From the NCBI GenBank assembly GCA_027619225.1, contig JAQCFW010000011.1:1-64000 (forward strand): a stretch of 64,000 nucleotides of DNA. The letters run 5' to 3'. The DNA is from Bacteroidota bacterium (GTDB lineage: Bacteria > Bacteroidota > Bacteroidia > Flavobacteriales_D > Sanyastnellaceae). Below the pieces are notes generated by a model, which was given only the letters and a program-made list of their open reading frames with translations, had not been told where the DNA came from and did not search any database. The position numbers were made by a program, and so were the translations under genes. This document shows, in pieces, positions 1-64,000 of this stretch (position 1 is the stretch's first letter; each line of letters starts with the position of its first letter).

Positions 1-1
1 T

Positions 2-958
2 CATCCATACTTAAATGGGGAGTGCGTTAACGATTCTGACGGTGATGGCGTTTGTGATGAATTTGAAATACCAGGGTGTTTTGAGCCAGAAGCATGTAAC
101 TACGAACCAAATGCGACAGACGACACAATGGATTGTGATTACTCGTGCTATGGCTGTACAGAAGAAGGGGCATGTAATTTTAATTCTATCGCGACAGTTG
201 ATGATGGAACTTGTGATTTTTTAAGTTGTGCTGGATGTATGAACTCTATGGCATGCAACTTTGACCTTGAGGCAACAATTGAGGATTCATCTTGCATCTT
301 GCCTGGGGACCCTTGTGATGATGGCTATGTGAATTCTATAAACGATGAGATACAGTCAGGATCCTGCGAATGTCAAGGGATAGGTTGTAACGATCCAGAT
401 GCATGTAATTACGAACCCAACGCAATTCCCAATGCATCATTATGTAACTACATAACTCTGTTTGCAATATCCGGTGAAGTGAATCCGACGGCAAACATGC
501 TCTTTTCATATTCTTACCCGAATACTTCTGGCAGCACCTATGATTGGGTAAGTACAAGTGGAGATGTCACAGATGGAGAGGGAACTTCAGACGTTAATGT
601 GTCATGGTGGGGAGGTGGAACAGGATACTTATGTGTCACTGAAACGAACAATGGAGGATGTTCAGGCGAAGAGATTTGCTTCTCAGTAAACATTTCTGCG
701 GTTTCTATTGATGAACTTGAAGATGGATATTTCCAAGTTTTCCCATCTCCTGCTTCTACTGACGTTCATATTGTTATTCAAAATGGTGTGCAATCAGGCG
801 AACTCTTTATTAGAGACAATTCAGGCAGATTAGTCCGCAGATGCTCTTTACAAGACGAAACCACAATAAATGTGAGTGACCTTCCCAGAGGAGCATACCT
901 GTTTCAGTTAAACATACAAGCTGAGCAACCGTCTTATAGGAGAGTTATCCTGAACTAA
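2..958 (+). CDS. T9SS-sorted surface protein, 3' part
   Basis: This is the C-terminal part of a larger secreted protein. The frame is open at the window edge, so the true start lies upstream. Reading in from the edge there is a Ca-binding-like DSDGDGVCDE segment. Then come four cysteine repeats of about 25 residues, GC-x4-5-ACN(Y/F)-x-A-x-D/N-x-C. A PKD/Ig-like stretch (around ISGEVNPTANM to CVTETNNGGC) follows, and the protein ends in a T9SS type A sorting domain (VFPSPASTDVHI, then GRLVRR, ending RRVILN). Such proteins cross the outer membrane through the type IX system and are attached or released at the cell surface. The function of the cysteine repeats is not known to me. The DUF1501 gene follows 34 bases downstream. 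Confidence 0.85.
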   Translation, partial: HPYLNGECVNDSDGDGVCDEFEIPGCFEPEACNYEPNATDDTMDCDYSCYGCTEEGACNFNSIATVDDGTCDFLSCAGCMNSMACNFDLEATIEDSSCILPGDPCDDGYVNSINDEIQSGSCECQGIGCNDPDACNYEPNAIPNASLCNYITLFAISGEVNPTANMLFSYSYPNTSGSTYDWVSTSGDVTDGEGTSDVNVSWWGGGTGYLCVTETNNGGCSGEEICFSVNISAVSIDELEDGYFQVFPSPASTDVHIVIQNGVQSGELFIRDNSGRLVRRCSLQDETTINVSDLPRGAYLFQLNIQAEQPSYRRVILN

Positions 959-992
959 TTGTTACAGATGAACAAGACCTAAAGTGATCCAC

Positions 993-2273
993 ATGTCAGG
1001 AAAGAAATCTACAAAGAATAAAATTTCAAGAAGGAAATTTATTGGCACAACAGGTTGTGCAGCTATGGGTTCTACAGCATTTCTTTCATCGTTTACCAGC
1101 TTAGGGATGATGAATTCACTCACTGCCCCATCTCAACCGGATGACTATCGAGCGCTCGTGTGTATACTTCTAGCGGGTGGGAACGACGCATACAATATGG
1201 TTGTCCCGACTTCGTCGGAACCATATAACGTTTACGCTGCTTCTAGATCTAATTTGGCTTTGCCCTATGGAGATCTTATCCAGCTGAATTATACTGATCC
1301 AGACGGGATACACTATGGCCTACACCCAGCTATGCCAGAAGTCGCTCATTTATTTAACTCGGGCAAAGCGGCTGTAATTTCTAATGTTGGAACGTTGGTG
1401 GAGCCAGTTACAAAGACTCAAATCTTAGCCGGTACAGCGCGACTGCCGTTGGGATTAAAATCTCACTCTGACCAATCTAGACATTGGCAGACTTCAGCCC
1501 CACAGTCGAGAATGGCAAATGGTTGGGGAGGAAAGATTGCAGAGATCCTTAAAACTGGAAATACGAACCAAGATCTGTCTATGAATCTCTCTCCCGGGGG
1601 CACAAACTTTTGGCAAGCAGGAAATAAAATTGATGAATTTACGCTCTCAAACCAACACGACGTTTTCACTGCCGCTATAGATAACCTTACACCCCTCACG
1701 ACAGAATTCGCGGACACAGATATTTCTAATCAGATGAAAAGGGTCGCTCAGAGCATCGCTGTTTCGGGTAACTTAGGAATGGAAAGGCAAACATATTACG
1801 TCAAACTTAGCGGGTTTGACACCCATGAGGAGCTCCTCAACAACCACAACAATTTGCTTTCTCTTTTAAGTGGCGCAATCGGGTCTTTTTATGAGGCGAT
1901 GGATGAATTAGGCACATCAGAAAAGGTGACGACCTTCACAATCTCAGACTTCGCAAGAACGATTACCTCTAACGGAAGTGGAACTGACCACGCTTGGGGT
2001 GGACACTCTTTGGTTTTCGGAGGGGCTGTAAATGGCAGTCAGATCTACGGAAAAGTTCCTTCTCTCGACCTTCAAGGAGATCGTGTAGTGGATAAAAATA
2101 TCGTCATTCCCGAAATCTCGACAGACTCATATTTCGCAGAACTCGCTATGTGGATGGGTGTACCTTCATCTTCCTTAGCAGATATTTTTCCCAACTTGGA
2201 GAATTTCTATACTACGAGCACAGAAAACCCTATCGGATTTATGAATATGACATCGCAAGATCTAACGACCTAA
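993..2273 (+). CDS. DUF1501 family protein with Tat-like signal
   Basis: About 426 residues, matching the DUF1501 family, a sulfatase/alkaline-phosphatase-like fold of unknown substrate common in Bacteroidota and Planctomycetes. The N-terminus has a twin-arginine type signal (SRRKFIGTTG followed by a small hydrophobic stretch), as in this family. Recognisable family segments are CILLAGGNDAYNMVVP near residue 50, HPAMPEV, GFDTHEE and the C-terminal TDHAWGGHSLVFGG. A GTG nine bases upstream (984) would add MIH; I prefer the ATG because it places the Tat motif as usual. DUF1501 genes are often found beside genes for large T9SS surface proteins, as here, which suggests a shared export or surface-polymer role (inference). 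Confidence 0.85.
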   Translation: MSGKKSTKNKISRRKFIGTTGCAAMGSTAFLSSFTSLGMMNSLTAPSQPDDYRALVCILLAGGNDAYNMVVPTSSEPYNVYAASRSNLALPYGDLIQLNYTDPDGIHYGLHPAMPEVAHLFNSGKAAVISNVGTLVEPVTKTQILAGTARLPLGLKSHSDQSRHWQTSAPQSRMANGWGGKIAEILKTGNTNQDLSMNLSPGGTNFWQAGNKIDEFTLSNQHDVFTAAIDNLTPLTTEFADTDISNQMKRVAQSIAVSGNLGMERQTYYVKLSGFDTHEELLNNHNNLLSLLSGAIGSFYEAMDELGTSEKVTTFTISDFARTITSNGSGTDHAWGGHSLVFGGAVNGSQIYGKVPSLDLQGDRVVDKNIVIPEISTDSYFAELAMWMGVPSSSLADIFPNLENFYTTSTENPIGFMNMTSQDLTT

Positions 2274-2282
2274 TACAACACG

Positions 2283-2378
2283 TTAGATTTCACAAGCCTG
2301 CCCAAACTCAGCGAGGACAGACAGTAAATCGCTTACGTTGACGCTTCCGTCAGAAGTGACATCAGCTATACTGCTTAA
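2283..2378 (-). pseudogene. Dockerin-like C-terminal fragment (remnant)
   Basis: On the minus strand, 31 codons read as a single type I dockerin-like or EF-hand-like calcium repeat: ADVTSDGSVNVSDLLSVL, then AEFGQAC, then a stop at 2283-2285. This pattern (DxTxDGxVxxxDLLxxLxxFG) is a frequent C-terminal module of Bacteroidota secreted proteins. A stop codon (2379-2381) lies directly upstream in frame and no start is visible. It therefore looks like the surviving tail of a deleted surface-protein gene between the convergent DUF1501 and NifU-like genes. It could instead be chance coding similarity, but the conserved acidic and glycine positions argue against that. Confidence 0.5.
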
Positions 2379-2405
2379 TCACTATTTGAAAAGAGTTTGT
2401 GGATG

Positions 2406-3050
2406 TTAAGCAATAGCGACAACCTCACGAACACTTTCAATTTTTGAAGTTAGCAGGGTTTCTATACCGCCCTTTAAAGTTTCTGTTGAGGAGGGACAGC
2501 CGGAACATGCACCACGCAATTGAACATAAACAACACCGTCCTTGAACCCAACAAAATCTATTGCCCCTCCATCTTGCTCCACTGCAGGCCTTACATATTC
2601 GTTGAGAAGTTCTCCTATTTGTTCGTCGTGTTCAGAAGGGGATATGTCCTTGGCTTCAATTAGTTTTTCTATTGAACCTGCAGCTTTCCCTTCTTGATCA
2701 ATGACAACTCCTATTTCAGAAAGTTTAGATATTTTATCTTCCTCTACGGCGAATTCATTGTCCACGAGCCACTCACGGATGTAATCCTTGAGCTGCATAA
2801 CGATCATCTCCCATCCCAGAGATTCATCTTTCGTCACAGAAACGATTTCGCCACTGATAAAAACGCCCACAACGAAAGGGAAATTAAAAAGTTCAGCAGC
2901 GAGTGGAGAACAAACCAAAGCTTCTTTTACATTATGAAAATCAAGTTGATGCAATCCAGAAACTAATTTTCTATCCACAACGAACTTCATTGTTGCTGGA
3001 TTGGGAGTTATTTCAGCGTAAACATTGGTGGGGAATTTAGTACTTTCCAT
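2406..3050 (-). CDS. NifU/Nfu-type Fe-S cluster carrier
   Basis: About 214 residues with two domains. An Nfu N-terminal domain (YAEITPNPATMKFVV at residues 11-25, FNFPFVVGVFIS) is followed by a NifU C-terminal domain with the cluster-binding CSGC motif (RGACSGCPSSTETLKGGIE) near residue 185. Nfu proteins carry and transfer [4Fe-4S] clusters to apo-enzymes in the cytoplasm. A TTG at 3083 would add 11 residues, but the ATG at 3050 starts immediately before the conserved domain and is preferred. It is convergent with the DUF1501 gene and divergent from the amidohydrolase gene. Confidence 0.9.
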   Translation of the reverse strand: MESTKFPTNVYAEITPNPATMKFVVDRKLVSGLHQLDFHNVKEALVCSPLAAELFNFPFVVGVFISGEIVSVTKDESLGWEMIVMQLKDYIREWLVDNEFAVEEDKISKLSEIGVVIDQEGKAAGSIEKLIEAKDISPSEHDEQIGELLNEYVRPAVEQDGGAIDFVGFKDGVVYVQLRGACSGCPSSTETLKGGIETLLTSKIESVREVVAIA

Positions 3051-3138
3051 GGCTTTTTTAGTTGCGTAAGGTTGCTTGTGCAAGTTACTCCTGCTGTCAT
3101 TAACTTGGCCTTCTATTTTGCAATCTCTCTAGCTCCAA

Positions 3139-6100
3139 ATGCGCAACCTACTCACAGCTTCTTTTGCAGTCTTTTTTGCCGGTCTTTTTTCTTCCGTCAC
3201 TTTAGCCCAAACCCCTGCTTCGTCAACATTCCCCACCAACGGAACACTAGATAAACATCTTGTTAAGACAGTGCTGGAACATGCAACCGTCCATGTTGAT
3301 GCTTCAACGGTTCTTTATGACGCCACCGTTGTTATTTTCCGTGGAGAGATTCTCGAAGTAAAATCTGGTTCCGCCACATCGAATTCTGCGGTTTCAGGTG
3401 CTGTCGTCAGACTTAACCTCACAGACTACCACCTGTACCCGTCTTTTGTAGATCTTCATTCTTCATACGGCCTTCCGGAAGTGAAGCCTGCTGGATGGTC
3501 ACGCACCCCGCAATATGAAACCAACATCAAAGGGGCTTATGGTTGGAATCAGGCCGTTCGTCCAGAAATAGATGCTTTCGAGAAGTTTATTCCCGATTCT
3601 AAAACTGCAAAAGCCCTTCGCGAAGCAGGTTTTGGGGCTGTTCTCACTCACGTTCCAGACGGAATTGTTCGCGGTTCTGGTGCACTTGTAATGCCGATAG
3701 ACGATGCCCGAGAATCTATGCTTCGTCCACTTGCCTCCACACATTTCAGTTTCCACAAAGGATCTTCTGCTCAGTCTTATCCCGGTTCGCTCATGGGTGC
3801 TACAGCGCTCTTACGCCAAACCCATCTCGACGCCTCTTGGTATGCTGACGCCTCTCCCCGAGGTCTCTCTGGCGGGACCAATCTTTCTCTCGAGGCCTTC
3901 AACTCGAACTCGGATCTCCCCTCTGTTTTTTCAGCGGGTTCGTGGAAGGATATCCTACGTGCTGAAGTCGTAGCCAATGAATTTAACCTTAACTACCTCC
4001 TTCTTGGCGGTGGTGATAGCTATCAGCGTGCCTCAGCTATAAAAGAATCTGGAGCGACATTAATCGTTCCCGTAAAATTCCCAACACCCTACGATCTTAG
4101 CGACCTCTTTTTAGCTCGCTTTATCTCTTTAACAGAACTAAAGCACTGGGAACTCGCCCCCAGCAACGCCTCCATATTAAATGACGCCGGTATAGAGTTT
4201 TGCCTTACCGCCCATGGATTAAAGAGCCCGTCGGAATTTCTTCCCGCCGTACGCATCGCCGTTCAACGAGGCCTCCCTGTCGATATTGCCCTCCGCGCTA
4301 TGACGGAGCTCCCTGCATCTATGCTGGGAGTTTCTGATATCGTGGGCGCCATCCGACCTGGCCTCCGCGCGAACATCATCGTTTCTGACGGCCCTATTTT
4401 CGACACAGAAACCAAGCTCGTAGAGCATTGGGTAAGCGGTATTCCAACCATTATGCACGACCGAAATGAAGTCGATATTTCAGGAGATTACGATATATCA
4501 CTAAGCGGGTATGGCGACGAAATCAAGCACATTGTAGTCACGGAAGATGGTAAAGCCACCCACATCATTAATGATTCAACAAAGCAGAAGGTCTCAGTTT
4601 CACTAGACAATAGAACCATCGTTTTGGGTTTTGAATCTGACGATGGCCCTCTTCGACTCACGGGAAATGTATGGATGGATAGCAGGATTTGGGAGGGGAC
4701 AGCGATGATGCCTAACGGGCAGTTGACTTCCTGGAGCGCCGTTAAAGTCGATGCTCTTGAGCCTGTGTCTGATGAGCTGGCTGAAGTTCTACCAGAAGAC
4801 TCGATTTCCGAGAAATCAGAACCACTTGGCGATGTATTTTATCCTTTTACAGCATACGGATCGCCATTAAAAACGACTCAAGAGAACGCTGTGATGAAAG
4901 CGGTTGTGGTGAGGGGAGCTACTGTTTGGACTTGTGAAGAGGAGGGGATTTTAGAGGAAGCGGACGTTTTGATTTACGACGGAAAAATTGCGGCAGTAGG
5001 GGCGAGACTCAATGTGAGTGAACTCCTTGGGAGAGAGGTGGAGGTAGAAGAAGTTGATGGAAGGGGCATGCACGTTACGCCCGGGATAATAGATGAACAC
5101 TCACATATCGCAATTGAGAGAGGTGTGAATGAGGCAACGCAGGCCAGTAGTGCGGAGGTTTGGATAGGCCACTCGTTGAATAGTGAGGACGTGAATATGT
5201 ACAGGCAACTCGCCGGGGGTGTTACATGTGCTCAACTTCTTCACGGATCGGCAAATCCCATAGGAGGCCAAAGCGCGATTGTCAAATTCCGCTGGGGCTC
5301 ACTTCCCACAGAGCTTCTTTACGAGGGCGCCACGCCATTTATCAAGTTCGCCCTTGGGGAGAACGTGAAGCAGAGTAATTGGGGCGATGCGCAGAAGGTT
5401 CGCTTTCCGCAATCGAGGATGGGGGTCGAGCAGGTTTTCTACGATCTCTTTATCCGTGCTCGAGAATACGGAGAGTCCTTCATATCGTATAGGCACGAAC
5501 TTTCGAGTACGAAGAAGCGCGACCTTAAAGCGGGGCTCGGACCCTTAGAGCCGAGACATGATTTAGAGCTCGACGTGCTTCTTCAAATATTACGGGAGGA
5601 GAGGTTTGTGACTTGTCACAGCTATAGACAAGACGAGATAAATATGCTTATGCACGTTGCCGACTCGATGAACTTCCGCCTCAACACCTTCACCCACATC
5701 CTCGAAGGCTATAAAGTCGCCGACAAGATGAAAGAACACGGCGCTGGGGGATCAACCTTTAGCGACTGGTGGGCTTACAAGTACGAAGTAAAAGACGCGA
5801 TTCCATACAATGCTGCCGTCCTCCACGGACAGGGGATTACTACCGCCATCAACAGCGACGATGCGGAGATGGCACGTCGCCTTAACCAAGAGGCTGCGAA
5901 GTCGGTGAAGTACGGAGGAGTATCCGAAGAGGAGGCCCTGAAATTCGTTACCCTCAATCCGGCAAAACTCCTGCATATAGATCACATGACGGGTTCGATT
6001 AAGGTAGGGAAAGATGCAGATATTGTGGTTTGGGATGAAAACCCTTTGAGTATGAATGCCCAAGCTACCCGTACCTATGTCGAGGGGGAATGTCTGTATA

Positions 6101-6270
6101 GTTTAAGTTTAGATCAAGAGCTGAGGGAAGCTATCCGTCTAGAACGCGCACGCCTTACTAAGAAAATGATTGCTTCCGGGAGTAATCAGCCACCGGGGGA
6201 GCTGCGAGTTCCGTCCGAGGCCATCCGTACCCACTACCATTGTGACACTGTAACTGAGGAAAACAACTAA
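3139..6270 (+). CDS. Exported double amidohydrolase-domain protein
   Basis: A 1043-residue protein with a signal peptide (MRNLLTASFAVFFAGLF through SVTLAQ) and two tandem amidohydrolase-like halves. In the N-terminal half (about 40-450) the segment where HxH metal ligands are expected reads LYPSFVDLHSSYG, so the second His is absent and this half is probably non-catalytic. The C-terminal half (about 590-1010) is complete: HVTPGIIDEHSHIAI, FVTCHSY, NTFTHILEG, INSDDAEMARRL and the closing VGKDADIVVWDENP strand. It resembles imidazolonepropionase-type periplasmic amidohydrolases; the substrate is unknown. A second amidohydrolase gene begins 4 bases downstream, so the two are surely co-transcribed. 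Confidence 0.88.
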   Translation: MRNLLTASFAVFFAGLFSSVTLAQTPASSTFPTNGTLDKHLVKTVLEHATVHVDASTVLYDATVVIFRGEILEVKSGSATSNSAVSGAVVRLNLTDYHLYPSFVDLHSSYGLPEVKPAGWSRTPQYETNIKGAYGWNQAVRPEIDAFEKFIPDSKTAKALREAGFGAVLTHVPDGIVRGSGALVMPIDDARESMLRPLASTHFSFHKGSSAQSYPGSLMGATALLRQTHLDASWYADASPRGLSGGTNLSLEAFNSNSDLPSVFSAGSWKDILRAEVVANEFNLNYLLLGGGDSYQRASAIKESGATLIVPVKFPTPYDLSDLFLARFISLTELKHWELAPSNASILNDAGIEFCLTAHGLKSPSEFLPAVRIAVQRGLPVDIALRAMTELPASMLGVSDIVGAIRPGLRANIIVSDGPIFDTETKLVEHWVSGIPTIMHDRNEVDISGDYDISLSGYGDEIKHIVVTEDGKATHIINDSTKQKVSVSLDNRTIVLGFESDDGPLRLTGNVWMDSRIWEGTAMMPNGQLTSWSAVKVDALEPVSDELAEVLPEDSISEKSEPLGDVFYPFTAYGSPLKTTQENAVMKAVVVRGATVWTCEEEGILEEADVLIYDGKIAAVGARLNVSELLGREVEVEEVDGRGMHVTPGIIDEHSHIAIERGVNEATQASSAEVWIGHSLNSEDVNMYRQLAGGVTCAQLLHGSANPIGGQSAIVKFRWGSLPTELLYEGATPFIKFALGENVKQSNWGDAQKVRFPQSRMGVEQVFYDLFIRAREYGESFISYRHELSSTKKRDLKAGLGPLEPRHDLELDVLLQILREERFVTCHSYRQDEINMLMHVADSMNFRLNTFTHILEGYKVADKMKEHGAGGSTFSDWWAYKYEVKDAIPYNAAVLHGQGITTAINSDDAEMARRLNQEAAKSVKYGGVSEEEALKFVTLNPAKLLHIDHMTGSIKVGKDADIVVWDENPLSMNAQATRTYVEGECLYSLSLDQELREAIRLERARLTKKMIASGSNQPPGELRVPSEAIRTHYHCDTVTEENN

Positions 6271-6273
6271 GCC

Positions 6274-7593
6274 ATGAGATTTATATTTTTACTTGTTCTG
6301 GCCGGTCTAATGACTACCCCATCTCTTTCTCAGCAGACTCCTGCTCCAGACCAAACACGCTCCATTCTCATCCTCGGCGGTACCGCCCATCTTGGAACAG
6401 GCGACGCTATTGATGATGCGGCGATAGGATTTCGCAACGGAAAAATAGATTTTGTAGGAAGGACTTTCCAAGCTGATAAGAGCATGTACGACGATATTAT
6501 CGACGCTACGGGCCAGCAAATATATCCGGGCTTTATCGTGGCAAATACCACTTTAGGTCTTCAAGAAATTGGTGCTGTCCGAGCGACTCAAGATCAATAC
6601 GAAGTGGGCACTTTCCGCCCTAACGTTCGCGCAATAATCGCCTTTAATACCGACTCTGAGATTACCCCAACTGTTCGAACCAACGGCGTCCTTATTGGCC
6701 AAATTACTCCACGCAGTGGTGTTATATCAGGCGCCTCTGGAGTCGTTCATTTCGATGGATGGAATTGGGAGGATGCCGCCATAAAAATGGTGGACGGCAT
6801 TCATTTAAATTGGCCTTCGACTCATCACAAACACGCGCTCGATGGCAAAATTGATGTAAGAAAGCAGAAAACGTACGAGCAAGCTAAGCATGAAATAGAC
6901 CGCTACTTTTCAGATGCACGCGCCTACGCACTTTCTCGCCCCGACCTGCTATCATCAAATTCGGTGATGGACGTCAAGCACGAAGCGATGCGTGGATTGT
7001 TCGATGGCTCTCTCGCCCTTTACGTTCATGCGAGCGATGTTCGCGCCATCACCGAAGCCGTCCATTTTAAGAGAGAGATGGGGATTAAGCGACTTGTCAT
7101 TGTCGGGGGATATGATGCTCACCTTGTAGCAGATATGCTCAGGGAGAATGATGTTGCCGTTCTGCTCACGAGCGTCCACAGATTGCCGAGATTTCCCGAG
7201 GACGATATCAACCTACCTTATCGACTTCCGAAACTCCTTGCAGATGAAGGGGTTCTATTTGGTCTTCAAGTCGACGCAACAATGACGGAAATGAATACAC
7301 GTAACCTTCCTTTCTACGCAGGAACTGCACGAAAGTATGGTCTCACCGAGGAGCAAGCTGTTATGTCTTTAACTCGCAATGTTGCGAAAATTCTAGGTAT
7401 CGACGATATATGCGGAACGATTGAGAGAGGCAAGGACGCTACTTTGTTTATTTCTTCAGGTGACGCTTTAGATATCAGAACGAACGATCTTACCCACGCT
7501 TTCATTGGAGGCCGCACCATCGATCTAGATAACCGACAACGAGAACTCTACAGAAAATTTCAAACGAAGTACGGAGCAGAGATTTTAGATTAG
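6274..7593 (+). CDS. Exported amidohydrolase-like protein
   Basis: 439 residues with a signal peptide (MRFIFLLVLAGLM, cleavage near SLSQQ). It carries an amidohydrolase composite domain: ILGGTAHLGTGDAIDDA at the N-terminal strand, IGQITPRSGVISGASGVV in the middle and IERGKDATLFISSGDAL at the C-terminal strand. The segment IYPGFIVANTTLG replaces the canonical PGFIDxHxH, so the first metal-ligand pair is missing and catalysis is doubtful. It follows the double-domain amidohydrolase gene by 3 bases between stop and start and may be its non-catalytic partner (inference). Its 3' end overlaps trpS by 4 bases in convergent orientation. Confidence 0.87.
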   Translation: MRFIFLLVLAGLMTTPSLSQQTPAPDQTRSILILGGTAHLGTGDAIDDAAIGFRNGKIDFVGRTFQADKSMYDDIIDATGQQIYPGFIVANTTLGLQEIGAVRATQDQYEVGTFRPNVRAIIAFNTDSEITPTVRTNGVLIGQITPRSGVISGASGVVHFDGWNWEDAAIKMVDGIHLNWPSTHHKHALDGKIDVRKQKTYEQAKHEIDRYFSDARAYALSRPDLLSSNSVMDVKHEAMRGLFDGSLALYVHASDVRAITEAVHFKREMGIKRLVIVGGYDAHLVADMLRENDVAVLLTSVHRLPRFPEDDINLPYRLPKLLADEGVLFGLQVDATMTEMNTRNLPFYAGTARKYGLTEEQAVMSLTRNVAKILGIDDICGTIERGKDATLFISSGDALDIRTNDLTHAFIGGRTIDLDNRQRELYRKFQTKYGAEILD

Positions 7594-8561
7594 TATCCAA
7601 TCTTCCCCCTCACTCTAGAGAGGACTTCTGACGCTACAGCACGGGCGCGTTCAGCACCCTGAGCTAAAGCGACATCTATTTCTTCACGGTTAGAGATCAG
7701 TTCGTTATAGCGTGTTCTTTCAGAGGCAAACCCGTCTACGAGCGCTTCTACGAGTGCTTTTTTAGCGTGACCCCAACCATATCCTCCTGCGCGCAATGCA
7801 GCGGCCATTTCCTGGGCGTCAGACTCTGAAGCGACAAGTTTGTAAAGCTTGTAAACGACTGCTGAGTCAGGATCTTTAGGGTCTTCAAGGGGGGTTGCGT
7901 CTGTTACGAGCTGTTTATTTATCACCTTCTTGAGCGTAGCAGCATCGTCAAAGATGTTGATGGTATTGTCCTGCGACTTAGACATCTTACCTCCATCAGT
8001 TCCCGGCACATACATCGTCAACTCGCTGGTTAATACTTCTGGAAGAACAAGCGTTTCTCCGAATTTGTGATTGAATCTCGAAGCTACGTCACGGGTCATT
8101 TCAAGATGCTGCATTTGGTCTTTACCTACTGGCACTTTCTCGGCATTGTAAAGTAAAATATCCGCAGCCATCAGCATGGGGTAGCTGAAAAGGCCTGCAT
8201 TTACATCCTCTAACCTCTCAGATTTATCTTTGAAGCTGTGGGCTAAAGTCATGCGAGAGTATGGGAACAGGCATTGCAAATACCATGCAAGCTCTGTCAC
8301 CTCAGGCACATCACTTTGGCGATAGAATACACTTCTTGAAGTGTCTAATCCACAAGCCATCCAGGTCGCAGCAACTGCGTATGTGTTATTCCTTAGCCTT
8401 TCACCATCCTTGATTTGTGTTAAAGAATGCATATCTGCGATAAACAGAAACGAATCGTTTAAAGGGTCGTTGGCGAGATCTATGGCAGGCTTTATCGCAC
8501 CAAGGATATTCCCAAGGTGGGGTGTACCTGTACTCTGTATTCCAGTGAGGATGCGTGCCAT
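7590..8561 (-). CDS. trpS: Tryptophan--tRNA ligase
   Basis: A 323-residue class I aminoacyl-tRNA synthetase of the usual bacterial TrpRS length. The HIGH-type signature is PHLGN at residues 14-18, and KMSKS lies near residue 193 inside GGKMSKSQDNT. The family segments SVFYRQSDVPE and GKDQMQHLEMTRDVA are present. It activates Trp with ATP and charges tRNA-Trp in the cytoplasm. It is the last gene of the aspS-bacilliredoxin-trpS series on the minus strand, with 28 bases between the bacilliredoxin stop and this start, and no promoter box is evident in that gap. Confidence 0.97.
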   Translation of the reverse strand: MARILTGIQSTGTPHLGNILGAIKPAIDLANDPLNDSFLFIADMHSLTQIKDGERLRNNTYAVAATWMACGLDTSRSVFYRQSDVPEVTELAWYLQCLFPYSRMTLAHSFKDKSERLEDVNAGLFSYPMLMAADILLYNAEKVPVGKDQMQHLEMTRDVASRFNHKFGETLVLPEVLTSELTMYVPGTDGGKMSKSQDNTINIFDDAATLKKVINKQLVTDATPLEDPKDPDSAVVYKLYKLVASESDAQEMAAALRAGGYGWGHAKKALVEALVDGFASERTRYNELISNREEIDVALAQGAERARAVASEVLSRVRGKIGY

Positions 8562-8589
8562 TTCTCTTCTTTTCTTCTTCGAGTTAACT

Positions 8590-9000
8590 CTAGCAGAACT
8601 CGTCGAACGCCTGTCTTAGGTGATCTGCAATCGCTTCAGCAGTATTTCCTTCGATGTGGTGACGCTCGACCATCATCGCGATCTTTCCATCTTTAAAAAG
8701 AGCGATGCTCGGAGAAGAAGGAGGGTATGGCAGCATGAATTTGCGAACATGTGCTACAGCTTCGACATCGTATCCAGCAAAAGAAGTAGTCAGGTTATCT
8801 GGAAGTTTATCATTGTCGAGAGCCTGAATCATAGCTGGGCGCATAGAGCCTGCTGAGCACCCACAAACGCTATTAATAGCGACAAGTGTAGTACCAGATT
8901 TATCTAACGCTTCCGTTACTTCAGCTTCGGAAAGAAGTTCTTTATAGCCAGCATCAACAAGCTCAGCTTTCATCGGGGCAACCATTTCAGTTGGGTACAT
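8590..9000 (-). CDS. BrxA/BrxB-family bacilliredoxin
   Basis: 136 residues matching the YphP/YqiW (BrxA/BrxB, formerly DUF1094) family, which removes bacillithiol or other low-molecular-weight thiols from protein disulfides. The diagnostic CGC motif is in NSVCGCSAGSMRPA near residue 48, followed by LPYPPSSPSIALFKDGK of the thioredoxin-like fold. The start codon overlaps the aspS stop by one base (TAATG arrangement), which suggests translational coupling. The family is known from Firmicutes and Bacteroidota; which thiol is used in this organism cannot be read from the sequence. Confidence 0.92.
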   Translation of the reverse strand: MYPTEMVAPMKAELVDAGYKELLSEAEVTEALDKSGTTLVAINSVCGCSAGSMRPAMIQALDNDKLPDNLTTSFAGYDVEAVAHVRKFMLPYPPSSPSIALFKDGKIAMMVERHHIEGNTAEAIADHLRQAFDEFC

Positions 9001-10757
9001 TATTTATTGGAATTATATGTAGTTTTTAATTCGAGCTCTGCGTATTGGGCATCGTCGATGGGCGAAGGTGCGTCTATCATAACGTCACGTCCAGAGTTGT
9101 TTTTAGGAAAGGCGATAAAGTCGCGGATAGAATTAGAGCCTCCGAACATAGAACAAAGTCTATCGAAACCTAAAGCTAACCCGCCATGTGGTGGTGCCCC
9201 GTATTGGAAGGCGTCCATGAGGAATCCGAATTGAGCTTCCGCTTCTTCAGGAGTAAACCCAAGCAAGTCGAACATCCTCGATTGAAGTTCTCGATTGTGA
9301 ATTCTAATAGATCCACCACCGATTTCTACTCCGTTTATTACCATATCATAGGCATTCGCTTTCACCTTTCCTGGATCGGTGTCGATGAGGCTGAGTTGGT
9401 CTGGCTTAGGGGAAGTGAATGGGTGATGCATAGCGTGATACCTCTCGGTTTTTTCGTCCCATTCGAGCAGCGGAAAGTCCATTACCCACAAGGGCTTGAA
9501 GACCTTCGGGTCGCGCAGCCCCAGTTCTGATCCGAGGTGCAGCCTCAATTCGCCTAACTGCTTGCGGGTTTTGTCTAAATCCCCTGAAAGGACAAGTATG
9601 AGGTCTCCCTTTTGTGCTGACATTTCTTTCGCCCAAACCGCTCTAGCTCCCTCATCAAAAAACTTATCTACACTACTCTTCGTTGTCCCATCCTCATTGA
9701 TTCGACAATAAATAAGTCCCTTCGCACCTATCTGAGGACGCTTCACCCAATCTGCAAGCTTGTCTAACTTTTTACGTGTGTACTCCGCCCCTCCAGGAAC
9801 TAAAATTCCGAGCACCGTTTCCGCAGAATCAAAGACTCCGAATCCCTTCCCTTTAGCTACCTCACACATGTCAACGAACTCCATCCCAAACCTCACATCC
9901 GGCTTATCCGAACCATAAATACGCATGGCTTCGTCGTAGTCCATCCTTGGAAAGTCTTCGATCTCCACCTCTAGAACCACTTTGAAGAGGTGTCTTACCA
10001 TGCCCTCAAATGTGTTTAAAATATCCTCCTGCTCTACGAAAGCCATCTCGCAGTCTATCTGCGTAAACTCAGGTTGACGGTCTGCTCTAAGATCCTCGTC
10101 ACGAAAGCATTTTACGATTTGGTAATAGCGATCGAAACCACTTACCATAAGAAGCTGCTTAAATGTCTGAGGACTTTGCGGAAGGGCGTAAAACTGCCCA
10201 GGGTTCATCCTGCTCGGCACAACGAAATCTCTCGCCCCCTCAGGCGTACTCTTAATCAAGTACGGTGTCTCAACATCGATAAATCCGACGGAATCTAAAT
10301 ACTTTCGAGTCTCCATTCCCACTCTGTGGCGAAGCATAATATTCGCTTGCACGGGTTTTCTACGAAGATCTAAATATCGGTATTGCATCCTCAAATCATC
10401 TCCGCCATCTGTTTCATCCTCGATTGTAAATGGAGGAGTTTTACTTGCATTGAGAACTTCGAGCGAGCTTACCTCTATCTCAATTTCCCCCGTAGGATTG
10501 TTTTTATTCTTGCTCACTCTTTCGATAACATTCCCCGAGACTTTAATCACGTACTCCCGACCCAGCTTCCTTGCTTTCTCACAAAGCTCATCGCTGGTTT
10601 CCATATTGAAAACAAGCTGAGTAATCCCATATCTATCCCTAAGATCTACGAACGTCATCCCCCCCAAGTCACGCGCCTTTTGGACCCAACCAGAAAGAGT
10701 AACATATGAACCTACATTTTCTAAGCGCAATTCGCCACAAGTATGTGTTCTGTGCAT
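9000..10757 (-). CDS. aspS: Aspartate--tRNA ligase
   Basis: A 585-residue class IIb synthetase with an N-terminal anticodon-binding OB fold (about 1-110), class II motif 2 ([20 protein letters not shown]), the bacterial GAD insertion, and motif 3 ([14 protein letters not shown]) near the C-terminus. It charges tRNA-Asp; whether it also acts on tRNA-Asn is not decided here. The start is a Met four bases after a TATCTTTG promoter box, so the mRNA is probably leaderless. It is the first gene of the operon aspS-bacilliredoxin-trpS. Confidence 0.97.
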
Positions 10758-10769
10758 GATGCAAAGATA
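10758..10769 (-). promoter_or_regulatory. aspS promoter -7 box, leaderless arrangement
   Basis: On the minus strand TATCTTTG is followed by CATC and then the aspS ATG. It matches the Bacteroidota -7 consensus TAnnTTTG exactly. The four-base spacing places the expected start of transcription at the ATG itself. Confidence 0.7.
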
Positions 10770-10801
10770 GAGCTAGAGAGATAGTTAGCAGGGATTTCTA
10801 C

Positions 10802-10978
10802 CTACAATATCCCGACCGCCAATTCAACCCAAATTAGAATCAAAGTCAACAGGATAATTAACGTTAATGCAACTTGTTTTCGAACGTCAGCAACTTTTTG
10901 AAAAACAGTTCTCAAAGCAAATCCTGTGCTAGATAAAAGCACACCAGCAATGATAAAGTCAATTATATCCCAATCCAT
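10802..10978 (-). CDS. Small membrane protein, unknown
   Basis: I do not recognise this 58-residue protein. It begins MDWDIIDFIIAGVLLSS and has two predicted membrane segments (about residues 6-22 and 36-57) separated by a basic loop (QKVADVRKQ). The ATG at 10978 overlaps the 3' end of the upstream lipoprotein gene by 16 bases, so the two are probably co-translated. A longer reading from 11026 would add 16 residues lying inside the lipoprotein gene and is less likely. It could be a partner of the lipoprotein in the envelope. Confidence 0.55.
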   Translation of the reverse strand: MDWDIIDFIIAGVLLSSTGFALRTVFQKVADVRKQVALTLIILLTLILIWVELAVGIL

Positions 10979-11916
10979 TTTCTTTGTTCGCTTAGTACTT
11001 TCAAAGTATGACCCCAGCTGTTCCAACTCTCCTTTTGTTCCTCAAAGTCATCGTTAAAAGGACCCGCGACAAGAATCAGCTCAGTGCTTTCTCCTTCTTC
11101 ATCGGAAGAAAGAAACAATTTCTCGACGTAATTCACCCCTTCGAAATTGTAGTCTATTTGGATATATAAGCTAGGCCAAACGGCAGTTAGTCTACCGGTA
11201 CGCAAAATATCACCCGATGCATCCTTAACGACAACCTTCGAATCGCGGTTCCAATCAGATTCATAGATCGCTTTTTCATAGAACCCCTCGCCTAAACGTG
11301 TTGCGTAAATAGAATCTGTGATGACCTTATAAATATCTTTAGCTTTTGCATCTATCGTGATTGTCTGTGAAATAAAACGCGAAGAAATCAGGTTTTCAAC
11401 CTCACGATCAGTGAGGAAATCTACTTCATGAAACCTGGCGCTTCCATTCCCCCCGTTGATATACCGAAACCCCACAACTGAATCATTTTCTACGGTTACA
11501 GCTTGGATTACGATAATCAACTCATCGTTTTGTGAATACTCGTTGTAATACCGCGCTAGTTTAGGAGTTGTGATGTCCATGGGTTTGGCGTCGGGATACT
11601 TTGCCATGTCTATAAACATGAGTGATGACCCATTCCAGGTATCTTCCTGAGTTGCCATTCTCCCATTCACGACTGGCACATCTGCCCAATCTGAGAAATC
11701 TACAACAGGAAACCCATTGAGATTGTCAGGGCAATACCAACCTCCATAGTTGTGAGGCTCACGTCTTTCATTTTCTTCTTGTGGCTCTGATTCAGCTGAG
11801 AGTTGCCTTGTTTCAGTATCGTTATTATTTTCTTTGTCGGCATTAAGCTCTAAGTTGTCACAAGAAAAAAAGCTAAGAAGACCCATTGCTATAAGTGCGT
11901 AGTAATTTTTTTTCAT
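10963..11916 (-). CDS. Lipoprotein with SRPBCC-like C-terminal region
   Basis: 317 residues from the preferred ATG (MKKNYYALIAMGLLSFFSC, with the lipobox Cys near residue 19); the mature protein is probably membrane-anchored. An acidic Asn/Glu-rich linker (about 20-55) follows. The rest has no name I can give with confidence. The last part (residues about 180-315: SQTITIDAKAKDIYKVIT ... GPFNDDFEEQKESW ... GHTLKVL) resembles the start and final helix of SRPBCC/AHSA1-type ligand-binding folds. That is inference from pattern only. The next gene, a small membrane protein, overlaps its end. An upstream start at 11940 would add eight residues. Confidence 0.7.
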   Translation of the reverse strand: MKKNYYALIAMGLLSFFSCDNLELNADKENNNDTETRQLSAESEPQEENERREPHNYGGWYCPDNLNGFPVVDFSDWADVPVVNGRMATQEDTWNGSSLMFIDMAKYPDAKPMDITTPKLARYYNEYSQNDELIIVIQAVTVENDSVVGFRYINGGNGSARFHEVDFLTDREVENLISSRFISQTITIDAKAKDIYKVITDSIYATRLGEGFYEKAIYESDWNRDSKVVVKDASGDILRTGRLTAVWPSLYIQIDYNFEGVNYVEKLFLSSDEEGESTELILVAGPFNDDFEEQKESWNSWGHTLKVLSEQRKWIGI

Positions 11917-11986
11917 TTTCTTAGATTTATAGATATTCAACTCATTAGCTCATGTTCGGACCCCGATTTTCACGAACTCTATGATA

Positions 11987-12520
11987 TCATTTCAAGTCTA
12001 TTTTATCGATCATGAGTTCAAACTTTTCATTCTGTTCATTCCCTATTAAAAATGTAAGCTCTTCAAAAGAATCGCTCGAAAAATTCGAAATATCTAGTCT
12101 TCTTCCTCGAAAAGATGGATACATGTCTTTTAGTGGTATTTCAATTTCTTGCCATTCTCCTGATGTTGAGAAAGGGTAGACGAAAGAATAATAATCTCCC
12201 GTGTTAGATTTAATTCTAAATTGATAGTTTTTGCCGTCACCCCGTAGTTTAATATTAACCTTGGTGTTGTCTTTGATTAGTATTTTTTCAAATCCAAAAC
12301 GTACAGAAGAAAACCCGCCATTGTTCTCTAATGATATTTCACCTTCGAAAACACCATGCCCCTCAGCATTTAATCTAAAGTTGCCAGATGACCTTCCTCC
12401 CATAACAACATCATCTACAACTCTCCAGTTTTGAATGTCTGATTTTTTGTTGAAATCAAAAATCAATGGTGAGGTTATTAAAGAAGATAAAACCATGGTC
12501 CAGATTAAGTTTTGTAGCAT
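11987..12520 (-). CDS. CIA30-domain protein
   Basis: 177 residues. After a short hydrophobic N-terminus (possible signal segment, residues 1-20) the protein is a single CIA30/NDUFAF1-like jelly-roll: FDFNKKSDIQNWRVVDDVVM, GGRSSGNFRL, FEGEISLENNGGFSSVRF and FRIKSNTGDYYSFVYPF. In eukaryotes CIA30 helps assemble complex I; bacterial members are carbohydrate-binding-like and their role is unsettled. It lies in the accessory region. A GTTAGAG sequence about 50 bases before its start, on the coding strand, resembles the ends of the inverted-repeat sites elsewhere in this region, but only weakly. Confidence 0.85.
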   Translation of the reverse strand: MLQNLIWTMVLSSLITSPLIFDFNKKSDIQNWRVVDDVVMGGRSSGNFRLNAEGHGVFEGEISLENNGGFSSVRFGFEKILIKDNTKVNIKLRGDGKNYQFRIKSNTGDYYSFVYPFSTSGEWQEIEIPLKDMYPSFRGRRLDISNFSSDSFEELTFLIGNEQNEKFELMIDKIDLK

Positions 12521-12649
12521 TTGTGTGTGTAAGGTGTCTTGTCAAATTTAGACTCTAACAAGTGTTCTCAACATATAAATAAAGTTAATGAAAAAACCAG
12601 ATACTCCTTTCGAATACCGCCCGCTTTGTAACTTAAACATGAATCCAAT

Positions 12650-13447
12650 CTACCACCACACAATAAAAAAAGTTAGATATAAATCTTCACATTTTTGCCA
12701 ACACAAAGACGCTTGTTTTTCTTTCATACTTGTGTTAATGAAATTCTCCACACCCGCAAAGTCTGTCCAATTTTCGTTTTCAGAGGGGTTCATTCCCCAC
12801 TCCTTTTTTGGTGGCAAATGATATTCTTTTGCTGAATTGTCTAAGTTGGAAAATGTTTCAAAATTGAAATAAAAACCACGAATGGCTTTTTCATAAATGG
12901 GACTGAAACTTCCTTTGTATTCATAAGGAACAAACAATGAAACCAACAAACAGATGGCTTGAGAAACATCCTCAATTTCTATATTGTTAAACTTTGCCTT
13001 AGCACAGTTGTGGTATAGCAAAGGCAATTGTTTTTGTTTTAATTTCTCTAATTTTTCTCTCAAAGAATCATTTCTATTGGGACCAATCCAGTTGTTTATG
13101 GGTGAAGAAGAAATACTTGGGTCAAATAGATAAAACTTATAAGCTAATTCCAAATGGATTACCTGACTTGAAGCGATTTCTTCAATAATGAAATCTATTT
13201 CACCGATGGTTTTTTTGTCTTCAATGAGCTGAATATTTTCATAAAGCACTTTGTAGTTGACAGAGGATTTAATTAATTCAGACACAATTTTTTCTGCCAA
13301 ATGGCCCAATCTTATATTGGTGGGCAAATCAAATTCTAGATCATTAGATAGCTCCAATTCTGACAAATTAAAAGTGTGTAAACCAGTAATTGAATAGTCA
13401 AGACTGTTCGCTTTAAAAATTGACTTTATCCTTGACTTTGATTTCAT
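12650..13447 (-). CDS. DUF1853 family protein (PD-(D/E)XK-like)
   Basis: 265 residues matching DUF1853. The features seen are RLGHLAEKIVSEL near residue 46, KTIGEIDFIIEE, VIHLELAYKFYLFD and NWIGPNRNDSLREKLEKL. The GEID followed by ELAYK pattern is that of the PD-(D/E)XK nuclease superfamily core (Asp ... Glu-x-Lys type), so a nuclease or nuclease-derived role is plausible but unproven. The start is the ATG at 13447; no promoter box precedes it closely. An inverted-repeat site (13524-13590) lies just upstream. Confidence 0.85.
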   Translation of the reverse strand: MKSKSRIKSIFKANSLDYSITGLHTFNLSELELSNDLEFDLPTNIRLGHLAEKIVSELIKSSVNYKVLYENIQLIEDKKTIGEIDFIIEEIASSQVIHLELAYKFYLFDPSISSSPINNWIGPNRNDSLREKLEKLKQKQLPLLYHNCAKAKFNNIEIEDVSQAICLLVSLFVPYEYKGSFSPIYEKAIRGFYFNFETFSNLDNSAKEYHLPPKKEWGMNPSENENWTDFAGVENFINTSMKEKQASLCWQKCEDLYLTFFIVWW

Positions 13448-13523
13448 TTATTTGTTTCTGTACGAATTATCCAAGGCCTGTGCTCTGTTGTATTTAATAT
13501 TTCTCGGATTTTCATTTTTTAAG

Positions 13524-13590
13524 TTGGTTATAACTTAATTGCTAAAGCAAGTTATACAATTTGTCTTAGCTGCGGTTATAACGGGTTTTA
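13524..13590 (-). repeat. attC-like inverted-repeat site 3
   Basis: TATAACTT (13529-13536) and AAGTTATA (13549-13556) form a perfect inverted repeat with a 12-base loop. The stem extends through TTG/CAA with a two-base bulge (GT, 13527-13528). GTTATACA (13551-13558) is identical to 17563-17570 of the site at 17.4 kb. ATAACGGGTTTT (13578-13589) differs from that site's outer end (17373-17384) by one inserted G. The site sits upstream of the DUF1853 gene on its coding strand. Confidence 0.45.
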
Positions 13591-13678
13591 CTTATCAAGA
13601 TTATTCAACAAGTATTAAAAATGCAGCCTTTGAATGATTCGATACAAACCATCACATTAAAAGCCGTAATGTAATGCT

Positions 13679-13690
13679 TATCTTTACCTA
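13679..13690 (+). promoter_or_regulatory. GAF-SpoIIE gene promoter -7 box
   Basis: TATCTTTA (13679-13686) is one base from TAnnTTTG and stands four bases before the ATG, giving a predicted leaderless transcript. Confidence 0.5.
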
Positions 13691-15082
13691 ATGGAAGCGG
13701 AAACTTCAAATAATGACATCCAGAGTTTACGTACAAACGCACACTATTTAGAGGTCATTAATACGTTCGCTTCGGAGTTGCTAAAAACAAGAACAACTGA
13801 TGAAATTGTTTGGACCGTTGCAAAGCACGCCATCGCAAAATTAGGCTTCATAGATTGTGTGGTCTATCTGTTCGATGATGACAACGAATTCTTGTTGCAA
13901 CGTGCCGCTCACGGACCCAAGAACCCAATAGCTTTTGACATCAAAAACCCGATCAAACTGAAAATCGGTCAGGGAATTTGTGGTAATGTTGCTTTAACAG
14001 GCTTGCCAGAGCTAGTGTTAGACACTTCGACCCACGACAAGTATAAGATAGACGATGCCATGAGGTTGTCTGAAATAGCCGTTCCAATTATGTCTGAAGG
14101 AAAGGTTCTGGGGGTTATAGATTCCGAACATCCTGACAAAAACTTTTACACCCAAGAGGACCTGCGCATTCTTATAACGATTGCTTCGATGACCTCATTT
14201 AAGCTAGTGGAAGCGGATGTCCAACAGGAATTACTACAGTATCAGGGTCAACTCGAAGAATTAGTTCAAATACAAACTCAGGAATTGCACACTACCATTG
14301 ATAAGCTTCACCTCAGTAATCTTGAAAAGGAGAACCTTCTTACCGACATTACAGACAGTATTTCGTATGCAAAAAACATTCAAACTGCGATTCTTCCTTC
14401 TAAGAAAATCATAAAGAAATTATTGAGAGACTCCTTCATCTATTACAAGCCCAAAGACATTGTAGCAGGAGATTTTTACTGGTTGCAAGAACGAAACAAT
14501 AAGTTGTTGTTTGCTGCTGCAGACTGCACAGGACATGGAGTCCCGGGAGCCATGATAAGTGTTGTTTGCAACAATGCTTTGAATCGTTCAGTTAGAGAAT
14601 ACGACTTAACAGATCCCGGTAAAATATTAGACAAAACCCGGGATATTATTAAAGAGGAGTTCGAAAAAAGTGGAAAGGAGGTAAACGACGGAATGGACAT
14701 TGCGCTGTGCTCGTTGGAAGGTGTTCAACTGAAATATGCAGGCGCACTAATTCCTGTTTGGATTATTAGAGATGGTAAGATTATAGAAATCAAAGGTGAT
14801 AGACAACCAATCGGGAAATATGTACAGCAAAAGCCCTACACTACCCATACACTTGATTTGCAAAAAGGCGACACGATCTATATTTTTTCTGATGGATTTG
14901 TATCTCAATTTGGAGGCGAAAAAGGAAAGAAATTTAAAACGCAACCATTTAGAGATTTACTGCTGAAAATCCAAGACAAGATCATGTATGACCAAAAGAC
15001 AATTCTTTACAGAACTTTCGAAGACTGGAAAGGCAACTTGGAACAAATTGACGACGTATGTGTGATTGGGGTTCGCGTTTAG
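13691..15082 (+). CDS. GAF-domain SpoIIE/PP2C-type phosphatase
   Basis: 463 residues. An N-terminal GAF domain (about 15-170) is followed by a coiled-coil linker (about 175-215, rich in Glu, Gln and Leu) and then a SpoIIE/PP2C-type serine phosphatase domain (about 230-463). The metal-binding residues are in KDIVAGDFYW and AADCTGHGVPGAMISV, with DGMDIALC and IYIFSDGFVSQFGGE further on. Such proteins dephosphorylate anti-anti-sigma factors or other phosphoserine partners in response to a signal sensed by the GAF domain. No anti-sigma partner gene is nearby. It is the only plus-strand gene in the accessory region and seems to have its own promoter. Confidence 0.93.
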   Translation: MEAETSNNDIQSLRTNAHYLEVINTFASELLKTRTTDEIVWTVAKHAIAKLGFIDCVVYLFDDDNEFLLQRAAHGPKNPIAFDIKNPIKLKIGQGICGNVALTGLPELVLDTSTHDKYKIDDAMRLSEIAVPIMSEGKVLGVIDSEHPDKNFYTQEDLRILITIASMTSFKLVEADVQQELLQYQGQLEELVQIQTQELHTTIDKLHLSNLEKENLLTDITDSISYAKNIQTAILPSKKIIKKLLRDSFIYYKPKDIVAGDFYWLQERNNKLLFAAADCTGHGVPGAMISVVCNNALNRSVREYDLTDPGKILDKTRDIIKEEFEKSGKEVNDGMDIALCSLEGVQLKYAGALIPVWIIRDGKIIEIKGDRQPIGKYVQQKPYTTHTLDLQKGDTIYIFSDGFVSQFGGEKGKKFKTQPFRDLLLKIQDKIMYDQKTILYRTFEDWKGNLEQIDDVCVIGVRV

Positions 15083-15097
15083 TGAAGAGCACCAGTA

Positions 15098-15394
15098 TTA
15101 TTCATTCAGGGAATATTCCCCTATTAAATATGTTGTTGCTATCAATAACAGAAGAAGACCAAAAGCGTTATAGTGATTAATTCTTTTACCTTCTAGAAAG
15201 TCTCTAATAGAATGACCGGGTCTTGTCATAAGTTCTTTTAATGAAAAAAAGAACCGTTTATTAATCACAAGGGCTCCATTCAAAATCCCATTGTCAAAGA
15301 AATGTTTCAAAGAAAATCTATGTATCGACGTTTTTTGGCCGCAAAATTCACAAAAGTTTTCTTCAGCAGAATTAGTACAATTTAAACATTTCAT
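15098..15394 (-). CDS. Short DUF3667-like protein
   Basis: 98 residues that match the start of DUF3667 proteins. There is a zinc ribbon (CLNC ... CEFCGQKT), then FSLKHFFDN, SLKELMTRPGHSIRDFL and EGKRINHYN, followed by one hydrophobic segment before the stop. The family is usually more than twice this length with several membrane segments, so this copy appears truncated after the first one (family length is known; truncation is inferred). It starts 6 bases after the stop of the upstream alpha/beta hydrolase gene. Confidence 0.7.
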   Translation of the reverse strand: MKCLNCTNSAEENFCEFCGQKTSIHRFSLKHFFDNGILNGALVINKRFFFSLKELMTRPGHSIRDFLEGKRINHYNAFGLLLLLIATTYLIGEYSLNE

Positions 15395-15400
15395 TAATGT

Positions 15401-16348
15401 TTAATCATCTTTTTTCAAAAATGAAAGAACAGCTTCTAAACTTTGATTTGGGCTCTCTTCCATTGGAACATGACCGACATTACTCAGAATAACTAAAGTA
15501 TCATTGGGCAAGTCACGATGAAACTTGTAGGCCTCTTCTACAGGAATCAGCAAGTCTTTTTCTCCCCACAGAATGAGTGTTCTTTGCTCGATTAATTTAA
15601 TATTATTGTGGGCAATTAAATCAGTTTGTGCCTTAAACTTATCAATAAAAGCCTGTCTATTTCCTTTCCTTAGCGCAAGTTCGAAATACCGGTCCACAAG
15701 CGCCTCTGATATTTTAGTTTTGTCAGCATATACATTTTCGACACTTGCTTTTACGACAAACCGAGGTGTGATAAATGTAAAAATATTTTTAACGAGAGGT
15801 GTCTGAGCGATCCGAAATGCCAAGGGAACACTCTTCGCTTCAGAGGGATAACCAGAAGCATCAATAAGGATCAATTTATCGACCATTTCGGGATATTTGC
15901 ATGTAAAATTCCACGCAATACTTCCGCCCAAAGAATTCCCACCAAGTACGCATTTATTTATTTCAAGGGAGTCTAAAAAGTCAGCAATAAAATCTACATA
16001 ATTGTCAATTGAATAATTCCTGTTTGGGAATGGTCCGGTAAGTCCGTAGGCAGGCAGATCCATTCTAACTACACGATGGTCCTGTTTTAATTGTGCAGTC
16101 CAATCATTAAAAGTATGCAGACTCGCAGCGGTTCCATGAATCAGAACAATGGGAATTGAATCTGGCGCATCTCCTTCATCACGAAAATGAACGTCCATTC
16201 CATTCACAGAAATGAACGTAGAGGGTGATGGTGCATATTTTGTCTTTAATTCTTCCAAAGGCTTGTCTCGATAACCGAAAAGTGATAAAATTAGAACCGC
16301 CAAAAAACAGATACTACAAAGAAATATTTTTATGATCTTGACCATCAA
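15401..16348 (-). CDS. Alpha/beta-fold hydrolase, membrane-anchored
   Basis: 315 residues. An N-terminal hydrophobic segment (about 3-23) probably anchors the protein in the membrane. The catalytic core shows the oxyanion HG (VLIHGTAAS), the nucleophile elbow GGNSLGGSIAW, the acid in WGEKDLLIP and the catalytic His in NVGHVPMEE. The substrate is unknown; the profile is that of a generic esterase/epoxide-hydrolase-like enzyme. It follows the DUF457 gene by 26 bases and precedes the short DUF3667 gene by 6, so the three form a likely unit within the accessory region. Confidence 0.9.
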   Translation of the reverse strand: MMVKIIKIFLCSICFLAVLILSLFGYRDKPLEELKTKYAPSPSTFISVNGMDVHFRDEGDAPDSIPIVLIHGTAASLHTFNDWTAQLKQDHRVVRMDLPAYGLTGPFPNRNYSIDNYVDFIADFLDSLEINKCVLGGNSLGGSIAWNFTCKYPEMVDKLILIDASGYPSEAKSVPLAFRIAQTPLVKNIFTFITPRFVVKASVENVYADKTKISEALVDRYFELALRKGNRQAFIDKFKAQTDLIAHNNIKLIEQRTLILWGEKDLLIPVEEAYKFHRDLPNDTLVILSNVGHVPMEESPNQSLEAVLSFLKKDD

Positions 16349-16374
16349 TTTAACTTGGTTTTTAATTTCTATAT

Positions 16375-17343
16375 CTAATTGTAAGATTGTCCTATACTTC
16401 CAGAAGTAAATTCTGTCGTTCCGTTTTGGATTGAAATTTCAAAATATCCTGCAGTCGGCACTTTTTTATCTCCGAATGTTTGGACTCCTCTCATATCAAC
16501 TTGTAAGTTATAAATTCTAATTTTCCCGAGTAGATTGTCAACTGTGTAAAATCCTTTGGCAAACCAACGCATTTTGTCAGCGACATTTTCATCAATTTCT
16601 TTTAAGTACTTTTCATTAATTGGAAATACTTCAATTGAATTGTTATTCTCAGATAGGATTGAATGCTTAAGCATATAAATATTTTCTTGCCCTTTTGCCA
16701 CACCATACCAATTGATATTTGCAATTCCCACTGGCATTGTTAATAATGAGCTGAACTCAATGTTTTCTTTAGCCATTCTTCTTGAAATTTCTTCATTTAC
16801 CTTTTCTTTATTTATGAGCGTAAACATTAAATAAAGCGAACTGATAATTATTCCACAATTATTAAAAGTTGATCTGTTAGGCTTTAATTTATAAATCCAC
16901 AGACTTAATAATAAGCCAATAAATAATGGTACAGTATAAATTGGATCCACAACATTTATACTATCTAAACCTAATCTTCGATCACTAAAAGGTAAAAAAA
17001 GTTGAGTCCCATAAGCTGTAAAAGTATCTAAAAGCATATGTGTAAAAAGACATAGCCAAGCAAACATTAGAAGGATTCTAAATTTGATACGTCTAAACAA
17101 TTTTATTTTACTTAAAAAGAATGCGACTATTAATGATCCAACTATACTGAAAGCTATTGAATGACTAAAACCTCTATGAATACGTAGCATTTCGAATTTA
17201 TCGTAGAATAAATACAGAGCTACATCAAGGTCTGGGATTGTTGCCACAACCGCTCCAACAACTGCACCTTTATTCCCTATTTTTTTTCCGAGAATAGATT
17301 CTCCAATTGCAGCTCCTAATAACCCCTGGGTAATTCTATCCAT
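16375..17343 (-). CDS. DUF457 membrane-bound metal-dependent hydrolase
   Basis: 322 residues. The N-terminus matches the YdjM/DUF457 family: MDRITQGLLGAAIGE, ATIPDLDVALY, HRGFSHSIAF and FTHMLLDTFTAYGTQLF. These carry the conserved Asp and His residues thought to bind metal. Several membrane helices occupy the first 170 residues, followed by a soluble C-terminal part. Family members are inner-membrane proteins, some linked to SOS regulation; the substrate is unknown. The gene is AT-rich, lacks a recognisable promoter box and follows the large inverted-repeat site at 17373-17587, as a cassette gene would. Confidence 0.9.
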   Translation of the reverse strand: MDRITQGLLGAAIGESILGKKIGNKGAVVGAVVATIPDLDVALYLFYDKFEMLRIHRGFSHSIAFSIVGSLIVAFFLSKIKLFRRIKFRILLMFAWLCLFTHMLLDTFTAYGTQLFLPFSDRRLGLDSINVVDPIYTVPLFIGLLLSLWIYKLKPNRSTFNNCGIIISSLYLMFTLINKEKVNEEISRRMAKENIEFSSLLTMPVGIANINWYGVAKGQENIYMLKHSILSENNNSIEVFPINEKYLKEIDENVADKMRWFAKGFYTVDNLLGKIRIYNLQVDMRGVQTFGDKKVPTAGYFEISIQNGTTEFTSGSIGQSYN

Positions 17344-17372
17344 TTTCTTTTCCCATTTTTTCTACTTGCCAC

Positions 17373-17587
17373 ATAACGGTTTTGTATAACGAAAGTGGCG
17401 ACTGGCGGCGCGCGTTCGGCTAGATTATCCCGCTTTGCGGGAGTGGAAGCGTCAGCGTGCGTTTCGGAGTGTCGGCAGAGTCGTTTGTTCGTTTTTATCA
17501 GATAGCAATTTACATAAATTGTAAGAGAAAACATTCTTTAACCATCTGTGCCAGCCATTTATGTTATACATTGTTAGAAGCCGTTAT
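17373..17587 (-). repeat. attC-like inverted-repeat site 2 (215 bp)
   Basis: ATAACGG (17373-17379) pairs with CCGTTAT (17581-17587), and TGTATAAC (17383-17390) pairs with GTTATACA (17563-17570). Both are perfect but have unequal spacers (3 against 10 bases), an asymmetry that recalls integron attC sites. The longer spacer holds GTTAGAAG (17573-17580), the inverse of the end of the site at 18.2 kb. A CCCGC-TTT-GCGGG hairpin lies inside at 17429-17441. The 240-base gap 17344-17583 contains nothing else that I can identify. The stop codon of the small lipoprotein gene (17584-17586) lies within the outer repeat. Confidence 0.55.
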
Positions 17588-18156
17588 TGAGTTTTTTGAG
17601 ATACTTCATTAGCCTTAAATTCTTTGAGACCTTGTATAGTTCCTTTAATACATTCACAAGGTGTTGTTCCTCCTTTCCTGGCATCTTCACAAGGCTTTTC
17701 AATTAATTCTGGCCGATTCTTTTTTATCCAATCCTCTGCTTCATAGTATACGTCAGGATCATTTGAGGATGTTTGAACAGATCGGATTTTTCTATCTTTT
17801 ATGATAATATGAAAAGTGTCCGTAACATTTAAATCTAATTGAAGTGCTCTCATTAGATCATTTTTTACTGTAACAGGACATATAACTAGCGAATCATTTT
17901 TTTCTACACCGTCAGCATGATTTAATACTTCGTAATTTCCACATTCTGCCCATTTCTGATAATACAAAATAGAAGGATGTGATTTTTCAGCATATGATAG
18001 CGATAATTTCAAAGAATCTTCATTAAATGAATAGAATGCATCAATAAACTTATTTGCTATTTCAACATTATCGTTTTGGTGAATATTAATTTCAGAGTTA
18101 GTTCGATTTGTACATCCAATAAATATTAGAATAGATAAGTAAAATATTTTCTTCAT
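17584..18156 (-). CDS. Small lipoprotein, cassette-like
   Basis: 190 residues from the preferred ATG (MKKIFYLSILIFIGC, with the lipobox Cys at residue 15). A start at 18213 would add 19 residues, but those lie within the recombination-type site and lack a signal sequence. The mature protein has a helical domain (ANKFIDAFYSFNEDSLKLSL), a DUF4864-like or NTF2-like appearance in the middle (VTDTFHIIIKDRKIRSVQT) and a Cys-rich end (KPCEDARKGGTTPCECIKG). I do not assign a function. It is flanked by 14-base imperfect inverted repeats (17573-17586 and 18183-18196, 12 of 14 matching), so it looks like one gene cassette. Confidence 0.7.
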   Translation of the reverse strand: MKKIFYLSILIFIGCTNRTNSEINIHQNDNVEIANKFIDAFYSFNEDSLKLSLSYAEKSHPSILYYQKWAECGNYEVLNHADGVEKNDSLVICPVTVKNDLMRALQLDLNVTDTFHIIIKDRKIRSVQTSSNDPDVYYEAEDWIKKNRPELIEKPCEDARKGGTTPCECIKGTIQGLKEFKANEVSQKTQ

Positions 18157-18188
18157 TGTTTTAATGTTTTTTGGTTTGGCTTTAATGA

Positions 18189-18248
18189 CTTCTAACACTA
18201 CGCTAAACAACAATGGTGTTTATCTGCTAATATAACGATTTGTTGGAC
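18189..18248 (-). repeat. attC/attI-like site 1 (60 bp)
   Basis: On the minus strand the site starts GTCCAAC (fits the RYYYAAC core) and ends GTTAGAAG (near GTTRRRY), exactly 60 bases including both ends, a typical attC length. It overlaps the last codons of the recombinase fragment. An AAACA/TGTTT hairpin lies in the middle. The end CTTCTAAC on the plus strand (18189-18196) is the inverse of 17573-17580. Confidence 0.5.
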
Positions 18249-18511
18249 TCCTTATCTTTATTGGGACCAGACCCCATGATGCGATCTAAGGGACTCGTTA
18301 TTTTGCGCAGGGAAGCATCAGAAATTTGAGTATAAATCTGAGTGGTCTTCAGGGATGAGTGCCCCAGCAAATCTTGAACGTACCTCACATCTGTGCCGTG
18401 TTCTAGCAAATGGGTTGCAAAACTGTGCCGAAGGGTATGTGGCGTGACTTTTTGTGAGACACCTGCTCTTTGAGCGGCCCGTTTGACGATATTTAATACG
18501 GAGGTGCCAAC
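18227..18511 (-). pseudogene. Tyrosine recombinase (integrase) 3' fragment
   Basis: About 94 codons with the complete C-terminal catalytic block of a tyrosine recombinase: [15 protein letters not shown], then [18 protein letters not shown] (HxxR), [17 protein letters not shown] (the second His and the nucleophile Tyr), ending in ITSPLDRI. A stop (18512-18514) lies just upstream in frame, and the usual 200 or so preceding residues, including the first catalytic Arg, are missing. The gene is therefore 5'-truncated. The TSPLD tail resembles those of integron integrases and XerD-like Bacteroidota recombinases. It is in the same orientation as the following cassette-like genes. Confidence 0.8.
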
Positions 18512-18580
18512 CTACGTTGGAGGAGTTTTTTAGAGTAGAGCTCAATCATTTCTTTTTGCATACTACATGATACAGTCACG

Positions 18581-18700
18581 ATGAAGATTGTTGACTTCGC
18601 TTTTGTAGATGATAGAAGTAAATTTATTTTCGTTGCTCGAAGGATGAACTATGGGGCACGAAAAGAGGTATTTATAAACAAGGATATTAAATCTTCCTGA
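18581..18700 (+). CDS. Possible 39-residue peptide
   Basis: An open frame begins MKIVDFAFVDDRSKF and ends INKDIKSS, filling most of the gap between the recombinase fragment and the carboxylase gene. The composition looks protein-like but there is no family match I know and no promoter box at the right distance. It may be a real small gene, a remnant of the recombinase-associated element, or chance. Confidence 0.2.
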   Translation: MKIVDFAFVDDRSKFIFVARRMNYGARKEVFINKDIKSS

Positions 18701-18708
18701 CGATGCAG

Positions 18709-18720
18709 TAAATTAGCGAT
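18709..18720 (+). promoter_or_regulatory. Carboxylase gene -7 box
   Basis: TAAATTAG, one mismatch from TAnnTTTG, is followed by CGAT and the ATG at 18721. The spacing is the same as at several other genes of the window. Confidence 0.4.
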
Positions 18721-20277
18721 ATGGGAAACAAGCAAGAAACGCCAACTGAACGACTTAAGAATATGCGGGCCGAAGCCCTTTTAGGCGGTGGCGAGAAGAG
18801 AATCGAAGCCCAACACGCGAAAGGGAAACTCACCGCTCGTGAACGCATAAGCTTACTATTAGACCCAGGAACTTTTGAAGAGTTAGGGATGCTTGTCACT
18901 CACCGTTCAACCAATTTCGGGTTAGACAAGCAGAAATTTTTAGGGGATGGGGTGGTGACGGGTTACGGTCAAGTAAACGGCAGACTCATCTACGTTTTCA
19001 GCCAGGATTTTACAGTACTTGGCGGATCGCTTGCCGAAGCTCATGCTGAGAAGATTTGTAAAATCATGGACCTTGCCCTTGAAAATGGAGCCCCTGTGGT
19101 GGGTCTGAACGATAGTGGAGGGGCCAGGATACAGGAAGGAGTAGTGAGCCTGGGTGGATATGCAGACATCTTTCACCGCAACGTTCAGGCCAGTGGTGTT
19201 GTGCCTCAACTTTCGCTTATTCTCGGACCGTGTGCGGGAGGAGCAGTATATTCTCCGGCACTTACCGACTTTACGTTTATGGTGGAGGGGTCTTCATATA
19301 TGTTTGTGACTGGACCCAATGTGGTGAAAACCGTAACGCACGAGGAAGTGACTTCAGAAGAGCTTGGAGGGGCGAAAACCCACGCAACGAAATCAGGAGT
19401 CACCCACTTTACAGCTCCCCACGAAGCGGCTGCGATAGATCAAGCAAAACAGATTCTTGCTTTTCTCCCCCAAAACTGTGAGGAAAACGCAATGCATGTA
19501 ACATACTCTTCTCCAGAATCCGAGAAGCGTGAAAAGTTAGATTCTATCATCCCTGAAAATGCTCAGAAACCTTACGATGTTCGAGAGGTTATTTCAGAAC
19601 TAACAGATGAGAATTCTTTTTTAGAAGTCCAAAAAGACTATGCGGAAAACATCGTGATCGGATTCGCTCGTTTGGGCGGTCGTTCAATAGGTATTGTAGC
19701 TAACCAACCAGCATTCCTCGCGGGAGTGCTAGACATCCACGCTTCGAAGAAAGCGGCGAGGTTTGTGAGAACCTGTGACGCCTTTAATGTGCCTCTTCTC
19801 GTTTTAGAAGACGTTCCGGGATTCCTTCCAGGAACCGACCAAGAGTGGAATGGAATCATCACCAACGGCGCGAAATTGCTGTACGCTTTCTCTGAAGCAA
19901 CGGTCCCAAGAATTACTGTAATTACCCGCAAAGCATATGGCGGAGCTTACGATGTAATGAACAGCAGGAATATCGGTGCTGATATGGTGTATAGTTGGCC
20001 CACGGCTGAAATTGCAGTGATGGGGGCGAAGGGAGCGGCGGAAATTATTTTCCGCAAGGAAATTTCCGGAGCGAGTGATCCTGCTGCGAAGCTTGCGGAA
20101 AAAGAGGCTGAATACGCAGAGTTATTTGCAAACCCATATAAAGCAGCAGGTCGTGGTTACGTAGATGAGGTAATTTCCCCTTCGGATACTAGAGAAAAGC
20201 TTATTAAAGCCTTCAAAATGTTAAAGAATAAGGTTAGAAACACACCTAGAAAAAAGCACGGGAACATCCCACTGTAG
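18721..20277 (+). CDS. Acyl-CoA carboxylase beta subunit
   Basis: 518 residues, the usual size for biotin-dependent carboxyltransferase beta subunits (propionyl-CoA carboxylase PccB or related). Two crotonase-like halves are visible: [30 protein letters not shown] and [16 protein letters not shown] in the first; [37 protein letters not shown] and [11 protein letters not shown] in the second. It transfers CO2 from carboxybiotin to an acyl-CoA, most likely propionyl-CoA. The biotin carboxylase/carrier subunit is not in the window. It is a single-gene unit beside the accessory region, with a predicted leaderless start. Confidence 0.93.
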
Positions 20278-20302
20278 AAAAAATATTTTTTCTTAGAAGG
20301 AT

Positions 20303-20956
20303 TTAACTCTTTGTCCTTTTTATAGAGCAACCCACTGCTTTGGTCGAATTGGTTTTGATTCGCTTCCCTTCTGCTGAGCGAGAGATCGCATCTTTAAGAA
20401 AATGCTCTTCCACTGCATCAGCGCTATCTACACTGTCGTCAATAGATCCCTTGTAAATTAATTCTAGATCAGAGTTGAAGAGGAAAACGTGAGGTGTTGT
20501 GCGAGCTCCAAAGTTGTTTGCGAGCTTGCTTTCTTCGTCTAAAACGTATGGTGCAAGATACCCCATTTCCATAGCGCGACTTTTCATTTTTATGAAGCTA
20601 TCGCTGTCATCTCTTCTTGCAGCATTTGAATTCACGAGCAACGTTCCAAATCCATTTTCAGAAGCTAACGCAATGATTCCATTATATCGTCCTTCCCAAC
20701 CTTCTGTGGTTTCTCCACGCCCTACTACGAATGGGCATGAGTTACAAGTAAAAATCACCAAAGCTCCATTTTCTCCTTTAATGTCATTTATAGACACTTG
20801 CGAACCATCGATATTCATCATTGAGTATGATGCTGCAGGGGCGAGATTGCCTATTTCAAGTGTGTTTGCGGTTTGGGCGTAGCCTGAAAACGAAACGATC
20901 AGACAGATAGACAGCGCACCAATAAAGTGGACGGGGGCAGTTATAAAATTCTTCAT
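20303..20956 (-). CDS. Exported thioredoxin-fold (AhpC/TSA-like) protein
   Basis: 217 residues with a signal peptide (hydrophobic stretch from FIGALSICLIVSFSG, cleavage near YAQ). It has a redoxin domain: GNLAPAASYSMMNIDG, then GALVIFTCNSCPFVVGRGE with the CxxC pair, then FGARTTPHVFLFN with the cis-Pro. It matches periplasmic thiol-disulfide or peroxiredoxin-like proteins whose active site is usually TCNHCPYV; here it is CNSC. The C-terminus contains an extra Cys. A TACCTTCG box sits four bases upstream of the start, so it is probably transcribed on its own although queA precedes it by only 20 bases. Confidence 0.87.
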   Translation of the reverse strand: MKNFITAPVHFIGALSICLIVSFSGYAQTANTLEIGNLAPAASYSMMNIDGSQVSINDIKGENGALVIFTCNSCPFVVGRGETTEGWEGRYNGIIALASENGFGTLLVNSNAARRDDSDSFIKMKSRAMEMGYLAPYVLDEESKLANNFGARTTPHVFLFNSDLELIYKGSIDDSVDSADAVEEHFLKDAISRSAEGKRIKTNSTKAVGCSIKRTKS

Positions 20957-20968
20957 AATGCGAAGGTA
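20957..20968 (-). promoter_or_regulatory. Promoter -7 box of the thioredoxin-fold gene
   Basis: On the minus strand TACCTTCG then CATT then ATG. It has one mismatch to TAnnTTTG and the four-base leaderless spacing. Confidence 0.5.
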
Positions 20969-20976
20969 GGTAGAAC

Positions 20977-22026
20977 CTACTTAATAAGTAGCGCGTCACC
21001 GTAAGCGTAGAAACGATAACCTTCTTTTATAGCCTCGTTGTAAGCTTCCATAATCAATTCGTGACCCGCAAATGCTGATTGAAGCATGAGGAGTGTTGAC
21101 TGTTGAGTGTGAAAGTTAGTGAGAAGACTATCTGCAACGCGGAAGTCATATTTAGGGAAAATAAACTTATTCGTCCAACCTTTATAAGGCTTAAGAGTAT
21201 TCGTTGTGCTCACAGAGTTCTCCATGGCACGCATCGATGTAGATCCGATGGCACAGATGCGTCGTCCTTCAGCTTTAGCACGGTTAACACGCTCGACACA
21301 ACTGTCCTCAATAATGAGTTGCTCACTATCGACTTTGTGCTTGGTAATGTCTTCAACCTCCACTTCTCGGAATGTGCCCAGACCGATATGAAGCGTGATG
21401 TACGCCATGTCTATACCCTTAATCTCCATGCGTTTCATAAGTTGCTTAGAGAAATGAAGACCTGCAGTTGGTGCTGCAACAGCTCCTTCAGTTTTAGCGT
21501 AAATAGTTTGGAATCTTTCGACATCAATATCTTCAGTTCCACGTTCTATGTAACGTGGGAGTGGAGTTTCTCCGAGCGCTACAATCTTCGCCATAAACTC
21601 GGTTTTACTTCCATCGAATAAAAAGCGCAATGTTCTTCCTCTTGAAGTTGTGTTGTCGATAACCTCAGCGACAAGCTCATCGCTTTCTCCGAAGTACAGC
21701 TTGTTTCCGACACGAATCTTTCTAGCGGGATCAACAAGAACATCCCAAAGCATAGCTTCTTCATTTAATTCACGAAGTAAGAAAACTTCAATTACGGCAC
21801 CCGTCTTCTCTTTGTTTCCGTATAAACGAGCAGGGAAAACCTTCGTATCGTTTGCAACGAAAACATCCCCTTCATCGAACATTCCAAGAATATCCTTGAA
21901 CATTTTGTGTTCTATTTTTCCAGTTTTGCGATCGACAACCATCATACGGCTATCGTCACGATTTTCTAGGGGGTATTGTGCAATTTGTTCGGTCGGAAGA
22001 TCGAATTTAAAGTGCGAAAGCTTCAT
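20977..22026 (-). CDS. queA: tRNA preQ1(34) S-adenosylmethionine ribosyltransferase-isomerase
   Basis: 349 residues from the ATG that gives [16 protein letters not shown], the classical QueA N-terminus (the ATG at 22041 would add five residues). Further family signatures are [42 protein letters not shown] and [15 protein letters not shown]. QueA moves the ribosyl part of SAM to preQ1 in tRNA to form epoxyqueuosine, the penultimate step of queuosine synthesis. It follows truB on the same strand after about 70 bases; a weak TAGTTTCG sequence in that gap might be a promoter. Confidence 0.96.
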
Positions 22027-22114
22027 TCTTTGAGCAGCCATAATACAAGAGTTTTTTTATTGCGAAATCTGAGCGCGCGAAACTAATCAAAAACAGTATA
22101 CAAGTCAAGTGTTT

Positions 22115-22906
22115 TTAGCTATTTTTTGTAGTTATGCCGCAATACTTGACAGCATCGAGTAATTCAGTTAAATCCCATGCTTTTTCAGCCATAAAATCTC
22201 CGCTCCTCGTTCGCCTTAAAGCCGTCAAAGTTCCCCCGACATTTAACTCCTTACCGAGGTCTCTTGCGAGAGCTCTGATATACGTTCCTTTAGAACAAAC
22301 CACCTTGAAATTCACATCTATAACGCTGTAGTTGTCGGAATCAACCCCACTAACATTATCAACAACGATTTTATTAAACGAGTTGATCTCAAAAGAATTT
22401 ACGGTAACCGCTTTTGGCTTTAAGGCGACTGTTTCACCTTTTCTGGCAGCTTTGTAAGCAGTCACACCATCGACTTTTTTTGCAGAATACTGTGGAGGCA
22501 TTTGGTTAAGATTGCCAATAAATTTAATAGAAGCCTTCTCAACAGAACTGGGGTTAATAGCATCTAAAATGGTGAGATCACAATAATTATCTACCTCCGT
22601 TTCGCTGTCGAAGGAAGGGGTAGTCACTCCGAGGCGAATGGTGCCTGTATATGTTTTTTGCTCAGCTTGTAGTATGTCTATAGTCTTCGTTTTACGTCCC
22701 GTACATACCACCAAAACCCCAGTCGCTAAAGGGTCTAAAGTCCCAGCATGCCCGACCTTAATTTTCTTAATGTTAAAGGTGTGCCTAATTGTTCCTCGCA
22801 ACTTATTTACTACATCAAAACTCGTCCAGTCTAATGGTTTATCGATGACTAGAACCTGACCTTCAAGAAAGTCTTCAAGTGTATTAAAATGTTTTGTAGG
22901 GGCCAT
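22115..22906 (-). CDS. truB: tRNA pseudouridine(55) synthase
   Basis: 263 residues from the ATG at 22906, one base after the mfd stop (TAA-A-ATG). A reading from 22948 would add 14 residues overlapping mfd. The family signatures are VLVIDKPLDWTSFDVVNKLR at the N-terminus, the catalytic HAGTLDPLATGVLVV with Asp, PPQYSAKKVDGV and SKGTYIRALARDLG. TruB makes pseudouridine 55 in the T-loop of tRNAs. The tight spacing argues for transcription with mfd. Confidence 0.96.
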   Translation of the reverse strand: MAPTKHFNTLEDFLEGQVLVIDKPLDWTSFDVVNKLRGTIRHTFNIKKIKVGHAGTLDPLATGVLVVCTGRKTKTIDILQAEQKTYTGTIRLGVTTPSFDSETEVDNYCDLTILDAINPSSVEKASIKFIGNLNQMPPQYSAKKVDGVTAYKAARKGETVALKPKAVTVNSFEINSFNKIVVDNVSGVDSDNYSVIDVNFKVVCSKGTYIRALARDLGKELNVGGTLTALRRTRSGDFMAEKAWDLTELLDAVKYCGITTKNS

Positions 22907-22907
22907 T

Positions 22908-25900
22908 TTACTTTTTATTTCTTGCCTTTTCTGCAGCCTTTCTACCACTTGTCATTTCAGCAGCTTCTGCGGCAGTCATACCTGCCATATCTTCAAAAAC
23001 ACCTAACATTACCCGAATTGAATTTATGTTTTCGATTCTCAATCTAAGGGCTCCATTTCGCTGATACATACTTGCATCACGTGAATTTTCCTTGAGGTAA
23101 TTTAACACCCTAGCGAACATAGGCCCTTGGAAATAAGGGCTTTTCTCTTCACTGACAAATGCCGCTATTAGTTTTCCGGCTTTTAGAATCACTTTTTCCA
23201 TTCCCAATATTCTAGCAACCCACCTGAGTCGCATAGTGAGCAGAAGCTCCTCGGTTTCTGTAGGCAAAGGCCCAAACCGATCCTCCAATTTTACTCTGAA
23301 TGCCTCCAATGCATGCTCACTATCAAGTCCGTCTAATTCTCTGTAAAGCGTAATTCTCTCAGGAATGTCACTAATATAATGGTCGGGGATTAACAAGGAA
23401 AAATCGGTTTCCAAGATGGTTTCTTCAACATATTTTCCGGTTTCTCTCCTTTCCTCTTCGAAGAGGTCGTTAAATTTATTTTCTTTCAATTCATTTACAG
23501 CCTCCGCAAGAATCCGTTGGTACATTTCAAATCCTATGTCTGAAATAAATCCACTTTGTTCAGCACCCAACAGATCTCCTGCACCTCGAATATCGAGATC
23601 TCTCATCGCTATTTGAACTCCACTGCCTAAATCGCTAAATTGTTCTAAGGCCTGCAGTCTCTTCTTAGATTCAGAAGGCAAAGAGCTTAGGGGTGGGGCC
23701 ATTAAATAGCAAAAGGCTTTCCGATTAGACCGACCGACCCTTCCACGAAGTTGGTGTAAATCACTTAAACCAAACTTATGCGCATCGTTTATTAAAATGG
23801 TATTTGCATTGCTGATGTCAATCCCGCTTTCTATAATGGTGGTGGCAATAAGCACATCATATCCACCCTCAATAAACGTAGCCATCACATTCTCAAGCTC
23901 CTTACCCTCCATTCTCCCATGACCTATTCCTATTCTTATATCTGGAAGCAGCCTTTGTACAATTCCCGCAACTTCTTTAATGTTTACGATTCGATTGTGT
24001 ACGAAATACACCTGTCCTCCTCGACTCACTTCATAACTAATGGCATCCCGAATGAGCTCTTCGCTGAACGAAGTGACGACAGTTTCAACAGGGTGTCGGT
24101 TTGGTGGTGCAGTCCTAATGATACTTAAATCACGTGCTCCCATCAAAGAAAATTGCAAAGTTCTGGGGATGGGAGTTGCGGTAAGAGTCAAAGTATCAAC
24201 ATTTTCCCTCATGGTCTTCAGTTTATCTTTCACTCCCACGCCAAACTTCTGCTCCTCATCTACCACCAGCAGGCCCAAGTCTTTGAATTTTACTTTCTTG
24301 CCCACAATAGCATGAGTTCCGATTAATATATCGACTTCACCGGATTCAACTTTATCTAGGGTTTCACGAAGGGCTTTTCCAGTTTTAAAACGATTGATGT
24401 AGTCTACAGTAACCGGGAAATCTTTAAGCCGACGGGCAAAACTACGTGCGTGTTGCATAGATAAAATGGTTGTCGGAACGAGCATTGCGACTTGTTTTCC
24501 ATCGGTCGCAGCCTTAAAGGCCGCACGTATAGCGACCTCAGTTTTTCCAAACCCCACATCTCCACACACAAGCCTATCCATTGGAATGATTTTCTCCATA
24601 TCCTCTTTTACAGCTTTCGTTGTAGTGTGCTGGTCCGGGGTGTCTTCAAACATAAAACTTGCTTCAAGTTCATGCTGTAAATAGCTGTCGGGTGTAAAGG
24701 CAAACCCTTCTGCTGCTTTTCGCTTGGCGTACAGATGTAGAAGATCGTAGGCTATTTGCTTGACGCGAGATTTTGTTTTGGCCTTGGTCTTAGCCCAAGT
24801 AGCAGTCCCGAGTTTATTCACTGAGGGAGTCGTTCCTTCCTTAGAAGTGAATTTAGAAATACGATGTAAAGAATGTATGCTTACATAAAGTACATCTCCA
24901 CCTTTATATGACAGCCTTATTGCTTCCTGTTCTTTGCCATTCACCTCAATCTTATGAAGGCCAGAAAATTCACCTATTCCATGGTCAATATGCACCACAA
25001 AATCCCCCACTTCTAAAGACATTAACTCTTTAATAGTGAGTGCTTCTTTGCTTTTCCTAAAACCATCTTTAAGACGGAACCTGTGGTATCTATCAAATAA
25101 CTGATGATCAGTGTAGACGAGGACTTTTAAATCTTTATCTACAAATCCTACACTGAGTTCCATAGGGATAGGTGTGTACGGAACGTCCGGACTTTTCTCA
25201 CCATTTTTATCCTGCCGATCAGTAAAAATATCATGAAGCCGCTCAAGTTGAGTGGCTTGTCCTGACACGATTACATTCACATATCCATTTCGATTGTTTG
25301 CAATGAGGTTCGTTGCGATCATGTCAAAATGCTTGTTGAATGCAGGCTGCTCAGTCATTCCATAGGAAATTGTCAACCTGTCGGAAAATGTTTTCCCTCC
25401 ACCGAATTCAACAACAGAAAAATCTTCGATGAGACTTTTGAAAACCTCAGGATCTAAGTACAGCTCAGATGGTGGAGTTCTTTTCGTCTCTCCCACAAGA
25501 CGTTCGAAATGAGCAGTTGCCTTTTCTAGTTCTTTCTGCAGGCCGAGTTCGCAACTTTTCACATCGCTCATCCAAATCACAGAATCCTCAGGAATAAAAC
25601 TAAAGAAGGCTTCCCAGCTTTCATGAAGCGTTTTCTTGCCCACATTGGGAACGATTGTAGCCCTCGTTAGCTTGCTTACACTAAGCTGGGAAACGGGATT
25701 AAATTTACGAATGCTTTCTATCTCCTCTCCGAAAAACTCTATTCGATAAGGGTGGTCGAAAGAATAGCTAAAGACATCAACGATCCCACCTCTCATGGCA
25801 TATTGACCAGGCTCATACACAAAATCCACTTTTTCAAATCCATATTCTAAGAATACTTCATCTAAGAAGTCGAGCGTAAATGAGTTTCCTACATGAATAG

Positions 25901-26354
25901 AAAAGGTTTGGGCACTCAGCTCCTTTTTGGTAATCACCATTTCGCTTAAAGCGCCAGGATAGCTAACGATGATACACCCTTCTCCATCTCTGTTGATTTC
26001 ATTTAGAACTTCGGCTCTCTGTGCGATATTTGCATTCTCAGTTATTTCTTCCTGATATGGCACCCTTGCTGAACGGGGGAATAGAAAAACGGGTCGTGGA
26101 TTTTCGACTAAGATTTGCTCTAAGTCGTTCATAAAATATGCGGCCTGCTCTTTATCGTCAAACACGAATAAATGAGGTCTCTTTTTAACGCCTTCTTTCA
26201 GCTCGTTTTCTAATAATCCAGCGGCAATCAATGCAAGACCGGAGCCCACGACTCCTTTTAATTCAATCTTGTTAGATGTGTCCTTTAGCGCACGAAGTAA
26301 TTTGCCAGTACGATGATCACAGCGGTAAAAATTTAGAAGGTCGTCCGTTCTCAT
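22908..26354 (-). CDS. mfd: Transcription-repair coupling factor
   Basis: 1148 residues, typical Mfd length. The UvrB-homologous N-terminal part (PYQEEITENANIAQR, YEPGQYAMRGGIVDVF) is followed by the RNA-polymerase-interacting CarD-like domain near residue 445 (LEVGDFVVHIDHGIGEF). Next comes the helicase/translocase core with Walker A (GDVGFGKTEVA, about 598), the DEEQ box (VVDEEQKFGV, about 697) and the TRG region (QLRGRVGRSNRKAFCY), and then the C-terminal TRCF domain (IPDHYISDIPERITLYREL). It releases stalled RNA polymerase and recruits UvrA for repair. It lies between fbp and truB. Confidence 0.98.
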   Translation of the reverse strand: MRTDDLLNFYRCDHRTGKLLRALKDTSNKIELKGVVGSGLALIAAGLLENELKEGVKKRPHLFVFDDKEQAAYFMNDLEQILVENPRPVFLFPRSARVPYQEEITENANIAQRAEVLNEINRDGEGCIIVSYPGALSEMVITKKELSAQTFSIHVGNSFTLDFLDEVFLEYGFEKVDFVYEPGQYAMRGGIVDVFSYSFDHPYRIEFFGEEIESIRKFNPVSQLSVSKLTRATIVPNVGKKTLHESWEAFFSFIPEDSVIWMSDVKSCELGLQKELEKATAHFERLVGETKRTPPSELYLDPEVFKSLIEDFSVVEFGGGKTFSDRLTISYGMTEQPAFNKHFDMIATNLIANNRNGYVNVIVSGQATQLERLHDIFTDRQDKNGEKSPDVPYTPIPMELSVGFVDKDLKVLVYTDHQLFDRYHRFRLKDGFRKSKEALTIKELMSLEVGDFVVHIDHGIGEFSGLHKIEVNGKEQEAIRLSYKGGDVLYVSIHSLHRISKFTSKEGTTPSVNKLGTATWAKTKAKTKSRVKQIAYDLLHLYAKRKAAEGFAFTPDSYLQHELEASFMFEDTPDQHTTTKAVKEDMEKIIPMDRLVCGDVGFGKTEVAIRAAFKAATDGKQVAMLVPTTILSMQHARSFARRLKDFPVTVDYINRFKTGKALRETLDKVESGEVDILIGTHAIVGKKVKFKDLGLLVVDEEQKFGVGVKDKLKTMRENVDTLTLTATPIPRTLQFSLMGARDLSIIRTAPPNRHPVETVVTSFSEELIRDAISYEVSRGGQVYFVHNRIVNIKEVAGIVQRLLPDIRIGIGHGRMEGKELENVMATFIEGGYDVLIATTIIESGIDISNANTILINDAHKFGLSDLHQLRGRVGRSNRKAFCYLMAPPLSSLPSESKKRLQALEQFSDLGSGVQIAMRDLDIRGAGDLLGAEQSGFISDIGFEMYQRILAEAVNELKENKFNDLFEEERRETGKYVEETILETDFSLLIPDHYISDIPERITLYRELDGLDSEHALEAFRVKLEDRFGPLPTETEELLLTMRLRWVARILGMEKVILKAGKLIAAFVSEEKSPYFQGPMFARVLNYLKENSRDASMYQRNGALRLRIENINSIRVMLGVFEDMAGMTAAEAAEMTSGRKAAEKARNKK

Positions 26355-26383
26355 TAAGCGTTTTAAGAAAGATAAAGATAAGC

Positions 26384-27379
26384 TTACTTTTCCGCTTGTT
26401 GAAACTTCAAAAACGCTTCAACTAAGTTTTTATTTCCAACATAATAGGGCACCCGTTGATGCAAATCTGTTGGCGTTTTTTCTAAAATACTTCCATGATC
26501 ATCAATGGCAAGACCACCAGCTTGTTCAGCAATAAATGCCAAAGGTGAACACTCGTATAGCAATCTTAACTTTCCTTCAGGTTTATCTTTGAGAGAAGGG
26601 TATAGGTAGATTCCACCGTGAATAAGATTTCTGTGAAAATCAGAAACCAAAGAACCTATGTAGCGGGCTATGAAACCAGCATCTGTATTTTCTCGACACT
26701 CTTCAATAAATAATTTAGTTGGGGTTGAACATTTACTCAGAAGCGCATCGTTCATAGAATAAATCTTCCCGATTTCCGGAAATTTCATGCCTGGATGAGA
26801 TAGAAAAAATTCACCTACCGCAGGGTCTAGTGTAAATCCGTTAACCCCTGAGCCAGTTGTGTAAACTAGCATTGTGGAAGAACCATATAAAACATACCCC
26901 GAAGCAACTTGTTCAGTCCCAGCTTGAAGGAAATCATGCTTGGTCAAAGGTTCCCCCATTGGTGTTTTGCGCCGTTGAATACGGAAAATTGTACCTATAC
27001 TAACGTTAACGTCAACATTTGAACTTCCGTCAAGAGGATCTATAAGCACGATATATTTACCAGCTTTTCCAAGGTCACCACATAAAATGGGTTCTTCTTG
27101 TTCCTCGGAACCAATTCCCGCTACGGATTTACCAGCAGTAAGAATCCTCATAAAAGTTACATCGGCAAAAACATCTAGTTTTTGCTGAGTTTCATCTTGA
27201 ATATTTGTGGACCCCGCATCTCCTAAAATACCTGCTAATCCTGCGCGGTTTACTTGGTGATTTACAATTTTCGCCGCAACTCCGATATCTGTTAGCAGTC
27301 TCGTAAGTTGGCCTGAGACAAACGGGAACTCCGCCTGACCATCCATAATAAACTCCCCAAAAGTTGTTGCCTTGCTCAT
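26384..27379 (-). CDS. fbp: Fructose-1,6-bisphosphatase class I
   Basis: 331 residues from the ATG beginning MSKATTFGEFIMD (a TTG 24 bases earlier is less likely). The class I metal site is seen as EEQEEPILCG and IDPLDGSSNVDVNVSIGTIF. The substrate-binding segments RYIGSLVSDFHRNLIHGGIY and KLRLLYECSPLAFIAEQAGG are present near the C-terminus. It hydrolyses fructose 1,6-bisphosphate to fructose 6-phosphate in gluconeogenesis. It is on the minus strand 58 bases after rsmA and 29 before mfd. Confidence 0.97.
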   Translation of the reverse strand: MSKATTFGEFIMDGQAEFPFVSGQLTRLLTDIGVAAKIVNHQVNRAGLAGILGDAGSTNIQDETQQKLDVFADVTFMRILTAGKSVAGIGSEEQEEPILCGDLGKAGKYIVLIDPLDGSSNVDVNVSIGTIFRIQRRKTPMGEPLTKHDFLQAGTEQVASGYVLYGSSTMLVYTTGSGVNGFTLDPAVGEFFLSHPGMKFPEIGKIYSMNDALLSKCSTPTKLFIEECRENTDAGFIARYIGSLVSDFHRNLIHGGIYLYPSLKDKPEGKLRLLYECSPLAFIAEQAGGLAIDDHGSILEKTPTDLHQRVPYYVGNKNLVEAFLKFQQAEK

Positions 27380-27437
27380 TTCAAGTGCTTTTTTTCGAGT
27401 CAAATAACTAAATAAATCTGATGTAAAGTTACGCCAG

Positions 27438-28220
27438 CTAAGATGATGTAGGTAACAGTGCGATAGCGAGTATATGAAATTCTTTGGGACTGAGTTGCTC
27501 AGCCCGTTGTTTCAAGAACTCTTTAGGGATCATTTCTTCAGCAAAACCAGCACTAGTTAATGCATTTCTAAGTGTTTTACGCCTTTGGTTAAAAGCGCCT
27601 TTTACAACTCTTTTTAAGTGTAGAAATGAACACCCCGGATCTATCATATCGTTTCTAAGTAGTCGGATAACGCCACTTTTTACTTTTGGTGGCGGATCAA
27701 AGGCGTCCTCGTCAACTGTGAAGAGGTATTCTATATCGTAATAAGTTTGGAGTAAGACGCTTAAAATACCATAGGTACGTGACCCCGGACCTTCAGCGAT
27801 TCTCTGGGCTACTTCTTTTTGAAACATCCCTACAAGCTCGGGAACCCTTTCTCGCCAATCTATTACCTGGAATAGAATCTGAGAAGAAATGTTGTAGGGG
27901 AAGTTGCCGGCTACAATAAAAGGCTGGTTGTTTGGGAAAGCCATGTCAGGGTTCCATGAAAGTAGATCAACCCCATGAACTCTCTCGGAAGGCAACAACT
28001 CCTCAGTAACTAAAAAATCTACACTGTCAGTGTCTAATTCAACGACGTGTAGATCTAAATCCCCCCTTTCAAGAAGCGGCAACGTCAGAGCCCCTGTGCC
28101 GGGCCCGACTTCTAAAACAGCATTACATCCGTTGTGGCATGTAATGGATTGAGCAATTCTATCGGCGATTCCCGGACCTATTAGAAAGTGTTGGCCTAAG
28201 TGTTTTTTTGCTTTAACCAT
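27438..28220 (-). CDS. rsmA: 16S rRNA A1518/A1519 N6-dimethyltransferase
   Basis: 260 residues from the ATG beginning MVKAKKHLGQHFL, the standard KsgA/RsmA N-terminus. Longer readings upstream run through the DUF4286 gene in another frame. SAM-binding motif I is VLEVGPGTGALTLPLL, motif IV NFPYNISSQILF, and the C-terminal domain contains FNQRRKTLRNAL. It dimethylates two adenines in helix 45 of 16S rRNA late in 30S assembly. The first eight bases overlap the end of the DUF4286 gene, so the two are translationally coupled. Confidence 0.97.
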   Translation of the reverse strand: MVKAKKHLGQHFLIGPGIADRIAQSITCHNGCNAVLEVGPGTGALTLPLLERGDLDLHVVELDTDSVDFLVTEELLPSERVHGVDLLSWNPDMAFPNNQPFIVAGNFPYNISSQILFQVIDWRERVPELVGMFQKEVAQRIAEGPGSRTYGILSVLLQTYYDIEYLFTVDEDAFDPPPKVKSGVIRLLRNDMIDPGCSFLHLKRVVKGAFNQRRKTLRNALTSAGFAEEMIPKEFLKQRAEQLSPKEFHILAIALLPTSS

Positions 28221-28545
28221 TTTTCTTGGGTGTATACTGCCCTTCGAATATAACGGGAAGGATGGTCCTAAAGGCGGCGGCTTTGCTTCCCCATTTTTTA
28301 TGGAAATCTGCTTGAAGAGCTGGGGCACAATCGGAAGTGTAAGCTTTGAATGTCTCTGTAGAGTATGCCAAATACTGCACTGCGTAGGTCTCTCCTCCCT
28401 GCTCATCACCTTGTACCCGACATAATTTATAGTCGCGAAAATGACCTGTCATCATCACTGCTGGGATGTGATCGTTAATCATGTATTCGAGCCATTCTTT
28501 TTCGCACTCTTGATTAACAGAAACGGTAATGTTATATAAGATCAT
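28213..28545 (-). CDS. DUF4286 family protein
   Basis: 110 residues, ILYNITVSVNQECEKEWLEY with MINDHIPAVMMTGHFRDYKL and YAVQYLAYS, matching DUF4286, a small ferredoxin-like fold family mostly confined to Bacteroidota. The function is unknown. Overlaps on both sides (four bases with the TPR gene before it and eight with rsmA after it) place it firmly in the serS-to-rsmA operon, which hints at a role connected with rRNA modification or translation (inference from context). Confidence 0.9.
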   Translation of the reverse strand: MILYNITVSVNQECEKEWLEYMINDHIPAVMMTGHFRDYKLCRVQGDEQGGETYAVQYLAYSTETFKAYTSDCAPALQADFHKKWGSKAAAFRTILPVIFEGQYTPKKNG

Positions 28546-30371
28546 TGCACAATAATTCCATCTTCATTCATCTCTCTAAACCTCTTTCGAGCTTGAATAA
28601 CATGCAGAGATCCAGAATACTCAAAGACGATCCTCTCGTACAACTCCTCCGCTTTTACAGGATCATTTAACTCGTAGTCATAGATCTCGGCAAGTTTAAA
28701 TAAAGCATCATCCCCGGTTATATCATCGAAATGGAGTTCTGCAACTTCAGAATAAAACTTTAGTGCGGATTCAATATCGCCATCTAAAAGAGCCAAATCA
28801 CCCTTGACAATTAAGATTTCATCTTCGAGGGAATGTCCAGGCCAAGTTGTTAAAATTGTGTCTAATGTTAAAACTGCTGCACGATTTTTTTTCTGCATGA
28901 TAAGTAAGTCAGCACGAGCATACATTTCCATAGGTTCGAAAATTGTGTCTAAATTGAAGTTATCTGTGATCAATAAACTCAGGTCTATCGCATCATTGGA
29001 GATCAGTTTAGATGTTGAGGCTTTTAAAGCATCCAATTGTGTTTGGGCCCAAGCAAAATCTCCAGTAAAATAACTTATCCGAGCATTTCTATACTTTGCT
29101 TCATGGCCGATAGGGTCATCCTTAAAATCAAGTATAACTTGAGAAAACAAGAGCGACGCATCCCAAACCAAATCTTCAAAGACATAGATATCTCCGAGTT
29201 CTAATTTGCAAGCTGCGGCGACTCGCTCATTTAACCCAAAAATTGCCAAGGCTTCCTCCATCACCTTGATTGCTTCATCTCCTCGGTCGAGAAAAAAGGC
29301 CAGTATGTGTGATTGATCTTTTAATAAAACAGCTGTCTCAGCCATGACTCCGAGCTCTATGATACTTGCGGAATAGTCCTCTTCAAGCAATTCGAGCATC
29401 TCAATATTAACAGGGATTTGAGTTGTTAGATCATGGAATCTAATCTGCAGAAGTTCGTTTCTTGCGATATAGAAATAGGCTGTGCCTGCACCCTTTGAAG
29501 CTACATATTTAAAGCACTCAACGGCGGTAGGCAAATCTTTATTCGAGGCGGCGGTATTCCCCAATTCCATAAGGCCCACGCCAATTCCTCCAAGTCGCAA
29601 ATCAATGGCTCTCGCATGTATGAAAGCAGATGCGAAATCTTTTATTTGTGTAAAATGCCAAACAAGCATCTCGGGATAAATATTGTCCTCTGGATATTTT
29701 GTAGCGGCTCGCAAAAGCGCAATTCTAACAAGCTCACCATTCTCTGGTTCACTTTGCAACCTCAGATTCCGGTTTAAACTATTTTGAACTGTACTTAGAT
29801 AATTTGGTTTTGTATGTAGAAGCTCTAAAAAACTCTCTACCATTCCCTGAAAATCGCGCCTCATTCCTTGTAGGTTCGCAAATTCATAATGAAAATCGTT
29901 GGTTCCCAGGCCTTGAGCTTTCTTATACGTTGCGTATGCCAAATCTAATTCGTCTAATGTAATGAAAGCATTCGCTAATCTCACCGCTTGACTCCTACCT
30001 GGCTGAAGAAGCTCCAAGGCTTTGTCGAAAGCGGCTCGCGCATCCTCTGTCATATCAAAGTTTAAATAAAGAGAGCCTAAATCGACGTATACGTTTGCTT
30101 TGCTGTTTTTATGAGTTCTTTGGATTTTTGTTTTTACAAGACTTTCAGCGGCTTCGAAATCCTCCATTGCTAAGAGAGATTTGTAGTACATCTGATAAAC
30201 AGCGTTGGTCTTGTTTCTCTTATATATTTCTACAAGGTATAGTTTTGCTTGTTCAAAGCTCCCCTCGTTGTAGTAGAATTCGGCGAGCTCCAAATCTGTT
30301 TGGGCTTGAGCCCCATGATTTACACCCAACCCGAGAATACAAAGGGAAATTGTATATATAAGCCCCCTCAT
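28542..30371 (-). CDS. Exported tetratricopeptide-repeat protein
   Basis: 609 residues with a signal peptide (LIYTISLCILGLGVNHGAQA, cleavage near AQAQ). Throughout there are TPR-type helical repeats, for example ELAEFYYNEGSFEQAKLYL, ARAAFDKALELLQPG, AVECFKYVASKG and IESALKFYSEVAELH. It is probably a periplasmic scaffold for protein-protein contacts, as are TPR proteins of the outer-membrane assembly and secretion systems; the partner is not known. It overlaps its neighbours by four bases at both ends. Confidence 0.88.
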   Translation of the reverse strand: MRGLIYTISLCILGLGVNHGAQAQTDLELAEFYYNEGSFEQAKLYLVEIYKRNKTNAVYQMYYKSLLAMEDFEAAESLVKTKIQRTHKNSKANVYVDLGSLYLNFDMTEDARAAFDKALELLQPGRSQAVRLANAFITLDELDLAYATYKKAQGLGTNDFHYEFANLQGMRRDFQGMVESFLELLHTKPNYLSTVQNSLNRNLRLQSEPENGELVRIALLRAATKYPEDNIYPEMLVWHFTQIKDFASAFIHARAIDLRLGGIGVGLMELGNTAASNKDLPTAVECFKYVASKGAGTAYFYIARNELLQIRFHDLTTQIPVNIEMLELLEEDYSASIIELGVMAETAVLLKDQSHILAFFLDRGDEAIKVMEEALAIFGLNERVAAACKLELGDIYVFEDLVWDASLLFSQVILDFKDDPIGHEAKYRNARISYFTGDFAWAQTQLDALKASTSKLISNDAIDLSLLITDNFNLDTIFEPMEMYARADLLIMQKKNRAAVLTLDTILTTWPGHSLEDEILIVKGDLALLDGDIESALKFYSEVAELHFDDITGDDALFKLAEIYDYELNDPVKAEELYERIVFEYSGSLHVIQARKRFREMNEDGIIVQ

Positions 30372-30976
30372 ATCTCTTCCCCAGCTTTAGCGATTCCTCT
30401 TGCCCACTGACCTCTTTTCACCTCTAGCAAGCTGTCGATGGCTTCACGTGAAGAGAAATCCGTTTCAAGCCCCAATCGAGCAAGTCTTAGCGTTTCTGTA
30501 ACAACATCCTCGAGTTTTAAAACCGCATCGAGTTCAATCTCAACATTCCTTTTTATGTAAATATCATCAATAGAATCACCTAAAGCATCAAGCTCGGCGC
30601 CGGATTCGATAACATCGATTAATCCAGTAACCTGTGTTTTACATCGTTCGATTTCCTGAAAAATCCCAGCAAACCTATTTGGCGAATCCTTCAGATAACG
30701 AGTTGCTTTCGAGAGTTCCTCAATCACCATCGCATCGGATCTGACAAACACAACATTGCTATCAGAGCCTAGCCAAATCAAGTCCTTTTTTGCCTCTAGC
30801 AACCAATCTCTTACAGAATTGATTGAATCAAGAGGGGCTTCCCTCACCAGTTCTTCCAAGCTTTCTAATTCGGTGAAAGCAGCATGTAAAGAAAGCTCTG
30901 TTTTATGATCACTACACCCAGATAGAAAACAGATCAAGCCGCTGTACAACACTAACAATTGGAGGAAGTTTTTCAT
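30368..30976 (-). CDS. Lipoprotein, unknown
   Basis: 202 residues with a lipoprotein signal (LLVLYSGLICFLSGC, lipobox Cys near residue 21). The mature part is helical and charged, with two long alpha-helical stretches (LEELVREAPLDSINSVRDWL; IEIELDAVLKLEDVVTETLR-like region at the end), and has no named domain I can assign. It is encoded between serS (12 bases away) and the TPR gene (four-base overlap). A joint envelope function with the exported TPR protein is a reasonable guess. Confidence 0.75.
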   Translation of the reverse strand: MKNFLQLLVLYSGLICFLSGCSDHKTELSLHAAFTELESLEELVREAPLDSINSVRDWLLEAKKDLIWLGSDSNVVFVRSDAMVIEELSKATRYLKDSPNRFAGIFQEIERCKTQVTGLIDVIESGAELDALGDSIDDIYIKRNVEIELDAVLKLEDVVTETLRLARLGLETDFSSREAIDSLLEVKRGQWARGIAKAGEEI

Positions 30977-30987
30977 TTTCTAGATTT

Positions 30988-32256
30988 TTATATTCTATCG
31001 AATCCGAGAAATGGTACGAGCGCCTTAGGAATCTTAACGCCATCGGCATCCTGATGATTTTCAAGAAGAGCGGCGACAATTCTTGGTAGAGCGAGTGCAG
31101 AACCGTTCAATGTATGGACCAGTTGGTTTTTCCCATCGGAGTCTTTAAATCTACACTTAAGTCTATTCGCCTGGAAGGTCTCAAAATTAGAAACGGAGCT
31201 CACCTCTAGCCACCTTTCTTGTGCAGCACTCCAAACCTCAAAGTCGTAAGTCATGGCAGCTGTAAACCCCATATCCCCAGCACAAAGTCTCAATATTCTA
31301 TATGGGAGTTCTAAAGCTTCGAGTAATCCCTTGACGTGATTCACCATATCATCTAGGGTTTCAGCGGATTTGTCGGGATGTTGGATTTGGACTATTTCAA
31401 CCTTGTCAAACTGATGGAGGCGGTTAAGCCCTCTTACGTGCTTGCCGTAACTGCCCGCTTCACGGCGGAAGCAAGGCGTGTACCCACAAAGCTTTATAGG
31501 AAGGTCCATAGCGTTTTGTACAGTGTCGCGAAAGATATTCGTGAGGGGCACTTCACCCGTTGGGATCATATATAAATCATCCTCTGCCATGTGGTACATC
31601 TGACCTTCTTTGTCCGGCAACTGTCCAGTGCCAAATCCACTTTCAGCATTTACCATGAGTGGCGGGATGTACTCCGTATATCCAGCTTCATCAGCTTTAT
31701 CTAAGAAAAAGCTAATTAATCCACGCTGTAGCTTAGCTCCCTTGCCTTTGTAAAAAGGAAATCCAGCCCCGGTTACTTTTGCACCTAAATCGAAATCGAT
31801 TAAATCCTTTTCTTTTGCGATATCCCAATGGGGTTTATTATGCTCCCCTAAATCTGGGTGATCACCCCAACTGTACACCAATTCGTTATCTTCCTCAGAT
31901 TTACCAGCAACGACGAGATCACAAGGAGTGTTAGGTAGGTGAGAAAGGATGTCGTGAACCTCTTTCTCCAGCTCGGACATCTTTTCTTTAAGTTCGACCG
32001 AGAGCGTCTTAAGACCGGAGGTCTCTTGTTTTACAGCTTCCGCTTCTTCACGCTTGCCTTCTTTCATAAACTCTCCGATTTTACGGCTGAGGATATTGCT
32101 TTGAGCTAAGGTGTCATCTAATTCTTTTTGAATTCCTCTTCGATCCAAGTCGAGCGAGAGGATGCGGTCTATACTTTCAGCAGCATCGATGCCACGTTTT
32201 GCTAGACAAGTAATAACGCTGTCGCGTCTTTCACGTAAGTTGGTAAGAGTAAGCAT
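30988..32256 (-). CDS. serS: Serine--tRNA ligase
   Basis: 422 residues. The N-terminal long antiparallel coiled coil (about 30-105, tRNA binding) is followed by a class II catalytic core: TGEVPLTNIFRD, motif 2 CFRREAGSYGKHVRGL and motif 3 LNGSALALPRIVAALLEN. It charges tRNA-Ser (and tRNA-Sec where present). It appears to be the first gene of the long minus-strand operon leading to rsmA and probably on to queA. No perfect promoter box precedes it; TAGACTTT four bases before the start is a poor match. Confidence 0.97.
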   Translation of the reverse strand: MLTLTNLRERRDSVITCLAKRGIDAAESIDRILSLDLDRRGIQKELDDTLAQSNILSRKIGEFMKEGKREEAEAVKQETSGLKTLSVELKEKMSELEKEVHDILSHLPNTPCDLVVAGKSEEDNELVYSWGDHPDLGEHNKPHWDIAKEKDLIDFDLGAKVTGAGFPFYKGKGAKLQRGLISFFLDKADEAGYTEYIPPLMVNAESGFGTGQLPDKEGQMYHMAEDDLYMIPTGEVPLTNIFRDTVQNAMDLPIKLCGYTPCFRREAGSYGKHVRGLNRLHQFDKVEIVQIQHPDKSAETLDDMVNHVKGLLEALELPYRILRLCAGDMGFTAAMTYDFEVWSAAQERWLEVSSVSNFETFQANRLKCRFKDSDGKNQLVHTLNGSALALPRIVAALLENHQDADGVKIPKALVPFLGFDRI

Positions 32257-32309
32257 TTATAAAGTCTAATTTCGGACAAATATGCCTGAATTGGGGTTAA
32301 AATTTGAAT

Positions 32310-32342
32310 AAAAAAACTCCCGCCCCGAAAAGGGGACGGGAG
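32310..32342 (-). terminator. Rho-independent terminator of rplU-rpmA
   Basis: On the minus strand a GC-rich stem (CTCCCGTCCCC paired with GGGGCGGGAG, one bulge, loop TTTTC) is followed by seven T residues. It lies 33 bases after the rpmA stop and before serS. Confidence 0.9.
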
Positions 32343-32375
32343 TCCTTGAAAGAGTTATTTAGGAAAAAATCCCTA

Positions 32376-32642
32376 CTACGCTTCGCCTCCCGCAGAAACT
32401 ACGGATACGAAGGAGCGATTGTTACGTTTCTTGCGGAACTCGACGATTCCGTTAGTTAGGGCGTATAAGGTATGATCCTTACCGATTCCTACATTGGTAC
32501 CTGGGTGGTGAGCTGTTCCGCGTTGGCGAACAATAATGTTGCCTGCGATACAAATTTGACCACCGAAGATTTTTACGCCAAGTCGTTTCGACTGTGACTC
32601 ACGTCCGTTCTTCGAACTACCTACACCTTTTTTATGCGCCAT
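32376..32642 (-). CDS. rpmA: 50S ribosomal protein L27
   Basis: 88 residues beginning [16 protein letters not shown], the usual L27 start with no cleavable N-terminal extension, followed by [28 protein letters not shown] and [12 protein letters not shown]27 reaches the peptidyl-transferase centre and stabilises tRNA there. It is the second gene of the rplU-rpmA operon (29 bases between the genes) and is followed by a strong terminator. Confidence 0.98.
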
Positions 32643-32671
32643 GATATATGAGTTTTTCGGCTAGTGGCCGA

Positions 32672-33046
32672 TTACGCTTCTTGTTTAGCTTTAGTTTCGG
32701 CTGCTTCTTTTTTAGGAGCTGCTTTTTTTGCTGCCGCCTTCTTGATATCCGTAATACGAATCTCAGTTAGGTAAGGACGGAAACCGTTAAGCTTCTGATA
32801 TCCTTTACGACGTTTTTTCTTAAAGACAAGAACTTTGTCTCCTTTTAAATGCCTCTCTACGGTGGCATGAACGGCTAGGCCGTTTATAGCTGGGGCGCCA
32901 ACTGTTACGTCACCGGCCTTGTCTGTAAGGAGAACGCGATCGAACTTAATCGTCGCTCCTTCCTCAGCGTCTAGGCGGTTTACGAAAACCTGTTGGTCTT
33001 TCTGTACCTTGTACTGGTGCCCTGCTATCTCTACGATTGCATACAT
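32672..33046 (-). CDS. rplU: 50S ribosomal protein L21
   Basis: 124 residues: MYAIVEIAGHQYKVQ, GDKVLVFKKKRRKGYQKLNG and YLTEIRITDI are L21 signatures. After residue 105 there is an Ala/Lys-rich tail (KKAAAKKAAPKKEAAETK) that many Bacteroidota L21 proteins carry beyond the core. L21 binds 23S rRNA. The promoter lies at 33089-33119 with a leader of about 38 bases, which could allow regulation of the ribosomal-protein mRNA. Confidence 0.98.
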   Translation of the reverse strand: MYAIVEIAGHQYKVQKDQQVFVNRLDAEEGATIKFDRVLLTDKAGDVTVGAPAINGLAVHATVERHLKGDKVLVFKKKRRKGYQKLNGFRPYLTEIRITDIKKAAAKKAAPKKEAAETKAKQEA

Positions 33047-33088
33047 GGAAATTAAATTTACCCTTCAGAATTAGATATAAAGGGGGCG

Positions 33089-33119
33089 CAAAGATACGGC
33101 TTTCACTAGAAATTCCCAA
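33089..33119 (-). promoter_or_regulatory. rplU promoter
   Basis: On the minus strand TTG (33117-33119), 20 bases, then TATCTTTG (33096-33089). This fits the Bacteroidota -33/-7 pattern. The predicted leader is about 38 bases. Confidence 0.7.
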
Positions 33120-34035
33120 CTTTTTTCTTCTTCACTCCATTGACAAGTGCAACGCCTAATAATATCACCACTCCACCTACAAGATGGACGATTGTCAAAT
33201 TCTCCCCATCCATCCATCCCCACATTGCCGCAAATAAAGGAATGATGTATGTTACTGAACTAGCCGTTAATGCATTTGTCCATTTTATAAGAGTATTAAA
33301 TAGAATCAACGCACCAGCTGTTCCTATGGCTGCTAGAACGGTTATAGCGATCATTCCACTTCCTCCGTGAGGGTTTTCTGTAAGGGTGGAATATGCATTA
33401 GAGTATAATAGCACAATTACAGCTGCTGGAAGTACCATAAATAAAGCAATTGAAGCAATTGCTGTAGAAGGAACACCATCAAGTTTGTTTTTCAGGATAT
33501 TGACGCTAATTCCATAAAACAGTGTAGCCAAAGCGACCCTGCCGCAAGCCCACCATTCAATATCTCCACTTACCGAAGTTACCCCAAAGTCACCGGTGGC
33601 AAGTAACAAGGCCCCAACAAGACCTATTGTTAGCCCAGAAAATTGAATCTTAGTCACAGCCGTTTTAAACACAAACGCGGCCACAATCATAGTAAACAAA
33701 GGCGTAAGGGCATTTAACATCCCTACGATTGCTGATGGGATAGAACTTACAGCTGAGGTAAATAAATACGCGGGGAACAAATTCCCCAATGTGCCAATTG
33801 CTAAAAGAGGTAGTATCTGAGATCTTTTTATCGATTTCAAATATTTTATTGTAATAGGCAAGAGTACGATTCCAGCGATAGCGATACGCAAAGCAGCTAC
33901 CTCTAAAGGAGTGTAAACCATCTCCCCGGAAGTGTCAAAAATAGCAATCTTCATTAAAATAAATGAGCTGCCCCAAACAAATGCTAAGAGAAGTAGCATC
34001 CCCCAGATTGTTATTTTTGATTTTTGATTTAGCAC
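33106..34035 (-). CDS. EamA-family (DMT) transporter
   Basis: About 309 residues from a GTG start; an ATG at 33999 giving MLLLLAFVWGSSFILM is also possible. Ten hydrophobic helices form two EamA repeats, with the family's WGSSF motif in helix 1 and PALL/EPL-like segments near the middle and end (MLNALTPLFTMIVAAF, YIIPLFAAMWGW). It belongs to the drug/metabolite transporter superfamily; the substrate is unknown. I prefer the GTG because it lies seven bases after a perfect TACATTTG box. Confidence 0.88.
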   Translation of the reverse strand: MLNQKSKITIWGMLLLLAFVWGSSFILMKIAIFDTSGEMVYTPLEVAALRIAIAGIVLLPITIKYLKSIKRSQILPLLAIGTLGNLFPAYLFTSAVSSIPSAIVGMLNALTPLFTMIVAAFVFKTAVTKIQFSGLTIGLVGALLLATGDFGVTSVSGDIEWWACGRVALATLFYGISVNILKNKLDGVPSTAIASIALFMVLPAAVIVLLYSNAYSTLTENPHGGSGMIAITVLAAIGTAGALILFNTLIKWTNALTASSVTYIIPLFAAMWGWMDGENLTIVHLVGGVVILLGVALVNGVKKKKVGNF

Positions 34036-34042
34036 AGTTTGG

Positions 34043-34070
34043 CAAATGTACACCAACCTTGTATCCGCAA
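34043..34070 (-). promoter_or_regulatory. Promoter of the EamA gene
   Basis: Minus strand: TTG (34070-34068), 17 bases, TACATTTG (34050-34043). Both boxes are perfect. It overlaps the divergent plus-strand promoter. Confidence 0.7.
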
Positions 34071-34090
34071 TTCAACCCTACATTTGTGTC
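34059..34090 (+). promoter_or_regulatory. Promoter of the metal-binding lipoprotein-ctaA unit
   Basis: TTG (34059-34061), 17 bases, TACATTTG (34079-34086), then four bases and the ATG at 34091. Transcription is predicted to start at the ATG. Confidence 0.7.
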
Positions 34091-34492
34091 ATGAGTAAAT
34101 TTGCCACACTTTTATCTACTGCCGTAGTAATTGCCGTTTTTATGATCACAGGCTGCGATCGGAATATTGAAGTTTATGAATTGGTAATTACAGAAGTTAA
34201 TCAGGTAGGGGAATTGAGTAAAACAACTGCAAGGCTTGAAATTAAAGGAATGATGTGTGAGGTAGGTTGCGTTGCAAAAGTCAAGAAGGAGCTTTTAGAA
34301 CAGAAAGGGGTGTCCAATGTTACAGTAAATTTTGACAGCGACAGAGAGTTTGATTTTGCAACCATAGAGTATGACCCTAACATAGAGACGGTAGAATCTC
34401 TAGCCTCTGTTGTTACTCAGATAGCTGACGGCAAGCTTTATGGTGTAACCTCCGCATTGGTGACAAATTACGCGCCGAGTACCTCAAATTGA
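34091..34492 (+). CDS. HMA-like metal-binding lipoprotein
   Basis: 133 residues. The lipoprotein signal is MSKFATLLSTAVVIAVFMIT followed by GC. The mature domain resembles a heavy-metal-associated (HMA) ferredoxin-like fold: ARLEIKGMMCEVGCVAKVKK, GVSNVTVNFDSDREFDF and ATIEYDPNIE. The usual GMTCxxC site is GMMCEVGC here, with three residues between the cysteines. The gene starts at a predicted leaderless ATG, and its stop overlaps the ctaA start. It may supply or sense copper in the periplasm for the haem-copper oxidase whose haem A CtaA makes (inference). Confidence 0.8.
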   Translation: MSKFATLLSTAVVIAVFMITGCDRNIEVYELVITEVNQVGELSKTTARLEIKGMMCEVGCVAKVKKELLEQKGVSNVTVNFDSDREFDFATIEYDPNIETVESLASVVTQIADGKLYGVTSALVTNYAPSTSN

Positions 34493-35472
34493 AACGCATA
34501 TCGAAGATAGCATTTGTACTGGTTTATTTAGTTGTACTTGCTGGTTCTGTGGTTAGAATGACGGGTTCAGGTATGGGTTGTCCAGACTGGCCTAAATGTT
34601 TTGGCCTACTCATACCTCCTACTTCTGAAGACCAAATAAAATGGAGTGTTGGAATTGAGTATTCTGAGGGAACAATGGTGATTGAGCGTGACACACTGTG
34701 GGTGTCAACTGAAGATCATTTGTCATTTGGAGAGGAATTTGAGAGTTCTAATTGGGAGCCATATCCCAAGCACAGTTATGCGGAGTTTAACGCTTTACAT
34801 ACTTGGATAGAATACTTTAACCGCCTTATCGGGGCGCTCTCGGGAATCCCGATCATAATTCTGCTTGTTCTTGCGATAAGGTCGCGAAGAATCATCCCGA
34901 TACTTCTTACTTCAGCGACCGTAGCGTCAGTGCTGTTTGTTTCTTGGCTTGGAAAACTTGTTGTGGAAGGGAATTTGATTCCATTCTCAATCACCATTCA
35001 CATGGTGAGTGCTTTGGCAATACTCGTTTTACTTGTGGGGTTAATCCAACACCTTGAAGGGACAAAAACATTCATTAGAAAAGCCACCAGAAACTGGATC
35101 TTCATCTCACTGTTGATTGCTTTCATGCAATTGATTTTCGGAACTCAGATCCGTGAGGCAGTTGACCTTGCTCTTGCGTCTAATGTATCAAGAGCGAACT
35201 TGATTGATGCACTCCCAGGATGGTGGGTTTTACACCGCTCAGCTGTTTGGGGAATCATTGCAATTCATTTGATGTGGGCCATTCCGATGCTGAAGAATGA
35301 GCACTTCAGGAATTATGCTAAAATCACCATAGCGATCCTTTTAGGCCAAACCACAACAGGTTTACTGTTCACACAAATGGGCTTTCCAGCATTCGCTCAG
35401 CCCATTCATATCATTTTAGGGTTTGCCCTAATCCTCATAGACTTCCGAGCGTTAATAGCCTCAAAGGTCTAA
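34489..35472 (+). CDS. ctaA: Haem A synthase (COX15/CtaA family)
   Basis: 327 residues with eight or so hydrophobic helices. The Bacteroidota-type signature SGMGCPDWPKCFGLLIPP follows helix 1. Histidines are visible in the expected helices: FNALHTWIEYFNRLIGAL, ITIHMVSALAILVLL, WVLHRSAVWGIIAIHLMW and QPIHIILGFAL. It hydroxylates and oxidises haem O to haem A in the inner membrane. The start is TTG, overlapping the previous stop by four bases (TTGA), so translation is coupled to the metal-binding lipoprotein. No cytochrome oxidase genes are in the window. Confidence 0.9.
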   Translation: MKRISKIAFVLVYLVVLAGSVVRMTGSGMGCPDWPKCFGLLIPPTSEDQIKWSVGIEYSEGTMVIERDTLWVSTEDHLSFGEEFESSNWEPYPKHSYAEFNALHTWIEYFNRLIGALSGIPIIILLVLAIRSRRIIPILLTSATVASVLFVSWLGKLVVEGNLIPFSITIHMVSALAILVLLVGLIQHLEGTKTFIRKATRNWIFISLLIAFMQLIFGTQIREAVDLALASNVSRANLIDALPGWWVLHRSAVWGIIAIHLMWAIPMLKNEHFRNYAKITIAILLGQTTTGLLFTQMGFPAFAQPIHIILGFALILIDFRALIASKV

Positions 35473-35495
35473 AAAGTTGCGGGGATTTTAGAGTC

Positions 35496-37862
35496 TTAGC
35501 TGCCACACATGTCACAGTCATCACCGTTTTCTATGCTGCACATTTCAATGGCCTCTTCTTGAGTAAACTCTGGGACTTTAGGTGAATCTTTTGTCTTATA
35601 CTTCTTGTCTACCGTAAACTTAATGGCATCAGCGGCCGCCTTAGTTCTTAGGTAGTACATTCCTGTCTTAAGACCACTTTTCCAAGCGTGAAAGTGCATG
35701 GAGGTGAGCTTAGAATTTGTCACATTCTCCATAAAGATATTTAGAGATTGTGATTGGCATATGTAAGCACCACGATCTGCTGCCATATCAAGAATTGAAC
35801 GCTGAGATATCTCCCAGGCGGTTCTGTAAAGCAACTTGAGATTGTCAGGAATCTCATCAATGTTTTGTACTGATCCATTGGCTGCAATCAAACGATTTTT
35901 CATATCATCATCCCAAAGATCGAGTTTGACTAAATCTCTAAGTAGGTGCTTGTTTACAACGATAAACTCACCTGACAATACACGTCGAGTGTAAATGTTA
36001 GAAGTGTAAGGCTCGAAACATTCGTTATTCCCTAAAATTTGAGCTGTAGAAGCTGTAGGCATAGGAGCTATTAACAGAGAGTTGCGCACTCCATGTTTCT
36101 TGATTTCCTCTTTAAGAACATCCCACTCCCATCGTTTTGACGGAGTTACATTCCACATGTCGTACTGAAGAATTCCTTTTGAAGCAGGCGATCCTTCAAA
36201 CGTCTCATACGCACCGTCAATTTTAGCGAGGTCTTTAGATGCGGTACAAGCAGCATAGTAAAGAGTTTCAAAAATCTCTTTGTTCAGCGTGCGCGCTTCA
36301 TCAGAATCAAATGCATGTCGCATTAAAATAAATACGTCAGCCAATCCTTGAATACCAATTCCGATTGGACGGTGGCGCATATTTGAATTGCGCGCTTCAA
36401 TGACTGGATAGTAATTTCTATCAATAATGCAGTTCAGATTCTTAGTCGTCTGATAGGTTATCTCAAATAATTTATCATGGTCGAATGATCCATCAGACTT
36501 GACAAATTTAGGAAGTGCAAGAGAAGCGAGATTGCATACAGCGATTTCATCTGGAGCCGTGTACTCGATGATCTCAGTACAGAGATTTGACGAGCGAATT
36601 GTCCCCAGATTCTTCTGATTAGACTTAGCGTTAGCCGCGTCTTTGAATAACATGTAAGGCGTTCCAGTCTCAACTTGGCTCTCCAGAATTTTAAACCAAA
36701 GGTCTTGAGCTTTAATCGTCTTTCTTCCCTTTCCTTCTTTCTCGTACTTGGTATAAAGCGCATCAAATTCAGCGCTATGTGTCTCAGGCAAGCCAGGACA
36801 TTCGTTGGGACACATTAAAGTCCAATCCCCATTCTCCTCAACCCTTTTCATAAACAAATCTGGAATCCAAAGAGCGTAAAAGAGATCTCTCGCCCTCTGC
36901 TCTTCTTTTCCATGATTCTTTCTCATTTCGAGGAAGTCAAAGACATCAGCGTGCCACGGTTCGAGGTACATCGCAAAAGAACCTTTTCTACGACCGCCAC
37001 CTTGGTCAACATATCTAGCGGTATCGTTAAACACTCTCAACATAGGAACTATTCCGTTCGAGGTGCCATTTGTCCCTTTGATGTAGGATCCCTTGGCTCG
37101 GATATTATGCATAGCTAAACCTATACCTCCAGCACTTTGAGAAATCTTAGCACATTGCTTTAGCGTGTCGTAGATGCCAGAAATGCTGTCCTCCTTCATG
37201 GTTAAAAGAAAGCAACTTGACATCTGTGGCTTAGGTGTGCCCGAGTTAAATAAAGTAGGTGTTGCATGCGTAAACCAACCTTCACTAAGCATGTGATATG
37301 TGCTCACAACAGATTCGAGATCGTCTTTGTGTATTCCTACACTCACCCTCATAAGCATCTGCTGCGGTCTTTCACTAATCGCTCCGTTCATCTTTAACAA
37401 GTATGAACGCTCTAAAGTTTTAAACCCAAAAAAATCGTAGCTAAAATCCCTGTCGTAAATAATCTGTGAATCTAGGTATTCTGCATTTTCTTGGATGATT
37501 TCATGTACGTCTTCAGCGATTAAGCTTGCAGGATCACCAGTTACAGGATCTACGTAGTTGTAGAGTTCATCTATCGTTTCAGCGAAGGATTTTTTAGTTG
37601 CTTTGTGTAAGTTGCTTACCGCAATACGACTCGCAAGACTGGCGTAATCGGGGTGAGTTACAGCGCACGTCGCAGCCACTTCTGCTGCGAGGTTGTCAAG
37701 CTCAGTCGTCGTAACACCATCGTAGACGCCCTCGATAACACGCATAGCGATGCGTTGCGGATCAACAGATTCGTGTAGGCTATAACAAAGTTTTTTTATT
37801 CTGGCTGTAATCTTGTCAAATTGAACAAGTTCACGTCTTCCGTCGCGTTTAACTACGTACAT
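35496..37862 (-). CDS. nrdA: Class Ia ribonucleoside-diphosphate reductase alpha subunit
   Basis: 788 residues. An N-terminal ATP-cone (about 1-90: [18 protein letters not shown]) is followed by a ten-stranded barrel with [44 protein letters not shown] with the active-site Cys, and [11 protein letters not shown]. The C-terminal shuttle cysteines are in CDMCGS. The protein reduces ribonucleoside diphosphates to deoxynucleotides. nrdB lies upstream with 49 bases between the genes, so they form one operon. Confidence 0.97.
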
Positions 37863-37911
37863 GGCAAATATCTAGAGGGTGGTTCAGGTAGGATAATGGG
37901 TTGGTATTTTT

Positions 37912-39003
37912 TTAGAAGTCAGCTTCCATATTGAAACTTTTGCTTTCTTCAGAGCCGTGGTTCATTACCCCGGATTTGTGATATTCTCCCACTCGTTTCT
38001 CAAAGAAATTTGTTTTTCCTTGAAGTGAAATCATATCCATAAAGTCAAATGGGTTTGTGGCGTTGTATACTTTTTCATTTCCTAGTTCCACAAGGAGTCT
38101 GTCAGCAACAAATTCGATGTATTGCTGCATAAGATCTGCATTCATGCCGATGAGTCTCACGGGAAGAGCTTCAGTAACGAACTCCTTCTCCATATCAACA
38201 GCATCAACAATAATCTTCTCTACGGTTTTCTTAGGGAGTTTATTTACAAGATGATTGTTGTACAGGAGACACGCAAAGTCACAGTGCATTCCTTCGTCAC
38301 GAGATATGAGCTCGTTTGAGAATGTAAGCCCAGGCATAAGCCCTCTCTTTTTAAGCCAAAAAATCGAACAAAAACTTCCGCTAAAGAAGATGCCTTCAAC
38401 GGCAGCAAATGCAATTAAGCGCTCAGCAAAACTTCCCTTGTCGATCCAGCGCATAGCCCACTCAGCTTTTGCCTTAACAAACGGGAGAGTCTCAATTGCA
38501 TTAAATAAATGATCCTTTTCTTTCGTGTCTTGTATGTAAGTGTCGATGAGTAACGAGTAAGTCTCAGAGTGTATGTTCTCCATCATAATCTGGAATCCAT
38601 AGAAAAACTTAGCTTCTGTATATTGAACCTCTTGAACGAAATTTTCCGCGATATTCTCATTTACAATCCCATCCGAAGCGGCAAAAAATGCAAGAACATT
38701 TTTGATGAAAAACCGCTCATCATCGTTAAGCTTATCTGACCAATCAGCTAGATCAGAAGAAAGATCGATCTCCTCAGCTGTCCAAATACTAGCCTCTTGC
38801 TTTTTATACTCAGCCCAAATATCGTCGTGTTGAATTGGGAACAAAACAAAGCGCTTGGGGTTTTCAATTAAGATAGGTTCTTCCACCGCTGTGTTTTCGG
38901 GCAGCACCTCCTCAATTGATGTTTGTTCGTCTAAAGCGACTTGTTTAGTCTGGGTTTTTGTCTCGATCTCGGTCTCGTTTATTTTAGGGGTATTTGCGTC
39001 CAT
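37912..39003 (-). CDS. nrdB: Class Ia ribonucleotide reductase beta subunit
   Basis: 363 residues with the helical diiron core: [64 protein letters not shown] and the C-terminal tail SFNMEADF that binds the alpha subunit. The subunit generates and holds the radical used by NrdA. The first 50 residues form an acidic, low-complexity extension ([20 protein letters not shown]) before the core begins at KRFVLFPIQ. It is the first gene of the nrdB-nrdA operon. Confidence 0.96.
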
Positions 39004-39268
39004 ATCTAGTGTATAATCGTGCTTTAAGTCAACGTCTCAAAGTAACAATCTAGACCCCTATTTATGCAAGGTCATTTAGACTACTTTACCACCGAGTTTT
39101 TAACACTTGTGTTAATAACAAAGATCGTTGCCTTTATCTACTGTGCTTCGAGCGATTATAAATTCGTGGAGATTTGGCAAAACGGAAGAAAAATGACTGT
39201 TTTAGGGTATATATTTTCAGCTCAAAAAGCATTCACAAAATGGACTTATTTAAGGAACGCTGAATGCG

Positions 39269-39280
39269 TACTTTTGCACA
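39269..39280 (+). promoter_or_regulatory. secA promoter -7 box, leaderless arrangement
   Basis: TACTTTTG fits TAnnTTTG exactly and is followed by CACA and the secA ATG. No TTG is present at the -33 distance. The gap 39004-39280 between nrdB and secA holds nothing else I can identify. Confidence 0.65.
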
Positions 39281-42200
39281 ATGCTTAAAGGCCTTTTAAA
39301 AATATTTCTAGGAGATAAATCATCCAGCGACCTGAAAGAACTCCAGCCAGTTGTTGATGATATTTTGTTGGCTGAAAAGTCCCTCATCAACCTCAGCGCC
39401 GATGAACTCAGAGCGAAATCTACTGATTTACGAACAAGAATCAAGGATCACATTTCCGATTTGCAAGGAGAGATTGATGAATTAAAAATAAAAGCAGAGA
39501 CCATGCCCGAGTCTGATCTCGACGCTAAAGAAGCTGTTTTCGAAAAGATTGACAAGTTAGAGCTGGACATCAATGAGGAACTCGAAGTTGTACTTGCGGA
39601 AATTTTACCCGAAGCCTTCGCCGTTGTAAAAGAGACTGCGAAGCGATTCACAGCAGAAGGTGAAATAGAGGTTACTGCATTGCAGTTCGATAAGGATATT
39701 GCTGCAAAACGGGATATGGTTAGGGTAGAGGGTGATAAAGCTTTTTGGTCTAATACCTGGAAAGCAGCAGGGTCAGATGTAACCTGGGAGATGGTTCACT
39801 ACGACGTGCAACTTGTAGGTGGAGTGTCCCTTCACAGGGGTAGCGTGGCGGAAATGCACACGGGTGAGGGAAAAACCCTCGTTGCAACTTTGCCGGTGTT
39901 CTTGAACGCCCTCACGGGTAGGGGAGTTCATCTTGTGACCGTGAACGACTACTTGGCTAAGCGTGACTCGGAGTGGATGGGTCCATTGTACGAATTTCAT
40001 GGTCTGACAGTTGATTGCATAGATAAGCATCAGCCTAACAGTGAGTCTCGAAGAGAAGCGTATAAGTGTGACATCACGTTCGGTACGAACAATGAATTCG
40101 GGTTCGATTATCTGCGAGATAACATGGCGAAAAATCCGGACATGTTGGTCCAAAGGCGTCATCATTATGCAATCGTTGACGAGGTGGATTCTGTACTTAT
40201 TGATGAGGCAAGAACGCCACTTATTATTAGCGGACCCACACCTAAAGGTGACGAACAGGAGTTTGAATCTCTAAAACCCATGGTTGTTAAGCTGATTCAA
40301 GTTCAGCAAAAAGCAGTTCAAGGATTTCTGTTAGAGGCAAAAAAACTCCTTACCGATGGGACCTCAAAAGAGGAGAAGGAAGTCGCTGGATTAGCACTTT
40401 ACCGAGCTTTTCGAGGACTCCCTAAATCGAAGCCCATCATTAAATTCCTGAGTAATGAAGGAATGCGCCAACGCCTGTTAAAAGTTGAGTCGTTTTACTT
40501 AGCTGACAATCAGCGCGAGATGCACAAGGCGGATGAAGAGTTGTTCTTTGTTATTGATGAGAAGCAAAACCAAATTGAACTTTCTGAGAAAGGTATTCTT
40601 TATCTTACTCAAGGGATGGATGATGACGCATTTTTCACCATGCCTGACATTGCAACAGAGCTTGTCGCAGTAGACAATTCAGATTCTAGCGATGACGAAA
40701 AATTATCTAGGAAGCAGGAGGTGATGCAAGATTACGGAGTCAAATCCGCGCGGATTCACTCTATGAATCAACTTCTTAAAGCATACACGTTATTCGAGAA
40801 GGATATCGAGTACGTTATTATGGAAAACAAGGTGAAAATTGTCGATGAGCAGACCGGTCGTATTATGGACGGGAGACGCTACTCGGATGGTTTACACCAA
40901 GCGATTGAAGCGAAAGAGAATGTAAAGATTGAGGCTGCCACTCAAACATATGCGACAGTAACTCTTCAGAACTTCTTTAGGATGTACCACAAGCTTGCTG
41001 GTATGACTGGAACAGCGGAGACAGAGGCAGGTGAGTTTTGGGATATCTATAAATTAGATGTTAAGGTAATCCCTACAAACAGGCCTATTGCACGTGACGA
41101 CAGAGAGGATTTGGTGTACAAGACGAAGCGCGAGAAATACAATGCAGCGATCGATCAAATCGCTGAGCTTAGCAAATCTGGACGACCAGTACTTGTAGGA
41201 ACGACTACAGTTGAAGTTTCTGAATTGCTATCTCGAATGTTAGACATGCGTGGATTAGCCCACCAGGTTCTTAACGCGAAGAGACACCAACAGGAGGCAG
41301 AGGTTGTGACCAGAGCCGGTCAGGCTGGAACGATTACGATCGCGACAAATATGGCGGGACGTGGTACCGACATTAAATTAACAAAAGAAGTTAAAGAGGT
41401 TGGAGGTCTTGCTATTATAGGAACTGAGAGGCATGACTCGCGGAGAGTTGATAGACAGCTTAGAGGTCGTGCAGGTCGTCAAGGAGATCCAGGATCGTCA
41501 CAATTTTATGCATCTTTAGAAGATGATTTAATGCGATTGTTTGGCTCTGACCGAGTGGCGAAGATGATGGACAGGATGGGACACAAGGATGGAGAAGTCA
41601 TTCAGCACAAGATGATTTCGAAGTCCATAGAAAGAGCCCAAACGAAAGTCGAGGAAAACAACTTCGGGATAAGAAAGAGACTTCTTGAGTACGACGATGT
41701 CATGAACGCCCAGCGTGAAGTGATTTATAAGCTCCGTAGAAATGCGCTGTATGGCGATAGAATTAGAACGGATATTGCAAACATGTTCTTCGAACTTGTT
41801 GAGGCAAATGTCGATGCTACGCATGAGTCTAAGGACTACGATAATTTCCGTTTGGCGCTGCTTTCTAACTTAGGGATGGAAGCTCCCATTTCAGAGAACG
41901 ATTTCCTTTCCTCAGATACGGATGATTTGGTTTACCTATGTTACTCTAAATCGGAGTTACATTACCGATCTAAAATTGAAGATTTAGCTCAGCGAGCTCA
42001 CCCAGTAATCCAGCGTGTTTACGACGATGATTCTAACGATTTCAAAAGCATACTTGTCCCATTTTCTGACGGACGGAAGACGATTCAAGTGAGTGCAGAT
42101 ATTGACGAAAGTGTTGCAACCGAGGGGGTAAGCGTCATGAAGGCTCTCGAGCAGCAAGTGGTCCTTGCTGTGATTGACTTGCATTGGAAAGAGCACCTTA

Positions 42201-42619
42201 GATCTATGGATGATTTAAGAAACAATGTTCAGCACGCGAGACACGAGCAAAAGGACCCGCTTCTCATTTACAAATTCGAGTCATATGAGCTGTTTAAGCA
42301 AATGGTTCAAAAGGTAAATGCTGAGGTCGCTTCATTCTTAATGAAGTGCACAATTCCGATAAATGCAGGAGAACAACCATTGCGCCAAGGGAAGAAAATA
42401 GAAGCGGCTCCATTAGGTAAAACATCTAAGGCCGGCATCGAGAACATTGCCCAACAAAATTTTGCTTCTCAATCTGCTGGAAATAGGAGTTCTTCTCCAG
42501 GCCAAGCTCCAACTCGCCCCAAGCCAGTTGACCCGATTCGCTCTGACAAGAAAGTTCAACCCAACTCACCTTGTCCCTGTGGTTCTGGCAAGAAGTTTAA
42601 AAAGTGTCACGGTAAGTAA
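39281..42619 (+). CDS. secA: Preprotein translocase ATPase SecA
   Basis: 1112 residues, longer than the E. coli protein as is usual in Bacteroidota because of inserted segments (one about 325-430, between the DEAD motor part and VKIVDEQTGRIMDGR). The features are Walker A MHTGEGKTLVATLP near residue 191, the DEVD box in IVDEVDSVLIDEARTPL, GTTTVEVSELLS, IATNMAGRGTDIKL, QLRGRAGRQGDPGSSQFY, and the zinc-binding tail CPCGSGKKFKKCHG. SecA drives proteins through SecYEG. The start follows a TACTTTTG box by four bases. The end overlaps the PAP2 gene by 13 bases. Confidence 0.98.
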   Translation: MLKGLLKIFLGDKSSSDLKELQPVVDDILLAEKSLINLSADELRAKSTDLRTRIKDHISDLQGEIDELKIKAETMPESDLDAKEAVFEKIDKLELDINEELEVVLAEILPEAFAVVKETAKRFTAEGEIEVTALQFDKDIAAKRDMVRVEGDKAFWSNTWKAAGSDVTWEMVHYDVQLVGGVSLHRGSVAEMHTGEGKTLVATLPVFLNALTGRGVHLVTVNDYLAKRDSEWMGPLYEFHGLTVDCIDKHQPNSESRREAYKCDITFGTNNEFGFDYLRDNMAKNPDMLVQRRHHYAIVDEVDSVLIDEARTPLIISGPTPKGDEQEFESLKPMVVKLIQVQQKAVQGFLLEAKKLLTDGTSKEEKEVAGLALYRAFRGLPKSKPIIKFLSNEGMRQRLLKVESFYLADNQREMHKADEELFFVIDEKQNQIELSEKGILYLTQGMDDDAFFTMPDIATELVAVDNSDSSDDEKLSRKQEVMQDYGVKSARIHSMNQLLKAYTLFEKDIEYVIMENKVKIVDEQTGRIMDGRRYSDGLHQAIEAKENVKIEAATQTYATVTLQNFFRMYHKLAGMTGTAETEAGEFWDIYKLDVKVIPTNRPIARDDREDLVYKTKREKYNAAIDQIAELSKSGRPVLVGTTTVEVSELLSRMLDMRGLAHQVLNAKRHQQEAEVVTRAGQAGTITIATNMAGRGTDIKLTKEVKEVGGLAIIGTERHDSRRVDRQLRGRAGRQGDPGSSQFYASLEDDLMRLFGSDRVAKMMDRMGHKDGEVIQHKMISKSIERAQTKVEENNFGIRKRLLEYDDVMNAQREVIYKLRRNALYGDRIRTDIANMFFELVEANVDATHESKDYDNFRLALLSNLGMEAPISENDFLSSDTDDLVYLCYSKSELHYRSKIEDLAQRAHPVIQRVYDDDSNDFKSILVPFSDGRKTIQVSADIDESVATEGVSVMKALEQQVVLAVIDLHWKEHLRSMDDLRNNVQHARHEQKDPLLIYKFESYELFKQMVQKVNAEVASFLMKCTIPINAGEQPLRQGKKIEAAPLGKTSKAGIENIAQQNFASQSAGNRSSSPGQAPTRPKPVDPIRSDKKVQPNSPCPCGSGKKFKKCHGK

Positions 42620-43278
42620 CGCCTTTTATTTCTTGATAAAGTTCTTGAGTGCAGTTTTTCATGGAGAAGATAGGATAGTTTCGTGCTTAATATCCCAAAT
42701 CCAGCTCCTGCAACGACATCGGAGAACCAGTGTTTGTCATTATATACTCTAAGATAACCTGTAGTAGCGGCGGCTGTGTATCCTAGAATCCCATATAGAA
42801 TAGACTCGTTCTTATACTCTTGATATAATATCTCAGCACACATAAAAGCTGTCGCAGTATGTCCAGAAGGGAAGGAAGTGCAGTCGGATTCGTCTGGTCT
42901 TTCTTTCCCCGTAAGTAACTTAATACTAGCGACTGAAACACCTGTAATCACAATCGAATAGCCTGTAATTTTCGTGAGTTCTTTTACATCATGCACACCC
43001 TTTTTCCCAAGAAGATTTAATCCGTAAACGGCAACCAAAGGGCTGAATTCTAAATAATCGTCAAGATGAACTTTTCTCTCAACATACCTCAATTCATCCC
43101 TCATACTTACGTCGAGACCTCTAAGCCTTTCGTTATTTAACCCGATAAATCCATAAGTTATAAAAGCAGAGGGTAAAATCAGCGGGCGGAACGAAGTTCG
43201 CTTTTCAAGAGGTGAACTTGTGTTTTGCGCTAAAATAGAACTGGTGAAAAGACAAAAAATAAGCGTAATTAGTTTCAT
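42607..43278 (-). CDS. PAP2-family phosphatase
   Basis: 223 residues with a signal peptide (MKLITLIFCLFTSSILAQ). The three phosphatase motifs are KLLTGKERPDES, SFPSGHTATAFM and GYLRVYNDKHWFSDVVAG. PAP2 enzymes remove phosphate from lipid phosphates such as phosphatidate or undecaprenyl diphosphate. This one is of the compact periplasmic or outer-membrane type. Its 3' end overlaps secA by 13 bases in convergent orientation, without an obvious terminator for either gene. Confidence 0.9.
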   Translation of the reverse strand: MKLITLIFCLFTSSILAQNTSSPLEKRTSFRPLILPSAFITYGFIGLNNERLRGLDVSMRDELRYVERKVHLDDYLEFSPLVAVYGLNLLGKKGVHDVKELTKITGYSIVITGVSVASIKLLTGKERPDESDCTSFPSGHTATAFMCAEILYQEYKNESILYGILGYTAAATTGYLRVYNDKHWFSDVVAGAGFGILSTKLSYLLHEKLHSRTLSRNKRRYLP

Positions 43279-43302
43279 TTAAAAGTGTATTTTATGAATG
43301 AC

Positions 43303-44172
43303 CTATTGAATCATCGCTTCAAACTGACTACAAATTTCTGGAGTAAACTCACTGTCTGTAGTATGTACAAGTAGGTCGAACGAGTCGAGTGGCGTTCCTG
43401 CGTCCTTTAATTTTTTTAGCAATGTACACCAAACCATCAACCTCTTCTCATCACTATCATGTCCATCATAACCTCCAAATCTGACAAGAAGAAACGGTGC
43501 TGTAAGTCGCATATGTAGAGCGTCAGGCCTTCCGACGGTATCGCTAATGACTGCTCCGATTCCTTTGTCGGATAACAATTTCCAAACGGTTTCTGCCTCC
43601 TCACCACCTTTGAACCACTCGGCATGACGAAATTCCACAGCCATCTTTATTTCTTTTGGCCAATTGTTTAAATATGCAATCAATTTTTCACTGTGCTTAG
43701 GTGCATAATGAGGGGGGAGTTGGAGAAAAACAGGGCCGAGTTTATCTCCTAAAGCGAGTATGCCTCCAATAAAATCATCAGTGGGGCCTTCACAATTGTT
43801 GAACCGCCTATAATGTGAAATTAGTGCTGGAAATTTAGGGCAGAAAACGAAATCGTCAGGCATTTCACGAGCCCACTCAGCCATCTTTTCAGGTGAGTAA
43901 ATCCTATAATGGGTAGCGTTAAATTCAATGTTGCCAAATCGCTTTCCATAGTGATTTGGCCAGGTTCTCATCGGATCTTTCATGGGGTAAACACTCCCCC
44001 TCCAAGATTTAATGCGCCAGGAAGTCCCCCCAGTCCTTACCAATGTTCTTATTAAAGTATTCTCATTTGGGTCAAGCTTCTCAGCCCATTCTATCTTCTC
44101 GTCGGGAAGTTCCCAATGATCTTTATTAAGCTTCTCACCTTCCAGATTAATATCTATTTTACCAAATTTCAC
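43303..44172 (-). CDS. DUF72 family protein
   Basis: 289 residues of the DUF72 (YecE-like) TIM-barrel family: NIEFNATHYRIYSPEKMAEW, FVFCPKFPALISHY, GPVFLQLPPHYAP, MAVEFRHAEWF and HMRLTAPFLLVRFGGY. The biochemical role is unknown. The start is GTG at 44172, supported by the TAGGTTTG box four bases before it. It ends 24 bases before the PAP2 start on the same strand, so the two may be co-transcribed. Confidence 0.9.
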   Translation of the reverse strand: MKFGKIDINLEGEKLNKDHWELPDEKIEWAEKLDPNENTLIRTLVRTGGTSWRIKSWRGSVYPMKDPMRTWPNHYGKRFGNIEFNATHYRIYSPEKMAEWAREMPDDFVFCPKFPALISHYRRFNNCEGPTDDFIGGILALGDKLGPVFLQLPPHYAPKHSEKLIAYLNNWPKEIKMAVEFRHAEWFKGGEEAETVWKLLSDKGIGAVISDTVGRPDALHMRLTAPFLLVRFGGYDGHDSDEKRLMVWCTLLKKLKDAGTPLDSFDLLVHTTDSEFTPEICSQFEAMIQ

Positions 44173-44184
44173 CTTGCAAACCTA
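44173..44184 (-). promoter_or_regulatory. DUF72 gene promoter -7 box
   Basis: Minus strand: TAGGTTTG, CAAG, then GTG. It is a perfect TAnnTTTG box with the leaderless spacing and decides the start codon of the gene. Confidence 0.6.
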
Positions 44185-44259
44185 ACGACTACAAGTTCAA
44201 CACGATCTATTATAAAATCATTAAAAAAGGGTTTTGAAATTTTCCGTCCTTAGTATCTG

Positions 44260-44272
44260 TAAATTTTATAAA
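44260..44272 (+). promoter_or_regulatory. ComF-like gene -7 box
   Basis: TAAATTTT (one mismatch to TAnnTTTG) is followed by five bases and a GTG at 44273. It supports that GTG as start over the TTG at 44234. Confidence 0.35.
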
Positions 44273-44956
44273 GTGAAAAAAACGATTACATATTTAGCCC
44301 GTGCATTGATTGAAGGGTTTGTTCCTCGGACCTGCCTGAGTTGTAGTAAGCCTATATCGTATTACGGACATGTTGCTGGGGCGTGTAGTTTATGTGTTGT
44401 AAATTGGGGGGTGTATGCACCGGGTTTGGTAAGCAATACATTGTTTAAAGAAAGAATGAACTGTGTTTGGTCTGCAATGGGATTCCGTTTAAGCGATGGA
44501 GGGTCGAGGGCAATGATTCACAAATGTAAATATGGGGGCGAGCCATGGAGGGTTAAACAACTCGGCGAATGGATCGCAACCCGTTGGGATCCACCGCCAG
44601 AAGGCGTAGTCTTAGTTCCCGTTCCGATTCATCCCAAAAGAAAACTCCAAAGAGGGTACAACCAGGCTGAAAGATTGGCAGCTGGTCTGGGAGAGGTTTG
44701 GGGTGTTAAGGTGGATGAGGCTGGTCTTATTCGCAAAAAGCACGGTGCTTCTTTGACGGGTTCAAATAGAAGCGGGAGATCTCAAGCATTGAAACAGACT
44801 TACGGTTTTAACAACATGAAAAATAGAAGCAAGATGAGTCCGGTGATTCTCGTTGACGATGTTTTAACAACTGGTGCGACGTTGAGAGAATGTCGTGAAA
44901 TTCTAGAGTTAAGAGGCAGAGTGGTGTTAGGTGCGGTAGTTCTTGCACTTGCTTAG
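44273..44956 (+). CDS. ComF-family phosphoribosyltransferase-like protein
   Basis: About 227 residues. An N-terminal zinc ribbon (PRTCLSCSKPI and ACSLC) is followed by a phosphoribosyltransferase fold with VVLVPVPIHPKRKLQRGYNQ, ERLAAGLGEVWG and the PRPP-binding VILVDDVLTTGATLREC. Family members (ComF, GntX) take part in DNA uptake or use of imported DNA; the exact reaction is not known. A TTG at 44234 would add 13 residues. The stop codon lies in three tandem 11-base repeats. Confidence 0.88.
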   Translation: MKKTITYLARALIEGFVPRTCLSCSKPISYYGHVAGACSLCVVNWGVYAPGLVSNTLFKERMNCVWSAMGFRLSDGGSRAMIHKCKYGGEPWRVKQLGEWIATRWDPPPEGVVLVPVPIHPKRKLQRGYNQAERLAAGLGEVWGVKVDEAGLIRKKHGASLTGSNRSGRSQALKQTYGFNNMKNRSKMSPVILVDDVLTTGATLRECREILELRGRVVLGAVVLALA

Positions 44957-44979
44957 CAGTTGCTTAGCACTTGCTTAGC
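44947..44979 (+). repeat. Three tandem 11-bp repeats over a stop codon
   Basis: The unit A(C/G)TTGCTTAGC occurs three times without spacing (44947-44957, 44958-44968, 44969-44979). The stop codon of the ComF-like gene is the TAG in the first unit (44954-44956). Copy-number change would shift the downstream leader of the next gene but not the protein end. Confidence 0.85.
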
Positions 44980-45009
44980 TAAAGGCCACGCGTAACGTGA
45001 GGGAGTTAT

Positions 45010-45017
45010 TATATTTG
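45010..45017 (+). promoter_or_regulatory. -7 box of the Ig-like lipoprotein gene
   Basis: TATATTTG, a perfect TAnnTTTG match, ten bases before the ATG at 45028. The leader would be only about five to six bases. Confidence 0.55.
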
Positions 45018-45027
45018 CTAAAAAGAA

Positions 45028-46596
45028 ATGAAATTATTTGAGGACATATTCGTGCTGACACAGGCCTTTGTTGTCTCAATAATTATCACCTCGTGCGCTC
45101 AGGTAGGAACCCCTTCTGGTGGCGGAGTGGATACAGAGGCACCAATTGTTTTAGAAATTTCCCCCAAACCTGGGGCAACCAATGTGATTTGTGATCGTGG
45201 AGGAGCCATTTCTGTGACATTCGACGAGTACGTGAATGTAAAATCACTCAACAGTCAACTGTTGGTTTCACCACTCCTCCCTCAAGGATTACAGTGGTCT
45301 ATGAAAAGAAAAACCGTAACTTTTGTTTGGAATGATGAATTGCAGGCAGATAAAACCTATGTGTTTCAATTTGGAGATGCGGTTGTAGATATAAGGGAGG
45401 GAAATTCGCTTGACAACTTTGTTCTTGCATTTTCCACAGGAGATCATCTAGATTCACTTTCAATAAGCGGATCTGTAGTTGATGTTTTTACCGCAGAGCC
45501 TAAATCGGGAGTTCGAGTTCTGATGTATGATTCTGTTATTTCACCGGATTCAATTTTTAAAGGGGCAAAGCCCAAATTTGTAGGTACAACGAATGAGTCA
45601 GGTGAGTTTCTATTGAATTACCTGCCTTCGGGACGATATAAAATCATGGCTATCGAGGACAATGACAGAAATTATGTTTGGACTTCAGGAGAAGGATTGG
45701 CAGTTTTTGAAGAGGTTGTAGTTGTGGACGGACATGTGACCCTAGAAATGCCACTCAGAATGCAGCCTACAAGTGAGCTAGCGGTGAAGTATTTTGAGAA
45801 AAGTTCTAGGGATTCCCTTGGACTCGTTCATGTTATTTTAAGTGCGCCTATCGAGTTGTCTGACAAAATTGATGTTAGTGGCAATCGGATTTTTTATGAC
45901 AATGAAAATTTATGGGTGTTGTCTGGCGAGAGTTCATCCGATGTTGTTTGGTGTGGAAACGACACTTTAAATTTTCAGGAAATAGAATTGATTCAGATGG
46001 AAACTTTCAGAGAAGTTAAGGGACCAGAAGGAAAGGTGGTGTCATCAAATATCGCCGAGTTCACTTTTTCCAGACCCTTAGAAAGTGTAGCAGATTCTTT
46101 ATTTATACTGATTACAGAAGACAGTCTAGAAATGTTTTTAGATTCTGTTTACATCGATGATTTAGACCCGTTTAAGGTTGTTGTTGAAGGAAATTTTACA
46201 AGGGGAAACTCTTTTGAATTAACACTTGTTCCCGGTGGAGTTGTGGGGTATGGTGGGGTCCAAATTTCCGATTCTACCAGTTTTAAATGGAGTGTTTTCG
46301 AAAAGAAAAGCTTGGGAGATTTGAGCGTAAAAATAGAGAAAGAGGGTTGGCTTGAATTAATTGCTTCAAATGGTGAAGTTGTAAAAAAACAGAGGCTTCA
46401 GAATAAAGAGGGTGTTGAATTTAAAAATCTAACACAAGGCACATATCAATTAAAATGGACGGGTGACACGGATGGTGATGGACTTTGGAGAAGCGTTGAT
46501 TTACTGCAATGGAAATCTCCAGAACCAGCTGAAATCATGCTTGAGAAAGTAAAAATTAAGTCAGATTGGAGCCACGAAGTACAGTGGCTTAATTAA
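45028..46596 (+). CDS. Ig-like domain lipoprotein
   Basis: 522 residues. The N-terminus is a lipoprotein signal (VVSIIITSCAQ; lipobox Cys near residue 23), then TPSGGGVDTEAPIVLEISP, the typical start of Bacteroidota Ig-like (SbsA/Big-type) lipoproteins. An Ig-like domain occupies about 35-135 (AISVTFDEYVNVKSLNSQLL, FVWNDELQADKTYVFQF). A carboxypeptidase-regulatory-like domain follows (SISGSVVDVFTAEPKSGVRV, NYLPSGRYKIMAIEDNDRNY, about 140-235), then less defined beta-rich domains. It is probably exposed on the cell envelope. The function is unknown; it is predicted to be transcribed alone. Confidence 0.82.
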   Translation: MKLFEDIFVLTQAFVVSIIITSCAQVGTPSGGGVDTEAPIVLEISPKPGATNVICDRGGAISVTFDEYVNVKSLNSQLLVSPLLPQGLQWSMKRKTVTFVWNDELQADKTYVFQFGDAVVDIREGNSLDNFVLAFSTGDHLDSLSISGSVVDVFTAEPKSGVRVLMYDSVISPDSIFKGAKPKFVGTTNESGEFLLNYLPSGRYKIMAIEDNDRNYVWTSGEGLAVFEEVVVVDGHVTLEMPLRMQPTSELAVKYFEKSSRDSLGLVHVILSAPIELSDKIDVSGNRIFYDNENLWVLSGESSSDVVWCGNDTLNFQEIELIQMETFREVKGPEGKVVSSNIAEFTFSRPLESVADSLFILITEDSLEMFLDSVYIDDLDPFKVVVEGNFTRGNSFELTLVPGGVVGYGGVQISDSTSFKWSVFEKKSLGDLSVKIEKEGWLELIASNGEVVKKQRLQNKEGVEFKNLTQGTYQLKWTGDTDGDGLWRSVDLLQWKSPEPAEIMLEKVKIKSDWSHEVQWLN

Positions 46597-46603
46597 ATTG
46601 CCT

Positions 46604-47299
46604 TTACGCGTTTATTTCTAGGAATTTTTTAACGGCCTTGAAGGGGCCAAATACAACTAGCGTATCGGTTTCCTGAATTTCCGTATCCATCTGAGGGAGC
46701 CCGATAATATGTTCAGTAATTGTTGTTTCTCCATCAATAATTTCCTGAAATTCACGTCTTATCGTAATGAGTCGAAGCTCATACCTAGAGCTTAATGCGA
46801 TATCTTTCAAAGTCCTCCCGAAACAATTAGGTGGGGCTTTAATTTCCGCTATTTCATATTTATCGGGAAGTTGCAAGAACCCACGAATACTGGGGTTAAT
46901 GAGTCTTTCAGAAACGACTTCGGCAACTTCACTCTCTGGACTTAGGATTTCTTTTACCCCTAACGATTTAAGGATCCTGTGCTGGTTTCTATCGTTTGCT
47001 CTTACAATAATGCGAGGAATACCGAGGTCTAAAAGATTTAAGGTAGTAAGAACCGTAGCCTCAAAGTTTTCTCCTATGGCAACTACCGCAGCTTCCATAT
47101 CCTGGACGCTTTGGGCTATAAGAGCTCTCTTGTCGGTAGCATCGAGAGTGATAGCAAGGGCAACGTCTTCCTTCAGTAGCTCAGCACGTTCTGGTTTTAT
47201 ATCGAACGTATAAACTTCAGCGCCACGCTTTGCAAGAGAAAGAGCGATTTGGGCGCCGTAGCGACCTGTACCGAAAACGGCGAAACGAGAATTTACCAT
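46604..47299 (-). CDS. KtrA/TrkA-type K+ channel regulatory protein
   Basis: 231 residues. The RCK N-terminal Rossmann domain (FAVFGTGRYGAQIALSLAKR with the dinucleotide-binding glycines, YTFDIKPERAELL, ATDKRAL) is followed by a TrkA-C domain (about 145-231). It is the cytoplasmic gating ring of a Ktr/Trk potassium transporter. The membrane partner (KtrB/TrkH) is not in the window. A TAAATTTG box stands exactly four bases before the ATG. The stop is 7 bases from the convergent Ig-like gene's end. Confidence 0.92.
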   Translation of the reverse strand: MVNSRFAVFGTGRYGAQIALSLAKRGAEVYTFDIKPERAELLKEDVALAITLDATDKRALIAQSVQDMEAAVVAIGENFEATVLTTLNLLDLGIPRIIVRANDRNQHRILKSLGVKEILSPESEVAEVVSERLINPSIRGFLQLPDKYEIAEIKAPPNCFGRTLKDIALSSRYELRLITIRREFQEIIDGETTITEHIIGLPQMDTEIQETDTLVVFGPFKAVKKFLEINA

Positions 47300-47311
47300 A
47301 CTGCAAATTTA
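47300..47311 (-). promoter_or_regulatory. KtrA-like gene promoter -7 box
   Basis: Minus strand: TAAATTTG, CAGT, ATG. It is a perfect TAnnTTTG box with leaderless spacing. Confidence 0.65.
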
Positions 47312-48583
47312 ACTTAATGATTCGGCTAGAATGTGTCCAAACCTTGCAATGTCTTCAAACGAGTTGTAAAGAGGCACCGGAGCCATTCTAATTACGTCGG
47401 GTTCACGCCAATCTACAACCACACCTGCTTCAGATAATTTATCGTGGAGATCACGACCCTGCCCGTGAGCTACAATGCTCAATTGGCATCCTCTTTCAAC
47501 GGGGTTAGAAGGCGTAATTATCTCTAAATTAGCTCCTGTGGTTGAAGCGATAGCACGAACAGTTTTCTCAAGGTAAGCAGTAAGTCGCAATGATCTCTCT
47601 CTTAAAGCAGGCATCCCCCCGGCCTCTTCGAAAATGTCGAGTGATGCTTTGTGAACAGCCATGTTTAAGACAGGAGCGTTACTGAGCTGCCAAGATTCAG
47701 CTGTCCCCATACTATTGTAACTTGGGCTCATTTCAAATCTAGTGGACTTGTCGTGACCCCACCAACCTTCAAAGCGAGGTATGTCGGAGTTGTGATGACG
47801 TTCATGAACGAAAATCCCGCTTACTGCCCCTGGACCGGAATTCATATACTTGTAGCTACACCAGCATGCAAAATCCACATCCCAGTTGTGTAGTTCGAAC
47901 GGGACATTGCCCATTCCGTGTGCCAAATCGAATCCACACAGAGCCCCAACTTTGTGTGCGGCTAAAGTAATTTTTTGAAGATTGTGAAGCTGACCAGTAT
48001 AGTAGTTTACTCCTCCGATCATCACGGTTGCAAGGCTTTCTCCGGCATCGAAAATGGCCTTTTCTATATCCTCAACCCTCAAACAATGCTCGCCCTCACG
48101 GGGAGAAAGTTCGATGAGGTTTTCGTTGGGATTGAGGTTGTGAAAGTTGATTTGGCTTAAAAGAGCGTAACGGTCAGAAGGGAAAGATTTTGCCTCACAG
48201 ATGATCTTCGTACGGGTGCCTTCCGGCTTGTAAAAACTAACTAAAAGCAGGTGGAGGTTAACCGTTAGAGCATTCATAGCCACTACCTCAGTGGGAAGTG
48301 CACCAGCCAATGAAGCGAGAGATTTTGAGAAAAGCTCGTGGTAGTGCATCCAAGGATTGCGGGCCTTGAAATGTCCCTCCACACCATGTTCAGCCCAATC
48401 ATCTAGCTCCGCTTGTAACGCTTTTGCCGCAGTGCGAGGCTGCAACCCCAAGCTATTCCCTGTAAAGTACATTGTGTCTTCCCCCTTGTGTTTAGGAATC
48501 AGGAACTTCTCACGAAAACAGCTTAGCGGATCTGCGGCATCAAGTATGCGCGCATCGGCTATTGTTGGAATAGTAGATAACAT
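47309..48583 (-). CDS. kynU: Kynureninase
   Basis: 424 residues, PLP-dependent fold type I. The signatures are NSLGLQPRTAAKALQAEL, FPSDRYALLSQI, GALCGFDLAHGMGN with the PLP-ring Asp, and WCSYKYMNSGPGAVSG with the PLP-binding Lys. It cleaves kynurenine or 3-hydroxykynurenine to (3-hydroxy)anthranilate and alanine. Its start codon lies inside the end of the UbiA-like gene (25-base overlap), yet a TAATTTTG box five bases before the ATG suggests an additional promoter. 3-Hydroxyanthranilate dioxygenase is encoded 12 kb away. Confidence 0.96.
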   Translation of the reverse strand: MLSTIPTIADARILDAADPLSCFREKFLIPKHKGEDTMYFTGNSLGLQPRTAAKALQAELDDWAEHGVEGHFKARNPWMHYHELFSKSLASLAGALPTEVVAMNALTVNLHLLLVSFYKPEGTRTKIICEAKSFPSDRYALLSQINFHNLNPNENLIELSPREGEHCLRVEDIEKAIFDAGESLATVMIGGVNYYTGQLHNLQKITLAAHKVGALCGFDLAHGMGNVPFELHNWDVDFACWCSYKYMNSGPGAVSGIFVHERHHNSDIPRFEGWWGHDKSTRFEMSPSYNSMGTAESWQLSNAPVLNMAVHKASLDIFEEAGGMPALRERSLRLTAYLEKTVRAIASTTGANLEIITPSNPVERGCQLSIVAHGQGRDLHDKLSEAGVVVDWREPDVIRMAPVPLYNSFEDIARFGHILAESLS

Positions 48584-49410
48584 AGAAGCAAAATTACGAA
48601 TTGAAAAGAGATTAATCCATCAAGAACGATACTGTAAAAAAATTCACTGCGATTCCGTCCCGCTAATATAGGAGATACAAATGGAATAGAAATGATGGCG
48701 TGGATCAGTAAACTATAACCCACTATTTGAGGTATAGCTTCCATGATTAAAAGCCCCGCCCACAAAACACCAGACCCTCCAACTAAAATCACAGCTCGTT
48801 GAAGCGAACGTTTTGTCCCTATTTGTTGGGGCATTGTTTTCATATTCACTGAATCGATGTTTAAATCTCTGACATCAAAAGGAATGGTAATTCCTGCGAT
48901 ATATAAAAACCGTGCAAGCAACACCGTCACCAATATTGGAGTAAAATCGGACAGTTTAAACCCCGCAAGTAAAACGGGGTACACAACAGTCGCTAAAGCA
49001 AAAACACCAGCGATCAGTGGCAACTTTAAATATGCCTTTTCACGAAGTGGAATCGCTGCATAAGCTATACTAATAATGATTAGAAAGGTGACTAAAGCAT
49101 TTGCAGAAGTAGAAAAATCGACTGCACCAAGCATGATAACAGCCATGAACACAATCCCCCAAGCCACAATTAACCCGACCCCATATTTCTTCATAAAAGC
49201 TATCCTTTCAGGAGGAGCTGAAAGAGGGAAAAATCGTGTTTTAATCAATCTTTGGACCGTATAACCAAGCCCTGTAAAGGCGCCAATTAGAGTTGCCGCT
49301 TCACTCATATCTCCTCCTAAACCCAATGACAATCCACTAATGTACGCGGTCACCCCTGCACCAACAGCAATCATTAAATGGCTGTATCCAAGAATCTTCA
49401 CGAGTTGCAT
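48559..49410 (-). CDS. UbiA-like polytopic membrane protein
   Basis: 283 residues from the ATG giving MQLVKILGYSHLMIAVG (a longer reading to 49461 adds 17 charged residues). There are eight or nine membrane helices. The segment IPFDVRDLNIDSVNMKTMPQ resembles the second Asp-rich motif (DxxxD) of UbiA prenyltransferases and IGTKRSLQRA the following region. Where the first motif (NxxxDxxxD) is expected the protein reads GYTVQRLIKTRFF, without aspartates. It may therefore be a non-canonical UbiA homologue. It overlaps kynU by 25 bases. Confidence 0.75.
   Translation of the reverse strand: MQLVKILGYSHLMIAVGAGVTAYISGLSLGLGGDMSEAATLIGAFTGLGYTVQRLIKTRFFPLSAPPERIAFMKKYGVGLIVAWGIVFMAVIMLGAVDFSTSANALVTFLIIISIAYAAIPLREKAYLKLPLIAGVFALATVVYPVLLAGFKLSDFTPILVTVLLARFLYIAGITIPFDVRDLNIDSVNMKTMPQQIGTKRSLQRAVILVGGSGVLWAGLLIMEAIPQIVGYSLLIHAIISIPFVSPILAGRNRSEFFYSIVLDGLISFQFVILLLCYLLFQQ
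48584..48596 (-). promoter_or_regulatory. Possible internal kynU promoter -7 box
   Basis: Minus strand: TAATTTTG, then five bases and the kynU ATG. It lies within the 3' end of the UbiA-like gene and could allow separate expression of kynU. Confidence 0.4.
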
Positions 49411-49438
49411 GTTACAAAGGTGATAAAAGATATCTTTG
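49405..49438 (+). promoter_or_regulatory. gcvP promoter
   Basis: TTG (49405-49407), 23 bases, TATCTTTG (49431-49438), 41 bases before the gcvP ATG. Unlike most boxes here it gives a real leader of about 37 bases. It overlaps the start of the divergent UbiA-like gene. Confidence 0.6.
49411..49422 (-). promoter_or_regulatory. -7 box of the UbiA-like gene
   Basis: Minus strand: CACCTTTG, TAAC, ATG. It has one mismatch to TAnnTTTG and the four-base spacing, and it supports the ATG at 49410. Confidence 0.4.
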
Positions 49439-49479
49439 CGCTTTCTTTTTTGCTGTTTCAATCTTCATATTTATCTCAT

Positions 49480-52338
49480 ATGAAATTAGGAAGTTTCGCC
49501 TCACGGCATATGGGTCCTCGTCAAGAGGACCTAAAAATCATGCTTGCGACCATAGGTCTTAGCTCTATAGATGAATTAATTGAGAAAACAGTCCCAGATG
49601 TAATTAGGCTGAGGGAACCTCTTAATCTAGGCGAGGCCTTTACAGAAAGTGACTACTTAGAGCATGTAAGTGACCTGTCAGAAAAAAATGTAACATATAG
49701 GAATTACATAGGAATGGGCTATTACCCTACTGAAGTTCCGAGTGTAATCAGGAGAAATATACTTGAGAACCCAGGATGGTATACAGCCTATACTCCCTAT
49801 CAATCGGAGATTGCTCAAGGTCGATTAGAGGCCCTCTTAAATTTCCAAACCGTAGTTAGTGATTTAACAGGAAAGGAGATTGCGAATGCGTCGCTCCTCG
49901 ATGAGGGAACCGCCGCCGCCGAGGCAATGGCGATGCTCTTCTCAGCACGTCCACGCAAGCAAGTAAAAGCCGGAGCGACCACCTTTGTTGTCGATAAGGC
50001 AGTCTATCCACAGACTTTCGATGTGATGAAGACCAGAGCAAACTCGCTTGGGATAACCATCATCGAAGCTCCTCGCTCCGAGTGGAAGTTCACGGACGAA
50101 GTTTTCGGCTGCCTACTTCAATATCCCGATGCAAATGGCGAGGCAGAAGATCTCGAAGGGCTAGTAGCGCAAGCTCATTCGTCAGATGTTAAGGTCGTGA
50201 TGGCCACAGACCTTATGGCACTACTAATGCTTAAAAGCCCGGGTGAAATGGGTGCAGATGTTGTCGTTGGATCTTCTCAGCGCTTCGGAGTTCCGATGGG
50301 CTACGGAGGGCCCCATGCAGCATTTTTTGCCGCAGACGCAAGCTACAAGCGTAACTTTCCCGGCCGCATTATTGGAGTGAGTGTAGACAGAAATGGCAGC
50401 ACCGCCCTCAGAATGGCGCTTCAAACACGAGAGCAACATATTCGCCGCGACAAAGCGACATCGAATATCTGTACCGCTCAAGCTCTACTTGCTGTAATGG
50501 CTTCGATGTACGCTGTTTACCACGGCCCCAGAGGTTTACGAGAAATTGCAAAACGAATTCACAAAAGAACCAAATCATTTGCAGCTGCTCTAAATTCTAA
50601 CCTCTCAATGGAGGTCGTTAACTCATGCTATTTCGACACCCTTAAAATCAGAGTAAGAGGTGGGGAAGATGAAGTGAACTCCTTAATAGCTCGATGCCAT
50701 GCATTGAGGATTAACATCCGTTATTTCAATGACGGTGAGCATGTGGGAGTTTCTCTCAACGAAAGAACGAACATTGAGGATCTCACGAATCTTTGTTCTG
50801 CTTTCGGAGTGCCATTAGTGAGAGGTATCGAAGTTGACAGAGCCTTTTTCGGAACTCTATATCGCGAAATTGACTATTTAGAACACCAAGTATTCAATAG
50901 CCACAGATCGGAAACGGCCATGATGCGTTATATCAAACTTCTCGAGAACAGAGATTTCTCTTTGGTTCATGGAATGATTCCTCTTGGGTCGTGTACGATG
51001 AAGCTAAATGCTGCAACGGAGTTGTTGCCTATTGCTTGGTATAAATTTGCGGAGCTTCATCCTTTCTGTCCTTCTGAACAGGCTTGTGGAATGATAGAGA
51101 TTTTACAAAATCTAGAATCAGATTTGGCTGAAATCACAGGTTTTGACAGTGTTACACTCCAGCCCAACTCTGGTGCCAATGGAGAATACGCTGGTATGTT
51201 GGTTATTAAAGCTTACCATGAGAGTATAGGAGAAAAGAATAGAAATATATGTTTAATTCCTTCAAGTGCACACGGGACAAATCCTGCAAGCGCTGCTATG
51301 GCGGGCTTAAAAATCGTCGTGGTCGGATGTATGGAAAATGGAGACATAGACATTGAAGACTTACAAGAAAAAGCTGAAAAACATCGCGAAAACTTAAGCT
51401 CTATTATGATTACTTACCCCTCTACTCATGGAGTTTTTGAGGCAAGGATTCTAGAAATTATCGAAATTGTTCACACCAATGGAGGCCAGATATATATGGA
51501 TGGTGCAAATATGAATGCCCAAGTTGGGCTTACCAGCCCTGGAAATATTGGCGCTGATGTTTGTCACCTCAATCTTCATAAAACCTTTGCGATACCTCAC
51601 GGAGGAGGAGGTCCAGGAATGGGCCCTATTGGAGTTGCGAAACACCTCACTAAATTTTTACCTGGTCACGCTATTATACATCAAGGTGGAGAGGATTCAA
51701 TCTCCGCTGTATCATCTGCTCCTTTCGGGAGTGCGTTGATAGGACTTGTTCCCTACGCTTACCTTAAAATGTTAGGTGTAAAAGGAGCAACTCAAGCTAC
51801 AGAGATTGCTATATTAAACGCCAACTATCTCAAAGTTAAATTAGAAGGAGCCTACGATATTTTATACCAAGGTCCGAATAACACTGTCGCCCACGAGATG
51901 ATCATTGATTGCAGATCTTTCAGATCGTGTGGCGTGGAAGTTGTTGATATCGCAAAACGCCTCATCGATTATAGCTTTCATGCCCCTACAATTTCTTGGC
52001 CTGTATCAGGCACGATGATGGTTGAGCCCACCGAGAGTGAATCTCTTGAAGAGTTAGATCGATTTGTAGAAGCGATGCTAAGCATAAGAGAAGAAATACG
52101 ATCGATAGAGTTAAAACAAGTTGATGCTGTGGACAATGTTATAAAAATGGCACCTCATACAATTGAGGAAACGACAGCCTCTGATTGGACACATCCGTAC
52201 ACAAGAGAAGAGGCTGCTTTCCCAGTTGAGAAGTTGAGAAAAGGTAAATTTTGGGCTTCTGTTGCAAGAGTAGACGACACATACGGCGACCGGAACCTAA
52301 TGTGCAGCTGTCCATCTATAACTGACTACAGAGACTAA
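49480..52338 (+). CDS. gcvP: Glycine dehydrogenase (decarboxylating), P-protein
   Basis: 952 residues, the single-chain (alpha-beta fused) P-protein. The start MKLGSFASRHMGPRQEDLKI is the canonical N-terminus; a longer reading to 49378 has no support. The signatures are YTPYQSEIAQGRLEALLNFQ, VVGSSQRFGVPMGYGGPHAA, MIPLGSCTMKLNAATEL, SAHGTNPASAAMAG and the PLP-lysine segment HLNLHKTFAIPHGGGGPG. It decarboxylates glycine and passes the methylamine group to the H-protein. Other glycine-cleavage genes are not in the window. Confidence 0.98.
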   Translation: MKLGSFASRHMGPRQEDLKIMLATIGLSSIDELIEKTVPDVIRLREPLNLGEAFTESDYLEHVSDLSEKNVTYRNYIGMGYYPTEVPSVIRRNILENPGWYTAYTPYQSEIAQGRLEALLNFQTVVSDLTGKEIANASLLDEGTAAAEAMAMLFSARPRKQVKAGATTFVVDKAVYPQTFDVMKTRANSLGITIIEAPRSEWKFTDEVFGCLLQYPDANGEAEDLEGLVAQAHSSDVKVVMATDLMALLMLKSPGEMGADVVVGSSQRFGVPMGYGGPHAAFFAADASYKRNFPGRIIGVSVDRNGSTALRMALQTREQHIRRDKATSNICTAQALLAVMASMYAVYHGPRGLREIAKRIHKRTKSFAAALNSNLSMEVVNSCYFDTLKIRVRGGEDEVNSLIARCHALRINIRYFNDGEHVGVSLNERTNIEDLTNLCSAFGVPLVRGIEVDRAFFGTLYREIDYLEHQVFNSHRSETAMMRYIKLLENRDFSLVHGMIPLGSCTMKLNAATELLPIAWYKFAELHPFCPSEQACGMIEILQNLESDLAEITGFDSVTLQPNSGANGEYAGMLVIKAYHESIGEKNRNICLIPSSAHGTNPASAAMAGLKIVVVGCMENGDIDIEDLQEKAEKHRENLSSIMITYPSTHGVFEARILEIIEIVHTNGGQIYMDGANMNAQVGLTSPGNIGADVCHLNLHKTFAIPHGGGGPGMGPIGVAKHLTKFLPGHAIIHQGGEDSISAVSSAPFGSALIGLVPYAYLKMLGVKGATQATEIAILNANYLKVKLEGAYDILYQGPNNTVAHEMIIDCRSFRSCGVEVVDIAKRLIDYSFHAPTISWPVSGTMMVEPTESESLEELDRFVEAMLSIREEIRSIELKQVDAVDNVIKMAPHTIEETTASDWTHPYTREEAAFPVEKLRKGKFWASVARVDDTYGDRNLMCSCPSITDYRD

Positions 52339-52409
52339 ATATCTAAATTAAAACACTATTTTGTGTTTGTTAGTATCTCTAAATAATCTTCTGCTAGAAT
52401 TTCGCGCGT

Positions 52410-52417
52410 TATATTTG
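52410..52417 (+). promoter_or_regulatory. -7 box of the first T9SS cargo gene
   Basis: TATATTTG, perfect TAnnTTTG, 38 bases before the ATG at 52456. No TTG is seen at the -33 distance. Confidence 0.45.
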
Positions 52418-52455
52418 CGAAGTTAAAGATAAATAGAAACCATAAAACGCTCAAT

Positions 52456-54426
52456 ATGAAGCAAGTATACTTTTTAATTGCCGCAATGTTCGTAGGAACA
52501 ATTGCAAACGCACAGGTAAAGATGCCGGTGCAAGCTGCTAAAGACGCACAAGCGTCAAGCATAAACTCTGAAGCTCCAGTGCAAGCTGCAAGAGCTGTAT
52601 TTTGGTCACACGACTGTAATATTAACGACTGTGCAGACTGGTCATTTGGTAATGGAGCGCTAGAAGTTGGTGCCCCTTGGTCCGAAATAGACATCAATTT
52701 TGAATGTACTACTGATGGACCTGCTGGACCATACAATCAGTGGGCTGGAGGTTCTGGAGACGGATCAGCAGCTAGCGCGATGAACTCAACAACATCGGCC
52801 AACGGATTAATCATGGTTGATTCAGACCTTTTTGGAGCTGACGCGAACTACGATGCAAACTGGGTTGAGAACTGTTGGTTCTCAACAGTAACACCTATTA
52901 ATTGTACCGATCATCAATATGTGAGCATCTCTTTGGAGACACGCTACCGTTGCTGGGATAACGGAGGTTCTGATGACAGTGAGAAGTGTCTTATTGAAAT
53001 CTCTCGCGACGGAGTGAATTGGCCAGCTATTGACAGCTGGGATGAAGCTTCTGGAACGGTAGATTACGGTGGAGAAACAACTCCTGTTGCTTCTCGTAAA
53101 GAAGTATTCCCTGGATATGGAACAAGTGACGGATCAGATAACCCATCTCTGTTAGAGTTTGATATTACTGAAGCTGCTGGTGCACAGGAGACTGTTTACA
53201 TCCGTTTCCGTTGGTCTGGAACTTGGGGTTACAGCTGGGAGATTGACGACATTAAAGTTTACGACACTCCTGCAAACGATACGCGTATCGATAACTACTT
53301 AAGCTACACTGACTTTGAGCGTACAGGATATTATGAGTACGGTGCTTGGTCACAGTCTCAAATCCCTGCTGATCTTGCCGCAGCGGCAAAGGTGTATAAC
53401 GTAGGTTATGAAGACCAAACGAATGTAACGCTTGGTGTTACCGCAGCTGGAACAACAGCTTCTTCTTCCGCCATAACTCTCGCTTATGCAGCCGCAGATA
53501 CTTTATCTGCAGCCTATATGCCTTCAGCTCTTGGTCCTGTAACAGTTGAATACGCTCTTACTGCGGATGCAGTTGATGAGAACCCAGAAAACAATATGGC
53601 TTCTCAGTCTTTCGAAGTTACAGACCTATCATGGGGACGTGATGACGGAGTTTCTACAGCTGCTGCACCTGGAGATGGTACAGATGACTACATCGCTATG
53701 TCTCTTTTCGACATCGTTGAAGATGTTGTTATCTACGCTATTGATGTAGCTATTATGGATGGTTCTGAAGCAGGAACGTCAGTGATTACTCACCTTTTCG
53801 ACCTTTTCGACGAAAACTCACTTACAGAACAATACGGTGGATTGCTCCAATCTACGGATGAGTTTGATATTATCGAAGGAAACACCAACGCAGTTGGTGA
53901 GGTTACAACGTGGTATACGTTTGTATTTGATGAGCCATACATGGCTGCTGCTGGAGATTGGTTAGGCGCTGGTTTCGAGCACTACGGTGGATCTAACGTT
54001 CAGTATGGTGAGTCGAAATTTACTTCAGACCAAACAGCATTTATCTACGGACCATTCGGTGCAGGATCTGCTTATGACTGGTATTACACGAACGAGGTAC
54101 CTATGGTACGTCTTAATCTAGATCCAAACGCTGTTAACACGATCTCTGAGGAGAATGTAAGTACAACAGGATTCCAGATGTACCCAAGTTTCCCTAACCC
54201 AACGAATGGTGTTACTCGCGTCCAGTTCCGTTTAGACCGTGCGTCTGACGTGAACTTTGAAGTTCGAGATATTGCAGGAAAGATTGTTTACTCTGTGAAT
54301 ATGGGAACTCAAGCTCCAGGCTACAACAGCATTTCTGTTGACGCTTCTGAATTTGCTTCAGGTGTTTACACATACACTTTATCTGTTGATGGAGAGCGCG
54401 CTACTGATCGCCTCATGGTGAAATAA
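52456..54426 (+). CDS. T9SS type A cargo protein
   Basis: 656 residues with a signal peptide (MKQVYFLIAAMFVGTIANAQ). There is a large beta-rich extracellular region: a jelly-roll-like part around 95-260 (VSISLETRYRC, CLIEISRDGVNWPAI, VYIRFRWSGTWGYSWEIDDI), then a part with VYNVGYEDQTNVTLGVTAAG typical of CARDB/Ig-like repeats. The T9SS sorting domain is at about 570-656 (MYPSFPNPTNGVTRVQF, FEVRDIAGKIVYS, GVYTYTLSVDGERATDRL). It is secreted and surface-bound; no catalytic motif was recognised. A strong terminator follows, so it is a single-gene unit. Confidence 0.85.
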   Translation: MKQVYFLIAAMFVGTIANAQVKMPVQAAKDAQASSINSEAPVQAARAVFWSHDCNINDCADWSFGNGALEVGAPWSEIDINFECTTDGPAGPYNQWAGGSGDGSAASAMNSTTSANGLIMVDSDLFGADANYDANWVENCWFSTVTPINCTDHQYVSISLETRYRCWDNGGSDDSEKCLIEISRDGVNWPAIDSWDEASGTVDYGGETTPVASRKEVFPGYGTSDGSDNPSLLEFDITEAAGAQETVYIRFRWSGTWGYSWEIDDIKVYDTPANDTRIDNYLSYTDFERTGYYEYGAWSQSQIPADLAAAAKVYNVGYEDQTNVTLGVTAAGTTASSSAITLAYAAADTLSAAYMPSALGPVTVEYALTADAVDENPENNMASQSFEVTDLSWGRDDGVSTAAAPGDGTDDYIAMSLFDIVEDVVIYAIDVAIMDGSEAGTSVITHLFDLFDENSLTEQYGGLLQSTDEFDIIEGNTNAVGEVTTWYTFVFDEPYMAAAGDWLGAGFEHYGGSNVQYGESKFTSDQTAFIYGPFGAGSAYDWYYTNEVPMVRLNLDPNAVNTISEENVSTTGFQMYPSFPNPTNGVTRVQFRLDRASDVNFEVRDIAGKIVYSVNMGTQAPGYNSISVDASEFASGVYTYTLSVDGERATDRLMVK

Positions 54427-54448
54427 GATAACGATACATTAAATAAAG

Positions 54449-54479
54449 GGGTAGATCATTGTGGTCTACCCTTTTTTTT
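54449..54479 (+). terminator. Rho-independent terminator
   Basis: GGGTAGA (54449-54455) pairs with TCTACCC (54465-54471), loop of nine bases, followed by eight T residues. It ends the first T9SS cargo unit. Confidence 0.88.
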
Positions 54480-54532
54480 GTACGTAATTTGCTGCAAATT
54501 ATTTTTTTTAATTAAACACCCTTATTGAGAAT

Positions 54533-56566
54533 ATGAAACATTTGACTTTAACTCTTGGAGCACTCTGCATTTTCGCATTTGCTTCTGCCCAAAGACTGGA
54601 GACTCTTCATTCATTTGCGCACAAAATCACATCTGCAACTCAAGCTGAAGTTGCAAACTCACTACTTGCTGGCGAGGAAGCACGTTCTACTCAACGCGGA
54701 GGTGGAAACATCCTTTTTTCTGAAGATTTCTCTAGCGGATTCGATGGAGTAAACGGAAACGGAGCATGGACTACAATTGATAACGCGAACGATTCTTTGT
54801 GGATTTGGATTAGTCCAGACAACACGGGTTTCTACCACAATGGAGACGCTACAGGTGAAGTCCACCCAGCGGGAGAGTATTCAGGGAATACGGGTACTCT
54901 AGAGTCAGAAACTCCAGATAACGGTTGGATGATTTTTGACTGTGATTATTTCAGCACCCCTATAGCTGATGGATATCAAGACACAGACGGGTCTTTAACG
55001 AGCCCTCTTATAGACTTTACAAATGACGGGTCAGTGATCTTAAATTGGGACCAATACTTCCGTTACTGTTGCTACAATTATGCACCTATCTATGTAGATG
55101 TAACAAATGACGGTGGAATGACTTGGACGACGTTCGATGCTCACGGATCTTTTACAGAATCAGCAAATACTGCTTCAGCGAACCCACTTCCAACGACCCT
55201 GGATATTAGTTGTGTTGCTGCTTACAATGATTCTGTTCAGTTGCGCTTCTCATATATGCAGGCTCCTGAAGTAGGAACCGGATACAGCCACTACTATTGG
55301 GGTATTGATGATGTAGTTATAAGTTCAAACGAGAACGCTGATGACCTTGCAATGGTTCAACTAACAAACGGAGATATCTGGAATGTTTGGGAATACAGAG
55401 TGACACCCATGGAGCAGAAGATTGCCGCTGGAGACGGTGGAGTTCTTGCTGGAGTCCTTTACCGCAACAACGGAACTGAAAACCAAGAAAATGTGGAGGT
55501 TCTTGTTGAAGTTCTATCTGAGGAGGGAGATGTTCTTGCTTCTGTTAGTGAGACTATACCAACTGTATATTCTTTTGCAAACGGTCTCAACTGCCCAGCA
55601 AATTCACAGGACACCATCTACATTGCTACTGGATGGGAGCCCTCTGCAACAGGAAACTATATCCTTCGTTCTACTTTAATTTCGGGAAGCAGTACAGATG
55701 CTACTCCTGAAGACAACACAATGTCTAAGGTGATGGTTTACACAGATGATGAGTATGGTCACGATGACGAGGCTGCCTTAGATGGAGAGATGTTCCCAAG
55801 GGAATCTGATATTGAAGGTCTTTACGACCCTTCAGGTCAGGGAGCTTTTTACCACATGGTGAACGGTGGATCTACTGCTTACGGAATCACAGTTGATTTC
55901 GGTGCGAGCTGTGGTCTTAACATAGATGGCGATGAAGCGGAGTTAGAATTTGAGACACGCCTCTATTTCTACGACAATACAGTTGGAATTACTGACAGTC
56001 CTTTCGAGAGTGCTTTCTGGACATACGACCCAGCCTGGTCTAATGCAGGAGCGTACTATCTTGCATTTGAAGATCCCATCGAACTTGACGCTGATGCGGT
56101 TTATTTCGCAGCTGTAATTGCAGAATACGAAAGTGACGGAGGTTTAACGGTAAACGCTCAGCTTAATAGCGATACAGATAACAGTACTGGAGAGTTTAAC
56201 CAAGCGGGTGATGGAAGCTTTGTTTGGTTTGGATCTCAAGCATATTCTCCTGCAGTTCGCCTCATTTTAAGTGAGCGAGTAGGTGTGGATGAAATTGCGA
56301 ACCTGAATGGAATTAATTTAAACCAAAATATTCCTAACCCAGCTTCTAACGTTACGACTTTCAGTTTCGATCTAAACCAGAGCCGCTCAGTTCAGTTTGA
56401 GATTCGCGACCTAAGTGGACGTGTTATTACTCGCCTTGAAGAGGGTACTTTGGGAGCAGGTGCACACACGGTTACTTACGATGTAAGCGCACTTTCTAGC
56501 GGTTTATATACATATACACTCATTGCTGACGGTATTTCTATCACTAAAAAGATGGTTATCCGCTAA
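54533..56566 (+). CDS. T9SS type A cargo protein
   Basis: 677 residues with a signal peptide (LTLTLGALCIFAFASAQ). The domain order matches the preceding cargo gene: a jelly-roll-like region (SEDFSSGFDGVNGNGAWTTI, VILNWDQYFRYCC, PIYVDVTNDGGMTWTTF, YYWGIDDVVIS), a CARDB/Ig-like repeat (YRNNGTENQENVEVLVEVL), and a C-terminal T9SS domain (NLNQNIPNPASNVTTFSF, FEIRDLSGRVITRL, GLYTYTLIADGISITKKM). The two genes look like diverged paralogues (inference). The N-terminus has a Gly/Arg linker after the signal. A terminator at 56606 follows. Confidence 0.85.
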   Translation: MKHLTLTLGALCIFAFASAQRLETLHSFAHKITSATQAEVANSLLAGEEARSTQRGGGNILFSEDFSSGFDGVNGNGAWTTIDNANDSLWIWISPDNTGFYHNGDATGEVHPAGEYSGNTGTLESETPDNGWMIFDCDYFSTPIADGYQDTDGSLTSPLIDFTNDGSVILNWDQYFRYCCYNYAPIYVDVTNDGGMTWTTFDAHGSFTESANTASANPLPTTLDISCVAAYNDSVQLRFSYMQAPEVGTGYSHYYWGIDDVVISSNENADDLAMVQLTNGDIWNVWEYRVTPMEQKIAAGDGGVLAGVLYRNNGTENQENVEVLVEVLSEEGDVLASVSETIPTVYSFANGLNCPANSQDTIYIATGWEPSATGNYILRSTLISGSSTDATPEDNTMSKVMVYTDDEYGHDDEAALDGEMFPRESDIEGLYDPSGQGAFYHMVNGGSTAYGITVDFGASCGLNIDGDEAELEFETRLYFYDNTVGITDSPFESAFWTYDPAWSNAGAYYLAFEDPIELDADAVYFAAVIAEYESDGGLTVNAQLNSDTDNSTGEFNQAGDGSFVWFGSQAYSPAVRLILSERVGVDEIANLNGINLNQNIPNPASNVTTFSFDLNQSRSVQFEIRDLSGRVITRLEEGTLGAGAHTVTYDVSALSSGLYTYTLIADGISITKKMVIR

Positions 56567-56605
56567 GTAAAGAATAAGCGTAAAGCTTAGTAAATACTGG
56601 TAATT

Positions 56606-56641
56606 GAAGAGGCTTCCTATGTAGGTGGCCTCTTCTTTTTT
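56606..56641 (+). terminator. Rho-independent terminator
   Basis: GAAGAGGC (56606-56613) pairs with GCCTCTTC (56628-56635), loop of 14 bases, then six T residues. It lies between the second T9SS gene and the GH3 gene. Confidence 0.85.
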
Positions 56642-56662
56642 ACGACTTGTTTTATTCTTCAG

Positions 56663-56674
56663 TACTTTCGCATC
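56663..56674 (+). promoter_or_regulatory. GH3-operon promoter -7 box
   Basis: TACTTTCG (one mismatch to TAnnTTTG), CATC, then the GH3 ATG at 56675. It lies just after the preceding terminator, which supports a new transcription unit here. Confidence 0.6.
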
Positions 56675-58162
56675 ATGGGATTGAAAGCTTCATTAAGTAA
56701 ACCGTTCGCTAGAGCGGCTATGGTAGAGTTGCGAACTAAGTCGGCTCAACCAGCTAATGCGCAGTTAAAACAATTGAATGAAATTGTTAAAACGGCAGAG
56801 AAAACTTCGTTTGGAAAAGATCATGGATTGAGAGATGGAATGTCTATTGAGGCATACCAAAGAGCAGTGCCTGTGAATGACTACGAAGGAATAAAATCGT
56901 ATTTAGAAAGAGCGGTTGCAGGAGAGAAAAATGTTGTTTGGCCTGGATTGCCTTTGTACTTTTGTAAAACGAGCGGAACCACCTCAGGAGCGAAATATAT
57001 TCCCATTACAGAGGCTAGCCTTTCGAACCACATTAATGCCGCTAGGAACGCCCTTCTTGCAAGAATTGTAGGTTCTGGAGATGCGAGTTTTGTGAGCGGT
57101 AAAATGATTTTCATTCAAGGCAGTCCAGAACTGGATAAAACTGAAGGGGGAATTAACTTAGGTCGTCTTTCTGGAATCGTCGCACACCACGTACCTAAAT
57201 ATCTACTTCGCAACCGTCTTCCTTCGATGGAAACGAACTGCATTGAGGATTGGGAAGAAAAATTGGATGCAATCGTCAAGGAAACAGCAGACCAAGACTT
57301 GCGCTTAGTTAGCGGTATCCCTACCTGGGTTCAGATGTATATCGAAAAACTCCTCAAGTTCACCGGTAAAAAGACTGTGGAGGAGGTATTCCCGAACTTG
57401 AGCCTGTTTGTTCATGGAGGAGTGTCTTTCACGCCTTATGCTGAGAAGTTTAAACAGCTCATCGGTTTTGATATCGCTCGTGTTGAGCTTTACCCTACTT
57501 CTGAGGGGTTCATTGCTTTCCAGGACAAACCAGATGTTGAGGGCATGTTGCTCAATATCGCTGACGGTATTTTCTATGAGTTTATTCCCATGGATAAATA
57601 CACCACGACCCGTCCTAGATTAACCATAGAACAAGTTGAATTGGGGGTACAATATGCAATTATACTGACTACCAATGCCGGGTTATTCTCATACGATATA
57701 GGTGATACCATTAAGTTTGTTTCTCTTGAGCCACATAGAATTGTCGTTACTGGGAGGACGAAGCATTTCACGAGCGCCTTCGGCGAGCATGTGATTGCAG
57801 AAGAAGTAGAGGCGGCGCTTGCCCAGGCAGTTGAAGCAAATGGTGGAGTAGTGTCTGATATGCATCTCGCTCCTGAAGTGAAACCTAAGAAAGGAAAGCC
57901 CTATCACGAGTGGTTAATCGAGTTTGAGTCTAAGCCCAAGGACATTAAAAAATTTGCTGCAGATCTCAACCAAGCTTTGTGCGACCGCAACACTTACTAC
58001 AACGATTTGCAGAAGGATGGAGTCCTTGCATCAGCACAGGTGACAGCCTTAAAGTCTGGTAGTTTTATTAAAGCGATGAAGTCTAAAGGCAAGTTGGGAG
58101 GCCAAAACAAATCACCCCGACTCGCCAACGATCGATCTTTTGCAGATATTTTACTCTCCTAA
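56675..58162 (+). CDS. GH3-family acyl-amido synthetase-like protein
   Basis: 495 residues matching the GH3 superfamily of the ANL-type adenylating enzymes: KTSFGKDHGLRDGMSIEAYQ, the phosphate-binding FCKTSGTTSGAKYIPITEAS, GGVSFTPYAEKFKQL, LYPTSEGFIAFQ, YDIGDTIKFVSLEP and VTGRTKHFTSAFGEHV. Plant GH3 enzymes join amino acids to acyl acids such as auxin; bacterial substrates are largely unknown. It starts a unit with the uridine-kinase-like gene (13 bases between), an ArsC-like gene, an EamA gene and 3-hydroxyanthranilate dioxygenase. Confidence 0.92.
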   Translation: MGLKASLSKPFARAAMVELRTKSAQPANAQLKQLNEIVKTAEKTSFGKDHGLRDGMSIEAYQRAVPVNDYEGIKSYLERAVAGEKNVVWPGLPLYFCKTSGTTSGAKYIPITEASLSNHINAARNALLARIVGSGDASFVSGKMIFIQGSPELDKTEGGINLGRLSGIVAHHVPKYLLRNRLPSMETNCIEDWEEKLDAIVKETADQDLRLVSGIPTWVQMYIEKLLKFTGKKTVEEVFPNLSLFVHGGVSFTPYAEKFKQLIGFDIARVELYPTSEGFIAFQDKPDVEGMLLNIADGIFYEFIPMDKYTTTRPRLTIEQVELGVQYAIILTTNAGLFSYDIGDTIKFVSLEPHRIVVTGRTKHFTSAFGEHVIAEEVEAALAQAVEANGGVVSDMHLAPEVKPKKGKPYHEWLIEFESKPKDIKKFAADLNQALCDRNTYYNDLQKDGVLASAQVTALKSGSFIKAMKSKGKLGGQNKSPRLANDRSFADILLS

Positions 58163-58175
58163 CTTTATTTAAGGC

Positions 58176-58787
58176 ATGAAAATCGTCGCATTAACTGGAG
58201 GCAGTGGATCAGGAAAATCAACAATTCTAAATGGAATTAGAGATCACTTCGGCGACGACATTACAATTCTGTCTTTAGATGATTATTACCGCCCTATATC
58301 GGAAATTCCGGTTGATGATAAAGGCGAGACTAACTTTGATTTGCCCGAGGCGATTATCTATGACAATCTAGTTAGAGATATTTACGCTTTACAAAGAGGA
58401 GAGACAGTAGAGATCGACACATATACTTTTAACAGAGATATGATGAAATCTGAATGTGTCATAAAAACCCCAAGTCTTTGGCTTATTGTTGAAGGTTTAT
58501 TCGCTCTTCACGATATGAGAGTTCGGGAAATGATAGACATTAAGGTCTTTATCTCAGCTTCAGTCGAAACAAGGTTAAAACGAAGGAAATATCGAGATCT
58601 AACTATTCGTGGCTATAACAACAGGGAGGTTCAATATCAGTGGGACAATCATGTGAGACCTTCGGACATTGAGTTTATCCAACCTTGGAAGGAAAAATGC
58701 GATGTTGTCATTGACAACGAGGACAATTGGCAAGAAGGCGTTGCTCATTTGATTCGAAAAATGGATGTGGTTTCTGAAAAAGTTTAA
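58176..58787 (+). CDS. Uridine kinase-like protein
   Basis: 203 residues of the phosphoribulokinase/uridine kinase family: Walker A GGSGSGKSTILNG at residues 8-20, LSLDDYYRP, ETNFDLPEAIIYDNL, DTYTFNRD and LIVEGLFALHDMRVREMIDI. It likely phosphorylates uridine or cytidine with ATP or GTP; a related small-molecule kinase activity cannot be excluded, as the family has diverged members in Bacteroidota. It is the second gene of the GH3 unit. Confidence 0.85.
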   Translation: MKIVALTGGSGSGKSTILNGIRDHFGDDITILSLDDYYRPISEIPVDDKGETNFDLPEAIIYDNLVRDIYALQRGETVEIDTYTFNRDMMKSECVIKTPSLWLIVEGLFALHDMRVREMIDIKVFISASVETRLKRRKYRDLTIRGYNNREVQYQWDNHVRPSDIEFIQPWKEKCDVVIDNEDNWQEGVAHLIRKMDVVSEKV

Positions 58788-58797
58788 TCATTCTTAG

Positions 58798-59151
58798 ATG
58801 AAAAAAGCATTTACACTCCCAACTTGTAAAACATGCCAACGCATTTTTGACGACATTTCCCCCGAATTGAAAGGTTGCGAAATCGTAAACATCAAAGAAA
58901 GCGGAATCTCTTCTGCGGATCTTGACGCTATGAAAAACCTTGCGGGTTCATACGAAGCCCTTTTTTCAAGGCGTGCTATGAAATTCAGAAGTTTGGGACT
59001 CGCTGAAAAAAGCTTGTCAGAGCAAGATTATCGCACGCTCATCTTGGGAGAATACACCTTTTTAAAGAGACCTGTTTTTTTATTTGATGATTTAGTCACT
59101 GTCGGATCTCGCAAGTCTGAAGTAGAGAAAGCAAGAGAACGTCTTGGCTAG
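58798..59151 (+). CDS. ArsC/Spx-like thioredoxin-fold protein
   Basis: 117 residues. The N-terminal TLPTCKTCQRIFDDI shows a CxxC at residues 10-13, and the helical insertion and the RPVFLFDDLVTVGS segment match the ArsC/Spx family. Arsenate reductases need one Cys plus three arginines; the match here is partial (RRAMKFR), so actual arsenate reduction is uncertain and a redox-adaptor role is possible. It overlaps the next gene by eight bases. Confidence 0.8.
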   Translation: MKKAFTLPTCKTCQRIFDDISPELKGCEIVNIKESGISSADLDAMKNLAGSYEALFSRRAMKFRSLGLAEKSLSEQDYRTLILGEYTFLKRPVFLFDDLVTVGSRKSEVEKARERLG

Positions 59152-60112
59152 AGACAATCCCATTGCGGCTCACCTGGCTCTATTTATTGTTGGAGCCATC
59201 TATGCAGGAAACTATGTGGTAGCCAAAGGGATTATGCCTGATGTAGTAGGTCCCTCCGGGTTTATCGTTCTAAGAGTGGTGGGAGGCTCTGCCATGTTTC
59301 TATTAACGATGGCTTTGACTGGATTTTTCAAACGAGATCTTAGAATTTTTGAAAAAATAGACAGACAGGATTGGTGGAGATTTATCGCAAGTGGTCTTAG
59401 TGGAGTTGCGATCAACCAACTTTGTTTTTTTAACGGGCTCTCCCTCACAAGCCCCATTAATGCGTCACTAATCATGACGATAACCCCCATTTTCGTTCTG
59501 ATAGTCAGCTCAGTTCTTTTAGGATCTATCATCACAAAAAGAAAACTAATCGGAATTTTTATCGGTGGTTTAGGCGCTGCGATGTTGTTGATGTACTCAA
59601 CTGAATACACTGGCACAGACAACACTTCAGGGACAAGCATGCTGGGAGATACGTTCATTTTAATAAACGCATTGTCCTATGGAATTTATCTCGTGGTGGC
59701 GAAGCCGCTTATGCAAAAATACAGACCCCTTACAGTAATCACTTGGGTATTTATCATAGGAACCGTTTTCGTGCTCCCTATAGGTTGGAACCAAACCACA
59801 CAAATTATGTGGAGCGAGTTAACCTCCTCACACATACGCTCGATCGCATATGTCATTTTAGGCACAACTTTCTTAGCCTATCTCTTAAATATCATTGCTT
59901 TAAAACGGGTCGCACCGGTTGTTGTAAGCATTTATATTTATTTACAACCCCTTCTCGTACTCGTTTTAGTGGGCGTTTTAGCTCTTTTAGGAGCGAGTGA
60001 ATACCACAAAGATCTAAATTTAATGACGGGAGTCTGTACTGTGGCGATATTCACAGGGGTTTGGTTAGTGAGTGTTCCAAGGGGTTGGAAAATGATGGGA
60101 GGAAAGTCGTAA
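59144..60112 (+). CDS. EamA-family (DMT) transporter
   Basis: 322 residues with ten predicted membrane helices in two EamA repeats: AIYAGNYVVAKGIMPDVVGP in helix 1, NQLCFFNGLSLTSPINASLI, TPIFVLIVSS, GISIYLVVAKPLM-like segment in helix 6 and YLQPLLVLVLVGVLALLG near the end. The substrate is unknown. The start is TTG at 59144 with an eight-base overlap with the ArsC-like gene. It is encoded just upstream of 3-hydroxyanthranilate dioxygenase, so an aromatic or pyridine metabolite is one possible cargo (speculative). Confidence 0.87.
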   Translation: MARDNPIAAHLALFIVGAIYAGNYVVAKGIMPDVVGPSGFIVLRVVGGSAMFLLTMALTGFFKRDLRIFEKIDRQDWWRFIASGLSGVAINQLCFFNGLSLTSPINASLIMTITPIFVLIVSSVLLGSIITKRKLIGIFIGGLGAAMLLMYSTEYTGTDNTSGTSMLGDTFILINALSYGIYLVVAKPLMQKYRPLTVITWVFIIGTVFVLPIGWNQTTQIMWSELTSSHIRSIAYVILGTTFLAYLLNIIALKRVAPVVVSIYIYLQPLLVLVLVGVLALLGASEYHKDLNLMTGVCTVAIFTGVWLVSVPRGWKMMGGKS

Positions 60113-60143
60113 TTTGGGCTTAGAAATTTAAAACAAAGAAATT

Positions 60144-60674
60144 ATGGCTATTAGGAGACCTTTCAACCTTGCGAAGTGGATTGAGGAGAATCGCGAACTG
60201 CTGAAACCGCCCGTAGGCAATAAGAATCTGTATGTAGATAGCGGTGATTATATCGTGATGATCGTTGCCGGGCCTAACGCTCGCCAGGATTATCATTATA
60301 ACGAAACGGAGGAGCTTTTTTATCAGCTAGAAGGGGATATCTGCGTAAAGATTCAGGAAAACGGCAAGGCCGTTGATGTGCCGCTTTCAAAAGGTGATAT
60401 GTTTCTTCTCCCCGCAAAAACGCCCCACAGTCCTGTCAGATCGGAGAACTCTATCGGTCTTGTCATTGAGAGAAAGCGTGAAGCTGGACACAAAGACGGA
60501 CTGATGTGGTTTTGTAATGGCTGCAATACAATTCTCCATGAAACATATTTCAAACTCACGAACATCGAGAAAGATTTTCAATCTCGATTTATTGAGTTTT
60601 ATGGCTCAGAAGATCTCCGCACTTGTAAAAATTGTAGAGAGGTGATGGATGCAGATCCTAGGTTTGTTAATTAA
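60144..60674 (+). CDS. nbaC: 3-Hydroxyanthranilate 3,4-dioxygenase
   Basis: 176 residues, cupin fold. The Fe ligands are recognised as His and Glu in DYHYNETEELFYQLEG and His in AKTPHSPVRS. The C-terminal rubredoxin-like zinc site is CNGCN and CKNCRE, present in bacterial members. It opens 3-hydroxyanthranilate to aminocarboxymuconate semialdehyde, which cyclises to quinolinate for NAD. It is the last gene of the GH3 unit, 31 bases after the EamA gene. The previous pathway step, kynureninase, is at 47.3-48.6 kb. Confidence 0.95.
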   Translation: MAIRRPFNLAKWIEENRELLKPPVGNKNLYVDSGDYIVMIVAGPNARQDYHYNETEELFYQLEGDICVKIQENGKAVDVPLSKGDMFLLPAKTPHSPVRSENSIGLVIERKREAGHKDGLMWFCNGCNTILHETYFKLTNIEKDFQSRFIEFYGSEDLRTCKNCREVMDADPRFVN

Positions 60675-60755
60675 CAGTTGGGTGAAAAATTCTGACATGT
60701 AGATGTCTTAGATTGCTGTTTTAGATTGAAATACTGAAATTTTATTGATTCTGAT

Positions 60756-62915
60756 ATGAAAAATTTATTCTTTGGCTTTCTAACGTTACTAATAGCCCCA
60801 CTAGCTTCTAATGCCCAAATCGACTGTGTTGTCGACCTCGTATTTGAAGCTTATTTTGAATATGTAACTGTTGGTTCTGTTGACTTCCCGGAGGGAGCGA
60901 CACTGAATTGGAGTATCAACGGCGAGATGATGAATAACGGCAGTGACGTTATCGATCTGTCTTTTGGTTTATTTTTAAATGGTCCCGTCACAGTGTGTGT
61001 TTCATTTGTGTCAGATGCATGTCCTGAGGGAGTAGAGATTTGTGAGACTGTGGATTTGAATGATATAATAGGCGGCGGCAGCGATTGTCCTGAGATATTA
61101 GGTGCGATGCAGCAATCCACGGGTCCATGCAATTGGATCTTCGAAGTAGAAGGATCAGGAGAGGGCGCTGAAGTGAATTGGGATTTCGGTGATGGAACCG
61201 GAGAATCGGCAGGTCATATCGCAGATCACCATTATGCTGAAGATGGAGATTATATTGTTACAGCGGCCTACTCGGATTTGCTGTGTGAAGGAGTTGTCTT
61301 GTCAACTGTTATTTCAGTAGAAGGGTGCGGAGAAGTCGAAGATGATTGTACGATAGAATTTGATTATGAGTTTTACGATGGCTACGCAATTTTCGAGGCA
61401 TACAATTACCCGGAAAATGTTGAATTGGTTTGGACCTATAACAATGAGGTATATGCTACAGGAACTCATATTATTGAAGTTTTGGAGCCCAATCCTTTTC
61501 CTGAAGATGGAGTTACTATTTGTGTAGGGTATGAGAGTGAGAACTGCCCTGAAGGTGTTTTTGCATGTGAGTGGTTAGGAATGGAGGACGAATGTGAACT
61601 GGAATTGGATGGATGGTTTGAAAACAATATGGGGTATTTTGAAGCGTACGGATATCCAGCCGAAGTAAATTTAATTTGGAGTATTAATGGAGCTGTTGTT
61701 GCTGAAGGTGTCAATGAGGTTGAATTAATGAACGCCGATTTTCCAGAGGGTTTTCATCTATGTGTTTGGTACCACAATGATGAATGTGGCGTTGTAGAAA
61801 CATGTGAATGGATAAACCCTGCGGGGGGTGACTGCCCAGAGCAAATTGAGGTAATCTTTCCTAAGTGGGACATGTGTTCTTGGGCGTTTGGGCTTGCGAA
61901 TGGTGAAGAAAACAGTGATGTTTCTTGGGATTTTGGAGATGGATCTGAAGTTGAAGGAGGATCGTTTTGGGCGTCACACAATTATGAGTCAGATGGAGTC
62001 TACCTCGTATCAGTTCAGTATTATAGTGAATCATGTCCAGATGGAGTTTCCCTACATCTTACCATCGTGGTTGAAGGTTGTGGAGAAGAGGATTGCATTA
62101 ACCAAGACCAAATAGATAACGATATGTTATGTACAGAAGAGTGGAATCCAGTTTGTGGCTGTGACGACATTACTTATTCTAATCATTGTTACGCATACTA
62201 TTACGGAGGAGTTACTTCTTGGGTAGAAGGAGAATGTGAAAATCAAGGATGTATTTACGAAGATGGCACCTTTTACAATGTTGGGTCAGAGGTTTTTTTA
62301 AGTGAATGTGAATATATATACTGCGAAGGCCCTAACAATTGGTCTAGCGTCATTGAAATTCCAGATTGTGGTGAAGAAGAATTTTGTCCAAATAACATAA
62401 ATATTATTCCTCCTAAATGGGATTTTTGTACCTGGGCATTTGAAATAGATACAGTATGGATGGGTGCTGGAAATCCTCCGTCTTGGATGGAAGTTGGTTG
62501 GGATTTTGGTGATGGCTCGGTCCTCTCTAACGAAGATTTTTGGTCACATCATGTTTATGACACGGATGGCGTCTATGAAGTCAATGTTCAATATTGGGAT
62601 TCAAATTGTCCGAATGGTGTAGAGCTTTCTGTCGTTATCCAGGTTGAAGGTTGTGGTGAGGTGGGCGTAAATCATCTAGAGGATGCATCATCATGGAATG
62701 TTTTCCCTGTTCCCACTTCTGAAGGGGTTACAGTGCGTGGATTGCCTCTCGGGCTTTGGCCTGTGAAGATGTATGATTATCAGGGTCGAGTGGTTCTTGA
62801 AGTGGCTGTATCAAACGGTGAGACGATATCCCTTAAAGAGTTAATCAACGGCTGGTATACAATGCAAATTGTAGGTGTTGAAAGCTCTGCGAAAAGAGTT
62901 GTCATACAGAGATAA
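60756..62915 (+). CDS. Modular PKD/Kazal T9SS surface protein
   Basis: 719 residues with a signal peptide (FLTLLIAPLASNAQ). Repeated beta modules alternate: a CxxxE...WSINGE type near 23-103, 196-270 and 277-345; PKD domains near 110-190 (VNWDFGDGTGE), 358-440 (VSWDFGDGSEV) and 541-634 (VGWDFGDGSVL); a Kazal-type domain near 445-494 (CTEEWNPVCGCDDITYSNHC); and a small Cys-rich segment (CIYEDGTFYNVGSEVFLSEC) after it. The T9SS domain ends the protein (NVFPVPTSEGVTV, GWYTMQIVGVESSAKRVV). The role is probably adhesion or protease inhibition at the surface (inference from domain types). Confidence 0.88.
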   Translation: MKNLFFGFLTLLIAPLASNAQIDCVVDLVFEAYFEYVTVGSVDFPEGATLNWSINGEMMNNGSDVIDLSFGLFLNGPVTVCVSFVSDACPEGVEICETVDLNDIIGGGSDCPEILGAMQQSTGPCNWIFEVEGSGEGAEVNWDFGDGTGESAGHIADHHYAEDGDYIVTAAYSDLLCEGVVLSTVISVEGCGEVEDDCTIEFDYEFYDGYAIFEAYNYPENVELVWTYNNEVYATGTHIIEVLEPNPFPEDGVTICVGYESENCPEGVFACEWLGMEDECELELDGWFENNMGYFEAYGYPAEVNLIWSINGAVVAEGVNEVELMNADFPEGFHLCVWYHNDECGVVETCEWINPAGGDCPEQIEVIFPKWDMCSWAFGLANGEENSDVSWDFGDGSEVEGGSFWASHNYESDGVYLVSVQYYSESCPDGVSLHLTIVVEGCGEEDCINQDQIDNDMLCTEEWNPVCGCDDITYSNHCYAYYYGGVTSWVEGECENQGCIYEDGTFYNVGSEVFLSECEYIYCEGPNNWSSVIEIPDCGEEEFCPNNINIIPPKWDFCTWAFEIDTVWMGAGNPPSWMEVGWDFGDGSVLSNEDFWSHHVYDTDGVYEVNVQYWDSNCPNGVELSVVIQVEGCGEVGVNHLEDASSWNVFPVPTSEGVTVRGLPLGLWPVKMYDYQGRVVLEVAVSNGETISLKELINGWYTMQIVGVESSAKRVVIQR

Positions 62916-62932
62916 GGCGGGCTATTAGTGTA

Positions 62933-62940
62933 TATATTCG
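62933..62940 (+). promoter_or_regulatory. -7 box upstream of the DUF2723 gene
   Basis: TATATTCG, one mismatch to TAnnTTTG, 39 bases before the ATG at 62980. No good -33 box is seen. Confidence 0.35.
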
Positions 62941-62979
62941 CGGTGCAATTATTTGCGAAAAACTGAATTGCCTGATTGA

Positions 62980-64000
62980 ATGCGCTACGATCGTTTAAAT
63001 GTTATTGCTGGATGGTCTGTTTGGGCTGTTGCGACTGTTGTTTACCTTCTTACGGTTGAACCTACTGCTAGTTTTTGGGATTGTGGAGAGTTTATCGCTT
63101 CGGCGTATAAACTTGAAGTAGGTCACCCTCCTGGGGCACCTCTCTTTATGTTGCTCGCACGTGCTCTGATGGTGTTTGCCACTCCAGAGACAGCTGCTTT
63201 CGCTGCGAATGCGCTTTCAGCTTTGAGTAGTTCATTCACCATTTTATTTTTATTCTGGAGCATCACACACCTTGCGCGACGTTTTTCCGGTGGGTTTTCT
63301 GTCGAACCTTCTTCAGCTGAAAGATGGGCGATTCTAGGTTCAGGTGTGGTAGGCGCGCTAGCATACACCTTCTCTGATTCATTTTGGTTTAGCGCAACAG
63401 AGGGAGAGGTTTATGCTCTGTCTTCGCTATTTACAGCAGCTGTGTTTTGGGCTATCTTAAAGTGGGAAAGTGTGGCTGACGAACCTGGCTCTTCAAGGTG
63501 GATTATCCTAATCGCTTACTTGATGGGACTTTCAATCGGAGTTCACCTACTCAACCTACTTGCGATACCTGCTATAGCTCTCGTGTACTTCTTCAGAAAG
63601 CACGAGTTCAGTATTAAAGGCCTGGTGATAACTGGAGTTGTTTCGATAGCTTTACTGGGATTTATCCAAATCGGACTCATACAGGGTGTGATTAAACTCG
63701 CTGGAGATTTTGAGAGGATTTTCGTGAATTCTATGGGGATGCCTTTTAATTCTGGCATATTTGCATATCTCATTCTTCTAGTTGCGATTCTGTCAGCAGG
63801 AATTATCTATTCTAGGAAGAAAGGTTGGTGGGCCGTAAACACCTTCGTGCTCAGTATTGCAATGATGCTCATTGGGTATAGCTCTTTTACAACGATCGTA
63901 GTACGTTCTAGCGCCAATCCTCCCATGGATGAAAACGATCCGGAGAATTTTTTCCAATTACTGAAATATCTCAACCGTGAGCAGTACGGAGACAGACCAC
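62980..64000 (+). CDS. DUF2723 (GT117-like) membrane protein, 5' part
   Basis: 340 codons before the window ends; the full protein is usually about 1000 residues or more. It begins MRYDRLNVIAGWSVWAVATV, then EPTASFWDCGEFIASAYKLE and VGHPPGAPLFMLLARAL, the conserved Asp-Cys-Gly-Glu loop of DUF2723 with several membrane helices following. DUF2723 proteins of Bacteroidota are related to protein O-mannosyltransferases (family GT117) and are tied to surface glycosylation. The frame is open to the last base without a stop. Confidence 0.92.
   Translation, partial: MRYDRLNVIAGWSVWAVATVVYLLTVEPTASFWDCGEFIASAYKLEVGHPPGAPLFMLLARALMVFATPETAAFAANALSALSSSFTILFLFWSITHLARRFSGGFSVEPSSAERWAILGSGVVGALAYTFSDSFWFSATEGEVYALSSLFTAAVFWAILKWESVADEPGSSRWIILIAYLMGLSIGVHLLNLLAIPAIALVYFFRKHEFSIKGLVITGVVSIALLGFIQIGLIQGVIKLAGDFERIFVNSMGMPFNSGIFAYLILLVAILSAGIIYSRKKGWWAVNTFVLSIAMMLIGYSSFTTIVVRSSANPPMDENDPENFFQLLKYLNREQYGDRP

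Follow-up and report, generated by a model that had tools for sequence, protein, structure and literature searches.

The window, by which we mean the whole stretch of 64,000 nucleotides that was analysed, carries on its minus strand, in this order, a recombinase pseudogene, a palindromic attI, an insertion point, one cassette and an attC-like site (Table 1). The genes around the site all lie on the minus strand.

Table 1. Features of the cassette locus, with positions in the window.
Feature	Position	Strand	Remarks
Recombinase pseudogene	18227..18561	-	Short N-terminal start (ATG 18561), out of frame with C-terminal third at 18230-18511
attI-like imperfect palindrome TAAACA...TGTTTA	18204..18222	.	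About 5 bases past recombinase stop
attI core GTTAG	18192..18196	-	Putative insertion point 18196 (G) / 18195 (T)
Cassette 1	17377..18195	-	TTAGAAG through G of next GTTR
Cassette gene, short lipoprotein-like protein	17584..18156	-	ATG 18156; listed TTG start 18213 inside attI
attC-like site	17371..17585	-	R'' motif AACn6YAAC to 17585; variable GC-rich loop; cut 17377/17376
R'' box	17573..17580		Shared with relatives; motif to 17585
L'' box	17563..17569		Shared with relatives
L' box	17384..17390		Shared with relatives
R' box	17371..17377		Shared with relatives
YdjM-family membrane protein gene	16375..17343	-	PF04307, E 8.4e-34; directly after R'

The pseudogene matches Pfam Phage_integrase (E 6.1e-8), and its C-terminal fragment ends in ...TSPLDRIM. 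Against family profiles, this fragment gave nearly equal scores with XerD (2.3e-29) and with the integron integrase model TIGR02249 (2.8e-29), so the fragment alone does not tell which of the two it belongs to. The lipoprotein-like cassette gene had no Pfam match at E ≤ 0.001. The YdjM-family gene is either a second cassette without its attC or the first fixed gene; an attC was looked for after its stop and not found, and a survey of YdjM across the family gave no synteny information. The window has one site only, not an array of two or more. As the adjoining recombinase is a pseudogene, the cassette in the window is probably fixed, but three further, more distant tyrosine recombinase matches in the same genome (C23, C22 and C1) make action in trans conceivable.

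The initial annotation had described the site as a large asymmetric inverted repeat. The outer pair, ATAACGG at 17373-17379 and CCGTTAT at 17581-17587, and the inner pair, TGTATAAC at 17383-17390 and GTTATACA at 17563-17570, are present with the unequal spacers of 3 and 10 bases, and the CCCGC-TTT-GCGGG hairpin lies at 17429-17441. The interior is, as claimed, richer in GC (47.7% in 17391-17562) than the neighboring genes (31.8% in 16375-17343 and 30.3% in 17588-18155), but this holds for its left part only (56.6% in 17388-17500, 31.7% in 17501-17560). Nested inverted pairs of 8 and 7 bases occur four times in the window, where 40 dinucleotide shuffles average 3.0, so the bare pattern does not rise above chance. 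Coincidence probably accounts for most of the outer pair; judged by the boxes that relatives share, the outer arms named at first are not the R boxes.

What does stand above chance at this site is the plus-strand fold and a strict cassette rule, defined below, which is satisfied once in the 64 kb. Folding of each strand, one of the checks proposed in advance, gave z = -2.96 for the plus strand, with none of 200 shuffles folding as well, and z = -1.88 for the minus strand, with 7 of 200 as good. It had been held against an attC-like reading if the sequence were single-copy and had no relatives. It is single-copy in its own genome of 2.03 Mb, where the 215 bases gave one match at E ≤ 0.001 and, as a pattern with three mismatches allowed, seven places, the other six all at three mismatches (five in the control). 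Its relatives, by contrast, abound under the cassette rule.

Among these relatives the cassette follows a consensus, with GTTRnnnnnnATT at its start and AACnnnnnnYAAC at its end: ten matches between the cassette start and its own R'', one fixed difference, then two more matches. The strict rule is this start/R'' consensus with one mismatch tolerated in the ten bases. In the window, the cassette start GTTAGAAGTCATT is the reverse complement of its own R'' GTTAGAAGCCGTT, with 9 of 10 bases complementary and the difference at position 11. This is the single strict link found, at the 17373-17587 site; the reversed sequence gave none.

Recombinase matches were present in three of the 11 same-genus stretches examined. 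In G777, a recombinase remnant lies beside the same carboxyltransferase gene as in the window, and attI is common to both up to GTTAG, with a different gene thereafter. In G780, beside the same carboxyltransferase gene, a recombinase stretch is 92% identical where it matches the window fragment; its open frame of 250 amino acids is cut by the contig end, which falls inside the recombinase. G754 has, on another contig, an open recombinase frame of 293 amino acids (to the stop), 75% identical where it matches the window fragment and with 91 amino acids from GIR to HTLRH by hand count. Its palindrome is the same as that of the window, with the contig stopping at GTGTT, and the palindrome in G777 is nearly the same. 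The insertion point in Table 1 is based on where G777 identity stops, at the GTTAG core with another gene beyond, and on the end of the G754 contig. G775 lacks 15109-18678 and has 22 other bases between the shared edges (the similarity runs to 15108 and sets in again at 18679). A short DUF3667-family frame of 98 amino acids (15098-15394, minus strand), probably a truncated gene, lies at the edge of this missing stretch.

The absence in G775 and the comparison of G777, G754 and G780 imply that the element has been gained or lost at this locus and that attI is the seat of the differing genes. The same-genus genomes support insertion at attI.

A first pattern scan with TTGTATAACGNAAGTGGC, one mismatch allowed, over 395 genomes gave matches in 10, including the window. 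In the nine others, one match (L014, same class) was judged site-like and the remainder chance matches in genes or unrelated DNA. A group II intron (RF02001, RF00029) comes immediately after the L014 site. Some group II introns target attC, and the L014 arrangement is reminiscent of them.

A scan for the R''-L'' arm over 84,980 species genomes yielded 60 loci, many of which, judged by eye, belong to a single close family of Flavobacteriaceae sites. Strict links are absent from 20 of the 60 loci; 40 have at least one and 31 at least two. On the other strand, the relatives read R''-short spacer-L''...L'-spacer-R'; a gene ends before the site and a gene starts after it, and sequence conservation among the sites ends at GTTR.

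In G480, of the same order, an intact recombinase has 18 cassettes behind it in a stretch of 14.5 kb. After GTT, the cassette starts match their own R'' at 102 of 108 positions. None of 10000 shuffled pairings reached this value (mean 52.4, maximum 77), and R'' agrees with the start of the next cassette at only 56 of 102 positions. In 15 of the 18 cassettes, the recombinase strand bears the longest ORF, which mostly starts and stops near the cassette borders. The L and R arms are paired in 95.4% of cells, and they carry compensatory changes: 16 cells with double changes compared with 5.3 in shuffled pairings (0 of 500 as high), and none in slid versions.

Strict links numbered 83 in 579 kb around recombinases (4 in the reversed sequence) and 118 in 443 kb of the Flavobacteriaceae pattern loci (0 reversed); both counts include some cross-pairs. 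A relaxed chain finder was dropped. It gave links in reversed sequence too (3 in L113 and 2 each in L119, L127 and L129), and for this reason we relied on the strict rule alone.

In a rule-free test, position 11 agreed in 0 of 54 and 2 of 145 links, whereas positions 12 and 13 agreed in 49 and 50 of the 54 and in 128 and 129 of the 145. At phage loci (those with the best 80 of 572 recombinase matches), position 11 agreed in 7 of 151 links. Canonical IntI arrays (8 loci) gave 24 links, all from 5 loci, that agree over ten bases; past base ten, the agreement fades (17, 11, 9 and 9 of 24). In 130.5 kb of these canonical arrays, there were no strict links and no position-11 rule. Wherever a locus had at least two links with the A/G difference, they pointed one way (10 of 10, 28 of 28 and 21 of 21 loci).

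Recombinase, attI and cassette are adjacent in some of the relatives. Of 40 relatives, 16 have a strict cassette start no more than 125 nt from the recombinase stop, compared with 175 of 2901 control windows; the other 24 do not show it. In 22 of these 40, a palindrome with arms of at least 7 is present no more than 110 nt from the stop, compared with 323 of 3297 control windows. Several of the recombinase genes stop at contig ends, as repeat arrays would cause.

For the joined, circle-like form of the site, the bottom strand is predicted to be more stable than the top strand in 41 of 42, 75 of 78 and 48 of 48 sites in three sets. The site in the window behaves in the same way when joined (predicted -33.8 kcal/mol for the bottom and -28.4 for the top strand) and in place (-31.8 for the bottom, here plus, strand and -25.7 for the top). 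The position-11 mismatch is A.C on the top strand and T.G on the bottom strand. It was considered as the cause of the strand preference and rejected: with 10-base arms, the mean predicted difference is -3.6, -3.1 and -3.3 kcal/mol compared with -3.9, -3.4 and -3.7. The shortened arms keep most of the difference, and position 11 therefore contributes a minor part of the predicted energy.

The recombinases of these arrays lack I2. The window's own fragment begins past the I2 region, so that the absence is read from relatives: an insertion as in IntI2 is absent from 25 of 25 aligned ones. All eight array-type relatives match TIGR02249 in two stretches, with 178-228 bits against a cut-off of 265; the stretches printed end at 177-179 or start at 241, leaving a gap of about 60 model positions. 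Their best NCBIfam model is XerA_Arch (NF040815), with six of the eight above its cut-off. The spacing from GLR to HxLRH is 91-94 amino acids in 27 of 29 I2-less rows (the other 2 mis-measured by the motif), 133 in 13 of 20 IntI rows (7 mis-measured) and 98 in 6 of 9 Xer rows (3 mis-measured). At phage loci it is 86-102 in 77 of the 80 measured, which are the best 80 of 572 matches. A Persicobacter plasmid (L166, CP012852.1) has an array-type recombinase in a 364-amino-acid frame and two related frames of 324 and 309 amino acids ending in SPLDTLYGRR; the 324-amino-acid one has a spacing of 91 and no I2.

In trees, the array recombinases are separated from the Xer branch with 100/100 support and lie near IntI, which forms a group of its own (100/100). 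The best tree has the I2-less recombinases as a grade with IntI inside. An AU test does not reject a single clade of all I2-less recombinases (p = 0.352), so the tree does not establish that IntI arose within the I2-less group; the order of IntI and the I2-less recombinases is likewise not settled in a tree with phage and same-genus rows. The G754 and G780 recombinases group with three other I2-less relatives (95/99). Both trees were made without the L167 integrase, which looks shortened in the alignment, and the tree with phage and same-genus rows also without 8 IntI rows and a Persicobacter row on a long branch.

The modelled core of an array recombinase matches XerA best and IntI second among known structures. 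The AlphaFold model (pLDDT 66, residues 8-96 unreliable) is uninformative on the N-terminal domain. Recombinases of the L117 type (alignment A2) have a conserved N-terminal region of about 110 amino acids, without significant Pfam match, which is present in 67 of 295 class genomes. This extension was rejected as a hallmark: the same-genus and most phage recombinases begin without it, and the count of 67 in 295 therefore misses members that lack it.

Cassettes of this kind also occur in phage-database contigs. Among phage-database contigs with related recombinases, 38 of the best 80 (of 572) hold strict links, and these 80 loci gave 89 strict links in 977 kb compared with 2 in the reversed sequence. 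The phage-contig links listed and the recombinase lie on opposite strands. With L028 as the query, a protein scan of viral_contigs gave no match. Polaribacter phage P12002L has 3 strict links (control 0). IntI1 has been reported to recombine an attC of this phage (PMC9892861); the attC tested there is not equated here with any of the 3 links.

On Acinetobacter plasmids (L169, NZ_OR095731.1; L317; L316), the recombinase adjoining tet(X3) groups with the I2-less recombinases. The portion of the tet(X) literature consulted writes this arrangement as xerD-tet(X3) (PMC7494873). After the recombinase gene come a palindrome and a cassette start that resembles the rule, and tet(X3) has an R''-like motif behind it. 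With 3 of 10 positions differing between start and end, the pair falls outside the strict rule. On an E. coli plasmid, the bases that follow tet(X4) are, as judged by eye, nearly complementary to those at the start of tet(X3). Judged from these sequences, tet(X) may be a former cassette of the I2-less system. That a plasmid gene labelled xerD belongs to the I2-less group is relevant to the route by which tet(X) escaped from its flavobacterial source.

We consider it very probable that the site in the window is the attC-like 3′ end of a cassette captured at the attI of a now-broken integron-like platform. An attC-like, strand-selective site had been suspected from the unequal spacers, and this was right in kind: the R''-L''...L'-R' layout, the G^TT cassette boundary, the complementarity with the cassette's own start and the better-folding bottom strand all agree with it. 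In detail, it is no canonical attC, the partner enzymes being I2-less recombinases. The single complete cassette in the window and the lack of a functional recombinase beside it count against our explanation. Related bacteria and viruses carry longer, seemingly intact versions of the system.

In working relatives, an I2-less tyrosine recombinase of the IntI/Xer superfamily would cut at G^TTR in the folded cassette end, which would then be joined to the G^TTR at the palindromic attI adjoining the recombinase gene, and cassettes would thereby stack in one orientation. We infer that such recombination involves a folded single strand: the enzyme would act on the bottom strand, cutting at the G^TT phosphodiester, and the product would be resolved by replication, as in known integrons.

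Several features of the system could also be explained by conventional, Xer/dif-like recombination of double strands at short sites, with the inverted repeats as by-products or binding arms. The array recombinases are without I2, the insertion whose helix in IntI docks the extrahelical bases of folded attC according to PMC7790495; attI in the relatives is a short palindrome that could serve as a double-strand core; and the modelled core is closer to XerA than to IntI. Yet the L arms covary, the bottom strand is consistently the more stable one, R'' pairs with its own cassette start over ten bases and further, and the branch between Xer and the array recombinases has full support. We therefore regard this explanation as unlikely, if still the most serious one.

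A canonical, I2-bearing IntI might instead move the cassettes in trans while the adjoining recombinases do another job. Canonical IntI is above the cut-off in 84 of 296 genomes of the phylum, and IntI1 did act on the P12002L site in the experiments described in PMC9892861. Against this, the class of the window, presumably Bacteroidia, accounts for only 1 of 85 genomes with strong IntI matches (a figure given without the share of the class in the sample), an I2-less recombinase lies directly at attI in the arrays examined, and canonical arrays show neither strict links nor the position-11 rule; action by IntI is very improbable. Slightly less probable still is an intergenic regulatory hairpin, a terminator or RNA structure without any recombination: the site does lie between two same-strand genes and folds stably, but the absence of an Rfam family in the window speaks against it, and it leaves unexplained the own-start complementarity, the layout recurring between unrelated genes and the attI shared with G777. 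A miniature inverted-repeat element, the other possibility raised in the initial annotation on account of inverted ends and a GC content unlike that of the neighbors, can practically be dismissed, since the genome holds one copy, the site recurs in relatives as a recombination site between unrelated genes, and the mobile unit there is the gene plus its site, not the site alone.

The preferred reading, an attC-like cassette end at a broken platform, can be compared with known systems. With canonical integrons, the system shares cassettes in one orientation, the G^TTR boundary, a hairpin site of R''-L''-L'-R' boxes, own-start complementarity (the 24 links in 5 of 8 canonical loci) and a platform recombinase adjoining attI; the bottom strand folds better in I2-less arrays, as for attC in the account of PMC9892861. 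The recombinases differ in having no I2 insertion, attI is palindromic and lies downstream of the recombinase gene in many I2-less relatives, the cassettes in bacteria are co-directional with the recombinase, and their fixed position-11 mismatch is followed by two matches. Thus attC boxes with the G^TTR boundary, complementarity to the own R'' and an attI beside an integrase gene are as in canonical integrons, while a recombinase of the IntI family with I2, its additional domain, is lacking, as are at least two attC in the window (G480 has 18).

The phage attC clusters of P12002L (PMC9892861) are likewise cassette sites in a flavobacterial phage; IntegronFinder and IntI1 were used, and the part of that work dealing with these sites names no I2-less partner recombinase. 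XerC, XerD and XerA have the catalytic core in common with the array recombinases, with XerA_Arch as the best NCBIfam model and XerA as the best structural match, but the array recombinases branch off from same-order Xers (100/100) and go with cassette arrays and no dif site. A Xer/dif module (IMEX) would depend on a chromosomal Xer; the array recombinases stand apart from 9 Xers (100/100). In the passages of PMC8138268 on the integron-like subgroup of tyrosine recombinases, members without the insertion are not tied to cassette arrays.

I2 has been presented, in the relevant section of PMC7790495, as the integrase innovation that enabled recombination of folded single strands. By this criterion, a recombinase without I2 falls outside the IntI family, though it is integron-like in its working. 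We regard the system as a new integron variant without I2. In the full-text literature, preprints and closed journals lying outside this scope, we found neither a description of I2-less integrons in Bacteroidota nor a recombination assay of this recombinase family. More tentatively, at somewhat below an even chance, we suggest that Bacteroidota and their phages hold an I2-less integron family near the IntI root, which would move folded cassettes by other means, with the conserved polar position-11 mismatch taking part in strand choice, and which would have kept the ancestral state that gave rise to canonical integrons once I2 was acquired.

As far as the section consulted goes, the only complete integron that IntegronFinder 2.0 reported for Bacteroidetes proper is that of Salinibacter ruber (PMC9024848). 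Current finders thus appear to miss this gene-capture system of the Bacteroidota. With cassette arrays run by I2-less recombinases, the question of how integrons arose would become accessible to direct tests.
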